DNA of 43,264 nucleotides from OM182 bacterium (lineage in GTDB: Bacteria; Pseudomonadota; Gammaproteobacteria; Pseudomonadales; Azotimanducaceae), in contig SHAE01000004.1 of the NCBI GenBank assembly GCA_004213835.1, forward strand, positions 1-43,264, in the 5' to 3' direction. This document shows positions 1 through 43,264 of the stretch, piece after piece (the stretch's first letter is position 1; every line of letters begins with the position of its first letter). The notes below the pieces were generated by a model that saw only the letters and a program-made list of their open reading frames with translations, had not been told where the DNA came from and did not search any database. Position numbers and translations under genes: made by a program.

Positions 1-213
1 CTCGAGCAGAATCGTTTCGCCCGCATCTACTGCTACATGCGTATTGATCCAGCCTGCGCTGGTATCGGTGAAGCGGATTACCGAGCGTTGATCGCTGTCG
101 CTATTGGCTGATGGCTCAGCCGACGAGTAATAAGATGTTGCGTCTAGTTCGAGATCACTGGCGTGCGAACTCACAGCCAGAGTGGCTAAGATGAAAATAC
201 TGAGAACCCTCAT
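1..213 (-). CDS. Secreted protein of unknown function, 5' part only
   Basis: An open frame runs without a stop from an ATG at 213 to the left edge of the window (71 codons seen). A good Shine-Dalgarno (AAGGAG) lies 8-9 bases upstream of the ATG. The first 18 or so residues (MRVLSIFILATLAVSSHA) form a typical Sec signal peptide ending in an A-x-A-like cleavage site, so the product is exported. The mature start is rich in Ser, Asp and Thr. I do not recognise the family, and the rest of the gene lies outside the window. It is divergent from the VOC gene. Confidence 0.7.
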   Translation of the reverse strand, partial: MRVLSIFILATLAVSSHASDLELDATSYYSSAEPSANSDSDQRSVIRFTDTSAGWINTHVAVDAGETILLE

Positions 214-306
214 GCTGGGTGACTCCTTTTTTTGTTTTTGCTTTTTTCTCCCTTCGCACATTACAGGTTGGGCGGTAACGGTAGCAGGAGGGATATTGGC
301 AAATAG

Positions 307-354
307 CTGGCCCTGAATGCGGCCAGTATGTTACTTCGTCTGCGAGCGCTGGCC
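307..354 (+). other. Possible alternating hairpins upstream of the VOC gene
   Basis: CTGGCC (307-312) can pair with GGCCAG (321-326) across an 8-base loop. The same GGCCAG can instead pair with a second CTGGCC (349-354), which is followed directly by TTTTT. The two pairings exclude each other, as in an attenuator. The stems are only 6 bp and the second loop is 22 bases, so this may be chance. Confidence 0.25.
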
Positions 355-483
355 TTTTTGGCAAGCTCTCGCGTGCGCTACCGTTAGTACCTAAAAGGGG
401 TTCGCCTGTCGGTTTGGTTGGTTGTTTGGCTGAAGAAACGACATCGTGCGCCGAACAACTTCTAACTTAAGAGGAAGAACACG

Positions 484-906
484 ATGTATGTAGACCACAT
501 TGTGATTTGGGTAACCAACGCCGAACGAGCCCTTGAATTCTATATGAACGTGCTTGGCTGTGACTCGGTGAGAGAAAGAGAGTACCTCGATGGTAAGGCG
601 CGATTTCCGAGTTTGCGCCTTAACGAGAAAACCATTTTTGATCTAATGGAACCCGACAGCTTGCTTCCGTTGGTGCAGAACTTCACCGGGAGCGGTGCCG
701 ACGTAGGTGGCCTGCCGATCAATCATGTTTGCATGGCAGTGAGCGAAGAAGAGTACAACGCCATCATCACCCGCCTCGAAACACGTGGCGTAACGCTTAC
801 TCCTGGCGGTGAAGATGTCTTTGGGGCGCAGGGTCAGGCAGTGCGCTCAACATACTTCAACGACCCAGACGGTAACGTGCTTGAGATACGCTTTTATTCC
901 CAATAG
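484..906 (+). CDS. VOC-family (glyoxalase/dioxygenase fold) protein
   Basis: A 140-residue single VOC domain made of two beta-alpha-beta-beta-beta modules. The N-terminal VDHIVIWV strand carries the first metal-ligand His (H5). The second module starts with NHVCMAV (H81), and the closing DPDGNVLEI motif supplies E134. These are the usual divalent-metal positions of glyoxalase I, fosfomycin-resistance proteins and extradiol dioxygenases. The substrate cannot be told from the sequence. The start is set by a purine-rich site (AAGAGGAAG) about 7 bases upstream. It appears monocistronic, with 217 non-coding bases before the next gene. No signal peptide, so cytoplasmic. Confidence 0.85.
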   Translation: MYVDHIVIWVTNAERALEFYMNVLGCDSVREREYLDGKARFPSLRLNEKTIFDLMEPDSLLPLVQNFTGSGADVGGLPINHVCMAVSEEEYNAIITRLETRGVTLTPGGEDVFGAQGQAVRSTYFNDPDGNVLEIRFYSQ

Positions 907-1123
907 CCAACACTGCGCAGCGGCATGCGTGGCACAGCGATTACAGGGTTCCTTTGAACGCAGGAGATGTGTCAAATTACAGGTTAAACCGCCTCATGGC
1001 TGACGGCAGTCATGTCATGGGCGTTGGTTGCCGCAGAGATTCAATGGCGTCATGAAAGCCACAAACGTTAACTTAAACCTTTACCGATACGAGAGAGAAT
1101 TTAGACAAAGAGACTGAAACTTT

Positions 1124-3160
1124 ATGGATAAAAATTTTTTGCGTCGCCATTGTTTCCGCCACATGTTGCAACTCGTCATCCACAGCGTTTTTGGTCTCGC
1201 TCTTTTTGTGCCCTGCATCGCTCATAGCGCCTCCTCCAACGCCGCCCAGCAACCAGCCAGCCACTTCTATCGCCTGCCGAATCTTCTACAACCGCAGTTG
1301 TCTCCCTCAGGCAAATACTTGAGCGCACGTATTGCGGTAGATAATCAGCTTGGCCTGCTGATTAGTGATCTGGACGGTGCAGAAGATCCCATACTGTTGG
1401 GCGGAGGAAGGGGCTGGAAAGTAAACAAAACGTTATGGCTGAGTGATGAAAGTAAGCTGGTGAGTTTCGAGCAGCCCACCAATTTCGGCGGTACTCCAGT
1501 AGTTGTCACCAGAACGATGTTTGTAGACACAGGATCCCGTGAAACTAAGACCCTGTTCAAACGCGAGAAAGGCTCAGGATTTAGGCAAATACAGGATGAC
1601 ATCTTGGGCGGGGTTTTTGGCAAGCCCGGCACTTTTCTAATCTCCGGCAACCGCGAAACTAATCCAAAGGTTGCTTCTGTGTTCGCAGTTGATGGGCCAC
1701 GGTCTCGATTGCCCAACAAAGCCATTCAGCGTCCGCGGAAAAATATCCTTTCGTGGCAGGCTGATCGACTTGGCGACGTGCGGGTTGGCTATGGCTTTAC
1801 CAGCGATCAACAAACCGCCGTTTTGAATATGAAAGACGCGACAGGGGTTTGGCACGATGTTTCCGCGCTCGTTGAACGAGATGCGGAGGTGCTCGCACTA
1901 CCAACCGAGAATCCCAATCTCTATTTCGTGCTGATGCTGCCCGCAGAGGCTGATCCCAAGCTAGATGAGAACAGCTTGGGCTTGCGCCATGTCTATGAGT
2001 TCGACGTGGCTAGTGGTTCAGAGCGGATACTGTTTGAGGCGACGCATACTGAAGTAGCAAGTATCACGCTGGATCCTAAAGGAGAGTCCATTGTGCTGGT
2101 TCGATATCAGGACGAAGCCACCGCACCACGAATTTACGATCCCAACATCGCTGAAATCTATGCCCTTCTTAGCGATAAGTACGCAGACGCGAATATCTAT
2201 TTGGAATCCATTTCGCGGGATTCGTCCCGAGCGGTTTTCACCGTTACCTCACCAACGGTACCCGGCGATCTCTACCTATTCGATGCGAAAAAGCGCAGTT
2301 TGGCCGCCTTTGGCAAGAAATATCCGCAGATTGACGAAAGCAAACTCGCACAGGTATTTACCGTCAGCTATGAAAGTAGAGATGGTCTACCAATCCCCGC
2401 GTACCTGACCTTGCCCCATGGCCATTCACCCGACTCTGCTAAGGCTCTGCCCTTTGTCGTCCTTCCTCACGGCGGGCCACACGCGCGGGACTTTCGCAGG
2501 TTCGACTGGCTGGCCCAGATGCTTGCAGCAGCCGGATACGGCGTATTGCAAATGAACTTTCGCGGCTCCACCGGTTATGGCGTAGATTTCGAAAGAGCCG
2601 GTCAAGGCAACTGGGGCAAGGCCATGATTAACGATGTTACTGATGGCACAAACTGGTTGATCGCACAGGGCTTCGCTGACGCCAAACGCCTATGCATCGC
2701 TGGCGCCTCCTTTGGCGGCTACGCGGCAATGATTAGCGCTGTGCGCGAGCCGCGTCTTTATCAGTGCGCCGTATCGTTAAATGGGATCAGTGATTTGCGA
2801 GCCGTGCTTCGGCGCATGCAAAAGTACATTGGGGGCCGCTATTTGACTCGTCATATTGGCCGCCTCTGGAAAGACGACGAAAGCCTGCGCCGGGATTCGC
2901 CGATAAACCATATCGATAACATACGCTCGCCAATGTTAATCGTCGCGTCTGCAGATGACCGGGTTGTTAGCCCCCAAGAATCTCGCAGGATGTTTAAAGC
3001 CCTGCAGGGCAGTAGCAAGCCTTCGGAATTCATTGAGTTAGTAGAAGGCGACCACTTTTTGTCGAGGCAGGACAATCGCAGGATCTTTTCTGAGGCCATG
3101 CTGGAGTTTCTACATCGCCACATGAGGCAAAATACTGTGGACGTTGTTGGCGGCGATTAG
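1124..3160 (+). CDS. S9 (prolyl oligopeptidase) family serine peptidase, exported
   Basis: 678 residues. An N-terminal basic stretch and hydrophobic segment (about 15-37) form a signal peptide, so it likely acts in the periplasm. Residues about 45-420 look like the beta-propeller of S9 enzymes (repeated blades with LSPSGKYLSARIA at the start). The alpha/beta-hydrolase domain follows: HGGPHARDF (oxyanion region), GASFGGYAAM with nucleophile Ser529, Asp611/612 in ASADDRVVSP, and His644 in EGDHFLSR. The order and spacing fit acylaminoacyl-peptidase/DPP-IV-like members, which cleave short peptides. The Shine-Dalgarno is weak. It is convergent with the flagellin gene and has no obvious operon partner. 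Confidence 0.9.
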   Translation: MDKNFLRRHCFRHMLQLVIHSVFGLALFVPCIAHSASSNAAQQPASHFYRLPNLLQPQLSPSGKYLSARIAVDNQLGLLISDLDGAEDPILLGGGRGWKVNKTLWLSDESKLVSFEQPTNFGGTPVVVTRTMFVDTGSRETKTLFKREKGSGFRQIQDDILGGVFGKPGTFLISGNRETNPKVASVFAVDGPRSRLPNKAIQRPRKNILSWQADRLGDVRVGYGFTSDQQTAVLNMKDATGVWHDVSALVERDAEVLALPTENPNLYFVLMLPAEADPKLDENSLGLRHVYEFDVASGSERILFEATHTEVASITLDPKGESIVLVRYQDEATAPRIYDPNIAEIYALLSDKYADANIYLESISRDSSRAVFTVTSPTVPGDLYLFDAKKRSLAAFGKKYPQIDESKLAQVFTVSYESRDGLPIPAYLTLPHGHSPDSAKALPFVVLPHGGPHARDFRRFDWLAQMLAAAGYGVLQMNFRGSTGYGVDFERAGQGNWGKAMINDVTDGTNWLIAQGFADAKRLCIAGASFGGYAAMISAVREPRLYQCAVSLNGISDLRAVLRRMQKYIGGRYLTRHIGRLWKDDESLRRDSPINHIDNIRSPMLIVASADDRVVSPQESRRMFKALQGSSKPSEFIELVEGDHFLSRQDNRRIFSEAMLEFLHRHMRQNTVDVVGGD

Positions 3161-3270
3161 GGGCAACGATCTCAACTGTACCGGCTGCATCCGCCGAGTG
3201 CCGCATGCGTCTTGATGCTGGACTCACATAATCGTCAGCATGTCTCACGCAACAGATAGCGCTCGCAAGA

Positions 3271-6200
3271 CTAGCGCAGCAAATTTAGCGTCGATCTGAG
3301 AATCTCGTTGGTGTTGGTGAGCACAAAACCCGCAAGCTGTTTGATCATTTCTTCCTTGGCCAGCAGCGCACTTTCTAAGGCGAAGTCCGCATCGACGATG
3401 CGGCCCCTCGCGGTCTCCATTTGCAGCGACCGGTCGAGCAGGCGCTCCATGCGAAAGTCCACCGACTGGGACACCGCGCTCACATCCGCTTGCCGGTCAG
3501 CAGAGAACGCCAATGCCTGATCCAATATCGTCAGCGCTGAATTGGCGCCGGCATTGGTTCGTACATCAATAGAGTTAACGCTTTCCAACTCGGCGACGAT
3601 GGGCTTTGAATCGATTTCAATGCGGTTTCCGATACGCTGGAGGTCATAAACTCGTCCGCCGTCTTCTTCGAAGCCGTACAGGCGATCAATAAGTTTGCTC
3701 AACTCCTGCTCATCGATGTTGGCTGTGTCCTTGGTGATGACCACTTCATCAATTCGCAGCGCGGCATCGGCCTGCACAATTTGCTCGCTCGAATCCACCA
3801 CCACGTTATCTACGTATAGATTCGCTCCAGCGGCTCTTCCACCGCTGGCGTCCCAAGTACCGGCGACAAAGACAAATTTATAGCTGCCCTGTTTGCTGAC
3901 GCTTTGCGTGACCGTGGCCCAATTCGTGCTCGCAGTCCTTGTTGCGCCGGTTTCATTCAGCAGTTCCTGCACTTCGCCGGTAGTTTCGTCGACCAAATAG
4001 CCGATAACGTCATAAGCATCCGAACCGCCGGTGGCCTGCCAATCAAAGCTCACGCTGTCACCCGGCTTGAGGCTCATCGCCTCATTACTGACCAAGTAAG
4101 GTCCATGCAAAATGCCATGGCCCTGCACGGTGACTCCCGTGGACTGCAGCTGCACGGAGAGGCCGTTGCCGTCAGAACTGTTACTAGAGAGCTGCGCTGT
4201 ATAAGTCGCGCTTGACGGTGCAGCGCCGTCGTGGGGTGCAGCATCAATCACCGTTGCGGGAAAAACGGTATCGCCCGGCGTTGGCTGACCGGCTACGGTA
4301 TCAAGCCCCCCAAGACGAACCTGTTGCGTATACGTCGTCCAGCCGGGAATCGATGTGTCACCGGCAGTACCGTTCTCGAACGTGCCGTTTTCAAAGGTTA
4401 CTTCCTTGTCGCTGCGAACCCCCCCGACGAATACGACGCGGTAGTCGCCGTCTTTTTCGATGGTCTTGTTGACGGTCGCCCAGCTGCTGGAGGCGGTGCC
4501 TTGGCCAGTCGCATTCAAAAGTTCTTCAGTGTGGCCAGTTGATTCATCGACGATATAGGCCATGACATCGTAGTCACCAGCGCCAGCTACCCCGCGCCAA
4601 TCAAATGACAGTACGTCGCCGGCTTCAAGGTTATAGGTTTGTGCGCTTTGTAGTGCAGGTCCATGCACGATGCCGACGTTGGGCATGCTGATTGGGCCGC
4701 TTTTTAGCTCCAACGAGTTGCCGTCATTACCGTCATCGTCGCTGACTTGCTGGAAAGAAAAAGCCACGTCGGCCTCGGGATAGGCAGCATCACCACTGGC
4801 CGGTAGCAGTCCGTTGGCAAAATTTGGTAGGGCTTGATCTTGCGGAACCGCGTGGTTGCCAATGCGCGAGGTGCCATCAAACACCACGCGCTGTTCAATT
4901 TTTTCCCAGCTGCGAAACGGATCGCTGCCGGTGACACCGGGCAGCGCATCGTCGATGCCAAAGGCAAACTTCAGGTCAAGGGACCCCGATGCGAGATTAG
5001 ACGTACCTGTGTCGACAAGGGCGACTACTTCGGCGGTCTCGCCGTCGCCTCGGTACATTTTGCCATCCACCAGCGACAGTGCGCCGCGCCTAAAATCGAT
5101 TTCGGTATCTTGTTGCAGGGCGCGTTGTTGGTTCGCTGAAAAGTGTCCGGTCGCGCCTTGGTTATAAACAGCAAATGCCTCACTCGACACCAGCTCTACA
5201 GAACCACTGATCAAGGTTGTGTCGTTGGCGCCGGCAACATCGAGGGATACCTGTGTACCCATGGCTGTGCCCGGGACACCATCTGCGGCGAGTTTCTGCA
5301 CGCGCAGCGTGTTGTAGCTGGCCTCGCGCCGGGTGTTTTCGATCACCATGTCTGCGCCAGAGTTGTCGACCAAGATCAGCGCACCGGCAACTTCGGAGGC
5401 TTGCACCCCCGTCTCGCCGGAGATTTTGTTGATGGCGTCAATCGCAGCACCAAGATCGCTGGCGCTGATGTTGAAATTAGCCGTTTGTGTGCCGTTGATC
5501 TTGAGACTGTAGATCTGCGGACTATCGCTCACTGTTGATAAGCGTGCTCGCGTTTCTGACTTGGCCACCACACCCGTATCTGCTGTTGATGCATTGATTT
5601 GTGCAGCAATTGCATCGGCACTGGCGCTGGCAGACCACTGCAGAGCCACCAGGTCACCGGCATTACCCACCAATTTGATTTCGCTGGTGCCTGCCGTGCG
5701 CGTTACATCACTACTGCTCGGTGCAGGGCCAAATGCATTTTCGCCCTGACTGAGATAGGAGTACGCGCCAATTTCGTTGGGCCGAAATCCGGAGAAGCGA
5801 TAGGAAACCATATCTCGAGCGTCGCCGCCCACATGAAACTGTCGGTGATCCTGCTCACCGTTAAGCAAACGCTGGCCGTTATAAACGGTGGTCTGCGTCA
5901 GTCGGTCGATTTCAGAAGTAAGCTGATCAACCTCGGCTTGCAGCAAATTGCGGTCCAATTCGGCCGTTGCATTGGCCGCCTGCATGGCCAGTACTCGTAT
6001 GCGCTGCAGCATGGTTTTGACCTGCTCAATAGCGCCATCAGTGGCGTTCAGCAGCGAACTGGTGTCGGAGATATTTTTGGTCGCTTGAGCCTCCCAAGCG
6101 ATGCGCGCACCCAGGGTTGACCCCGCGTAATAGGCGGAAGGATCGTCCTTGGCGCTGGCGACCGCCAAGCCCGTGCTTAGCCTTTCCATGCTCACAGCCG

Positions 6201-6273
6201 CTCGCTCGGTCCCCTTGTTCAAGGAAGCCTGTGCGAGCAGCGTCGAAGCGTTGAGAGAGCTGATATAGGACAT
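3271..6273 (-). CDS. Flagellin with a large adhesin-like insertion
   Basis: 1000 residues, against roughly 270-550 for ordinary flagellins. Residues 1-160 are a flagellin N-terminal D0/D1 domain (SLNASTLLAQASLNKGTERA, MERLSTGLAVASAKDDPSAY). The last 100 or so are the matching C-terminal coiled coil (VDADFALESALLAKEEMIKQ, ending STLNLLR). Between them lie a flagellin-hook-IN-like stretch (about 230-320) and two diverged copies of a module of about 140 residues. Their SFDW cores fall at 556 and 742, and the shared features are HGP, LSFDW, DYDVxxYxVDExTG and ELLN. No cysteine and no HExxH were seen, so it is not a flagellinolysin. I chose ATG 6273, which has GAGG 8 bases upstream; an ATG eight codons earlier (6297) has no ribosome site. 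No other flagellar gene is nearby. Confidence 0.9.
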   Translation of the reverse strand: MSYISSLNASTLLAQASLNKGTERAAVSMERLSTGLAVASAKDDPSAYYAGSTLGARIAWEAQATKNISDTSSLLNATDGAIEQVKTMLQRIRVLAMQAANATAELDRNLLQAEVDQLTSEIDRLTQTTVYNGQRLLNGEQDHRQFHVGGDARDMVSYRFSGFRPNEIGAYSYLSQGENAFGPAPSSSDVTRTAGTSEIKLVGNAGDLVALQWSASASADAIAAQINASTADTGVVAKSETRARLSTVSDSPQIYSLKINGTQTANFNISASDLGAAIDAINKISGETGVQASEVAGALILVDNSGADMVIENTRREASYNTLRVQKLAADGVPGTAMGTQVSLDVAGANDTTLISGSVELVSSEAFAVYNQGATGHFSANQQRALQQDTEIDFRRGALSLVDGKMYRGDGETAEVVALVDTGTSNLASGSLDLKFAFGIDDALPGVTGSDPFRSWEKIEQRVVFDGTSRIGNHAVPQDQALPNFANGLLPASGDAAYPEADVAFSFQQVSDDDGNDGNSLELKSGPISMPNVGIVHGPALQSAQTYNLEAGDVLSFDWRGVAGAGDYDVMAYIVDESTGHTEELLNATGQGTASSSWATVNKTIEKDGDYRVVFVGGVRSDKEVTFENGTFENGTAGDTSIPGWTTYTQQVRLGGLDTVAGQPTPGDTVFPATVIDAAPHDGAAPSSATYTAQLSSNSSDGNGLSVQLQSTGVTVQGHGILHGPYLVSNEAMSLKPGDSVSFDWQATGGSDAYDVIGYLVDETTGEVQELLNETGATRTASTNWATVTQSVSKQGSYKFVFVAGTWDASGGRAAGANLYVDNVVVDSSEQIVQADAALRIDEVVITKDTANIDEQELSKLIDRLYGFEEDGGRVYDLQRIGNRIEIDSKPIVAELESVNSIDVRTNAGANSALTILDQALAFSADRQADVSAVSQSVDFRMERLLDRSLQMETARGRIVDADFALESALLAKEEMIKQLAGFVLTNTNEILRSTLNLLR

Positions 6274-6312
6274 TTGCCAAACCTCGTGTCGATGCACGTT
6301 TTTTTCTGGTTC

Positions 6313-6328
6313 AGCAATATTCGAGCCA
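6313..6328 (-). promoter_or_regulatory. Sigma-54 promoter of the flagellin gene
   Basis: On the minus strand TGGCTCGAATATTGCT matches the sigma-54 (RpoN) consensus TGGCACG-N4-TTGCW with one change, and keeps the invariant GG-N10-GC spacing. Transcription would start near 6302, giving a leader of about 30 bases before the Shine-Dalgarno and ATG at 6273. RpoN control of a major flagellin is known in several polarly flagellated bacteria. Confidence 0.8.
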
Positions 6329-6391
6329 AATATAACCTATTGTTTTAACTGGTTATTTTTTACTTTCTTCGATGTCGACATTTTGACAAGG

Positions 6392-6407
6392 GCCGCCGCA
6401 AGGCGGC
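6392..6407 (-). terminator. GC-rich hairpin downstream of the dehalogenase gene
   Basis: A perfect 6-bp stem, GCCGCC and GGCGGC, with a 4-base loop (GCAA on the plus strand), lies 27 bases past the stop of the minus-strand hydrolase gene. The sequence that follows is only weakly T-rich, so termination is plausible rather than certain. It also separates that transcript from the flagellin promoter. Confidence 0.4.
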
Positions 6408-6433
6408 TCGTTTGATGCTTCTTTGGTTCCTTT

Positions 6434-7501
6434 TTAGGTACTGCGGATTAGATCGATAATCACCTGCGCCACCTGATCCGGGGCATTTTCCTGCACAAAA
6501 TGACCGCCGCCCTTGATGGTGGTATGGGGCAAACCTTGGGTGCCTGGCACCTTGGCTAGGAACTCATTTTCACCGCCTTGAGTGACTGGATCGTTGTCGG
6601 CAAAGGCACACAGAAACGGTTTGTCGAAGGCTTTGAAGAACTCCCACGCTTGGCGCTGATGCTCAAGCCATGGCGAGGTTGGCAGCATGGGCACCTGACT
6701 CGGCATAGCCCTGGGGCCCATTTTGAAGCTGGGGTTTGGAAACGGTGCCTCGTAAGCCTTTGCAATCGGCGTTGGCAGCGGTGATGTGACGCCCATCTTA
6801 TTAAGTAGAAACTTGACCAGCTGCACCGGTCGTGGGGGCGGCTGCAACGTCATCGACATCATAAAACCGACGGGCAGATCCGCGGTTTCCCAGCACCACT
6901 TTTGCCAGTAAGCAAATTTGCTGGCCGGGTGTGCGCCTGAGCGCATTCCGCCAATGGCCCTCTGCATTTCTAATAGGCTTGGCGTTGGCATGTTGGCGCG
7001 AAAATCCTCCACCCGCTTTACTACCTCTGCCGGCACATCGGGGTTATAGGGCAGCCCGGTATTGGAGATGACTACGCGCGAAAACCGCTCAGCGTGATTT
7101 ACCACAAGACGCAAACCAACAAGCCCGCCCCAGTCTTGACCAAAGAATGTGATGTCAGAAAAATCATTGGCCTCTAGCCAATCGCCCATCCACTCCACTT
7201 GACGCTGGTAGCTGTAATCTTCGCGGGCCGCAGGCTTATCTGACTTGCCATAACCCACCAAGTCCGGTGCGATCACGCGCATGCCCGCGTCGGTTAGGTA
7301 GGGAATGACATGGCGGTATAAATAACTCCAAACCGGCTGTCCGTGCATCAGCAACACGACGGGGCCGTCTTGGGGGCCTTCATCAAGATGATGGATGCGC
7401 AGGTCTGCGCCGTCGTGGGTTTTGATGGTGGTGTAACAAGGGGCAAACGGATAGTCCGCCAAGCCCACGAAACGCTCGTCCGGTGTTCTTAAGATCTGCA
7501 T
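6434..7501 (-). CDS. Haloalkane dehalogenase-like alpha/beta hydrolase (subfamily I type)
   Basis: 355 residues, cytoplasmic. The N-terminus (LRTPDERFVGLADYPFAP) and the stretch YEAPFPNPS closely follow the DhlA-type dehalogenases. HGQPVWSYLYR (53-63) is the oxyanion region. The nucleophile is Asp123 in GQDWGG, with Trp124 in the halide-binding position. The acid is most likely Asp304 in FADNDPVT, and the base is His334 in GGGHFVQE. Family members cleave carbon-halogen bonds by an Asp ester intermediate. At 355 residues it is longer than DhlA (310), because of an enlarged cap region (about 150-260). The true substrate is unknown. Translation starts at the ATG directly behind three tandem ribosome-site-like repeats. 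Confidence 0.85.
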   Translation of the reverse strand: MQILRTPDERFVGLADYPFAPCYTTIKTHDGADLRIHHLDEGPQDGPVVLLMHGQPVWSYLYRHVIPYLTDAGMRVIAPDLVGYGKSDKPAAREDYSYQRQVEWMGDWLEANDFSDITFFGQDWGGLVGLRLVVNHAERFSRVVISNTGLPYNPDVPAEVVKRVEDFRANMPTPSLLEMQRAIGGMRSGAHPASKFAYWQKWCWETADLPVGFMMSMTLQPPPRPVQLVKFLLNKMGVTSPLPTPIAKAYEAPFPNPSFKMGPRAMPSQVPMLPTSPWLEHQRQAWEFFKAFDKPFLCAFADNDPVTQGGENEFLAKVPGTQGLPHTTIKGGGHFVQENAPDQVAQVIIDLIRST

Positions 7502-7549
7502 ATTTATAGCTCTCCCTTTTTATAACTCTCCCTTTTTATGACTCTCCTT
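7502..7549 (-). repeat. Three tandem 16-bp repeats holding ribosome-binding sites
   Basis: Three direct copies of a 16-base unit abut each other at 7502-7517, 7518-7533 and 7534-7549 (on the plus strand about TTTTATAACTCTCCCT). On the coding strand each copy reads AGGGAGAG or AGGAGAG plus an A/T tail. The copy next to the gene is the Shine-Dalgarno of the dehalogenase ATG at 7501. Confidence 0.8.
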
Positions 7550-7763
7550 TGGCCCTGCACGACGCGGATCAGACCACCAAGCCTGCGTAAACTTGAGTCA
7601 TTAATGAAGATCATTACATTTGCGCCACACCCAACGCAAGATAGCGTGGAGGGTTGTTTGTCTTCCTAAAACCCGTACGCTAGTTTTGCATCCAAACGTA
7701 AACCCCAAAAAAATTAACAACAACGCAAAGAACAAAAACGCAAAGAATAAAAAGGGACCTAAC

Positions 7764-8519
7764 ATGCAAAAACTCACGTCAATACTGGCTGCAGCTGTCT
7801 TAGCTATAGTGCTATCTGCATCTGCAAGCGCCGACGACCATATGCCCAGCGCACCGGTTATCGCAGAACTGTACGAATGCTCACTCAACGACGGCGTCTC
7901 GCCGGATCAAGTCGTCGCGCTCGGTCAAGGCGACTTCGCCCAATTCGTCGCCGACAACGACCTCACTATGAACACCTATTTATGGGAAGCGGTGGCCATT
8001 AACGCGCCCTATAACGAGCCTGACCTGCGTTGGGTGAACTATTTCCCAACATGGCAAGATCAATCTAAGGCCGACCGGCTCTGGCGCCAAAAAGCCGACA
8101 AACTGCAGGCAGAGATCTTCGAGTTGATCACCTGCAAAAAGCCTTTCTTCTTCCCCATGATGAGCGTTGCACAGCCACCCCAAGCACAAGAAAAACCACT
8201 CATCACGCAGGTCTGTACCCTCAACGAAGGCAAGTCCCTTGGCGACGCCATGGCCTACCGCAAAGGTGTGGCCGCGACTGCCAACAAGCTGGCCGACACG
8301 AGCATAGGCAGCGCTGTGTTCTTGCCGGGTCTTGGTCTTTCCACTGGCTGGGATTACGTGGCCATGGTGACCGGCACACCAGACGACATGGCAACCATGA
8401 TGGATACGGTGCGCACTGGTGCGCTGACCGCTGCCCTTGGCAAAGCGGGGCTTGAAAGTCCATCGACCTGTGTGACCGATCTGCACCGATCACATCTCAT
8501 GGTGCAGATGCAAAACTAG
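7764..8519 (+). CDS. Secreted protein of unknown function with an internal duplication
   Basis: 251 residues. The start is ATG 7764, which has an AAAGGGA site 6 bases upstream and begins directly with a Sec signal peptide (about 1-23, ending SASA). The frame is open further upstream, but without a ribosome site. The mature protein looks like two related halves, beginning YECSLNDG (about 35) and QVCTLNEG (about 152). Both have the pattern x-C-x-L-N-(D/E)-G followed by a helical region. Four or five cysteines could form disulfides in the periplasm. The halves may each be a small alpha/beta domain; I do not recognise the family. No operon partner. Confidence 0.8.
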   Translation: MQKLTSILAAAVLAIVLSASASADDHMPSAPVIAELYECSLNDGVSPDQVVALGQGDFAQFVADNDLTMNTYLWEAVAINAPYNEPDLRWVNYFPTWQDQSKADRLWRQKADKLQAEIFELITCKKPFFFPMMSVAQPPQAQEKPLITQVCTLNEGKSLGDAMAYRKGVAATANKLADTSIGSAVFLPGLGLSTGWDYVAMVTGTPDDMATMMDTVRTGALTAALGKAGLESPSTCVTDLHRSHLMVQMQN

Positions 8520-8557
8520 TTTGCGCTATCTGTCTTGAAGAGGCGGATACAAGCTTC

Positions 8558-8572
8558 GATCACGTCGTGATC
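8558..8572. repeat. Perfect 15-base inverted repeat
   Basis: GATCACG-T-CGTGATC, 39 bases after the secreted-protein stop and 163 bases before the transporter start. Without a following T-run it is a poor terminator, and it looks more like an operator or the remnant of one. The rest of 8520-8734 shows no gene. Confidence 0.4.
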
Positions 8573-8734
8573 AAAACGCGCTGGGGCAGTTTACGGATGC
8601 CTGCCTCGGCGCATTATGACTCGGTTTAACACAGGCCAACCGTCCAGCCCCGAACCTTAGCGGATGCATCTTTCGTACACGCGACACTCATGCTACTTTG
8701 ACTGTCTTAGCTTGGATGTTGGGGAGGCATCGAG

Positions 8735-10207
8735 GTGACCACCGAAGTACTGTCAAAGAAAACACTGTATGCCCACGGCACCTTGGGCATGCCCTTGGCG
8801 GTTATTGGCTACCCGCTGTCCATTTGGATTCCCGCCCACTATTCCGGCGGATTGGGCATCAGCCTTGCTACCGTCGGCACGATTTTAATGTTGGCCCGTT
8901 TGACCGATGTGGTCACCGATCCACTGATTGGCGAACTCTCCGACCGCTGGCGCACACCCATCGGCCGACGTCGCCCATGGCTGCTGATTGGTCCACCGGT
9001 GATGATGATTGGTGTGTATAACTTGTTCATGCCAAGTGAGGGTGTCGGCACCATCTACTTCCTGTTCTGGCTGACGGTGTTCTTCGTCGGCAGCACCATG
9101 ATCACCCTGCCGCACCGCGCTTGGGGCGCCGAACTGTCTCCCGACTACCACCAACGCAGCCGCGTTACCGCAACGCGCGAGTTTTATGTGCTTGCGGGGC
9201 TGATGATCGCAGCCTCTGTCCCCATGATCATCGAGATCCAGGCCGATGGCGGTAACAGTGTTGGACAGGTATTCACGACCCTGTGGCAGGACGCCATCGG
9301 CGCCCTTGCCGGCGACTTCCGCGACAAAGAAGTTGTCGCGAGAGCCACCCTGACCGGTCCAGTGCTTACTGGCTTGGCTTGGGCCATCATCGCCGTGCTG
9401 CCCTTCTGTGCAGCCATTGTCCTAATCTTTGTTAAAGAACCACCGCCCATCGCTGGCGAAAAAAGACAGAGCATTCGCGAAGGTTTCCGTTTGGTTGCCA
9501 AGAACGGCCCCATGCTGCGCGTGCTGGCTATCGTGCTACTGGTGCACTTCGGCGAGTCATTTCGCAATGCGGTTTCGCTATTTTTCATTCGCGACATCGT
9601 CGGCGTTCCGACCATTGGTGCGGCGTACTTTTTCTATTTCATCGCCGGCTTTGCCGCCATTCCGTTCTGGCTATGGCTTGGCCGCAAAATAGGCAAACAT
9701 CGTGCATTCATGTGCACGCTCATTACGGTTGCCGCGGTCAGCGGGGCGAACCTTTTCCTCGACTATGGCGACTACTCGGTGTTCTTCCTGCTGTTCATCG
9801 TCAAAGGCTTTTGCTTTGGCGGCCTACAGTTTTTGCCTATTGCCATGCTCGCAGACGTGGTCGACGTTGATTCAGCGCGCAGCGGTTCTCAACGCGCCGG
9901 CACCTACTTCGCCTTTCTTGGATTTTCCGAAAAAATCGCTATCGCCTTTGGTACCGGTGTTTCTTTGAACATCGTCGGACTGCTTGGCTTCGACCCATCC
10001 GGCGGCGTTGCTGCGAGCACCGATGTGGGCGTCTGGGCGCTGCGCTTGGTCTATTGCATGGGGCCGATCGTTTTCTACGGACTGGCGCTGAAGCTGATTT
10101 GGAACTATCCGTTAACACCCGCGCGCCATAAGCGCCTGCAGGAACGGCTTGCCAGACGCGCACAGCGCCTCGCGGCGCAGCGTGCTCAGAGTTCTGGCGC
10201 AGGATAG
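8735..10207 (+). CDS. GPH-family (MFS) sugar:cation symporter
   Basis: 490 residues with about 12 hydrophobic segments, an inner-membrane transporter. The signature between TM2 and TM3, DPLIGELSDRW followed by GRRRPWLLIG, is that of the glycoside-pentoside-hexuronide:cation symporters (MelB/MFS_2). Members take up sugars or glycosides with H+ or Na+, and some relatives handle other small organic compounds. The start is GTG at 8735, fixed by GGGGAGG 7 bases upstream. The C-terminus is a basic cytoplasmic tail (about 465-490). It is convergent with the GST gene, with only 7 bases between stops. Substrate unknown. Confidence 0.85.
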   Translation: MTTEVLSKKTLYAHGTLGMPLAVIGYPLSIWIPAHYSGGLGISLATVGTILMLARLTDVVTDPLIGELSDRWRTPIGRRRPWLLIGPPVMMIGVYNLFMPSEGVGTIYFLFWLTVFFVGSTMITLPHRAWGAELSPDYHQRSRVTATREFYVLAGLMIAASVPMIIEIQADGGNSVGQVFTTLWQDAIGALAGDFRDKEVVARATLTGPVLTGLAWAIIAVLPFCAAIVLIFVKEPPPIAGEKRQSIREGFRLVAKNGPMLRVLAIVLLVHFGESFRNAVSLFFIRDIVGVPTIGAAYFFYFIAGFAAIPFWLWLGRKIGKHRAFMCTLITVAAVSGANLFLDYGDYSVFFLLFIVKGFCFGGLQFLPIAMLADVVDVDSARSGSQRAGTYFAFLGFSEKIAIAFGTGVSLNIVGLLGFDPSGGVAASTDVGVWALRLVYCMGPIVFYGLALKLIWNYPLTPARHKRLQERLARRAQRLAAQRAQSSGAG

Positions 10208-10214
10208 CCAGCCG

Positions 10215-11201
10215 TTATTCGAGAAAGGGCAGGCAGCCTGTTGCCGAGAGCACCTCACGCAGACCCGGGGCCTGGCTGTTGGCTAACAAAGTTTTCAGCC
10301 TCGCGTAGCACTTTGCCTGGTATCTAAAGGTGGGCTGGGCATAGGGCCGACCCGCCAAAGACAAAGAGACTTGATCTTCTGCGTTGGCAAGCGCCGCTGC
10401 ATTGGCCTGCAAAAAAGGCAGATAATAGGTAGCGCAAAACCCCAGCATGTCGTTTACGGCCTCTCGCATGTCGGCCAGACCATGCCATGCACCCTCAATA
10501 CCGCTGCTGTCTTCCAGTCGCCTAACCCAGTCATATACGCTTGGCGCGGTGCTGCGCATGATCAGCATCGGGGTGTGATCGCTGGCGAGCGTTTTTAGCT
10601 GGCCGAAGAGGCCAAAATCCGCCAAGGATGGCCGAGTGCCGAACAGGTATTCATCGCGAGTGACAAAACGATCGAGTATGGCCAGCAGTTCATGAAAGCC
10701 CTGCTCCAAAATGGGTTTATTTTCAGGCGTGCAGCCAACCAAGGGCATCCGCGATACCTGACGATCACGAATGGCGCGCGCAGCTTTGCGCAGCGCCTCG
10801 CCTCGCAAACCAGGCGTGTTGTCGCTGATGATCTGACGACTGCTGTAGGCCTGATCAATTTCAAGATCCCACCGATAGTGAAACATCATCTTAGTTACCC
10901 ACTCGTCGGCCATGTCCTCAATCAGCAAGGATAAATACGCCACGGCAGGGTCTGTTGGTAGAATCGAGCGCTCGCTGTGCCGTTCCTCCAGCAGCAGCGC
11001 CAAGGGGGTGGAGTCCACATGCAAACTGCCGTCTTCTGGTAACCGCAGAATCGGAATCACCGGTGGCCCGTCGTGCTGAATCTCGGCGCGTATCGCTGGC
11101 GTGATTTGAATCCAGTCAAATGGCAGCCGCCGGTAGTGCAAGATTCCTCGCATCTTTTGCGAATAGGGCGAGCCGCCCCCGCCATAGAGTTGATATCGCA
11201 T
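10215..11201 (-). CDS. Glutathione S-transferase-like protein
   Basis: 328 residues. Residues 1-80 are a GST N-terminal thioredoxin-fold domain, with the active-site loop GGGGSPYSQKMR at 8-19 and an HVDSTPLA stretch in the usual gamma-glutamyl contact region. An all-helical C-terminal domain follows (ADEWVTKMMFHYRW, then LFGTRPSLADFGLFGQLKTL, the conserved N-capping region). It is longer than typical GSTs (200-230) because of a C-terminal extension of about 80 residues. It likely acts in the cytoplasm on electrophiles or as a reductase; the substrate is unknown. The start is supported by AGGA 5 bases before the ATG. Confidence 0.82.
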   Translation of the reverse strand: MRYQLYGGGGSPYSQKMRGILHYRRLPFDWIQITPAIRAEIQHDGPPVIPILRLPEDGSLHVDSTPLALLLEERHSERSILPTDPAVAYLSLLIEDMADEWVTKMMFHYRWDLEIDQAYSSRQIISDNTPGLRGEALRKAARAIRDRQVSRMPLVGCTPENKPILEQGFHELLAILDRFVTRDEYLFGTRPSLADFGLFGQLKTLASDHTPMLIMRSTAPSVYDWVRRLEDSSGIEGAWHGLADMREAVNDMLGFCATYYLPFLQANAAALANAEDQVSLSLAGRPYAQPTFRYQAKCYARLKTLLANSQAPGLREVLSATGCLPFLE

Positions 11202-11244
11202 GCGGTTCCTACTCCCGATCCTAGGGTGCGAGTACCTTAACCGA

Positions 11245-12405
11245 CTATCCGCCAGACAAGCTCATCGCCCTAACGGTAGGGGAATCGGCCAAGCTGTCTG
11301 TCCAGGCAAAAATCAACCGATCATCGCTTTGCACCATGCGCGGAAAGCCTGCGTTGCGGTGCGATGCCATCGGGGCTACCAAATGAATCTTGCCCATTTC
11401 GCCAGAGGGTTGAACTCGTCGATAGACAAAGCCTTGCTGCGCCGGCGACAGCCAACTGACGATGGCATTGCCCGCAGCATCGACCACCAGATCCACCCGG
11501 CCAACGGGGCTGTCTGGGCTGACATCTACCGGCGCGGCAAAACTGCGCCCCCCGTCAAATGAAAAGGCCACCCGTACAGAATTGACTGGCACGGCGGTGA
11601 ACCAAGCCACGGCGACCACGTCATGCGCAGCGGCGATGGCCGGGCCATTGACTGGACAACCAGTGATGTACCAACCGTCTTCGGCCACGGGAGTACTCAC
11701 CCAAGCGCCATTTTCTTGTCGGGCGATGGAGATATCACGTATGTTGCTCTCACTGCGGTCGCGATACACCACCATGGGTGCGCCAGCCACCACGGCTACA
11801 TCGGTTTGGCAGCAATCGCAGACCAAGGCATCAACAACATCCTCAGATTGCGGCCCCGTTGCGCCAATCACCTTATGCCGTAGCTCCATACCGTCTGGTG
11901 CGTCGTCTTGGGCATAACGCTGACCGTCTAGCCAAAATGCGCCAACGCCGGTTCCACCCGCGTAGAGACTGACAAATCCATGCTCGGTTGCCGAGGTATC
12001 GGCATGCAGGCGCTGCGGAGTAGACCATGTCCTCCCGTCATCAGTAGACGTGGCGGTATACACGTCGTAGGCGAAGCCCGGTGCTGGATTTCGAATCATC
12101 CATTGGGCGGTGAGTTGATTATCCGCGTCGATCAGGGTGGGAAAGTCCGCCCAATTGACCAACAGATCTTCGCCTTCGGCGATCCTTCTCGGCGCAGACC
12201 ACTGATCCCCGCGCAGCTCACGCAAATATAGCGTTGCCATACCCTGTGCTTGCTGCAAATAAGTGAGCGTGACCGTGCCGTCATCTGCCACAGACAGACT
12301 CGGCTCGCCGGTGTTCGCCATCTGCGCAAGCGGTAGCTCTTTATATGCAGGTTGGCCACAACCCATGAACATAAAAGCCAGTGTGACGACGATCAGGTGT
12401 TTCAA
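11245..12405 (-). CDS. Sialidase-fold (BNR/Asp-box) lipoprotein with a CDCC motif
   Basis: 386 residues from a TTG start at 12405 (AAAAAGG 8 bases upstream). The frame continues upstream to another TTG without a ribosome site. Residues about 3-16 form a signal peptide ending in FMGC, a weak lipobox, so it is probably a lipoprotein. The body is a beta-propeller with Asp-boxes (STDDGRTW, FSFDGGRSF). It also carries VCDCCQTD and a later GCPVNGP, an unusual cysteine set that could bind a metal. No Arg triad of true sialidases was assigned, so glycosidase activity is not claimed. It is divergent from the CsoR-regulated operon and shares its control region, which suggests a role in the same metal response. 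Confidence 0.75.
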   Translation of the reverse strand: MKHLIVVTLAFMFMGCGQPAYKELPLAQMANTGEPSLSVADDGTVTLTYLQQAQGMATLYLRELRGDQWSAPRRIAEGEDLLVNWADFPTLIDADNQLTAQWMIRNPAPGFAYDVYTATSTDDGRTWSTPQRLHADTSATEHGFVSLYAGGTGVGAFWLDGQRYAQDDAPDGMELRHKVIGATGPQSEDVVDALVCDCCQTDVAVVAGAPMVVYRDRSESNIRDISIARQENGAWVSTPVAEDGWYITGCPVNGPAIAAAHDVVAVAWFTAVPVNSVRVAFSFDGGRSFAAPVDVSPDSPVGRVDLVVDAAGNAIVSWLSPAQQGFVYRRVQPSGEMGKIHLVAPMASHRNAGFPRMVQSDDRLIFAWTDSLADSPTVRAMSLSGG

Positions 12406-12472
12406 TCTGGATACCTTTTTCTCTTTTTTGTCTCGGTTGTCGAGCAGACAACGATTAGTCAACAGCGGAAGC

Positions 12473-12517
12473 TTGACAACGTTGCCACGACGCCGAGTAT
12501 ACCCCCCATGGGTATAC
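12473..12517 (+). promoter_or_regulatory. Promoter and CsoR/RcnR-type operator of the metal operon
   Basis: TTGACA (12473-12478) is a perfect -35. TATACC (12498-12503) is the likely -10, with a 19-base spacer. Over it sits the inverted repeat GTATACCC-CCCAT-GGGTATAC (12497-12517), an A/T-flanked G/C tract typical of CsoR/RcnR/InrS sites. The repeat also covers the ATG at 12508. A repressor bound here would block both the -10 and the transcript start. The operon's last gene encodes a CsoR-family protein, the obvious candidate. Confidence 0.7.
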
Positions 12518-13110
12518 GTTTTATTTGGTTAGTGCTGTGTTTGGTCTCGCCGATCCTTGCGGCTCGGCCGATCTCCTATTCAGGGGGCTCCACCCTAATG
12601 GCCTTCACGGAGCGAGCCAAGCATTCGGTGTACTACCACTATTCACCCACCTATCAATACTCGCTGGGTGTTGAGGGTGTCAGGAACCGCATCAGCGGTG
12701 ATGAGCACAGTTACGTGCGATTGACCTACCTGCTGAACCGTAAAAATACCCAGCACTCACAGCGCAACCTATACCTACAGTCTGGTATTGATCCGGTTGA
12801 TTTAGACCACCATTTCTATGGCGTGCACGGCGACTGGGAAACGCGGCGACTCTTCAGCGGTTTTGGTTACAAGTATGTCAACGATCAGGGCAGCGACTAT
12901 GAGGAACAATTTGTGCAGCTCGGCGTCGCCCCTTACTTGGGCAACTACGGCGACCTGCACACCTGGCTGATGCTCAAGAGCAAAAAAAATACGCTATTCG
13001 GCTCTTGGTCTACCTACCCGGTGATACGCCTGTTTAAGGGCAACGTTTTTGCCGAATTTGGTTATAGCGATCGATCCCAATGGGATGCCCATCTCATGTA
13101 TCGGTTTTAA
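12508..13110 (+). CDS. Predicted small outer-membrane beta-barrel, metal operon
   Basis: 200 residues. A signal peptide (1-18, ending SPILA) is followed by alternating polar and aromatic segments (SVYYHYSPTYQYSLGVEG, SYVRLTYLL, LFSGFGYKYV). The protein ends in MYRF, a C-terminal Phe as in proteins inserted by the BAM complex. I do not recognise a named family. No ribosome site precedes the ATG and the predicted transcript start is at or next to it, so translation may be leaderless. It is first in an apparent operon with the HMA, MerT-like and CsoR genes, so a metal-related envelope role is inferred. Confidence 0.75.
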   Translation: MGIRFIWLVLCLVSPILAARPISYSGGSTLMAFTERAKHSVYYHYSPTYQYSLGVEGVRNRISGDEHSYVRLTYLLNRKNTQHSQRNLYLQSGIDPVDLDHHFYGVHGDWETRRLFSGFGYKYVNDQGSDYEEQFVQLGVAPYLGNYGDLHTWLMLKSKKNTLFGSWSTYPVIRLFKGNVFAEFGYSDRSQWDAHLMYRF

Positions 13111-13147
13111 AGCTTCATCTATCACAACTCATATCTAAGGAAACAAC

Positions 13148-13543
13148 ATGACTCAATTGATGACCTTGATTCTGCTATTTGCCACCTCTTGTTTCGCCTT
13201 GGCAGACGAAAAGTCTGCCCACGCCATGCACGAGGCCGACGTCTTCATCGATGGCAGCGCCATAGACATCGACTCCGACCAACTGGAGCGCTTTACCGCA
13301 GATTTACAGGGCGGTCAGGTGGCCGTTGTCAGTGTCATGGGCATGGTCTGCGACTTTTGCGCGCGAGGCATCGAAAAAACCTTCAAACGCGACAAATCGG
13401 TCATCAAGGTGGACGTAGACCTAGCCAAGGGCAAGGTACTCATCGCCTTCGCATCCACGGCGCCCATAGACCGCGAGGCTATCGACCGCAAAATTCTGGC
13501 CAATGGACAAAATGTAACCGCCGTGCAGATATTGAGCATTTGA
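13148..13543 (+). CDS. Periplasmic heavy-metal-associated (HMA) domain protein
   Basis: 131 residues. A signal peptide (1-19) leads to a His-containing linker (SAHAMHEADVF) and an HMA fold. The metal site is GMVCDFCARG, with Cys68 and Cys71. This is the MerP/Atx1-type GMxCxxC motif that binds Cu(I), Hg(II) or similar soft ions and passes them to a partner. A good ribosome site (AAGGAAACAAC) precedes the ATG. It lies 7 bases before the MerT-like gene, and the pair recalls MerP-MerT. The metal is unproven; the CsoR-type regulator points to copper. Confidence 0.85.
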   Translation: MTQLMTLILLFATSCFALADEKSAHAMHEADVFIDGSAIDIDSDQLERFTADLQGGQVAVVSVMGMVCDFCARGIEKTFKRDKSVIKVDVDLAKGKVLIAFASTAPIDREAIDRKILANGQNVTAVQILSI

Positions 13544-13550
13544 GCGTCAA

Positions 13551-13922
13551 ATGAACGATCGCGCCGCCAACTTCTTTTCGCTATTCGCGTCTTCCTCAAC
13601 GCTGATCTGCTGTGCGCTGCCGTCGCTCTTTGTCGTGCTAGGCGCCGGCGCTAGCTTTGCCAGCCTGCTCACGATCTTTCCGTTTCTGATCGTGCTGTCC
13701 CAGTTTAAGGTGACCATCTCCCTCATCGCCTTGGCGACGATTGCGCTGGCGGGATTCGCTCACTATAAGACAGCCCGACTGCCTTGCCCGGCGGACCCCG
13801 AACTGGGGCGCGCCTGTCTGCAGTCGAGAAAGCGTGCACGCGTGCTTTACTATGTGAGCGTCAGCATTTTTGTCTTTGCGACGATTTTTACCTACCTAGT
13901 ACCACGAGTGATCTTCTCATGA
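13551..13922 (+). CDS. MerT-like inner-membrane metal transport protein
   Basis: 123 residues with three hydrophobic segments (about 12-35, 37-70 and 97-118). As in MerT, a vicinal Cys pair (Cys20-Cys21 in TLICCALPS) lies in the first membrane helix. A second pair (Cys79, Cys89, in LPCPADPELGRAC) sits in the loop before the third helix. MerT takes Hg(II) from MerP and carries it inward by Cys-to-Cys exchange. Here the HMA protein encoded just upstream is the likely donor. Direction of transport and metal are not shown by sequence. Its stop overlaps the next ATG. Confidence 0.8.
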   Translation: MNDRAANFFSLFASSSTLICCALPSLFVVLGAGASFASLLTIFPFLIVLSQFKVTISLIALATIALAGFAHYKTARLPCPADPELGRACLQSRKRARVLYYVSVSIFVFATIFTYLVPRVIFS

Positions 13923-14179
13923 GCCATCCATGTCATACCCACTTGCTACCTAACCTGCGTCGTATCGAAGGGCAGATGCGCGGCATCGCCAAGATGGTGG
14001 AAGAGGAACAGTACTGTATCGACATACTGAATCAGATTAAGGCCGTGCGAAATTCCCTCGCCAACGTCGAAGGCAAGATTTTGCAGACGCATCTAAAGGC
14101 CTGCGTGCGCGACTCCCTCGAGGCCACAGAGGACTTCGATGCCAAGGTCGAAGAAGTCATCAAAGTACTGAAACGCTAA
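13919..14179 (+). CDS. CsoR/RcnR-family metal-sensing repressor
   Basis: 86 residues, all helical. The start ATG overlaps the upstream stop (ATGA at 13919-13922), so translation is coupled. It has the family DNA-binding surface LRRIEGQMRGI (13-23). The sensor ligands are Cys33, His58 and Cys62, with the 24- and 3-residue spacing of Cu(I)-sensing CsoR; RcnR has His at the last place and FrmR has none. The N-terminus (SHPCHTH) adds His3, Cys5, His6 and His8, which may give an extra ligand as in nickel sensors. It likely binds the inverted repeat at 12497-12517 and releases it on metal binding. Confidence 0.9.
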   Translation: MSHPCHTHLLPNLRRIEGQMRGIAKMVEEEQYCIDILNQIKAVRNSLANVEGKILQTHLKACVRDSLEATEDFDAKVEEVIKVLKR

Positions 14180-14184
14180 TCGCC

Positions 14185-15435
14185 TTACTCTGCTGTAGCG
14201 TTCAAACCCTTGCTGCCAATACCTACCGGCGCGCTGACACCGCCAGCCCTCGCCTTACCGACAACGTCGCGCAACGTAAATGGTGCGTTTAGCATCTCGC
14301 CGTCGGCATCAGGTCGTAGCTCGCCCACGCGTTGATACGCGCCCTTATCCGCGGCTAGACGAAAATCCACCAGCGCGCCCGCAGCTTCGTCGAGTTTGCC
14401 CACGGCGCCAAAGCCATGACCTTCATTGGTTTGCGTGCCCGTGGTGGCTTGATAGCCCATACGGTGCAGCAACTTGGCGCTGGCCCGCTCCAAGACCTCT
14501 GGGCGCACTGACAACATCCAGTTTTCTTGCTGGCGCAGCCATGGCTTCTGCATACCGTTGAGCATAACGATACGTGGCTGATCCGTATGATTGATGCCGG
14601 TGCCGTGTAGTAGCCGACCGTCGGTGATCACCATGGTGCCTGCCTTGGCATCCATGTTGATTGCTGGCGGCAATTTACCCACGGGCTTGCCCGCACGAAC
14701 CGCATCGGCAAGCACCGTATGACTGCCGGGAATGACCAGCGTGCCGCCGGTCTTTTCATCCACGTCGGTGATCGCGGTCAGAATGTTCACACTCATGGGA
14801 CTACGTGAATCTAGGTTGTTATTTTGATCCTGATGCAAGGCCTGAGGCACACCGCCCTGCAACGAAATGGCGGCGATCAGCGATGTGCAAATCCAACCCG
14901 GCCCGAGAGCCTCGGTGACCAGTTGTTCTACCAAGGGGCCACCTTGGGCGATGCTTGGATGCTGTTCTATGAAGAGCTCAAAACACCGGCCCTTGTTCAC
15001 GCAGCAGTTGATGTTTTGCCCGCTGGGGGTGCGCTGGGCAATACCGGCAAGCTGCTCGCCCTCGGCCTGTTCCAGCACGCGCTGGCGCAGGGTGGCTACC
15101 TGTTCTGCCGAGAGTGCGTCTTCGACTTTGCAGTATCCCCAATTCAGCAGGTCTGCACGTAGTCGCCGAATATCCTTGCTCGGCTGGGGCAGGTCCTGCT
15201 CGCGCCAGAAAGGATGCTGCGAGCCAATGGTCGTGTCGTAGTAAGAGCCAGGCTTGAACTCCCACTTGCCCCAATCACTGCGTCGCTGAGGCGGCACGAA
15301 GTAAATCTCTGGGTTATTTGCCAACACCGAGGCCATGGGCTCCTTGGCGTTATTTTCCTCGCGGTAGATTTGTTGCGCAGATTCCGCGTGCGCGGCAATG
15401 CGTGCCGGATCGAATTCTTTTGGTATCTTCTTCAT
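14185..15435 (-). CDS. Phytanoyl-CoA dioxygenase (PhyH) family protein
   Basis: 416 residues, cytoplasmic. It has the Fe(II)/2-oxoglutarate dioxygenase core with the facial triad His201 and Asp203 (LHQDQNNN) and His277 (LLHGTG). Arg288 (QPRIV) is placed to bind 2-oxoglutarate. The family hydroxylates varied substrates, from phytanoyl-CoA to secondary metabolites and osmolytes; which one is not visible. I prefer ATG 15435, with a GAAG purine run upstream, over ATG 15465, which has no ribosome site. It is convergent with the CsoR gene (5 bases apart) and divergent from MlrC. Confidence 0.85.
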   Translation of the reverse strand: MKKIPKEFDPARIAAHAESAQQIYREENNAKEPMASVLANNPEIYFVPPQRRSDWGKWEFKPGSYYDTTIGSQHPFWREQDLPQPSKDIRRLRADLLNWGYCKVEDALSAEQVATLRQRVLEQAEGEQLAGIAQRTPSGQNINCCVNKGRCFELFIEQHPSIAQGGPLVEQLVTEALGPGWICTSLIAAISLQGGVPQALHQDQNNNLDSRSPMSVNILTAITDVDEKTGGTLVIPGSHTVLADAVRAGKPVGKLPPAINMDAKAGTMVITDGRLLHGTGINHTDQPRIVMLNGMQKPWLRQQENWMLSVRPEVLERASAKLLHRMGYQATTGTQTNEGHGFGAVGKLDEAAGALVDFRLAADKGAYQRVGELRPDADGEMLNAPFTLRDVVGKARAGGVSAPVGIGSKGLNATAE

Positions 15436-15544
15436 AGCTATCTTCGTCTTTCTAATCGTCGTCATCGGCGGCTGCGGTGTACTGCAGTCATCGATTGAAC
15501 AAACCTAGCGACCTAATGTCGACAAAAATTCAACGGAGCACAAC

Positions 15545-17068
15545 ATGAAAATCGGTATCGCCATGATGAGTCACGAGACCAATACCTTCTCACCGGTCAT
15601 CACAGATCTTGACCGGTTTTCGTCCGGCCACGGCGTGCCGCTGCGCGGGGAAGCTGCGCTCAACACCTATCGGGGCACCGCGTCCTGTCTGGGCGGCTAC
15701 ATCGCGGTCGCCGAGCAGCAAGCGGTTGAGATCGACATGGGTATCGCCGCCTCAGCACCACCCAGCGGCCCGGTGGAGAATGACGCCTACGCATACATGT
15801 GTGACGCCATCGTCGAACTGGCTGGCCGGGTCGATGCCCTACTCCTCGACCTGCACGGGGCGATGACCACGAAAACCTACGACGATGGCGAGGGCGAGTT
15901 GTTACGCAGGATTCGCGTAGACAATCCCGAACTGCCCATCGCCATTTCCCTGGACATGCATGCCAATATTACCGAGCTAATGGTCGGCAACTGTGATGTG
16001 CTCACCGGTTATCACACCTATCCCCATATCGACATGGACAGCACCGCAATGCGCGGCGCGACTGCTTTTTTTGCCATGCTACAGGGCAAGGCTAACCCGG
16101 TATTGCGCTGGGGCAACGCACCCATGCTGCCCCATGTTATGCGTCAGGGTACCGACGATGAACCCAATGCCTCGCTGCAGGCCCGGGCCATGGCCCTTGA
16201 GAGCGCGGGCAGCCTTGGTGTGAGCGTATTCACCGGATTTCCCCACGCAGACATTTACGATGCCGGCTTTAGCGTGGTGGCCATGACCGATGGCGACGCC
16301 GATACCGCCGAAGCGCAGGTCAACGAACTGCTGAGCAAGGCATGGGAGCAGCGTGAGGCCTTTGTGTATGACATCGAACCATTGCCACAGTCGATGCAGC
16401 GCGCGCGAGATGCTGCGACGGCGCAGGGTGACGGCCCGGTGATCGTGCTCGACCACTACGACAACACAGCTTCCGGCGGCACCATGGACACCACCGAGGT
16501 GCTACGTGCGGTATTGGACGCAGAACTCGAACGCGTCGCTGTGTTCGGCTTTTATGATCCCGACGTGGTGGAGCAAATGATTGCGGCCGGCGTAGGCGCA
16601 ACCGTCACCGTCGAACTCGGCGGCAAGCTGCCCATGCCAGCGCTTGCCGAACAAAGCCAGCCGCTCACCGTGAGCGGCGAAGTGAAGCTGATTTCTAACG
16701 GTAAGTTTCAGGCCCAAGTGGCCATGGCGCGAGGGCTCACCATGAACATGGGCAAATCTGCAGTGTTGTCCGTTGGGCCGGTGGATATCGCCATTATCTC
16801 GCGGCATATCGAGCCCTACGATCCTGAGTGTTTTCGCAGCCTCGGCATGGAGCCCACGGCCTATGACTATGTGATGCTGAAAAGCCGCATTCACTATCGT
16901 GTTGGGTTTCGAGACATGGCCAAGCAGGTGATCGAGTGCGCGGGCCGCGGGGTGTGCACGTCTGACTACAGCCAACTGAGCTTCGAGCAGGTTCGTCGGC
17001 CTGTCTACCCGCTCGATCAGGATGGCGGCGGCGCCAACGAAAGCTGGCAGCTACCTTTCGCGCAGTAG
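15545..17068 (+). CDS. M81 family metallopeptidase (MlrC-type)
   Basis: 507 residues, full family length (MlrC_N then MlrC_C). Candidate zinc and catalytic residues sit in HETNTFSP (10-17), DLHGAM (His104), DMHANIT (Asp137, His139) and YHTYPHID (His157, His161). In the C-terminal half, LDHYDNTASGG is also typical. MlrC hydrolyses linearised microcystin in sphingomonads, but most relatives occur in organisms with no link to microcystin and have unknown peptide or amide substrates. The start has GGAG 6 bases upstream. No signal peptide. Its neighbours are catabolic-looking oxygenases. Confidence 0.88.
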   Translation: MKIGIAMMSHETNTFSPVITDLDRFSSGHGVPLRGEAALNTYRGTASCLGGYIAVAEQQAVEIDMGIAASAPPSGPVENDAYAYMCDAIVELAGRVDALLLDLHGAMTTKTYDDGEGELLRRIRVDNPELPIAISLDMHANITELMVGNCDVLTGYHTYPHIDMDSTAMRGATAFFAMLQGKANPVLRWGNAPMLPHVMRQGTDDEPNASLQARAMALESAGSLGVSVFTGFPHADIYDAGFSVVAMTDGDADTAEAQVNELLSKAWEQREAFVYDIEPLPQSMQRARDAATAQGDGPVIVLDHYDNTASGGTMDTTEVLRAVLDAELERVAVFGFYDPDVVEQMIAAGVGATVTVELGGKLPMPALAEQSQPLTVSGEVKLISNGKFQAQVAMARGLTMNMGKSAVLSVGPVDIAIISRHIEPYDPECFRSLGMEPTAYDYVMLKSRIHYRVGFRDMAKQVIECAGRGVCTSDYSQLSFEQVRRPVYPLDQDGGGANESWQLPFAQ

Positions 17069-17079
17069 GCTGCCCGACA

Positions 17080-18111
17080 TCATGCTTGGCGCTGCAGCTC
17101 GTCTTTTACTCTGGGCACCACCTGAGTAAAGAGGCGCTCGAGGGACTGACTCATGTCGCTGGCGCGCATACCCGGCGGCACTGCCATGGAAACGATGTCG
17201 GTTATGCCAAAACTGCGCACAAAGGCTTTGATCTCCTCAACGCAGTGATCAACATCGCCAACAATCCAGGTCTGCGGCACCTGCTCGCCATGACGACCAA
17301 AGCCCTCGCCGCTCTCCTCAAAAAAGCGTCGGTACAGCTGCATGCGATATCGTTCCGAAGCTCGCACGGGTTCCCAGTCGCTGGCCTTATCGTCGGTAAC
17401 CAAAATACTGCGGATAATACCCACCCGATAATCCGCTGGATTGCGGCCATCACTTTGCAGTGCTCCAACCCACGGATCGTAAGATTCAGCCTTCACCCCT
17501 TGGGGTAGAAAGTTCGTGTTGTAGCGCGCTGCCCGCAGCGCGCCAGCCTCGGACATGGCGGCGATCCACAGTGGTGGCCCGCCTTGCTGCACATAACCTG
17601 GGGTGATCTTCACGTCCTCAAACTGATAACGCTTACCGGCGTAGCTGAAGCGTTCGCCGGTGAAGCAGCGCTGTAGTACCTCAATGCCCTCGTTCATCAG
17701 CGACACACGACGCGCCACCGGCAGGCCAAAGCCCTTAAATTCATGGGGGGCGTAACCCATACCAATGCCAAGATCGACGCGCCCACCGGACAGGTTGTCG
17801 AGCACAGCCAAGTCCTCGGCGAGGCGAATGGGATGATTAAAGGGCATCAAGCAGATGTCGGTACCAAAGCGCACATGCTTGGTCACACTGGCCATGGCGG
17901 CCGCCACCGGCACCCAGCTAGGCAGGTAGCCATCGTCGACAAAGTGGTGCTCGGTAAACCACACCAGATCTGCGCCGATATCATCGAGCCATTTCACCTG
18001 TTCGAGTATTTCCGCGTAAAGATGCTGATCGCTGACACCCGAGTCTGGCGGGTTTCGAAAATCGTAGGACACCCCCACGCGCAGCGATGGCTTCGACTCT
18101 GAGTTGGCCAT
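17080..18111 (-). CDS. LLM-class (luciferase-like) flavin-dependent oxidoreductase
   Basis: 343 residues, a TIM-barrel bacterial-luciferase-like protein. Characteristic stretches are DLVWFTEHHFVDDGY, RFGTDICLMPF, LSGGRVDLGIGMGYAPHEF and a C-terminal WIVGDVDHCVEEI. Family members use reduced flavin (FMNH2 or F420) and often O2 for monooxygenation. No partner flavin reductase is adjacent. ATG 18111 is chosen because GGGGAGA lies about 6 bases upstream; the frame extends 19 codons further without support. It is convergent with MlrC (11 bases apart). Confidence 0.87.
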   Translation of the reverse strand: MANSESKPSLRVGVSYDFRNPPDSGVSDQHLYAEILEQVKWLDDIGADLVWFTEHHFVDDGYLPSWVPVAAAMASVTKHVRFGTDICLMPFNHPIRLAEDLAVLDNLSGGRVDLGIGMGYAPHEFKGFGLPVARRVSLMNEGIEVLQRCFTGERFSYAGKRYQFEDVKITPGYVQQGGPPLWIAAMSEAGALRAARYNTNFLPQGVKAESYDPWVGALQSDGRNPADYRVGIIRSILVTDDKASDWEPVRASERYRMQLYRRFFEESGEGFGRHGEQVPQTWIVGDVDHCVEEIKAFVRSFGITDIVSMAVPPGMRASDMSQSLERLFTQVVPRVKDELQRQA

Positions 18112-18262
18112 GATTTCTCCCCTTCCTCTCGTCTTTGTCGTACCTCTTTCAGCGCTAGTGAACACCAAGCCGTCGAGGGTCGTAAAGAGCGCGCTGTGCT
18201 AGTCGCAGAGCGCTCTGTAAGCTCAAGGCCTCAGAAAACAAAAGCACAATAAGAAAAGATCT

Positions 18263-19270
18263 ATGCGCACCTCAATTATCGCGACATTACTCACCGTGCT
18301 ACTGACCACGGGCACGACAAGTTCAATAGCTGACGATGATATTGCGCATGCCGCCAAGGTCACCGTGCTGTCTTCGAATCTCGCCAACGGCGCAACCACT
18401 GGTGAGTGGGGCTTTTCAGCAATGGTGCAAACCGCCGATCACTGCACCCTGTTCGACGCAGGTCGTTTTACTGACACCGTTGTGAATAACGCGACTGCGC
18501 TGCAGGTTGATCTGGGCTGCGTACGCAACATTGTGCTCAGCCATTTTCATTTCGACCACACCAGTGGGCTGGCCAGCGTAGTGGCGAGAATCCGCGCCAG
18601 CGGTTATGCCGACAAGCTCGACGTCTACGTGGGTGAGGGATTTTTCATTCCTCGGATCATCGACATGAACCACCCAGCCGGTGCCATGGGCGTCAAAGTC
18701 TTTGGTGCGTCATCCGTCAATTTCATGCAAGAAAAGCGCGCCCAGTTAGAAGCCCTAGGCCTAGTTTTTCACGAAATCAGCCAACCGACTCAGATCACGC
18801 AGGGCGTCTGGGCCACCGGGCCAGTACCGCGGGTATATCCTGAACAAAATCACCCAAGCTGGGTGCTGCTGCAAAAGCCGAATGGGGAGACCACACCGGA
18901 TACCGTGCCGGAGAGCCAAGGGTTAGTCGTGCGAACCCAGCAAGGGCCCATCGTGCTGTTGGGCTGCGGTCACTCTGGGGCTGTGAACATGCTGTCCTTG
19001 GTGCGACAGAAAATTCAGGACAAAGACATTAATGCCCTCATGGGCGGCATGCATCTGTTCAATGCCGATCAACAAACCGTCCGCTGGACTGGCGTCAAAC
19101 TCAAGGAATTGGGCCTGAAGCATTTGATGGCCGGTCACTGCACAGGGGTTGAACCCATGTTCCAGCTTCGCCAAGCACTTGGACTTAATCGCAGTCAGGC
19201 CGTAATGGGCGCGGTTGGGGCAAGCTTCTCGCTAGCCAAGGGTGTCATGGCGACAGATATCGCCAAGTAA
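18263..19270 (+). CDS. Exported metallo-beta-lactamase-fold hydrolase
   Basis: 335 residues. A signal peptide (1-24) is followed by an MBL domain with SHFHFDHTSG (HxHxDH metal motif), LLGCGHSGAVNM, GGMHLF and AGHCTG. This set matches the MBL subgroup annotated as dihydropterin-ribofuranosyl-aminobenzene phosphate synthase-like, rather than lactamases or glyoxalase II. The annotated activity is unlikely in a bacterial periplasm, so the function is open. Transcribed divergently from the LLM gene across 151 bases. Confidence 0.83.
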   Translation: MRTSIIATLLTVLLTTGTTSSIADDDIAHAAKVTVLSSNLANGATTGEWGFSAMVQTADHCTLFDAGRFTDTVVNNATALQVDLGCVRNIVLSHFHFDHTSGLASVVARIRASGYADKLDVYVGEGFFIPRIIDMNHPAGAMGVKVFGASSVNFMQEKRAQLEALGLVFHEISQPTQITQGVWATGPVPRVYPEQNHPSWVLLQKPNGETTPDTVPESQGLVVRTQQGPIVLLGCGHSGAVNMLSLVRQKIQDKDINALMGGMHLFNADQQTVRWTGVKLKELGLKHLMAGHCTGVEPMFQLRQALGLNRSQAVMGAVGASFSLAKGVMATDIAK

Positions 19271-19293
19271 GTGGGTTGGTCGCGGGCGCATTA

Positions 19294-19662
19294 TCACGAG
19301 AGCGCTTTAGGGTTCGCGAAACGATTGCTGCGATCTTCACCACTGCGCGGTTCGAGGCATTCAAAGTCTTTTTCGATCAGCAGTTCCAGATTGCCCTCGG
19401 CGGTTGGCAAGGATTCGCGAATACCTACCTGATGCTCATCCGCCGCCCAGGCAAGTAAGGTGGCTTGGGCAATCCTCAGCACAATCGTTGAGCCGTCAAA
19501 TACGGCGTCGCTAGCGTTTGCTGCGGCGGTCAGCTGATAGCCAAAAACCTGACCACCTGGAAAGTGTGTCGACGCCGTCAACGCTTGCCCGGCGGCAATA
19601 TCGTCTACCTCGGATCGATCCAAGCGCAAACGAATGGCGTTATCTAAAATCCTAATCTTCAT
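19294..19662 (-). CDS. Small uncharacterised cytoplasmic protein (DUF7009-like)
   Basis: 122 residues, no signal or membrane segment. It opens with KIRILDNAIRLRLDRSEVDD and has THFPGG and a late KDFECLEPRSGED motif, a pattern I recognise from a conserved uncharacterised family. The ATG has GAGG just upstream. It is the third gene in an apparent minus-strand operon behind the Mo enzyme and the 45-codon ORF, 32 bases after the latter's stop. A link to the oxidoreductase is inferred only from position. Confidence 0.72.
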   Translation of the reverse strand: MKIRILDNAIRLRLDRSEVDDIAAGQALTASTHFPGGQVFGYQLTAAANASDAVFDGSTIVLRIAQATLLAWAADEHQVGIRESLPTAEGNLELLIEKDFECLEPRSGEDRSNRFANPKALS

Positions 19663-19694
19663 GTCCTCACACCCTCTGCCCGCAGCCTGTGCTG

Positions 19695-19832
19695 CTATGT
19701 GTCTTGCGGCATCGCGCTGACGGTAGCGGCCTTACTGCGCATCTGCTTTTTGAACATGCGATTCGCCAGATGCGCAAATACATAGGCTTTGCACTCTAGA
19801 TACCGATGTCGAATGCTCGCTCGTTTGGTCAT
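19695..19832 (-). CDS. 45-residue basic small protein, coupled to the Mo enzyme
   Basis: An ATG at 19832 overlaps the TGA of the upstream oxidoreductase gene (ATGA, 19829-19832) and opens a frame of 45 codons ending in TAG at 19695. GGAG lies 2 bases before the ATG inside the preceding gene, so translation is probably coupled. The product starts MTKRASIRHRYLECKAYVFA and has about 11 Lys/Arg and one Cys, with no signal peptide. The frame fills the otherwise unexplained gap between the two neighbouring genes. I do not recognise it. It could be an assembly factor or be spurious, but the overlap favours a real gene. Confidence 0.55.
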   Translation of the reverse strand: MTKRASIRHRYLECKAYVFAHLANRMFKKQMRSKAATVSAMPQDT

Positions 19833-22072
19833 GACTCCGCGTGTGCCTCCACGGCCTGATCAGCCTGCCAGTGGGCAGCTGTGGTACGAGTTACCTGTTC
19901 TGGCTTGGTGGTTTTTTCCAACTTGCCCGGAAAGCCTTTGAAATGCGGCACGCCTTGCTCGTGATCGAGCCACTCGTCCGAGTCGGCGCACAGCACCGCG
20001 TCCGACGAAATAAACGCGCCAGCCAAGGAAGCCTCGCCGCGCAGCTCTGGATACCACCAACCATGAGGCACACGAATATGCCCCGCCTTCATGGTTTCGT
20101 GCACGGCTATCTGAGCCACCACCACACCTTGCGGGGTTGAAAGCTTTGCCCAATCGCCATCGATCAGCCCTTCTCGTTCTGCATCGCTGGTATGCAGGTA
20201 CAAACTCGGCGCCGGCATACGGCGACGCAGCGATTCAATGTTGCGCTGGCCGGTTTGAAAGAATGGATCCTCTCTGACGCCAGTGAACACCAAGTACGGG
20301 TATTCCTCGGACTGACCGGGCAACGCGCGGTAATAGGGCAGCGGATCGAACCCCAAGTCGCCGAGTACGCTGGAGGCAAGCTCTACCTTGCCAGATGGCG
20401 TGGCAAAGCCTGTGTCTCGGTATTTGCGGAATTTAGGCGGCGCCAGCTCCATGAAAGTTTCGCTGGCGAACTCGGCAAACGTGCGGCCACCTCGCGACAG
20501 CCGATAGTCGAGCATGTCCTCAAGGCTAGTCCACGGAAATTCGTCGCCCAAACCCATGCGATGCGCGAGATCCGTCCAGAACTGAAAGGTGCTGCTGGCT
20601 TCTGCTGGCGGCTCGACGACTTTCTGCGATAGCGCCAAACGAGTAGTCCAGCTCCAGCCGTCAGCGACATGATTGCGCTCGGTGAACACGTCGCCGGGCA
20701 GCACGTAGTCGGCCAACATGGCGGTTGGCGTCATGAAAATCTCATGGGCCACAATGAGTTCTTGATTGAGCATGGCCTGATGAATTTGATGCTGATTGGC
20801 GTAACTGAGCAGCGCGTTATTGCCCAAACAGAAAAACGCCTTAACGGGGTAAGGATCTTCGCTGACCATGGCCCGGAAAACGCTGGTGGGGTTGGCCATT
20901 TGGCAACCCATGACGATATCGGCATAGGGAAAACCCCAGACCTTCTCGGTGGGCTCTTTGAGCATTTCTGCAACGCGATAGGTAAAGGCAGGGTGGTCGT
21001 CATAACCCAGTTGCTTGGCTTTTTGCTGTGGTGACAAACGTTCATGCAGGCCGATTTCTGACTCGGGAATATAGGTTTGCGAAAAACCGCCCAGAGTTTC
21101 ACCGCCGACCACATCTAAATTGCCGGTCACGGCGCGCAGAATCGAATGCAGGCGTATGGCCGACGTCGAAGACAGCTGTTGGTCGGTAATTGGCGTCCAG
21201 GGAATCACCGCGCCGTCGGCTTGAGCGTACATCCGCGCCGCGGTGGCAATATCCTCAGCGGGCACACCGGTAATTTGCGCCACTCGCTCCAGCGGATATT
21301 CATCCACCCGCTGCTTTAGCTCTGCAAAGCCAACACACCAATCTCTGACGAAAGCCTCGTCGTAGAGGCCTTCGTCGAAAATCACTTTGAGCCAGCCCAA
21401 ACACATGGCGGCATCGGTACCGGCCTTTAATCGCAGGTGAAGGTCTGCGCCTTCCGCCTGATCCGAGACTCTCGGATCCAGTACAATCACCTTGGCACCC
21501 CGCGCCTTGGCAGCACGAATGGCGTTGTAAATCGGTGTCCACGAATGCTTGCGCGGGTTATGGCCGAACAACACGATGCAGTTGGTGGAGCCCAAATCCC
21601 CCATGGGGAACCAGCCATAGGTGAGGCGGTTCACCGCGGCAGTATTGCCCGCACACAGGGCCACGCCACTGATCCAATTCGGCGATCCCAAGAGGTTCAT
21701 GAAGCGTCGATCAAGACTGTGGGTGGTTTGGGTATTCCAGCCAGACGTGGAAACCGCAAAGGATTCCGGGCCGTACTTTTGCGTGATGGCGCCGAGCTTT
21801 GCAGCGATCTCGTCCATGGCCTGCTCGTAGGAAATTTCCTCCCAGCGATCCTCGCCCCGCTCGCCAACGCGTTTTAACGGCTTGGTCAGGCGATCCTTGT
21901 GGTTGTGAATCAGCGGCACTGCGGTGCCCTTGTAGCAAATGTTGGCCGCCAGCGCCGGGTTGTCGTGGGCGATGACTCGGGAGACTTTGCCGTCCTGCGC
22001 CTCACTGCGTAGCTGACAACCGATATCGCAAACGGTGCAAATCGAGTATTTGGTTTCTTTTGTTGCAGCCAA
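19829..22072 (-). CDS. Molybdopterin (bis-MGD) oxidoreductase, DMSO-reductase family
   Basis: 747 residues. The N-terminus binds a [4Fe-4S] cluster (Cys12, Cys15, Cys19, Cys46), with Lys48 close behind. Cys140 in ALCAGNTA is in the place of the Mo ligand. The central domains and a C-terminal cap (ADWAKLSTPQG, IRVPHGWW) follow the family layout. There is no twin-Arg signal, so the enzyme is cytoplasmic. No electron-transfer subunit or membrane anchor is adjacent. Sequence resembles the broad polysulfide/thiosulfate/assimilatory-type group; the substrate is not assignable. Translation starts at TTG 22072, where GGAGAGG sits 4 bases upstream. Confidence 0.87.
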   Translation of the reverse strand: MAATKETKYSICTVCDIGCQLRSEAQDGKVSRVIAHDNPALAANICYKGTAVPLIHNHKDRLTKPLKRVGERGEDRWEEISYEQAMDEIAAKLGAITQKYGPESFAVSTSGWNTQTTHSLDRRFMNLLGSPNWISGVALCAGNTAAVNRLTYGWFPMGDLGSTNCIVLFGHNPRKHSWTPIYNAIRAAKARGAKVIVLDPRVSDQAEGADLHLRLKAGTDAAMCLGWLKVIFDEGLYDEAFVRDWCVGFAELKQRVDEYPLERVAQITGVPAEDIATAARMYAQADGAVIPWTPITDQQLSSTSAIRLHSILRAVTGNLDVVGGETLGGFSQTYIPESEIGLHERLSPQQKAKQLGYDDHPAFTYRVAEMLKEPTEKVWGFPYADIVMGCQMANPTSVFRAMVSEDPYPVKAFFCLGNNALLSYANQHQIHQAMLNQELIVAHEIFMTPTAMLADYVLPGDVFTERNHVADGWSWTTRLALSQKVVEPPAEASSTFQFWTDLAHRMGLGDEFPWTSLEDMLDYRLSRGGRTFAEFASETFMELAPPKFRKYRDTGFATPSGKVELASSVLGDLGFDPLPYYRALPGQSEEYPYLVFTGVREDPFFQTGQRNIESLRRRMPAPSLYLHTSDAEREGLIDGDWAKLSTPQGVVVAQIAVHETMKAGHIRVPHGWWYPELRGEASLAGAFISSDAVLCADSDEWLDHEQGVPHFKGFPGKLEKTTKPEQVTRTTAAHWQADQAVEAHAES

Positions 22073-22212
22073 TTTTCCTCTCCAAACCCGTGGTATTCGC
22101 CAATACTACTGACTTCTCGGTCGCTGTCGAAGACACGGCGCAATAAAGTCGGCACGAGCGCCCTCTGGCTTTTGTAGCATGCTCGTCGAAAAGAAAGACC
22201 CAGTGAGACCAC

Positions 22213-22761
22213 GTGAGAAGCTCCGCCGCTACATTTCAAACCGACCAATATCCTGCCTGGCTGATTGCCGACTTGCGATCCGATCATGCCGGTGAACTTG
22301 GCGCGGTGATGATCTACACCGGTATCTTGGCGGTTTCGCGTAACCCCGCAGTCCGCACGTTTGCGCAAGAGCACTTGGTTACCGAGCAAACGCATCTGCA
22401 GCTGATGGAGTCCTTGCTGCCACGCCGACTGCGCTCCAAGGCCCAGTTACCCTGGCGCGCCGCTGGGTGGCTGATTGGCGCGCTGCCTGCTCTGATCGGT
22501 GAACAATGGGTCTTTGCCACCATTGAGGCGGTGGAAACCTTCGTTGATGAGCATTACGCCGAGCAAATTGAGCGCCTGAGATTACAAGAGCTTGAACAGT
22601 CCCTGCGCGAGACCCTCGAAGCTTGCCAAGCCGACGAGATCGCTCACAAGCATGACGCCGCGGCTAGGCGCAGCGGTTCGCCTTCGCTGGCGTTGTCGCT
22701 TTGGCTGCGCACCGTACGCTGGGGTTCTGAGGCCGCGGTAATGGTGGCGCGAGCGATCTGA
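22213..22761 (+). CDS. COQ7-type demethoxyubiquinone hydroxylase-like protein
   Basis: 182 residues, a ferritin-like four-helix diiron protein. Predicted ligands are Glu28 (HAGELGA), Glu58 and His61 (EQTH), Glu108 (AVETFVDEHY), and Glu142 and His145 (DEIAHKH), the complete COQ7 pattern. COQ7 hydroxylates demethoxyubiquinone near the end of ubiquinone synthesis, at the inner membrane. The likely start is GTG 22213, with a poor ribosome site. Its stop overlaps the photolyase ATG by one base (TGATG), so the two are coupled. Whether it serves ubiquinone or some flavin- or light-linked task is open. Confidence 0.85.
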   Translation: MRSSAATFQTDQYPAWLIADLRSDHAGELGAVMIYTGILAVSRNPAVRTFAQEHLVTEQTHLQLMESLLPRRLRSKAQLPWRAAGWLIGALPALIGEQWVFATIEAVETFVDEHYAEQIERLRLQELEQSLRETLEACQADEIAHKHDAAARRSGSPSLALSLWLRTVRWGSEAAVMVARAI

Positions 22762-24326
22762 TGCCGACGACTCATGTTGTTTGGTTCAAACGTGATCTTC
22801 GCCTGCACGATCACGCGGTCTTGAACGCTGCCGCCGCTGGCGGGCCAGTGTTAGCACTGTACGTCATTGAACCCGAACTGTGGTCCCAGCCCAGTGCCTC
22901 GACCCGCCACTGGCAGGTTGTTCAGGCGGCTCTTCTCGATCTAGAGCAGGCCATTGCGCAACACGGTGGCCGTCTCTGCGTGCGCATCGGCACGATGGAG
23001 GAAGTGCTGGTTGAACTACAGCAGGCACTCGGCCACTTCGCCCTGCTGGCACACGAGGAGATTGGTGAAGACTGGTCTTTTAAGCGGGATAAAGCGGTTG
23101 CTGCATGGTGCGCTGGCGCAGCCATATCGTTTACCGAGCTGCCCCAGTTTGGCGTCTTTCGCGGCCAACATGACCGCGATGGCTGGGCGACTCGGTGGCG
23201 CCAATTTATGACCCAGCCGCAACAGCAGACGCCACAAACGATCCGGTGGACACACCACCCCAGCACTGCCAATTGGCAGGACTGGCAGCCCAAACCATCG
23301 CGACATGGCATTGCCAATTTCAATCTGCCGAGCGCACCAGCAGTGCTCGAAGGATTTTTGCAGCGCCGTGGCGAGCAGTACCACCTGAAAATGTCGAGTC
23401 CATTGAGTGCGCCAGAGGCTTGCTCACGACTTAGCGTGCAGCTTGCCAGTGGCCGACTGTCGATGCGCACAGTGGTGCAAGAGACTTGGCGTGCCCAGCG
23501 TCAGGTAAAAACGTGGCCGGCCGAGCAGCGCGGCACCTGGCCCAAGGCGCTAGCGGCCTTTCAAAGCCGTTTGCACTGGCACTGCCACTTCATGCAAAAG
23601 TTTGAGAGCGAACCCGAGCTAGAGCATTGCAACATGGCGCGCAGCTGCGACGGTCTGCGTGAGAACGATTTCGACGAGGCCAAATTCCAGGCGTGGTGCA
23701 CCGGACATACGGGTTATCCGTTTATCGATGCCTGCATGCGTTTCTTGCTGGCCAAGGGTTGGATCAACTTTCGCATGCGGGCCATGCTGGTGTCCTTCGC
23801 TGCCTACGACCTTTGGCTGCATTGGCAACGACCGGCTCACCATTTGGCCCAGCTCTTTATCGATTTCGAGCCGGGCATTCACTACCCACAGGTGCAGATG
23901 CAGTCGGGAACGACGGGCATTAATACACTGCGCATCTATAACCCCATCAAGCAGTCGATGGATCAAGACCCCAAGGGCGAGTTCATACGCCGCTGGGTGC
24001 CAGAATGCGCGGGCTTCGACCAGCTGCGTATTCATGCGCCTTGGGAAGCAACCGCCATGGAGCAACTCGCTGCTGGCTGTCAAATCGGTGAGCATTACCC
24101 AGAGCCCATCGTCGACCATATGAGCGCGGCGCGTTTTGCCAAGGCACAATTCGCCGGGGTTAGGCGCTCAGCAGCCGGGCAGGCCGACAAGCAGACCGTC
24201 ATGCAGCGGCATGGTTCCCGAAAAACAAGCTCCAGAAAAACAGGTTCGCGAAAGACAGACGCGCAAAAAAAACCAGCCGCTAGCATCGAAAAACGAGCAC
24301 CTGACAACGGTGCCGCGACTCAATAG
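22761..24326 (+). CDS. Cryptochrome/photolyase family protein
   Basis: 521 residues. Residues 1-135 are the Rossmann antenna domain (VVWFKRDLRLHDH). Residues about 210-470 are the helical FAD domain, with TGYPFIDACMRFL, GWINFRMRAMLVSF, RIYNPIKQSMDQDP and FIRRWVPE. In CPD photolyases a WVAGTGTDAAPYFRIFNP-like segment lines FAD; here the segment is QSGTTGINTLRIYNP, shorter and different. So this is a divergent branch, and repair activity is likely but not certain. After about 465 comes a basic, low-complexity tail with repeated SRKT units (GSRKTSSRKTGSRKTDAQKK). It is next to proteorhodopsin in a light-related cluster. Confidence 0.87.
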   Translation: MPTTHVVWFKRDLRLHDHAVLNAAAAGGPVLALYVIEPELWSQPSASTRHWQVVQAALLDLEQAIAQHGGRLCVRIGTMEEVLVELQQALGHFALLAHEEIGEDWSFKRDKAVAAWCAGAAISFTELPQFGVFRGQHDRDGWATRWRQFMTQPQQQTPQTIRWTHHPSTANWQDWQPKPSRHGIANFNLPSAPAVLEGFLQRRGEQYHLKMSSPLSAPEACSRLSVQLASGRLSMRTVVQETWRAQRQVKTWPAEQRGTWPKALAAFQSRLHWHCHFMQKFESEPELEHCNMARSCDGLRENDFDEAKFQAWCTGHTGYPFIDACMRFLLAKGWINFRMRAMLVSFAAYDLWLHWQRPAHHLAQLFIDFEPGIHYPQVQMQSGTTGINTLRIYNPIKQSMDQDPKGEFIRRWVPECAGFDQLRIHAPWEATAMEQLAAGCQIGEHYPEPIVDHMSAARFAKAQFAGVRRSAAGQADKQTVMQRHGSRKTSSRKTGSRKTDAQKKPAASIEKRAPDNGAATQ

Positions 24327-24920
24327 CACGAAGGGCTTGGGCGCGAAAACGCCTGACACCACAGGCCTTGTGTCCACTTTTAAGTTAAATTTCCACTAAG
24401 TCTCCATATTTGAATTCCGCTTCTGTGGGCCGTTTCACACCCGACAAAAGGGCTGTGAGCGCCGGACTTAGAGCGTCGTAAAATTTAATTTTTAGCAATA
24501 TCAATAACTTAAATAAAAACCATGCCAAAACTTTGCAACACGAGAGTCGATGCCCCGGTTTTGCCAATTCAATTTACGACAAATTCTCGACCATATACTT
24601 TCACGGCATATTCATTTGCCCATACCTAGGCTAAATCGGCTTGGAGCGCTCCATCTTCAACCTCGGTTTTAGATGTTTTGGCAGTGTCTCGACGGGTTCG
24701 ACGAATCCATCAGCTCGGCGCTCACAGCAAGCACCAGTTTTCCCGCAGTCGAGTGGTCAAGATCGACATATTTGGATGGAGCAGTTGTGTGGTGTTCGCA
24801 AATGCCAGTGTCTCTTCCCTATGTAGCAGCCTCGAGGTGCTGTCAGGGATGTCAGAGAACATGGTCTTTGCGAGTGCGGGTGCGTCGGGCAGCTGATAAC
24901 TTAACGTTAAGGAGAGAGGA
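24327..24920 (+). other. 594-base non-coding stretch upstream of proteorhodopsin
   Basis: No convincing gene is seen in any frame. Bases about 24480-24620 are clearly AT-richer than the surroundings. Short open frames on both strands lack ribosome sites and protein-like composition. The stretch presumably carries the proteorhodopsin promoter and a long leader, but I could not assign convincing -35/-10 boxes. It ends in the palindrome at 24900-24911 and a strong Shine-Dalgarno (AAGGAGAGAGG). Confidence 0.5.
24900..24911. promoter_or_regulatory. Perfect 12-base palindrome overlapping the rhodopsin ribosome site
   Basis: CTTAACGTTAAG is its own reverse complement, and its last bases form part of the AAGGAG ribosome site of the rhodopsin gene. 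It could be an operator half-turn or a weak RNA hairpin partly masking the site. Confidence 0.4.
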
Positions 24921-25604
24921 ATGGATCTGAAAGCAGATGATTACGTTGGAGTCTCATTCTGGATCATATCCGCGGCTATGGTTGCCGCTACCTACTTTTT
25001 CACTGTCGAACGCGATCGCGCTGAAGGCAAGTGGAAAACGTCATTGACGGTTGCCGCCATGGTGACCGGTATCGCAGCGATTCACTACTTCTACATGCGA
25101 GGAGTTTGGGTCAGCACGGGTGAAAGCCCACTGGTATTTCGTTACGTCGACTGGCTGCTAACGGTACCGCTGCAAATTATCGAGTTCTATCTGATTCTTG
25201 CGGCTATCGCTGTAGTTCGCGCGGCTTTGTTCTGGAAGCTCATGATCGCCTCCATCGTGATGCTGGTCTTCGGCTTCTTGGGCGAACTTGGCGCGATGAG
25301 CTACTGGCCTGCGTTCGCAATCGGGATGGCTGGCTGGTTGTACATCATCTACGAGATCTTCGCAGGTGAAGCAAGCCAGATCAGTGCTGCCAATGGTACG
25401 GCTGCAAGCCAAGCTGCGTTTAACGCATTGCGCTTGATTGTGACCGTAGGCTGGGCAATTTACCCAATCGGCTACATTCTCGGTGCTGCAGAAGGAGGCG
25501 CTGCGGGCCTCAACTTGATCTACAACCTTGCGGACTTTGTTAACAAAATCGCATTTGGTGTAGTGATCTGGGCTGCTGCTACGTCCTCTTCCGAGAGCGC
25601 GTAA
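24921..25604 (+). CDS. Proteorhodopsin, light-driven proton pump
   Basis: 227 residues with seven membrane helices. Helix C holds the proton-pump triad: Asp77 (acceptor, in RYVDW), Thr81 and Glu88 (donor). His55 pairs with the acceptor as in proteorhodopsins. The Schiff-base lysine is Lys209 in NLADFVNKIAFG. The tuning position eight residues after the acceptor is Gln85, which by known work marks blue-absorbing forms. Unlike many family members it begins directly at the mature region (MDLKADDYVG) with no signal peptide. A strong ribosome site supports the ATG. Retinal comes from the crt-blh genes just downstream. Confidence 0.97.
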   Translation: MDLKADDYVGVSFWIISAAMVAATYFFTVERDRAEGKWKTSLTVAAMVTGIAAIHYFYMRGVWVSTGESPLVFRYVDWLLTVPLQIIEFYLILAAIAVVRAALFWKLMIASIVMLVFGFLGELGAMSYWPAFAIGMAGWLYIIYEIFAGEASQISAANGTAASQAAFNALRLIVTVGWAIYPIGYILGAAEGGAAGLNLIYNLADFVNKIAFGVVIWAAATSSSESA

Positions 25605-25617
25605 CAAGCCAAGGCGC

Positions 25618-25645
25618 GATGGGTGGGTCTTATGACCCATCCATC
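25618..25645 (+). terminator. Strong hairpin between proteorhodopsin and crtE
   Basis: GATGGGTGGGTC (25618-25629) pairs with GACCCATCCATC (25634-25645) over the loop TTAT, a 12-bp stem with one G-U pair. It lies 13 bases after the rhodopsin stop. No T-run follows, so it may act as an attenuator or 3'-end stabiliser rather than a full terminator. Confidence 0.55.
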
Positions 25646-25667
25646 TCACCTCACATGTTCCGAACCC

Positions 25668-25694
25668 TTTCTGCCAGAAACTTTCTGTCAGACC
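25668..25694 (+). repeat. Palindrome plus imperfect copy upstream of crtE
   Basis: TTTCTG-C-CAGAAA (25668-25680) is a perfect inverted repeat. It is followed at 25682 by the related TTTCTGTCAGACC. Such spaced copies can be regulator sites. They lie between the hairpin and the crtE start. Confidence 0.35.
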
Positions 25695-25758
25695 CTTTCA
25701 TTAGACACTCTCTATGAGAACCCAGGTAACTCACTCAATCCGTTGGCAAGGGGAAGCT

Positions 25759-26733
25759 ATGCAGGATTACCAACTCGCCCAAGCCCTAGAGAGCACAGTT
25801 AACCGCTATGGCCACCAGGCCGACGCACTCGCGCAGGCGTCGCAACACCACTTTTCCAGCAAGGGTAAGCGCACGCGCTCAAAGCTGATGTTCGCTGCAA
25901 CTCCCCGCATAGAAAATTATCAGGCCCTCGTGCACGCAGCCGCAGCAATCGAGCTGATCCACGAAGCCTCCATCGTCCATGACGATATTCAAGACCAAAC
26001 CACACGACGACGGGGCCTGCCCACGGTGTGGCGGAAATTCGGCGCCAATGCAGCGCTGTTGTTAGGCGATCATCTGGTCGCTGCTGCATTTCGATCCATC
26101 GCCGAAGCCCCGGCTATTGACGACATTAAAACAGCCCTGATTCTCGCGTTATCTGAATCAGTAAGCCGCGCAGCGTCAGGGCAGCACCTGCAGCTCACCA
26201 ATGAAACCGGCAGCGATGTTGAAGCCTTCTATGTCAACGTCGCCATCAATAAAACCGGCGCGCTGCTGGCGCTACCGCTGCAATTTGCTTCGCTGTTCAA
26301 TCGCAAAGTGGCATCTGATACCTTGGCGGCGCGTCGCTGTGGCGAACAGCTGGGGCTTGCTTATCAAATTCTTGATGATCTAAAACCCTACGCGAAACCC
26401 AGCAAACTGGCCTACGATGAAGACATGCAAAATCGCGTCATCACCGCGCCGGTCGCCGCCTGCAGTATGTTGTTTCCGCATTTAGATCCATTTCAAACGC
26501 TCATCAAACGAGCGGAGTTGCGCGACAAAGCCATACGTGAGTGTCAGCGATGGCTGGATACCGCACTGGCCAATGCACGCTACGAGACCACCTTTCTCGA
26601 TCAGGCGGTGGCCGCAGTAGTCGAGCAATTTATCGGTCAACGTTTGTCGCAAAAGCTTGCGCCACCAGTACAGATCACACCCAGCTACGCGACTTACACT
26701 GCGCAATCAGCAGCGCGAGTAGAGGCGGTATGA
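25759..26733 (+). CDS. crtE: Geranylgeranyl diphosphate synthase
   Basis: 324 residues, trans-prenyltransferase fold. It condenses isopentenyl diphosphate with allylic diphosphates to the C20 precursor of carotenoids. The first Asp-rich motif, HDDIQDQTTRRRG, is intact (Asp75, Asp76, Asp79). The second is ILDDLKPYAK (Asp206, Asp207), where the usual third Asp is Pro. The GQHLQL and NKTG motifs are present. I start at ATG 25759 because AAGGGG lies 6 bases upstream; the frame reaches back to 25714 without such a site. It overlaps crtI by ATGA. Confidence 0.92.
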   Translation: MQDYQLAQALESTVNRYGHQADALAQASQHHFSSKGKRTRSKLMFAATPRIENYQALVHAAAAIELIHEASIVHDDIQDQTTRRRGLPTVWRKFGANAALLLGDHLVAAAFRSIAEAPAIDDIKTALILALSESVSRAASGQHLQLTNETGSDVEAFYVNVAINKTGALLALPLQFASLFNRKVASDTLAARRCGEQLGLAYQILDDLKPYAKPSKLAYDEDMQNRVITAPVAACSMLFPHLDPFQTLIKRAELRDKAIRECQRWLDTALANARYETTFLDQAVAAVVEQFIGQRLSQKLAPPVQITPSYATYTAQSAARVEAV

Positions 26734-28226
26734 GTGAACATGTCATCGTCATTGGCAGCGGTTTTGGCGGACTCGCCAGCGCACTGCGTGCCCGCAAGAT
26801 GGGCTTCGATGTCACCGTAATAGAGCGCTTGGATCAACTTGGCGGTCGCGCCCAAACTTTCGAGCGCGATGGCTTCGTCTTTGACGCCGGACCCACCGTG
26901 ATTACTGCGCCCTTTCTCTTCAATGAGCTGTTTGAGCTTTTCGATCGCAAGATCGAGGACTACGTTGAGATCTTGCCAGTAACGCCTTGGTATCGATACG
27001 AGTTCAACGACGGCACGCACCTGAACTACGGCGGCAGCGTCGACGATACGCTGAAAGAAATCGAACGCATCAATCCTGCCGACGTCGACGGCTACAAAAA
27101 ACTGCTGGCCCACTCGGAAAAGATTTTCGATGTTGGCTTTAGCCAGCTTGCCCACGTGCCCTTTAACAAGCTGTGGTTCATGCTCAAGCAAGTGCCAGAC
27201 CTGATTCGCCTTGGCTGCTATCGCACGGTGTGGCAGTTCACCAAGCACTACCTCAAAGACGACCGACTGCGCAGGGCTTTCAGCATTCAGCCGCTGTTGG
27301 TGGGTGGCAATCCGTTTTCCACCACCAGCATCTACTCCTTGATCCATTACTTAGAGCGCCGCTGGGGCGTGCACTTTCCTCGCGGTGGTACCGGTGCGCT
27401 GGTCAAGGCGCTGGGCAAACTGATGGTCGAGCAAGGCATTGACATCAAACTGAATCAAAGCGTCGCACAGATACAAATCGAGCAAGGTCAGGCGACTGGC
27501 GTCGTGCTTGCCGACGGCTCTACCCTCAAAGCCGATAAGGTCATTTGTAACGGCGACCCGGCCTATACCTACAAAAACTTGATTGATTCCGTCCATCGCA
27601 AGACCTGGACGGATCGACGTATCGATGGCCTGAAGTATTCCATGGGTCTCTATGTGCTGTACTTTGGTACCGACCGCAAATATGACGATGTGGAACACCA
27701 CACGATTATTTTTGGCGACACTTATCAAGAACTGCTGCAGCGTATCTTTGACGGCGGCGCAGTTGGCGACGATCTCAGCCTGTACCTTCATCGACCCACC
27801 GCCACTGACCCCGCACTGGCACCGCAGGGCAAGGACGCATTTTATGTGTTAGCGCCGGTACCGAATTTGAAGCGCGATGACTGGCACACTGTTAAAGCTC
27901 AGGTGAAAGAGCGGGTGCTGGATATATTGGAAGAACGTGTGCTGCCGGACCTGCGCGATCACCTAGAAGTCTGCTTCGACTTTGATCCCACGGATTTTGC
28001 CCAGCAGTATCAGTCGCAGTGGGGGGCAGGATTCTCCATCGCGCCGATTTTTACTCAGTCGGCCTTTTTCCGGTTCCACAATCGCGCCGAAGACTTCGAC
28101 AATTTGTACTTTGTTGGCGCTGGCACCCATCCCGGAGCAGGCGTACCCGGTGTGCTAAGCTCCGCCAAGGTCATTGAAGAACTTCTGCATCAAGACTGCC
28201 CCGACCTCACACCGGCACTGTCATGA
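26730..28226 (+). CDS. crtI: Phytoene desaturase
   Basis: 498 residues. The N-terminal dinucleotide-binding fold (VIGSGFGGLASALRARKMG, then GGRAQTFERDGFVFDAGPTV) and the C-terminal signature VGAGTHPGAGVPGVLSSAKV are those of bacterial CrtI. CrtI converts phytoene to lycopene in four FAD-dependent steps at the membrane. The ATG overlaps the crtE stop (26730-26733), and its own stop overlaps crtB in the same way, so the three are translated together. Confidence 0.95.
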   Translation: MSEHVIVIGSGFGGLASALRARKMGFDVTVIERLDQLGGRAQTFERDGFVFDAGPTVITAPFLFNELFELFDRKIEDYVEILPVTPWYRYEFNDGTHLNYGGSVDDTLKEIERINPADVDGYKKLLAHSEKIFDVGFSQLAHVPFNKLWFMLKQVPDLIRLGCYRTVWQFTKHYLKDDRLRRAFSIQPLLVGGNPFSTTSIYSLIHYLERRWGVHFPRGGTGALVKALGKLMVEQGIDIKLNQSVAQIQIEQGQATGVVLADGSTLKADKVICNGDPAYTYKNLIDSVHRKTWTDRRIDGLKYSMGLYVLYFGTDRKYDDVEHHTIIFGDTYQELLQRIFDGGAVGDDLSLYLHRPTATDPALAPQGKDAFYVLAPVPNLKRDDWHTVKAQVKERVLDILEERVLPDLRDHLEVCFDFDPTDFAQQYQSQWGAGFSIAPIFTQSAFFRFHNRAEDFDNLYFVGAGTHPGAGVPGVLSSAKVIEELLHQDCPDLTPALS

Positions 28227-29140
28227 CACAGCAACTCGAATACGCCAAAAGCACCTTTGCCGCTAACGCCAAAACCTTTGCCTTGGCGGCGCGCTTTCTG
28301 CCCAAGGCTCGCTATGAGGCGGTGGCGCGGCTGTATGCCTTTTGCCGCCAGCTAGATGATCTTGCCGACGCAGCGCCGGCTGGGGTCAACCACGACATGC
28401 TGGTCAGTATTCGACAGCAAATCTGCGACGGCGAAAGCACGGATCCGGTCATCGACGACATGCTGCAGCTTCAGCGCGACTTCGAGATTCCCACAGCCTT
28501 GCTGCTGGACTTCGTCGATACGCTCATCGAAGACCAATACCCACGAGCATTGGCTAACGTCGACCAGTTGGTGCGCTTCGCCTACGGGGTCGCCTCGACG
28601 GTAGGTCTCATGATGTGTCATGTCTTTGGCGTTCGAGACCAGCGTGCCTATCCTTTCGCGGTGGATCTTGGTGTGGCCATGCAAATCACGAATATTGCCC
28701 GAGACATTTTAGAAGACGCAGAACGTGATCGGCTTTATGTGCCGGGCACCTTGTTAGACGCGCCAGTGAGCTGCGAAGGCTTAGCGCAGGGCGATGCCGA
28801 CCAGCGTGCCAATGCCTATCAAGGTGCGATGCGCATGCTCAGTATCGCAGACGAATACTATGCCAGCGCCGCCTTGGGTTACGGTTACCTGCCGCCCTCT
28901 GTGCGCCAGGCGATCAAGGTTGCCGCCCGCCTGTATCAGGCAATTGGCGAAAAGGTCGCACGCAACGAGACCGCCTACTGGCAGCGCCGTACCGTGGTTT
29001 CTACCGAACGTAAGTGCCTGCTGATCGCTGAACTGTTTATGCAGCGCATGCGCGACGGCTCCAGCACACTCCAGGTAGGCAAGTTTCAACACGCAGAACA
29101 CCTGCACGTAGCCTTAGATCAACGTCGCTTTACTGCCTGA
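28223..29140 (+). CDS. crtB: Phytoene synthase
   Basis: 305 residues, squalene/phytoene synthase fold. Both Asp-rich motifs are seen: CRQLDDLAD near residue 45 and NIARDILEDAERDRLYVP near 155-172. It joins two geranylgeranyl diphosphates head to head to give phytoene. The start ATG overlaps the crtI stop (ATGA, 28223-28226). Nine bases separate it from crtY. Confidence 0.95.
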   Translation: MTQQLEYAKSTFAANAKTFALAARFLPKARYEAVARLYAFCRQLDDLADAAPAGVNHDMLVSIRQQICDGESTDPVIDDMLQLQRDFEIPTALLLDFVDTLIEDQYPRALANVDQLVRFAYGVASTVGLMMCHVFGVRDQRAYPFAVDLGVAMQITNIARDILEDAERDRLYVPGTLLDAPVSCEGLAQGDADQRANAYQGAMRMLSIADEYYASAALGYGYLPPSVRQAIKVAARLYQAIGEKVARNETAYWQRRTVVSTERKCLLIAELFMQRMRDGSSTLQVGKFQHAEHLHVALDQRRFTA

Positions 29141-29149
29141 TTCATCCTC

Positions 29150-30331
29150 ATGAACCAGTCGCCCGATTTCGATGTGGTCATTCTGGGTGGCGGGATGACC
29201 GGTCTGACGTTGGCTCATCACATTGCTCAGCACAATGCCGCGCAGCCCGCGCGAGGGCTCAAGACCCTTGTCTTAGAACCAAGAGAATCCTACCGGCGGG
29301 ATAAAACCTGGTGCTATTGGCGCCAGGCCAGCACTCCTTTTGATGAAGCCATCACACACCAGTGGTCGCAGTGGTCTGTCTCGTTTAACGGCGAAACTCA
29401 GGTATGTCGTAGTGAACACATGCCCTACGTGCGCGTCGACAGTGGTCGTTTTTATGACATCGCCCAGCGAGAGATTGAGGTCAGCGACAGCGTCACCTTG
29501 CGCCTCGGCGAGGCAGCGACGGCTATGACTGCCCAGCACGCCGGGGTGGCGATCACCAGCGAAGGCGAGAGCTGCTGCGCGAAAAAAGTCTTTGATACCC
29601 GGCCCAAGCCGCTACCCAAGGACATACTACTGCAGCACTTTGTCGGCTGGGAGATCGAAACCGACAGCGACGTCTTTGACCCTAGCACGGTGATACTGAT
29701 GGACTTTGTTAACACCGCGCAAGACATCCACTTTTTCTACGTACTGCCGTTCAGCCCCCGCCATGCATTGGTGGAGACCACGCATTTCTCTAAGGTCATA
29801 CCGGCTGATGAGATCTATGCAGGCGAGCTTGAAACGTATTTAGCGAGCCGCTTCGGTTTGCGTGAGTGGCGCACCCTGCACCGCGAACAGGGGGTGATTC
29901 CCATGCCTCGCAAGGCCCCGGACTTAGCCGCCCGAGCGCACCGGCAGATTGTTCCACTGGGTCTGCACAGTGATACCGTGAAACCCTCAACAGGTTACTG
30001 CTACCCCCACGCACAGCAGCAGGCGCTGGCGCAGGTTCGGGCGCTTTTTGCCCGTCCAGATGCGAACCCAAATACCAACCCACAGGATCACGCCGTGGCT
30101 GCTCGCTCGCGGTTAAACCGTTGGCTCGATGCGGTATTTATTGGCTTTTTAGAGGAGCATCCTGAACGCGCTGGCGAAATTTTTTACCGCCTGTTCAGTC
30201 GGGTTCCCAGCAATGCCTTAGTGCGCTTTCTCAGCGATCAGGCCAGACCCACCGACGTGATCCGCGTGATGACCGCACTGCCCATGGGGGCCTTTATTCG
30301 CCAAACTTTCCGCCATGTTGTCAGCGCTTAG
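29150..30331 (+). CDS. crtY: Lycopene beta-cyclase
   Basis: 393 residues, CrtY-type flavoprotein. It has the N-terminal VVILGGGMTGLTLAHHI nucleotide-binding motif, RRDKTWCYWR typical of CrtY, FVNTAQDIHFFYVLPFSPRH in the middle, and PSTGYCYPHAQQQA in the second half. It closes both ends of lycopene to give beta-carotene, the direct precursor of retinal. Its last 17 bases overlap the blh start in another frame. Confidence 0.92.
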   Translation: MNQSPDFDVVILGGGMTGLTLAHHIAQHNAAQPARGLKTLVLEPRESYRRDKTWCYWRQASTPFDEAITHQWSQWSVSFNGETQVCRSEHMPYVRVDSGRFYDIAQREIEVSDSVTLRLGEAATAMTAQHAGVAITSEGESCCAKKVFDTRPKPLPKDILLQHFVGWEIETDSDVFDPSTVILMDFVNTAQDIHFFYVLPFSPRHALVETTHFSKVIPADEIYAGELETYLASRFGLREWRTLHREQGVIPMPRKAPDLAARAHRQIVPLGLHSDTVKPSTGYCYPHAQQQALAQVRALFARPDANPNTNPQDHAVAARSRLNRWLDAVFIGFLEEHPERAGEIFYRLFSRVPSNALVRFLSDQARPTDVIRVMTALPMGAFIRQTFRHVVSA

Positions 30332-31181
30332 ACCCTTCGGTCTGTTCCTTGGCGGTGCGGTGCTGGTGTTAGCGCTCGGCTTTCTCACTGGCAGCGCCGA
30401 CTTCGAGTTTATCGGGGTATTGAGTTTGCTGATTTTGCTTGCCGGCCTACCCCACGGCGCATTCGACTACTACCTGTTAGCCGCCCATTACCGAGGCGCC
30501 CAGCTTGCTGGCGCGCTGGCAGGCTATCTTGCCTTGATCGGCATCACAGCATTAATCTGGTGGCTGTTGCCGCTGGTGTTCTTGTTCAGCTTCCTGGCTT
30601 ATTCCGCCTTTCACTTTGGCGATTCAGACTGGCCCGGTCAGACACCTATGCACAAGTGGGCATGGGGACTGGCCGTCGTCGCGCTGCCCTGCTTGCTCGC
30701 TCCTGCCGGGGTCGCATCACTCTTTAACGTCATCACCGGTGTGGCTGACCTAGCGCAATTAACATCATTATTTGGTTTGCTGGCGATTCCTGCGGTGATT
30801 TACTGCTGCTGGCCGCGCGATACGGTGTCGCCCAACCCCATGCCAGTCCTGCTTGGGAGTTACGCGCTAATAGGCCTCGCGGCAGGTCCACTGGCGGCCT
30901 TTGCCTGCTACTTCGCCTGCCTGCACAGCCCGTTTCATTTGCGCCGTTGGCGTCAGCGCACTGCCCATGGTTCTCTGCTAGCGGTCTATGCCCTGACCGC
31001 TGTGGTATTGGCCTGCGTGGGTGGGTTGATCTGGCTTTACCCAGTGGCTTGGCAGCACGCGTCGGCCGCCACCATCGATCCGTCAGCCGTGCGCTATACC
31101 TTTGTCGCCCTGGCCGCACTCACCGTCCCGCATATGACCCTGCTGTTCGCCCTGCAGCGCATGGACAGCGCGCAGGCCTAG
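30315..31181 (+). CDS. blh: Beta-carotene 15,15'-dioxygenase (Brp/Blh family)
   Basis: 288 residues, mostly hydrophobic, about seven membrane segments. The conserved His motifs of the family are all present: GLPHGAFDY (His47), AFHFGDSDW (His100), CYFACLHSPFHLRRW and LTVPHMTLL. These hold the iron that cleaves beta-carotene into two retinals, the chromophore of the rhodopsin encoded upstream. The ATG lies inside the end of crtY. Its TAG stop overlaps the stop of the convergent gene (CTAG, 31178-31181). Confidence 0.95.
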   Translation: MLSALRPFGLFLGGAVLVLALGFLTGSADFEFIGVLSLLILLAGLPHGAFDYYLLAAHYRGAQLAGALAGYLALIGITALIWWLLPLVFLFSFLAYSAFHFGDSDWPGQTPMHKWAWGLAVVALPCLLAPAGVASLFNVITGVADLAQLTSLFGLLAIPAVIYCCWPRDTVSPNPMPVLLGSYALIGLAAGPLAAFACYFACLHSPFHLRRWRQRTAHGSLLAVYALTAVVLACVGGLIWLYPVAWQHASAATIDPSAVRYTFVALAALTVPHMTLLFALQRMDSAQA

Positions 31182-31645
31182 CGAGCAATCAAGCGAAACA
31201 CGCCAAACTGATCACCGGCTTCAGCCAGTGTTGGAAACCCAGCCACGATGTCTGGATAGTTCGGTCGGTATTTATCCTTATAGGCGTTAAACAGCCGTTC
31301 GAGATCTTCGGTGACCGGCACGGCATTTAACGCATAGGTGTTGCCGGAGAGCCGCATTTCAACTGCCGCGCCATCGCCAAGACGCTGCACCCAGCCGCTG
31401 GCGCTATTACCAACCACATAAAGCGCGCCGTCCACTTGAACCACCCAAATCACCACCACCCGAGGCAGTATGCCCGGCACCTTGAGCAGTATTTCATCGA
31501 CCTTGGCGGTCTCTGGCCATGTTTGGGGCACTGGGGTCGGCTGGCCACCGATAAAGAATCCTGGCAGGGGCCCAATGGGTGTTACAAAAACCAATATTGC
31601 CAAGATGGCGGTAAGTAGGGCGATCAGGCCGCGGCGTTTTGTCAT
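31178..31645 (-). CDS. Membrane-anchored protein, possible PNPOx-like fold
   Basis: 155 residues. One N-terminal membrane helix (about 5-27, after MTKRRG) holds a soluble domain, likely outside the cytoplasmic membrane. The domain has a run of beta strands (ILPRVVVIWVVQVDGALYVV, GAAVEMRLSGNTYALNAV) faintly like the split-barrel flavin family seen in nitroreductase/quinone-reductase relatives; this is a weak guess. ATG 31645 has GGGAA upstream and starts right at the anchor. It is convergent with blh and divergent from the next gene. Confidence 0.6.
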   Translation of the reverse strand: MTKRRGLIALLTAILAILVFVTPIGPLPGFFIGGQPTPVPQTWPETAKVDEILLKVPGILPRVVVIWVVQVDGALYVVGNSASGWVQRLGDGAAVEMRLSGNTYALNAVPVTEDLERLFNAYKDKYRPNYPDIVAGFPTLAEAGDQFGVFRLIAR

Positions 31646-31809
31646 AGCTGTTCCCAAAAAAATTTCCTTCCATCGCAGGGTTACAAGGCAGGGAAGCCTT
31701 TGCCATGCGCATCCGACCAACGGTCAACACTGCACCCTCACGACCATGAGTCTTGACTCGCGTTACCGTCAAAGAGAACCTGCCGGCTCCCAGTCAATAA
31801 GCCTTAGCC

Positions 31810-32979
31810 ATGACACAGACCGAGCAGACCGCGTACACCACCGCCAACTGGAATCAACCGCCCCACAATCGACACAGCTTTCAGCATATGTCCGCGCTGT
31901 TCCAGACCACGCAAATTCGTCGCTCGGGCGACCAAGCCTCGGCGCTTGAGTATGCGCTAGAAGACCTCAGCCAGTTGCCCTACCCGGTATCCAAGAGCGA
32001 AACCCAGCCACTACAGCATTTTCTTGACAGCACCTACACCGATGCATTCGTTGTACTGCAGGACGGCGTCGTCATTACCGAGCAGTACTTCAACAACATG
32101 AACGAACAGACACCGCATCTGTTGAACTCGGTGTCAAAATCCTTCGTCGGTATGTTGGCGGGTATCGCCGTCGACGACGGTGCCTTGGTCGCCGATAGCT
32201 TAGTGAGCGATTACTTACCCCAGCTTGCCGACAGCGCATTTCGACACACGACCGTGCAAACCGCCTTAGATATGACCGCAGCGGTAGCGTACTCAGAGGA
32301 CTACGATCAACGTGGCGATGATTTTTGGCATGAGGCCGCGGTAGTGGGCTGGCGTCCCGACCTACAAACCGACACGTCGCCGCGCTCCTTGCTCGACTAC
32401 TGCCAACAGCGCAGCCAAACCGAACAAGACGAAGGCGCGCACTTTCACTACCGCACGGTACTCACCAACCTGTGCGCGGCGGTTATTGAGTCCGCTGTTG
32501 GTCAGCCTTTCGCTGACTATTTTTCGCAGCGGCTGTGGCAACCCCTTGGCTGCGAGCAAGACGCAAACGTGGTGGTCGATCCGACTGGCCTGCCGTACAT
32601 GGGGGCAGGGATGAGTGCCTGCGCTCGAGACCTCGCACGCTTTGGTGAGCTACTGCGTAACGATGGCTTTTACAACGGCGCGCGGATCGTGCCTGCCAGT
32701 TGGGTGCGCGATACGCGCCTAGGTAATGATCAGGTGCGGCAGCTGTTCGCTGCCAGCGAGTATCGAGGCTTGTTGCCGAACGGCCACTATCGTAATCAGG
32801 TGTGGGCGGACCCAACTGCACAAGAGATCATGTGCATTGGTATTCACGGCCAGTCCATTTACGTCGACCGCGCCAAGGCGCTGGTTTGCGTCAAACTCTC
32901 TTCTCATCCACATCCCACAGATTTGTCCTTATACGGCACCACCTATCGAGCGCTTCGCGCCTTGGCTGCCCAGCGATGA
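31810..32979 (+). CDS. Beta-lactamase-fold serine hydrolase
   Basis: 389 residues, class C beta-lactamase/esterase fold. The catalytic SxxK is Ser107-Val-Ser-Lys110 (LLNSVSKSF). Tyr214 in HFHYRTVLTN takes the place of the YxN tyrosine, and GIHGQSIYVD the KTG-like strand. The arrangement resembles 6-aminohexanoate-dimer hydrolase (NylB) and related esterases more than true lactamases. There is no signal peptide, which also argues against a lactamase. The ribosome site is weak. Substrate unknown. Confidence 0.82.
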   Translation: MTQTEQTAYTTANWNQPPHNRHSFQHMSALFQTTQIRRSGDQASALEYALEDLSQLPYPVSKSETQPLQHFLDSTYTDAFVVLQDGVVITEQYFNNMNEQTPHLLNSVSKSFVGMLAGIAVDDGALVADSLVSDYLPQLADSAFRHTTVQTALDMTAAVAYSEDYDQRGDDFWHEAAVVGWRPDLQTDTSPRSLLDYCQQRSQTEQDEGAHFHYRTVLTNLCAAVIESAVGQPFADYFSQRLWQPLGCEQDANVVVDPTGLPYMGAGMSACARDLARFGELLRNDGFYNGARIVPASWVRDTRLGNDQVRQLFAASEYRGLLPNGHYRNQVWADPTAQEIMCIGIHGQSIYVDRAKALVCVKLSSHPHPTDLSLYGTTYRALRALAAQR

Positions 32980-33012
32980 GTTGCGTCATGTTGCAATATA
33001 CGAGTGTCGCCA

Positions 33013-35448
33013 ATGCGCGCCGCTGAGATTGGATCTGCCAATGTCATCGTCATCGGCGGTGGCATCGTCGGCTGCTCTATCGCCTATCACCTGACCCAGC
33101 TCGGCGTCAGCGATGTGGTTTTGCTGGAGCGCAAAAAACTCACCAGCGGCACCACCTGGCATGCCGCAGGATTGGTTGCGCAGTTGCGGGCATCGCAAAA
33201 CATGACGCGCCTGTCGCGTTACTCCACGGAACTGTTTGCCGAGCTGGCCAAGCACACTGGGCAAGAAACCGGCTACCAGCAAACGGGTTCCATGACCCTG
33301 GCCCTGCACGCCGAACGGTTGGAAGAACTCAAGCGCCAAGCCACCATGGCCAACGCCTTTGGGGTGCACTGCGAGCTGATCGATGCGGCCTTTGTGCACG
33401 AGCAGTGGCCGGGGATTCAAACCGAAGACTTATGTGGCGGGGTTTATCTGCCCGGCGACGGGCAAACCAACCCGGTCGATACCACGCTGGCGCTGGCAAA
33501 GGGCGCCCGTCAGGGTGGCGCGCAAATCTTTGAAGACACCAAGGTGGCGCGGCTGGCGATTGAAAACGGCCAAGCGGTGGGGGCCTATTTAGACGACGGC
33601 ACGTTGCTCGCTGCCAAGCAAGTCGTCCTTGCTGGCGGCATGTGGTCCCGCGAATTTGCCGCTCAACATGATGTTCATCTGCCCCTACATGCCGCCGAGC
33701 ATTTCTATTTGGTCACCGAGCCGCTGCAATCCTTTACTACCGTGCGACCAACCCTGCGCGTGCCCGACGAACAGGTCTACTACAAGTACGATGCAGGCAA
33801 GCTTCTGCTGGGCTGCTTCGAGCTGGAGGCTAAGCCTTGGGGTATGGAGGGTATTGCAGAAGATTTTTGCTTCGACGCCCTACCCGATGACTTCGCCCAC
33901 TTTGAACCCATACTCGACACAGCCATCCAGCGGTTTCCCGAACTTGCCGATGCTGGCATCAACCTGTTCTTTAATGGGCCGGAAAGCTTCACCGCAGACG
34001 ACCGTTATCTGCTTGGGCCAACGCCAGAACTGGACAACCTCTTTGTGGCCTGCGGCTTCAATTCCATTGGCATCCAATCCGCTGGCGGCGCTGGTAAAGT
34101 CTTGGCCCAGTGGATGCACGAAGGCATGCCGCCCATGGATCTTTGGGATGTAGACGTGCGCCGCACATTCCCCTTTCAAAGCCAGAGCGACTTTTTGTTT
34201 GAACGCACCAAGGAGACCTTGGGGCTGCTCTACGATATGCACTGGCCACACCGCCAATATGCGACCAGTCGCGGCATTCGACTGAGCCCGCTACATGATT
34301 GTGTACTGGCACAGGGTGCGGTGATGGGCGAGTTGGCCGGCTGGGAGCGGCCCAATTGGTACGCCGAAACCGAACCCGCCGAGTATCAATACACTTATGG
34401 CAAACCCAACTGGTTTGAGGCCTGCCAACGAGAGTGCGACGCTATCGCCGAGGATGTGGCTTTATTTGATCAATCCAGCTACCCCATTTTTCACGTGGCG
34501 GGCCCCCAGGCGCTGGCTTGCCTACAGCATGTCTGCGCCAACAATGTCGATGTCGTCGTCGGCAAAATTGTCTATACCCAGTGGCTCAATGAAGCTGGCG
34601 GTATCGAAGCCGATGTGACCATCACTCGACTGGCGACAGATCGCTTCATGATCGTCAGCGCCTGCGTCAGCGAACGCAGAGATTGGTTTTGGTTGAGCAA
34701 GCGCGCTGCGCGGTTTGATTGTGACGTCAGCCAAGATCGCGAGACCGCCATCATCGGTGTCATGGGACCCAAGTCGACCCGGCTGCTGACGGCGATTTGT
34801 GATGATCCTGATCAAGCCGAACGGATCGACTACTACACATCCGCTCTGCTCACCGCGGGGGATATCACATTTCGTGCCAATCGACTCAGCTATGTGGGTG
34901 AGCGCGGTTTTGAACTGTATCTGCCTGCCCACAAGGCAACGAAACTGTGGCAACGACTGCTGGGCGCCGGCGCACCACTGAACATTCGCGCTGCGGGGTT
35001 TCATGCCATGAACGCCTGCCGCATGGAGAAGGGATATCGGCACTGGGGAGACGACATCCACGATCACATCACGCCGCTGCAGGCGGGCCTTGGCTTCGCC
35101 ACCGCGAAAGACAAGACAGGCTACCTCGGCCAACCGATCATCGATGCCCAGCGCGGGGTGCAGACGCGCCGCCTAGTGAGCCTGGCCATCGAGTCCGCTG
35201 ACGCGCCATTCATGCTGCATGACGAACCGATACTGCGAAACGGCATCGCCGTCGGTCTGACCACCTCAGCCGCTTGGGGCCACCGCGTGAACAAAAGCCT
35301 CGCCATGGCAGAAGTCCACAATGCACAGGGCGTGACAGGTGCGTGGCTCAAAGAGGGCAACTTCGAGGTGGAAGTTGCCCTGCAGCGATACCCCATAACC
35401 GTTCAGTTGGGGCCCTTTTATGACCCCAAAAGTGAGCGTATGAAATAA
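33013..35448 (+). CDS. Dimethylglycine/sarcosine dehydrogenase-like FAD oxidase-GcvT fusion
   Basis: 811 residues in two parts. Residues 1-380 form a DAO-type FAD domain ([17 protein letters not shown], then TTWHAAGL, whose His50 is at the site of covalent flavin attachment in dimethylglycine and sarcosine dehydrogenases). Residues about 420-800 form a GcvT-like tetrahydrofolate-binding aminomethyltransferase domain ([42 protein letters not shown]). Such fusions strip N-methyl groups and pass the one-carbon unit to folate. The start may be ATG 33013 or GTG 33004; neither has a strong ribosome site. Confidence 0.87.
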
Positions 35449-35464
35449 GGCCTAAGGCGGGTGG

Positions 35465-36721
35465 CTACCACAAATCGTATTTTTGCAGTTCCGCTCGCCC
35501 CACCACCATGTGATGGACTTCATCAGGGCCATCGGCAAAACGCAGATGGCGCATATCGGTGTACATGGTCGCCAAGGGCGTCCACTGCGAAATACCCGTA
35601 GCGCCATGCATTTGAATGGCTGCATCGATAATCTCGCATACCTTCTCAGGCACCATGGCCTTCACCGCGCTGACGTAGACTCGGGCCTCTTTGTTGCCCA
35701 GCACATCCATGGCCTTGGCGGCCTGCAGCACTGCCAAGCGCATAGCATTGATCTCGATGCGCGCGCGGGAAATGACTTCAATGTTCTTACCCAGCTTGGC
35801 AATTGGCTTACCGAAGGCAACACGCGTACCCGAGCGCTTGACCATAAGCTCTAGGGCTTTTTCTGCCTTGCCAATGGAGCGCATGCAGTGGTGAATGCGC
35901 CCCGGACCAAGGCGCACCTGAGAGATCTCAAAGCCTCGGCCTTCCCCGAGCAACATGTTTTCTTTTGGCACACGCACGTTATTGAAGCGAATGTGCATAT
36001 GACCGCGCGGTGCGTGGTCTTCACCAAACACCTGCATGCCCTCGAGTATTTCGACGCCCTCGGTATCCGTTGGCACCAGAATTTGCGATTGCTGACGACT
36101 GGGGGCGGCATCGGGGCTGGTTTTGACCATGGTAATCATGATCTTGCAGCGTGGATCACCGGCGCCGCTGATGTAGTACTTCTCACCGTTGATTACCCAA
36201 TCATCACCGTCGAGCACCGCTTGGGTGCTGATGTTCTTAGCATCCGACGATGGCAAGGATGGTTCAGTCATGGCGTAGGCAGAGCGAATCTCACCGTTGA
36301 GTAGGGGCTTTAACCAGCGCTCCTTTTGCTCTGGCGTACCCACCCGCTCAAGCACCTCCATGTTGCCGGTGTCGGGTGCACTACAGTTGAGTGTTTCAGA
36401 GGCCAGCGGCACCTTGCCCAACTCCGCAGCAATGTAGGCGTAATCCAAGTTTGTCAGGCCCTCGCCGGTATCTGAGTCGGGCAAAAAGAAATTCCACAGA
36501 CCGGATTCTTTGGCTTTGTTCTTCGCACCTTCCAGCAGTTCGAGCTGTCGTGGGTGCCAGCTCCAGCGGTCAGTTTTTTCGCTGTTCAGCGCGTAAAACT
36601 CTTCGACTATGGGCTCAACATGCTCAGTAATGTGGCGCTGTACGGCGTCCATCAGTGGCTGCGCTTGCGCCGACATGGCCAGTTCAAACAGATCGCTATC
36701 TAAATCTACGGCTTCGCTCAT
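35465..36721 (-). CDS. Acyl-CoA dehydrogenase
   Basis: 418 residues, three-domain flavoprotein. It shows SAYAMTEPS (FAD contact), WVINGEKYYISGAGD, RVPKENMLLGEGRGFEISQVRLGPGR and the C-terminal QMHGATGISQWTPLATMYTDMRHLRFADGPDEVH. It is closer to the long-chain ACAD10/11-like group than to short-chain enzymes, judging by the GP-R-I-H-H-C-M-R pattern. It oxidises an acyl-CoA to the 2-enoyl-CoA, passing electrons to ETF. GAGAGGG precedes the ATG. Divergent from the second dehydrogenase across 109 bases. Confidence 0.9.
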   Translation of the reverse strand: MSEAVDLDSDLFELAMSAQAQPLMDAVQRHITEHVEPIVEEFYALNSEKTDRWSWHPRQLELLEGAKNKAKESGLWNFFLPDSDTGEGLTNLDYAYIAAELGKVPLASETLNCSAPDTGNMEVLERVGTPEQKERWLKPLLNGEIRSAYAMTEPSLPSSDAKNISTQAVLDGDDWVINGEKYYISGAGDPRCKIMITMVKTSPDAAPSRQQSQILVPTDTEGVEILEGMQVFGEDHAPRGHMHIRFNNVRVPKENMLLGEGRGFEISQVRLGPGRIHHCMRSIGKAEKALELMVKRSGTRVAFGKPIAKLGKNIEVISRARIEINAMRLAVLQAAKAMDVLGNKEARVYVSAVKAMVPEKVCEIIDAAIQMHGATGISQWTPLATMYTDMRHLRFADGPDEVHHMVVGRAELQKYDLW

Positions 36722-36830
36722 CTTTCCCTCTCGTTTTTTTATTCAGCGCGCTTTGTACCTCTAGATTCGAAACGGGACAAGTTGCCGTGCTACATTCGCG
36801 AGCAGATCAATAACAAACTCGGGGGAGAAC

Positions 36831-38060
36831 ATGATCGACTTTACCATTCCAGAAGAGACCAAGGCCGTGCGCGATAAGGTGCGCGCCTTCGTACAAAGCG
36901 AGTGTCATCCGGCTGAAGAGGTTTGCACCGCAGACAATTTTGACGAGACCATGGCCGGGCTGCGCAGCAAGGCGCGTAGCCAAGGCCTGTGGTGCCCGTT
37001 TATTCCAACCGAACACGGCGGCATGGGCCTGCGCCCGCTGGCCAACGCCCTGGTGCAAATGGAATTAGGCGAAAGCCATCTTGGCGCGCTATCGCTGAAT
37101 ACCCAAGGCCCAGATGACGCCACCATGCTAACCCTGCTGGAACACGGCACCGACTTTCAAAAAGAAAAGTACTTAAAGCCGCTGCTCAACGGTGAAAAGC
37201 GTATCTGCTACTCCATGACCGAGAAGGCCGCTGGAGCAGACGCTACCGGTATGCAAACTACCGCCGTACTCGACGGCGACGAGTGGGTGCTCAATGGTGA
37301 GAAGTGGTTTAGCTCCTCCGCCAGCGTTGCCGACATCGCCGTGGTCATGGCCAAGACCGACCCAGATGCGCCGCGCCATGAGCAGTACAGTACCTTTATT
37401 GTCGAGCTGCCTAACCCGGGCTATCACATCGTGCGTAACATCGAGACCATGCAGCCCCATACCGACTTAGGCCTAAAACTCGGTGGCAGTCACTCGGAAA
37501 TCAAAATTGAAAATCTGCGCGTGCCGCGCGAGAACATTCTCGGTGGCCAGGGCCAAGGCTTCAACATGGGCCAACACCGCTTGGCCTACGGTCGGCTGCG
37601 TCACGGCATGCACAATGTTGCCATGGCCCAGCGAGCGTTGGATTTGGCTGCCAAGCATGTGACCAACCGCAGCACCTTTGGTGAACGACTGGCGGATCGC
37701 CAAGGCGTGCGCTGGATGCTGGCGGATTGCGCGTCAGAGATTTACAAGGCGCGATTGATGCTGCTGCACATCGCCTACAAGGCTGAGAACGGCATGGATC
37801 TGCGCAACGAAAATGGTATCGCCAAGGTCTTCTTAGCGAACATGGTGCATCAGGTTGTCGATACCGCACTGCAGCTGCATGGCGCACTCGGCTACAGCCA
37901 CGACACGCCACTCGCGCGCTGGTACACCGGCATTCGCTCCCAGCGTCTGGTGGACGGACCAGATGAAGTGCACCGCTGGCGCACGGGTGCCAACGTCATC
38001 AAAGCCTTTGAAAAACATGGCACCACGGCATCAGTCTGTGGCGGCGAGCTATTCGACTGA
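36831..38060 (+). CDS. Acyl-CoA dehydrogenase, second copy
   Basis: 409 residues, the same subfamily as its divergent neighbour but clearly different in sequence. Signatures are CYSMTEKAAGADATGM, WVLNGEKWFSSSASVADI, RVPRENILGGQGQGFNMGQHRLAYGRLRH and LQLHGALGYSHDTPLARWY, then RLVDGPDEVHRW. Preceded by a good ribosome site (GGGGGAG 5 bases before ATG). The head-to-head pair probably shares a control region and acts on related acyl-CoAs. Chain length cannot be read from sequence. Confidence 0.9.
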   Translation: MIDFTIPEETKAVRDKVRAFVQSECHPAEEVCTADNFDETMAGLRSKARSQGLWCPFIPTEHGGMGLRPLANALVQMELGESHLGALSLNTQGPDDATMLTLLEHGTDFQKEKYLKPLLNGEKRICYSMTEKAAGADATGMQTTAVLDGDEWVLNGEKWFSSSASVADIAVVMAKTDPDAPRHEQYSTFIVELPNPGYHIVRNIETMQPHTDLGLKLGGSHSEIKIENLRVPRENILGGQGQGFNMGQHRLAYGRLRHGMHNVAMAQRALDLAAKHVTNRSTFGERLADRQGVRWMLADCASEIYKARLMLLHIAYKAENGMDLRNENGIAKVFLANMVHQVVDTALQLHGALGYSHDTPLARWYTGIRSQRLVDGPDEVHRWRTGANVIKAFEKHGTTASVCGGELFD

Positions 38061-38202
38061 CAGCCACTTAGGGCGCCAAGCACTCGCGGCAAGGCCGAGG
38101 CACACGCCAGTGTGATCTCGGTCGCGGTGCAACATGTCATTGCCCAGCAACCATCATCGCTGTAGCGTCACCTTTTGATTCACACAAAGGCTCTCCAGAG
38201 TG

Positions 38203-39123
38203 ATGCAACAAGGTAATGGGACTTGTATTGGCCTCGTGGTCGTGAGCGCTCTCGCCCTATCAGCTTGTGGCGGCGGCAGTAGCGACGGCGCTGACACGAT
38301 GACCGCCGGTGCAGGCGTCAACAGTGCCCCTGCCATCACATCCCAAGGTGAGGTTTCGGTGGCGGAAAATACCACCTTGGTACTCGAAGTCGCTGCCAGC
38401 GATGCCGAGGGCGACGCTCTCACCTTCACCCTCAGTGGCGCTGACGCGAGTCTGTTCAGCATCGGCGAGAGCGGCGCGCTGAGTTTTGCGGCGGCACCTG
38501 ACTTTGAAGGTCCCGAGGATGACGGCGGCGACAATGTCTACAACCTGACGGTGACGGTTTCCGACGGCTCGGCCAACGATTCGTTAGCGATTGTTGCCAC
38601 GGTAACCAACGACGAAAGTGATGACTTTCAGCTCACCGCAAGCGCTTTCGATACGGGCACGGCCATACCGCTCATACACGCCTGTGCCGATCTCGGCGGT
38701 AACAACTACTCACCTCAACTCAGCTGGCTCAACGCTCCGGCAACAACCGACTCCTATGCCTTGATCATCGACGATGAAACCGCCCCATGTGGCACCGATG
38801 CTAATGCTTGTGTGCACTGGAATTTATTAAACATCGACGCCACCGTTGAGCGCTTGGTGGAAGACGTCGATCCGGCAACGCTAACTGACGACACCGGCTT
38901 CAGTGATGTGGTTGAAGGCTTGACCTATGCGGGCACAAACGACTACGAGGGACCCTGTCCGCCACAGGGCAATGCCCATACCTATTACGTCGTCCTCTAT
39001 GCCTTGAGTGCGGACCAACCGCGAATGACGCGTCTTGATGCGCTCACGCGCAGCGAATTTGAAGAGGCCTACGCCGACAATATTCTCGCCCAGACAACCA
39101 TTACTGGCACCTTTTCGCGCTAG
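38203..39123 (+). CDS. Lipoprotein: cadherin-like domain fused to a PEBP domain
   Basis: 306 residues. The lipobox LSAC puts the lipidated Cys at 22, followed by GGGSS. Residues about 42-145 are a cadherin-like Ig domain (AENTTLVLEVAASDAEGDAL, LTVTVSDGSANDS). Residues about 150-306 are a phosphatidylethanolamine-binding protein domain of the YbhB type (SPQLSWLNAP, IIDDETAPCGT, ACVHWNLLNI, YEGPCPPQGNAHTYYVVLYAL). PEBP domains bind anionic ligands; their bacterial role is unclear. A GTG one codon earlier is an alternative start. Its stop overlaps that of the convergent gene (CTAG). Confidence 0.82.
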   Translation: MQQGNGTCIGLVVVSALALSACGGGSSDGADTMTAGAGVNSAPAITSQGEVSVAENTTLVLEVAASDAEGDALTFTLSGADASLFSIGESGALSFAAAPDFEGPEDDGGDNVYNLTVTVSDGSANDSLAIVATVTNDESDDFQLTASAFDTGTAIPLIHACADLGGNNYSPQLSWLNAPATTDSYALIIDDETAPCGTDANACVHWNLLNIDATVERLVEDVDPATLTDDTGFSDVVEGLTYAGTNDYEGPCPPQGNAHTYYVVLYALSADQPRMTRLDALTRSEFEEAYADNILAQTTITGTFSR

Positions 39124-39740
39124 CGCGCGGCTCGATACATTGGATGCACTGGCGGCGAACTTGCGCTTTGAATACGCCCCATTACCTCAAAACCGTGACG
39201 CTCATACAGCGTGATGTTGGCTGGATTCGAAGACTCTAAGTAGGCCGGCAAGCCCTGTGCATCGCATTGGGCGAGGGCGTATTTCATCAGCTTCGCACCG
39301 AAGCCCTGTCCTTGGTGGCATGGGTCAACCCCGATTAGGGGCAGGTACCAGCAGGGATCTACCGGGTGATAGCTCTGCATTTCACCCAGCACGCGGGTCA
39401 CCTCATCGAGTCTCTCGGGCGCAACGATCTCCACCAAAATTTGCCCAAAGGCCTCTTCCGCCGCCTCGTCCGCCGCCTCGTCCTCGTGGCCCGGTGGCAC
39501 CCACAAGGCGGCCCCAGCAAAGCCTGATACTTCATAAGCGGTACCAGCCGCAAAGGCCGCGCCGCCAAAGGCATCGAAAATGCGCACGCCGTAGGTTAAG
39601 TAGCTCTCTGCTTGGGGCACAACCCAGCGCGTTAGTGGGTCGGCGGCAAAGGCTGCCACGATGGTATGCAGGGCTTTTGCTTTGTCGGCATGGGCAACGA
39701 CGCTAACCTCAGGCATATCTGGGACAGGCATATCACTCAC
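39120..39740 (-). CDS. GNAT-family N-acetyltransferase
   Basis: 206 residues. The acetyl-CoA motif A is LIGVDPCHQGQGFGAKLMKY (Q-x-G-x-G variant) and motif B is LESSNPANITLYERHGF. Members acetylate amines on small molecules or proteins. GTG 39740 fits best, with AAGGA 7 bases upstream. The N-terminus repeats a short DMP(V/E) pattern (VSDMPVPDMPEV), so alternative ATG starts exist within 10 codons. Acceptor unknown. Confidence 0.82.
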   Translation of the reverse strand: MSDMPVPDMPEVSVVAHADKAKALHTIVAAFAADPLTRWVVPQAESYLTYGVRIFDAFGGAAFAAGTAYEVSGFAGAALWVPPGHEDEAADEAAEEAFGQILVEIVAPERLDEVTRVLGEMQSYHPVDPCWYLPLIGVDPCHQGQGFGAKLMKYALAQCDAQGLPAYLESSNPANITLYERHGFEVMGRIQSASSPPVHPMYRAAR

Positions 39741-39805
39741 AGGCAAATCCTTGTTGTCGTTGTTCTCTCACTCACCGAACGCAGCAACGCATTGCGCTCT
39801 GCAGC

Positions 39806-40528
39806 CTAAAAACTCAGCTGCCAGCCATTGTCTCTCAGCCACTGCCTCTTCATTTTGTACTGCGGCTCGACTCGCTCAACCTCAGACCAGAAGCGTTTGC
39901 TATGATTCATTTCCAGCAGGTGACAAAGTTCATGCACCACCACGTAGTCCATGATGTGCATCGGTGCGTGAATGAGCCGCCAGTTCAACTGAATACTGCC
40001 GTCGGGCTTGCAGCTACCCCATCGTGCCCGATAGTCCTTGATTTGAATTTTCGTCGGTGCCGCCCCGACCCGTTGTTTGTAAACGTTGACGCAAAAGTTC
40101 AGCTCCTCAACGGCTCGCCGATAGAGCCACTGCTCCACCAATGCGCGTATTTGGTCTGTGTCAGCGAGCACATCAGCGGCAGCGTGGATCTCTAGGCAGT
40201 CGGCACTTTGTACCACCTGCATGTGGCCCGACTCACACAGTCGTAGCGATAGGCGCTTACCCTGCACCAAAATCTGAGAACCATTCGTCAGCGTTGCGCT
40301 GATCTCAGCTTGCTCGGCAATACCCGCTCTCTTGCGCTTGGCCTCGGCGGTTTTTCGCTCAATCCAGGTGGTTTTTTCAGCCACCAGTTCGTGAATGCGA
40401 GCCAGCGGCAGGTCTGCCGGCACACGTACAGAGACTCCCTCTAAATCAACCTTGATGACGGCGGTTTTCCGTCGCGTCGAGCGCACGACTGTCACTTCAA
40501 AGTTCTCGAATGTCAGCGTCTCTGCCAT
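39806..40528 (-). CDS. YgjP/SprT-like zinc metallopeptidase
   Basis: 240 residues, cytoplasmic. The zinc site HELCH (His199, Glu200, His203), with a further His209 in EMNHSKRFW, sits in a region highly typical of the YgjP family (DYRARWGSC, LNWRLIHAP, DYVVVHELCHL). The preceding half is a beta-rich domain (RSTRRKTAVIKV). Related SprT-type proteins act on protein or DNA-protein targets, but YgjP substrates are unproven. ATG 40528 is chosen over TTG 40558; neither has a clear ribosome site. Confidence 0.87.
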   Translation of the reverse strand: MAETLTFENFEVTVVRSTRRKTAVIKVDLEGVSVRVPADLPLARIHELVAEKTTWIERKTAEAKRKRAGIAEQAEISATLTNGSQILVQGKRLSLRLCESGHMQVVQSADCLEIHAAADVLADTDQIRALVEQWLYRRAVEELNFCVNVYKQRVGAAPTKIQIKDYRARWGSCKPDGSIQLNWRLIHAPMHIMDYVVVHELCHLLEMNHSKRFWSEVERVEPQYKMKRQWLRDNGWQLSF

Positions 40529-40691
40529 GGCGATATTGTGACCGAATTTAGGCGCCAACGTGAACGCTATCGCTTGCAGCGAGAATTGCTGAAAAGGCTA
40601 TTGCGACACAGTTAAGTCCTCATCCGCGCATTGAAAGCGCGCCCAAAGTGCCCTACAACACCGGCAATACTTCTGTTCTCGAGATCGTCCA

Positions 40692-42350
40692 ATGAGCTTG
40701 CAGCAACAACGTCGTAAACCATCGTCCATCGTCGCAGTCATGCTAACCGGCCTGATGCTTTCGGCCTGCGGAGGCGGGGGCGGCTCTTCAAGCCCGCAGC
40801 CGACGGCTGTGAATCAAACAACCAATACCGGCACGACGCAGACCGGGAACACCAACAACTCTGGCTTCGTCGCCGGTGTTTTTCAGTTCTCCAGCGTTTT
40901 CAAAGACTCCTGCGGTGCACCGCGCACCAGCACCGCTAGCGAGACCTTCCCTGATATGCAAGGGAGCTTTGCAGACGAGGGTTACTGGCTACGGTCTTGG
41001 TCTAACGACACCTATCTGTGGTACGACGAGATCCAAGACAGAGACCCAGGCCTTTACGCAACGTCTGCTGCAGGCGTTGCCGAGTACTTTGAACTGCTCA
41101 AAACCGAGGCAACCACGCCGTCGGGTAACCCCAAGGACCGCTTTCATTTCACTCGCGACACAGCCGAGTACTTGGCCGAGAGCCAGCAGGGTATTACCTT
41201 TGGCTATGGAGCAACGTACAAGCTCATCAGCAGTTCGGCGCCGCGAGAGTTAGTCATCGTGCTGGTGAACGACAATTCGCCCGCCGCGGATGCGGGGTTG
41301 CAACGCGGCGCGCGCATCGTGACGGTAGACGGCGTAGATCTTATCAACGGCAGTGATGCCGATACCCTCAACGCCGGGTTATGGCCTAACCAGGTCAATG
41401 AAGATCACAGTTTCGAGGTGCTCGACCCCGGTGCCACAGAGCGCCGCGCGATCACCATGACATCTGCGCAAATCGACACCGACGCGGTGCCGCAGACGCG
41501 CATCATCGACACTGACTCGGGCAAGGTGGGCTACTTGCTGTTTACCGATCACATTCTCACCGCAGAACAGCAGCTGGTGGATGCGGTGACGCAAATGCGC
41601 GGCGCCAACATTACCGACCTAGTGTTGGACCTGCGCTACAACCGAGGCGGTTATTTGTACCTGGCCAATCAAGTGTCCTACATGATTGCTGGCGCGGGGG
41701 TCAGTGGCCAAACCTTCAACTCACTGCAATTCAACGAGAAGAATCCTGGGGTCAACCCGGTCACCGGCGGCGCGGTGAGTGCTGATGCCTTTTTGACCAC
41801 CACAACAGAGAATGCAGCACCGGCGGGTGCAGCCCTCCCCACGTTGGCATTGCCGCAACCACGGGTTTTTGTGCTCACCACCAGCAGTACCTGCTCGGCC
41901 TCAGAGGCGATCATTAACGGCCTGCGCGGCGTGGGCGTCGAGGTCATTCAGTTTGGCTCTACCACCTGCGGCAAACCCTATGGCTTTTATCCCCAAGACA
42001 ATTGCGGCACCACCTATTTCACCACCCAATTCCGTTCGGTTAATGCAGCTGGCTTTGGCGACTATCCCGACGGCTTCTCGCCGGTTAATAGCACCGAATC
42101 CACCGTCGGGGTAACCTTGCCCGGCTGCCAAGCCGTTGACGATTACACGCCATTGGGCGAAACCACCGAACCCATGCTCGCCGCAGCCTTGGCCTACCGA
42201 CAAAACGGCGGGGTCTGCAGTGGAGCGAGCAGTCAAGGCACCATTCGCGGGGTGCTCTCCAGCTTGAACCAAGGTTCATTGATCGGCCCCACCGGCACCT
42301 TGGGCGGGGATATGGGCGGCAATATGTACATTCGGCCCTCAGATGGCTGA
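40692..42350 (+). CDS. S41-family (CTP-like) peptidase lipoprotein
   Basis: 552 residues. Lipobox LSAC gives lipidation at Cys26, then a GGGGG-SSS linker and a Thr/Asn-rich spacer to about 58. A PDZ-like domain (about 155-250) contains SPAADAGLQRGARIVTVDG. The protease core shows LVLDLRYNRGG, Ser402 in TCSASE as nucleophile and Lys428 in TTCGKPYG as general base. It likely works in the periplasm, lipid-anchored. Extra cysteines (such as DNCGTTYF, GVCSG) suggest disulfides. The C-terminal stretch is Gly-rich. Confidence 0.88.
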   Translation: MSLQQQRRKPSSIVAVMLTGLMLSACGGGGGSSSPQPTAVNQTTNTGTTQTGNTNNSGFVAGVFQFSSVFKDSCGAPRTSTASETFPDMQGSFADEGYWLRSWSNDTYLWYDEIQDRDPGLYATSAAGVAEYFELLKTEATTPSGNPKDRFHFTRDTAEYLAESQQGITFGYGATYKLISSSAPRELVIVLVNDNSPAADAGLQRGARIVTVDGVDLINGSDADTLNAGLWPNQVNEDHSFEVLDPGATERRAITMTSAQIDTDAVPQTRIIDTDSGKVGYLLFTDHILTAEQQLVDAVTQMRGANITDLVLDLRYNRGGYLYLANQVSYMIAGAGVSGQTFNSLQFNEKNPGVNPVTGGAVSADAFLTTTTENAAPAGAALPTLALPQPRVFVLTTSSTCSASEAIINGLRGVGVEVIQFGSTTCGKPYGFYPQDNCGTTYFTTQFRSVNAAGFGDYPDGFSPVNSTESTVGVTLPGCQAVDDYTPLGETTEPMLAAALAYRQNGGVCSGASSQGTIRGVLSSLNQGSLIGPTGTLGGDMGGNMYIRPSDG

Positions 42351-42480
42351 GCCTCAGGCCTTAACCTCTTGCCTGTCAGCCTTGGGTCGAAAGAGGATAT
42401 CTTCACGGATGTAGCGTCCACCGAAAGTTTGTGCCACTGTTTGATTTCGTGACAGACAACATGACTTGGGGGATAGGATC

Positions 42481-43173
42481 ATGAAGACACCAAACAAATC
42501 CATACTCCTCGTTGAGGATCACCAAGAGTTGGCGGAGACCGTGGGGGCCTATCTGGAGGCCAGCGGCTACATTGTGGACTACGCCACCGATGGGCTAACC
42601 GCCATGCACCTTGGTGTCACCAATATCTACGAAGCCATCGTGCTGGACGTGATGTTGCCCGGTGTCGATGGTCTGACGGTTTGCAAGCGTCTGCGTGACG
42701 ATGCCAACGTAACCACACCCATCATTATGCTGACCGCCCGAGATCAGTTGACCGATAAGCTCAAGGGCTTTGAATCTGGCGCGGATGACTACCTGATCAA
42801 GCCCTTCGACATGCCGGAGCTAGAAGCGCGGCTCGAAGCGGTTATCAGGCGCAGCCAGCATCTGGAGAAGGAATACCATGTGGGCGGTCTGACGCTCAAT
42901 CTCGACACCATGGAAGTGGTACGAGACGAACAACCCCTGACGCTCTCGAGGACCCTGTTCAACATTCTGCATGTGCTCATTCGAGAATCACCCAAGGTAG
43001 TGACTAGGGCGGCATTAGAGCGGGAACTCTGGGGTGATGAGCCGCCGGATAGCGACACCTTGCGCAGCCATATATATAACCTGCGTCGCATTATCGACCG
43101 ACCCTTTGAGGAGCCGCTGCTGCAGACTCGTCAAGGTCAGGGTTATTGCCTGCGCAAAGCAACCGCCGAGTAA
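42481..43173 (+). CDS. OmpR/PhoB-family response regulator
   Basis: 230 residues. The receiver domain (1-120) has Asp13, phospho-acceptor Asp56 (VLDVMLPG), Thr85 and Lys107. The winged-helix DNA-binding domain follows (about 135-228: LTLSRTLFNILHVLIRE, SDTLRSHIYNLRRII, QGQGYCL). The ATG is preceded by GGGGGA 7 bases upstream. No histidine kinase is in the window; a partner may lie beyond the right edge, although 91 bases pass without a start. Confidence 0.92.
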   Translation: MKTPNKSILLVEDHQELAETVGAYLEASGYIVDYATDGLTAMHLGVTNIYEAIVLDVMLPGVDGLTVCKRLRDDANVTTPIIMLTARDQLTDKLKGFESGADDYLIKPFDMPELEARLEAVIRRSQHLEKEYHVGGLTLNLDTMEVVRDEQPLTLSRTLFNILHVLIRESPKVVTRAALERELWGDEPPDSDTLRSHIYNLRRIIDRPFEEPLLQTRQGQGYCLRKATAE

Positions 43174-43209
43174 AAGACGGCATCTGGCACCATGCCTAGG
43201 TATTGAAAG

Positions 43210-43225
43210 CGTGATCTAGTTCACA
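43210..43225. promoter_or_regulatory. CRP-like site at the right edge
   Basis: CGTGATCTAGTTCACA matches the CRP consensus TGTGA-N6-TCACA at 9 of 10 positions. TTGACA follows at 43232-43237, a perfect -35, so the site likely serves a gene beyond the window. Confidence 0.5.
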
Positions 43226-43264
43226 TTTTCTTTGACAAAATAAAGACAACGCCTGGGCTAAGTT

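Follow-up and report, generated by a model that had tools for sequence, protein, structure and literature searches.

A conserved four-gene operon with a CsoR-type repressor as a candidate copper-tolerance system

The window analysed here is a stretch of 43,264 nucleotides from an OM182 bacterium. It carries, at 12508-14179 of the + strand, a conserved operon of four genes that code for an outer-membrane barrel, an exported HMA protein, a MerT-like membrane protein and a CsoR repressor. We propose, with a probability of roughly 0.6, that this operon is a self-regulated copper-tolerance system that moves copper across the envelope although it encodes neither an ATPase nor an RND pump. The features of the locus are the following.

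11245..12405, - strand: BNR-repeat lipoprotein with CDCC, divergent; an occasional neighbour outside the conserved core
12473..12478, + strand: -35-like element TTGACA, assigned by sequence, 16 nt upstream of the -10 position
12495..12500, + strand: -10 position, GAGTAT in the window (weak), 7 nt before the start codon
12497..12517, no strand assigned: probable operator, palindrome GTATACCC-N5-GGGTATAC with perfect 8-nt arms, which contains the ATG of the barrel gene
12508..13110, + strand: predicted 12-stranded outer-membrane beta-barrel (AlphaFold2), without Pfam match, with conserved inward Met/His
13148..13543, + strand: HMA protein (Pfam HMA over cutoff) with a signal peptide (by eye), a His-rich linker and a GMVCDFC motif
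13551..13922, + strand: MerT-like inner-membrane protein, assigned by MerT similarity and cysteines, with a CC pair in TM1 and an Arg-rich loop that holds C79/C89
13919..14179, + strand: CsoR-type repressor (Pfam over cutoff) with a Cu(I) fingerprint and a 4-nt overlap with the MerT-like gene

A sequence-only reading of the window had described five adjacent genes at 11245-14179 as one candidate trans-envelope metal system and had suggested a search for their co-occurrence in other genomes. Each of the five ORFs is found close to these coordinates, and the search was carried out. Among 58 genomes, the window's own included, all four operon genes lie in the same order on a single contig in each of the 15 barrel-bearing genomes (15/15). 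Of 80 loci in named genomes, which belong to SAR86, SAR92, K189A and some Alphaproteobacteria, 74 have all four genes; 10 of the 80 loci lie on contigs of the same relatives, and such related rows mean that the counts are not independent events. The 74 complete loci include one cut (L042) and one truncated (L088) CsoR gene, and of the six incomplete loci four end inside the operon and two are without CsoR only. At the level of sequence, the four genes are established as a conserved unit. The idea that metal-type proteins with a CsoR regulator form a set across the envelope is supported, and the set is conserved in other genomes; its proteins would interact with one another. The sequence-only reading did not recognise the arrangement, and we found no description of the four-gene operon in the titles and abstract openings listed by our literature search, the coverage of which leaves out most subscription journals. 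In a tree of the concatenated proteins (66 rows) the alphaproteobacterial rows fall at more than one position; we do not claim horizontal transfer of the operon, because several of these rows are MAG bins.

The part of the five-gene unit that did not stand is the divergently oriented gene. The probable lipoprotein with a CDCC motif is there as described, but it adjoins the operon in only 4 of the 15 operon-bearing genomes and was rejected as a fifth core gene. Homologues were found in 18/58 genomes, in 14 of these 18 away from the operon, and no recognised metal-related neighbour was seen around the homologues in L120 and L125, the two of seven such regions for which the ORFs were listed. Its BNR_2 match (29.3 bits) is slightly under the cutoff of 31.4, and its start is probably the TTG at 12405, and not 12462, since an AAGG stretch precedes this TTG.

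The metal is indicated by the sensor. The CsoR of the window passes the curated cutoff of PF02583 by a wide margin (96.5 bits vs 22.8), as the earlier assignment had it. The fingerprint positions were mapped through an InrS alignment, and in all 56 aligned CsoR sequences (the cut L042 and truncated L088 copies are left out) the X-Y-Z ligands are C33, H58 and C62, i.e. Cys-His-Cys, and the second shell consists of Y32 (A), E79 (B) and K76 (C), the last being Lys and not Glu/Asp. In the sections of PMC4235346 drawn on here, the combination of Cys-His-Cys with Tyr at A, Glu at B and no Glu/Asp at C is tied to Cu(I), Tyr is taken to predict Cu(I), and none of the nickel sensors, known or deduced, has the full Tyr-Glu pair. 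The Cys-His-Cys site alone is no proof of copper, since the nickel sensor NreA shares it according to the part of PMC12724321 used here. In a profile search the two best hits, also the best-scoring among the solved relatives, were copper CsoRs (1.6e-24 and 5.5e-22). Copper, one of the metals proposed earlier, is well supported as the metal of the operon by the fingerprint in 56/56 sensor sequences, and Cu(I) would be the inducer.

The probable operator overlaps the start of the barrel gene. Its core, ATACCC-N5-GGGTAT, is a perfect palindrome with the start codon of the barrel gene inside it; this palindrome with its embedded start codon (12497-12517) was absent from the sequence-only reading. 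ATACCC-N4/5-GGGTAT is found at the start codon in 66 of 68 unselected loci, i.e. loci in which the barrel match begins at residue 1 and which were chosen blind to the operator site. In the same 68 loci codon 2 of the barrel gene is invariably GGT, as opposed to 35% of their other Gly codons. The sequences establish the presence and conservation of the palindrome. The core site is single in the genome for 5 of the 9 genomes scanned, among them the OM182 genome of the window (one exact site) and a complete SAR86 chromosome. Around 73 operator-bearing starts, which were picked by the operator pattern, TTGAC at -45..-25 occurs in 25 and TAnnAT at the -10 position, which partly overlaps the operator, in 62, and SD-like motifs are seen in just 4. 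The layout of palindrome and start codon points to a leaderless mRNA and to autoregulation by CsoR: CsoR probably binds the palindrome at the barrel start, and the barrel-first mRNA is probably leaderless. The -10 copy of the window fails a consensus promoter scan, and this weak element counts against the proposed reading. Two further observations bear on the link between CsoR and the palindrome. In L088 the CsoR is truncated and the palindrome has decayed as well, which we take as one natural experiment in favour of the link; the loci L114 and L115 keep the palindrome without a CsoR gene downstream, which counts against it.

The barrel protein of the window has no Pfam or NCBIfam match, and a Pfam search with 65 members of the family gave two chance-level hits and nothing else. 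The AlphaFold2 model (pLDDT 85.8) has 12 antiparallel strands, so that the outer-membrane barrel named earlier is borne out as a predicted 12-stranded outer-membrane fold. R199 and the C-terminal aromatic residue F200 are present in at least 90% of the sequences, and all seven Met/His positions that are more than 85% conserved are on the inward face, as inferred from hydropathy. H44, H195 and M197 belong to the predicted lumen. A PDB sequence search gave one chance hit only (E 0.32). The matches listed in a fold search were FapF, autotransporter domains, KdgM, NanC and a COG4313 channel; the best VIA Z among them was 16.2, identities were at most 14%, and PcoB/CopB was not among the matches listed. 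The search gives no functional hint, because the matches are general barrels. No barrel relative was found in the plasmid and viral collections searched, and a kinship with a barrel-like protein of L036 found no support (hhalign probability 0.4%).

The two proteins between barrel and sensor recall the mercury system. The HMA protein passes the PF00403 cutoff (30.9 bits vs 24.8), its signal peptide, assigned by eye, agrees with its description as periplasmic, and M66, C68, D69, F70 and C71 (CDFC, of the CxxC type) are present in 49/49 sequences. The MerT-like protein of the window is under the curated cutoff of PF02411 (19.5 bits vs 32.9); a MerT match at E<=0.01 is found in 53 of the 61 sequences aligned, that of the window among them. 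The two cysteine pairs pointed out before, C20/C21 and C79/C89, are complete in 61/61 sequences, and we assume their roles by MerT precedent. Its predicted structure was poor (pLDDT 65) and was left unused, and a PDB sequence search gave no match.

The absence of merA, merR and a copper ATPase from the locus was confirmed, the regulator of the operon being of the CsoR type. A full-length Cu-ATPase is missing in 61/62 operon-bearing genomes, CusA/CzcA above cutoff is missing in 59/62 (3/62 have it), and neither is found in the operon. The cultured alphaproteobacterium IMCC14465, a carrier of the operon, has both CopA and a CusA/CzcA-type pump. RND matches at E<=1e-60 occur in 55/62 genomes, nearly all under the heavy-metal cutoff, a point against the proposed reading. 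Lineage accounts for most of the absence of CopA. Of 199 genomes sampled from the SAR86 order, 198 are without CopA and only 56 have the barrel; in the genus of the window the contrast in CopA (0/15 vs 9/22, p=0.005) vanishes among genomes of up to 3.5 Mb (0/15 vs 1/13, p=0.46). The suggestion that the operon strictly replaces CopA is weakened, as the association is gone in small genomes and in SAR86.

We put at somewhat below even odds the reading that the operon is a copper exporter across both membranes that needs neither an ATPase nor an RND pump, made of an outward MerT-type thiol carrier, an HMA shuttle and a Met/His barrel, with a leaderless message gated by CsoR. The preferred copper-tolerance reading works as follows. 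Apo-CsoR, bound to the palindrome, would block the leaderless mRNA by covering its start site together with the -10 region and the barrel ATG. When cytosolic Cu(I) rises, CsoR would bind it via C33-H58-C62, with Y32 and E79 assisting, and leave the DNA. Thiol exchange in the MerT-like protein, with C79/C89 of the loop as donor pair and C20/C21 of TM1 as acceptor pair, would then carry Cu(I) over the inner membrane, the His-rich HMA protein would shuttle it through the periplasm, and Cu(I) would exit through the barrel past a Met/His-lined lumen. CsoR, encoded by the last gene, would switch the system off again. We infer both the outward direction of the copper flow and an energy source for it. 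Disposal is likelier than uptake, because a CsoR-type repressor releases at metal excess, so that expression would coincide with a need to remove copper. Two points count against the outward direction: MerT proteins are known as importers, and Cu+ would have to leave against the membrane potential with no apparent energy source.

The inward direction is the basis of the alternative of copper uptake or inward routing, in which copper enters through the barrel, is bound by the HMA protein and reaches the cytosol via the MerT-like protein, much as MerP and MerT work inward for mercury. A PepSY_TM-type gene overlaps the csoR stop in 11/80 loci, and this family has reductase-like members, which also speaks for uptake. 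So does the outer-membrane protein PcoB, which is part of a copper-defence operon and is reported to aid copper entry in the part of PMC9210255 consulted. We consider uptake unlikely, since CsoR-type control would boost import at already high copper and no MerA above cutoff is there as a cytosolic sink. To our knowledge there is also no cytosolic copper enzyme that would need imported copper. Mercury handling by a remodelled mer operon could account for the adjoining MerT-like and HMA proteins with four invariant cysteines, for MerC-like genes near 5/80 operons and for sub-cutoff MerA-like flavoproteins in 48/62 genomes, the closest of which reaches 407 of 454 bits (G082). It is nevertheless very improbable: MerA above cutoff occurs in 0/62 operon-bearing genomes, the locus has a CsoR-type regulator and no MerR, and mercury import without MerA should harm the cell.

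That the sensor, of the CsoR/RcnR family, serves nickel, cobalt, silver or another metal is improbable, if less so than mercury. His6 is invariant in 56/56 sensors, the profile search ranks InrS (2.7e-15) at least as high as M. tuberculosis CsoR (8.7e-15), silver could take a copper route, and NreA, with its Cys-His-Cys site, also governs a leaderless operon in the portion of PMC12724321 used. On the other side are the two copper CsoRs at the top of the profile search and the Tyr-Glu pair of all 56 sensors, which is complete in no nickel sensor of the PMC4235346 sections cited. Finally, the HMA protein and the barrel might only hold or vent periplasmic copper, with the MerT-like protein relaying a signal or feeding periplasmic copper enzymes. 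Such sequestration fits the histidines that precede the HMA domain (median 6, range 1-15, 49 sequences) and needs no energy source for transport. The four cysteines, invariant in 61/61 and placed as in MerT, with roles we take from MerT, speak against it, and we give it very little credence.

If the copper-tolerance reading is true, the operon would show how some ocean cells without a standard copper ATPase handle copper; SAR86 and SAR92 are common surface-ocean lineages. An exporter of this kind would serve streamlined ocean bacteria that are mostly without CopA, and the Mer carrier fold would be open to redeployment. The operon would also provide a tiny, portable promoter whose operator and start codon are written in the same bases.

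The operon resembles known systems in part. As in the MerP-MerT pair of Mer, an exported HMA-type protein adjoins a small membrane protein with vicinal TM1 cysteines and a loop pair; unlike Mer, the operon has CsoR in place of MerR and an additional outer-membrane barrel, its 62 host genomes have no MerA above cutoff, and the MerT-like protein of the window is under the Pfam cutoff. With csoR-copZ-copA operons it shares a Cu(I)-type CsoR next to an HMA protein, but it contains no Cu-ATPase (no full-length one in 61/62 genomes) and its HMA protein has a signal peptide (by eye). Like PcoB/CopB as presented in the part of PMC9210255 consulted, it places an outer-membrane barrel within a metal-related gene set; the PcoB pore is described there as electronegative, whereas the present barrel has conserved Met/His and is without significant match in PDB sequences or Pfam families. 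A parallel in regulation is Mesorhizobium nreAXY, which in the portion of PMC12724321 used here has a CsoR/RcnR-family repressor, a palindromic operator and a mapped leaderless transcript, the last of which is the probable form of our operon's message. In nreAXY, a nickel operon, the operator sits between -35 and -10, whereas in the operon described here the palindrome extends from -10 to codon 3 and the sensor carries a copper fingerprint.

The sequence-only reading proposed a trans-envelope metal system of five genes under CsoR control. This system is real and widely conserved as far as four of the genes are concerned. The elements in the window are:

12508-13110, + strand: predicted outer-membrane protein (barrel), from the ORF reading of the window
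13148-13543, + strand: HMA protein, signal peptide assigned by eye, Pfam HMA above the curated cutoff
13551-13922, + strand: MerT-like membrane protein, Pfam MerT below the curated cutoff for the window copy
13919-14179, + strand: CsoR-family repressor, Pfam CsoR above the curated cutoff
11245-12405: BNR-repeat lipoprotein, transcribed away from the four genes
12497-12517: perfect palindrome GTATACCC-N5-GGGTATAC, with the barrel ATG inside

In the window the start of csoR overlaps the stop of the MerT-like gene by 4 nt. No curated family was matched by the barrel in the family profile searches; the MerT model was matched at E<=0.01 by 53 of the 61 aligned MerT-like sequences. The barrel is present in 15 of 58 genomes, the window's own genome counted, and in all 15 it shares its contig with the HMA, MerT-like and CsoR genes, the order being unchanged. 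Genome G013 has CsoR about 0.7 kb further along than usual, G024 has it cut by the contig end, and G028 has a partial barrel match with an internal stop. The MerT-like query found matches in five more distant genomes besides and CsoR-family proteins were matched in 27 of the 58, i.e. both families also exist outside the operon.

When the species-genome collection was scanned with a pattern, 229 barrel relatives came up, and the best 80 of these were retained; 10 of the 80 loci are contigs of relatives counted before. The four genes are ordered on one strand within 2.5 kb in 74 of these best 80, including L042 (CsoR cut) and L088 (CsoR truncated). The sequence stops within the operon at L051, L058, L083 and L113, and CsoR was not found 3' of the MerT-like gene at L114 and L115 (past position 11400). 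By title, the carriers are SAR86, SAR92/Porticoccaceae, K189A, AqS3, the PS1 clade, a few other Alphaproteobacteria and further Gammaproteobacteria. The lipoprotein, the proposed fifth member, adjoins the operon in just 4 of the 15 operon genomes; its homologues were matched in 18 of the 58 genomes and lie away from the operon in 14 of these. Members of this BNR family (window 11245-12405, L120:3282-4451 and L125:4223-5458) have the CDCC and GCPVNGP motifs in common, and no metal-related neighbour was recognised by eye around the L120 and L125 copies.

The palindrome is tied closely to the barrel start. An unselected start set was formed by the 68 of the best 80 loci whose barrel match begins at residue 1. 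Here ATACCC-N4/5-GGGTAT lies at the start codon in 66, the start is ATG in 67 and GTG in one, and codon 2 is GGT in all 68 as against 35% among their other Gly codons, tallies that count rows and not independent events because the sequences are related. A looser pattern was applied to 81 sequences (the 80 loci and the window): the site holds an in-frame start in 73, five sequences from one SAR86 group have the site with its start out of frame, and three lack the site (L088 decayed, L090 masked, L104 at a contig end). Among the 73 operator starts a TAnnAT hexamer, which overlaps the palindrome in part, stands 7 nt 5' of the ATG in 62, while 25 have TTGAC upstream and four have an SD-like motif; the window's own -10 is weak. 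Taken together, the site position, TAnnAT, TTGAC and the scarcity of SD-like motifs imply that the mRNA would be leaderless, with its 5' end at or beside the barrel ATG.

The exact core ATACCC-N3..7-GGGTAT is single in five of nine scanned genomes (G000, G033, G019 and two SAR86) and has three copies in each of the other four. The simplest reading is that CsoR would autoregulate mainly its own operon. At L088, the sole locus seen so, csoR is truncated and the upstream half of the palindrome is gone (regions 2060-2180 and 3500-3650), as would follow if the one serves the other. L114 and L115 do not fit this pairing as neatly, since they have no CsoR and keep the palindrome, with a centre of 4 nt instead of the usual 5.

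We note two further observations on the site. In the SAR86 group (L095, L096, L101, L105 and L107, starts at about 9976-9995) the palindrome ATG opens a 10-codon ORF that spans a T9 run, and its TAA overlaps the next ATG (TAATG), which is in the barrel frame; five assemblies agree on this layout, with which barrel synthesis would need re-initiation or slippage on the T run. Elsewhere in G024, at C34:1311-1326, there is a second site, ATACCC-CAAT-GGGTAT, that also holds ATGGGTAT and is a possible second regulatory target.

The sensor points to copper. All 56 aligned CsoR sequences have the fingerprint C33, H58 and C62 with second-shell Y32 and E79, and Lys, never Glu/Asp, at position C (positions assigned via the InrS alignment). 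According to PMC4235346, a Tyr at position A is predictive of Cu(I) selectivity and is never found together with Glu/Asp at C in the curated family set, whereas Cys/His patterns by themselves do not predict the metal. In agreement with the last point, NreA is described in PMC12724321 as a Ni sensor with C-H-C. The two top matches of a profile search were copper CsoRs, a ranking that supports copper weakly because the score of InrS is at least as good as that of M. tuberculosis CsoR.

The other proteins could form a route. The GMVCDFC positions are retained in 49 of 49 HMA proteins, which carry a median of 6 His (range 1-15) ahead of the domain. C20, C21, C79 and C89 are retained in all 61 MerT-like proteins, and the loop bearing C79 and C89 is Arg-rich, which suggests that it lies on the cytosolic side, like MerT's. 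AlphaFold2 predicts a barrel of 12 strands (pLDDT 85.8, pTM 0.77). The mature barrel is without Cys in 64 of 65 members, and its seven Met/His positions conserved above 85% (M31, H44, H107, H151, M155, H195 and M197) all fall on the inward face as assigned by hydropathy; that they join in one binding site is conjecture.

Neighbouring genes vary among the best 80 of 229 loci. In 11 there is a PepSY_TM-type gene that overlaps the stop of csoR, and five others have such a gene upstream, on the opposite strand; two copies were tested against Pfam (L112 above the cutoff, L053 below) and the rest were assigned by BLAST similarity. Its product is a candidate cupric reductase. MerC-like genes are close by in five loci; the two tested, those of L089 and L062, are both above the cutoff.

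L112:11659-12336: PepSY_TM-type membrane protein gene overlapping the csoR stop, ten other loci alike
L062:9388-9795 and L089:1970-2407: MerC-family genes beside the operon

Each of the five distant MerT-like relatives (L035-L039) adjoins an HMA-type gene and a barrel-like ORF of another kind (L038 above the Phenol_MetA_deg cutoff, L037 below, the others by eye). L036 and L039 have a MerR-type regulator, and Cys-rich secreted proteins are present at L035, L036 and L037. The combination of HMA protein, MerT-like protein and barrel thus recurs with different barrels and different regulators, an argument that the three function together.

None of the 15 operon-bearing relatives has a full-length Cu-ATPase (E<1e-100); 9 of the 22 congeners that lack the operon have one, as do 19 of 21 relatives at order level. 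Of 50 further operon-bearing genomes, three of which are assemblies also among the 15, 49 lack it (E<=1e-30), so that it is missing from 61 of 62 distinct genomes; 14 of 14 control genomes were matched, 13 above the cutoff. Within the window's genus, where as elsewhere in these comparisons many genomes are incomplete, the contrast between carriers and non-carriers (0/15 vs 9/22, p=0.005) persists in genomes at least 90% complete (0/8 vs 9/17, p=0.02) and vanishes among genomes up to 3.5 Mb (0/15 vs 1/13, p=0.46). CopA is missing in 198 of 199 sampled genomes of the SAR86 order, 56 of which have the barrel. A simple swap of the operon for CopA is opposed by these SAR86-order counts and by the small-genome comparison. 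CusA/CzcA is above the cutoff in 3 of the 62, and 55 have an RND match of some kind at E<=1e-60.

Most likely, the operon serves an outward transfer of copper triggered by Cu(I): surplus cytosolic Cu(I) would take CsoR off the DNA, the leaderless message would be produced, and the metal would be moved outward via the MerT-like protein, the HMA protein and the barrel. Silver would probably take the same path. The gene unit, the palindrome and the sensor fingerprint are the firm parts of this reading.

The rivals to export are uptake, mercury, nickel and pure sequestration. The outward direction is argued from the logic of a repressor freed by metal excess; inward flow is what MerT is known for, and energy is a problem for outward transport, as the membrane potential opposes export. 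For mercury, the MerT-like family stands beside a MerA search with no match above the cutoff in the 62 operon-bearing genomes and weaker flavoprotein matches in 48. Nickel shares the C-H-C pattern through NreA; the Tyr and Lys of the sensor go with Cu(I). The sequence-only reading did not recognise the arrangement, and among the papers that our literature searches listed there is no description of the operon. In it, known families are joined to a barrel family that has no curated model, an arrangement not found described.
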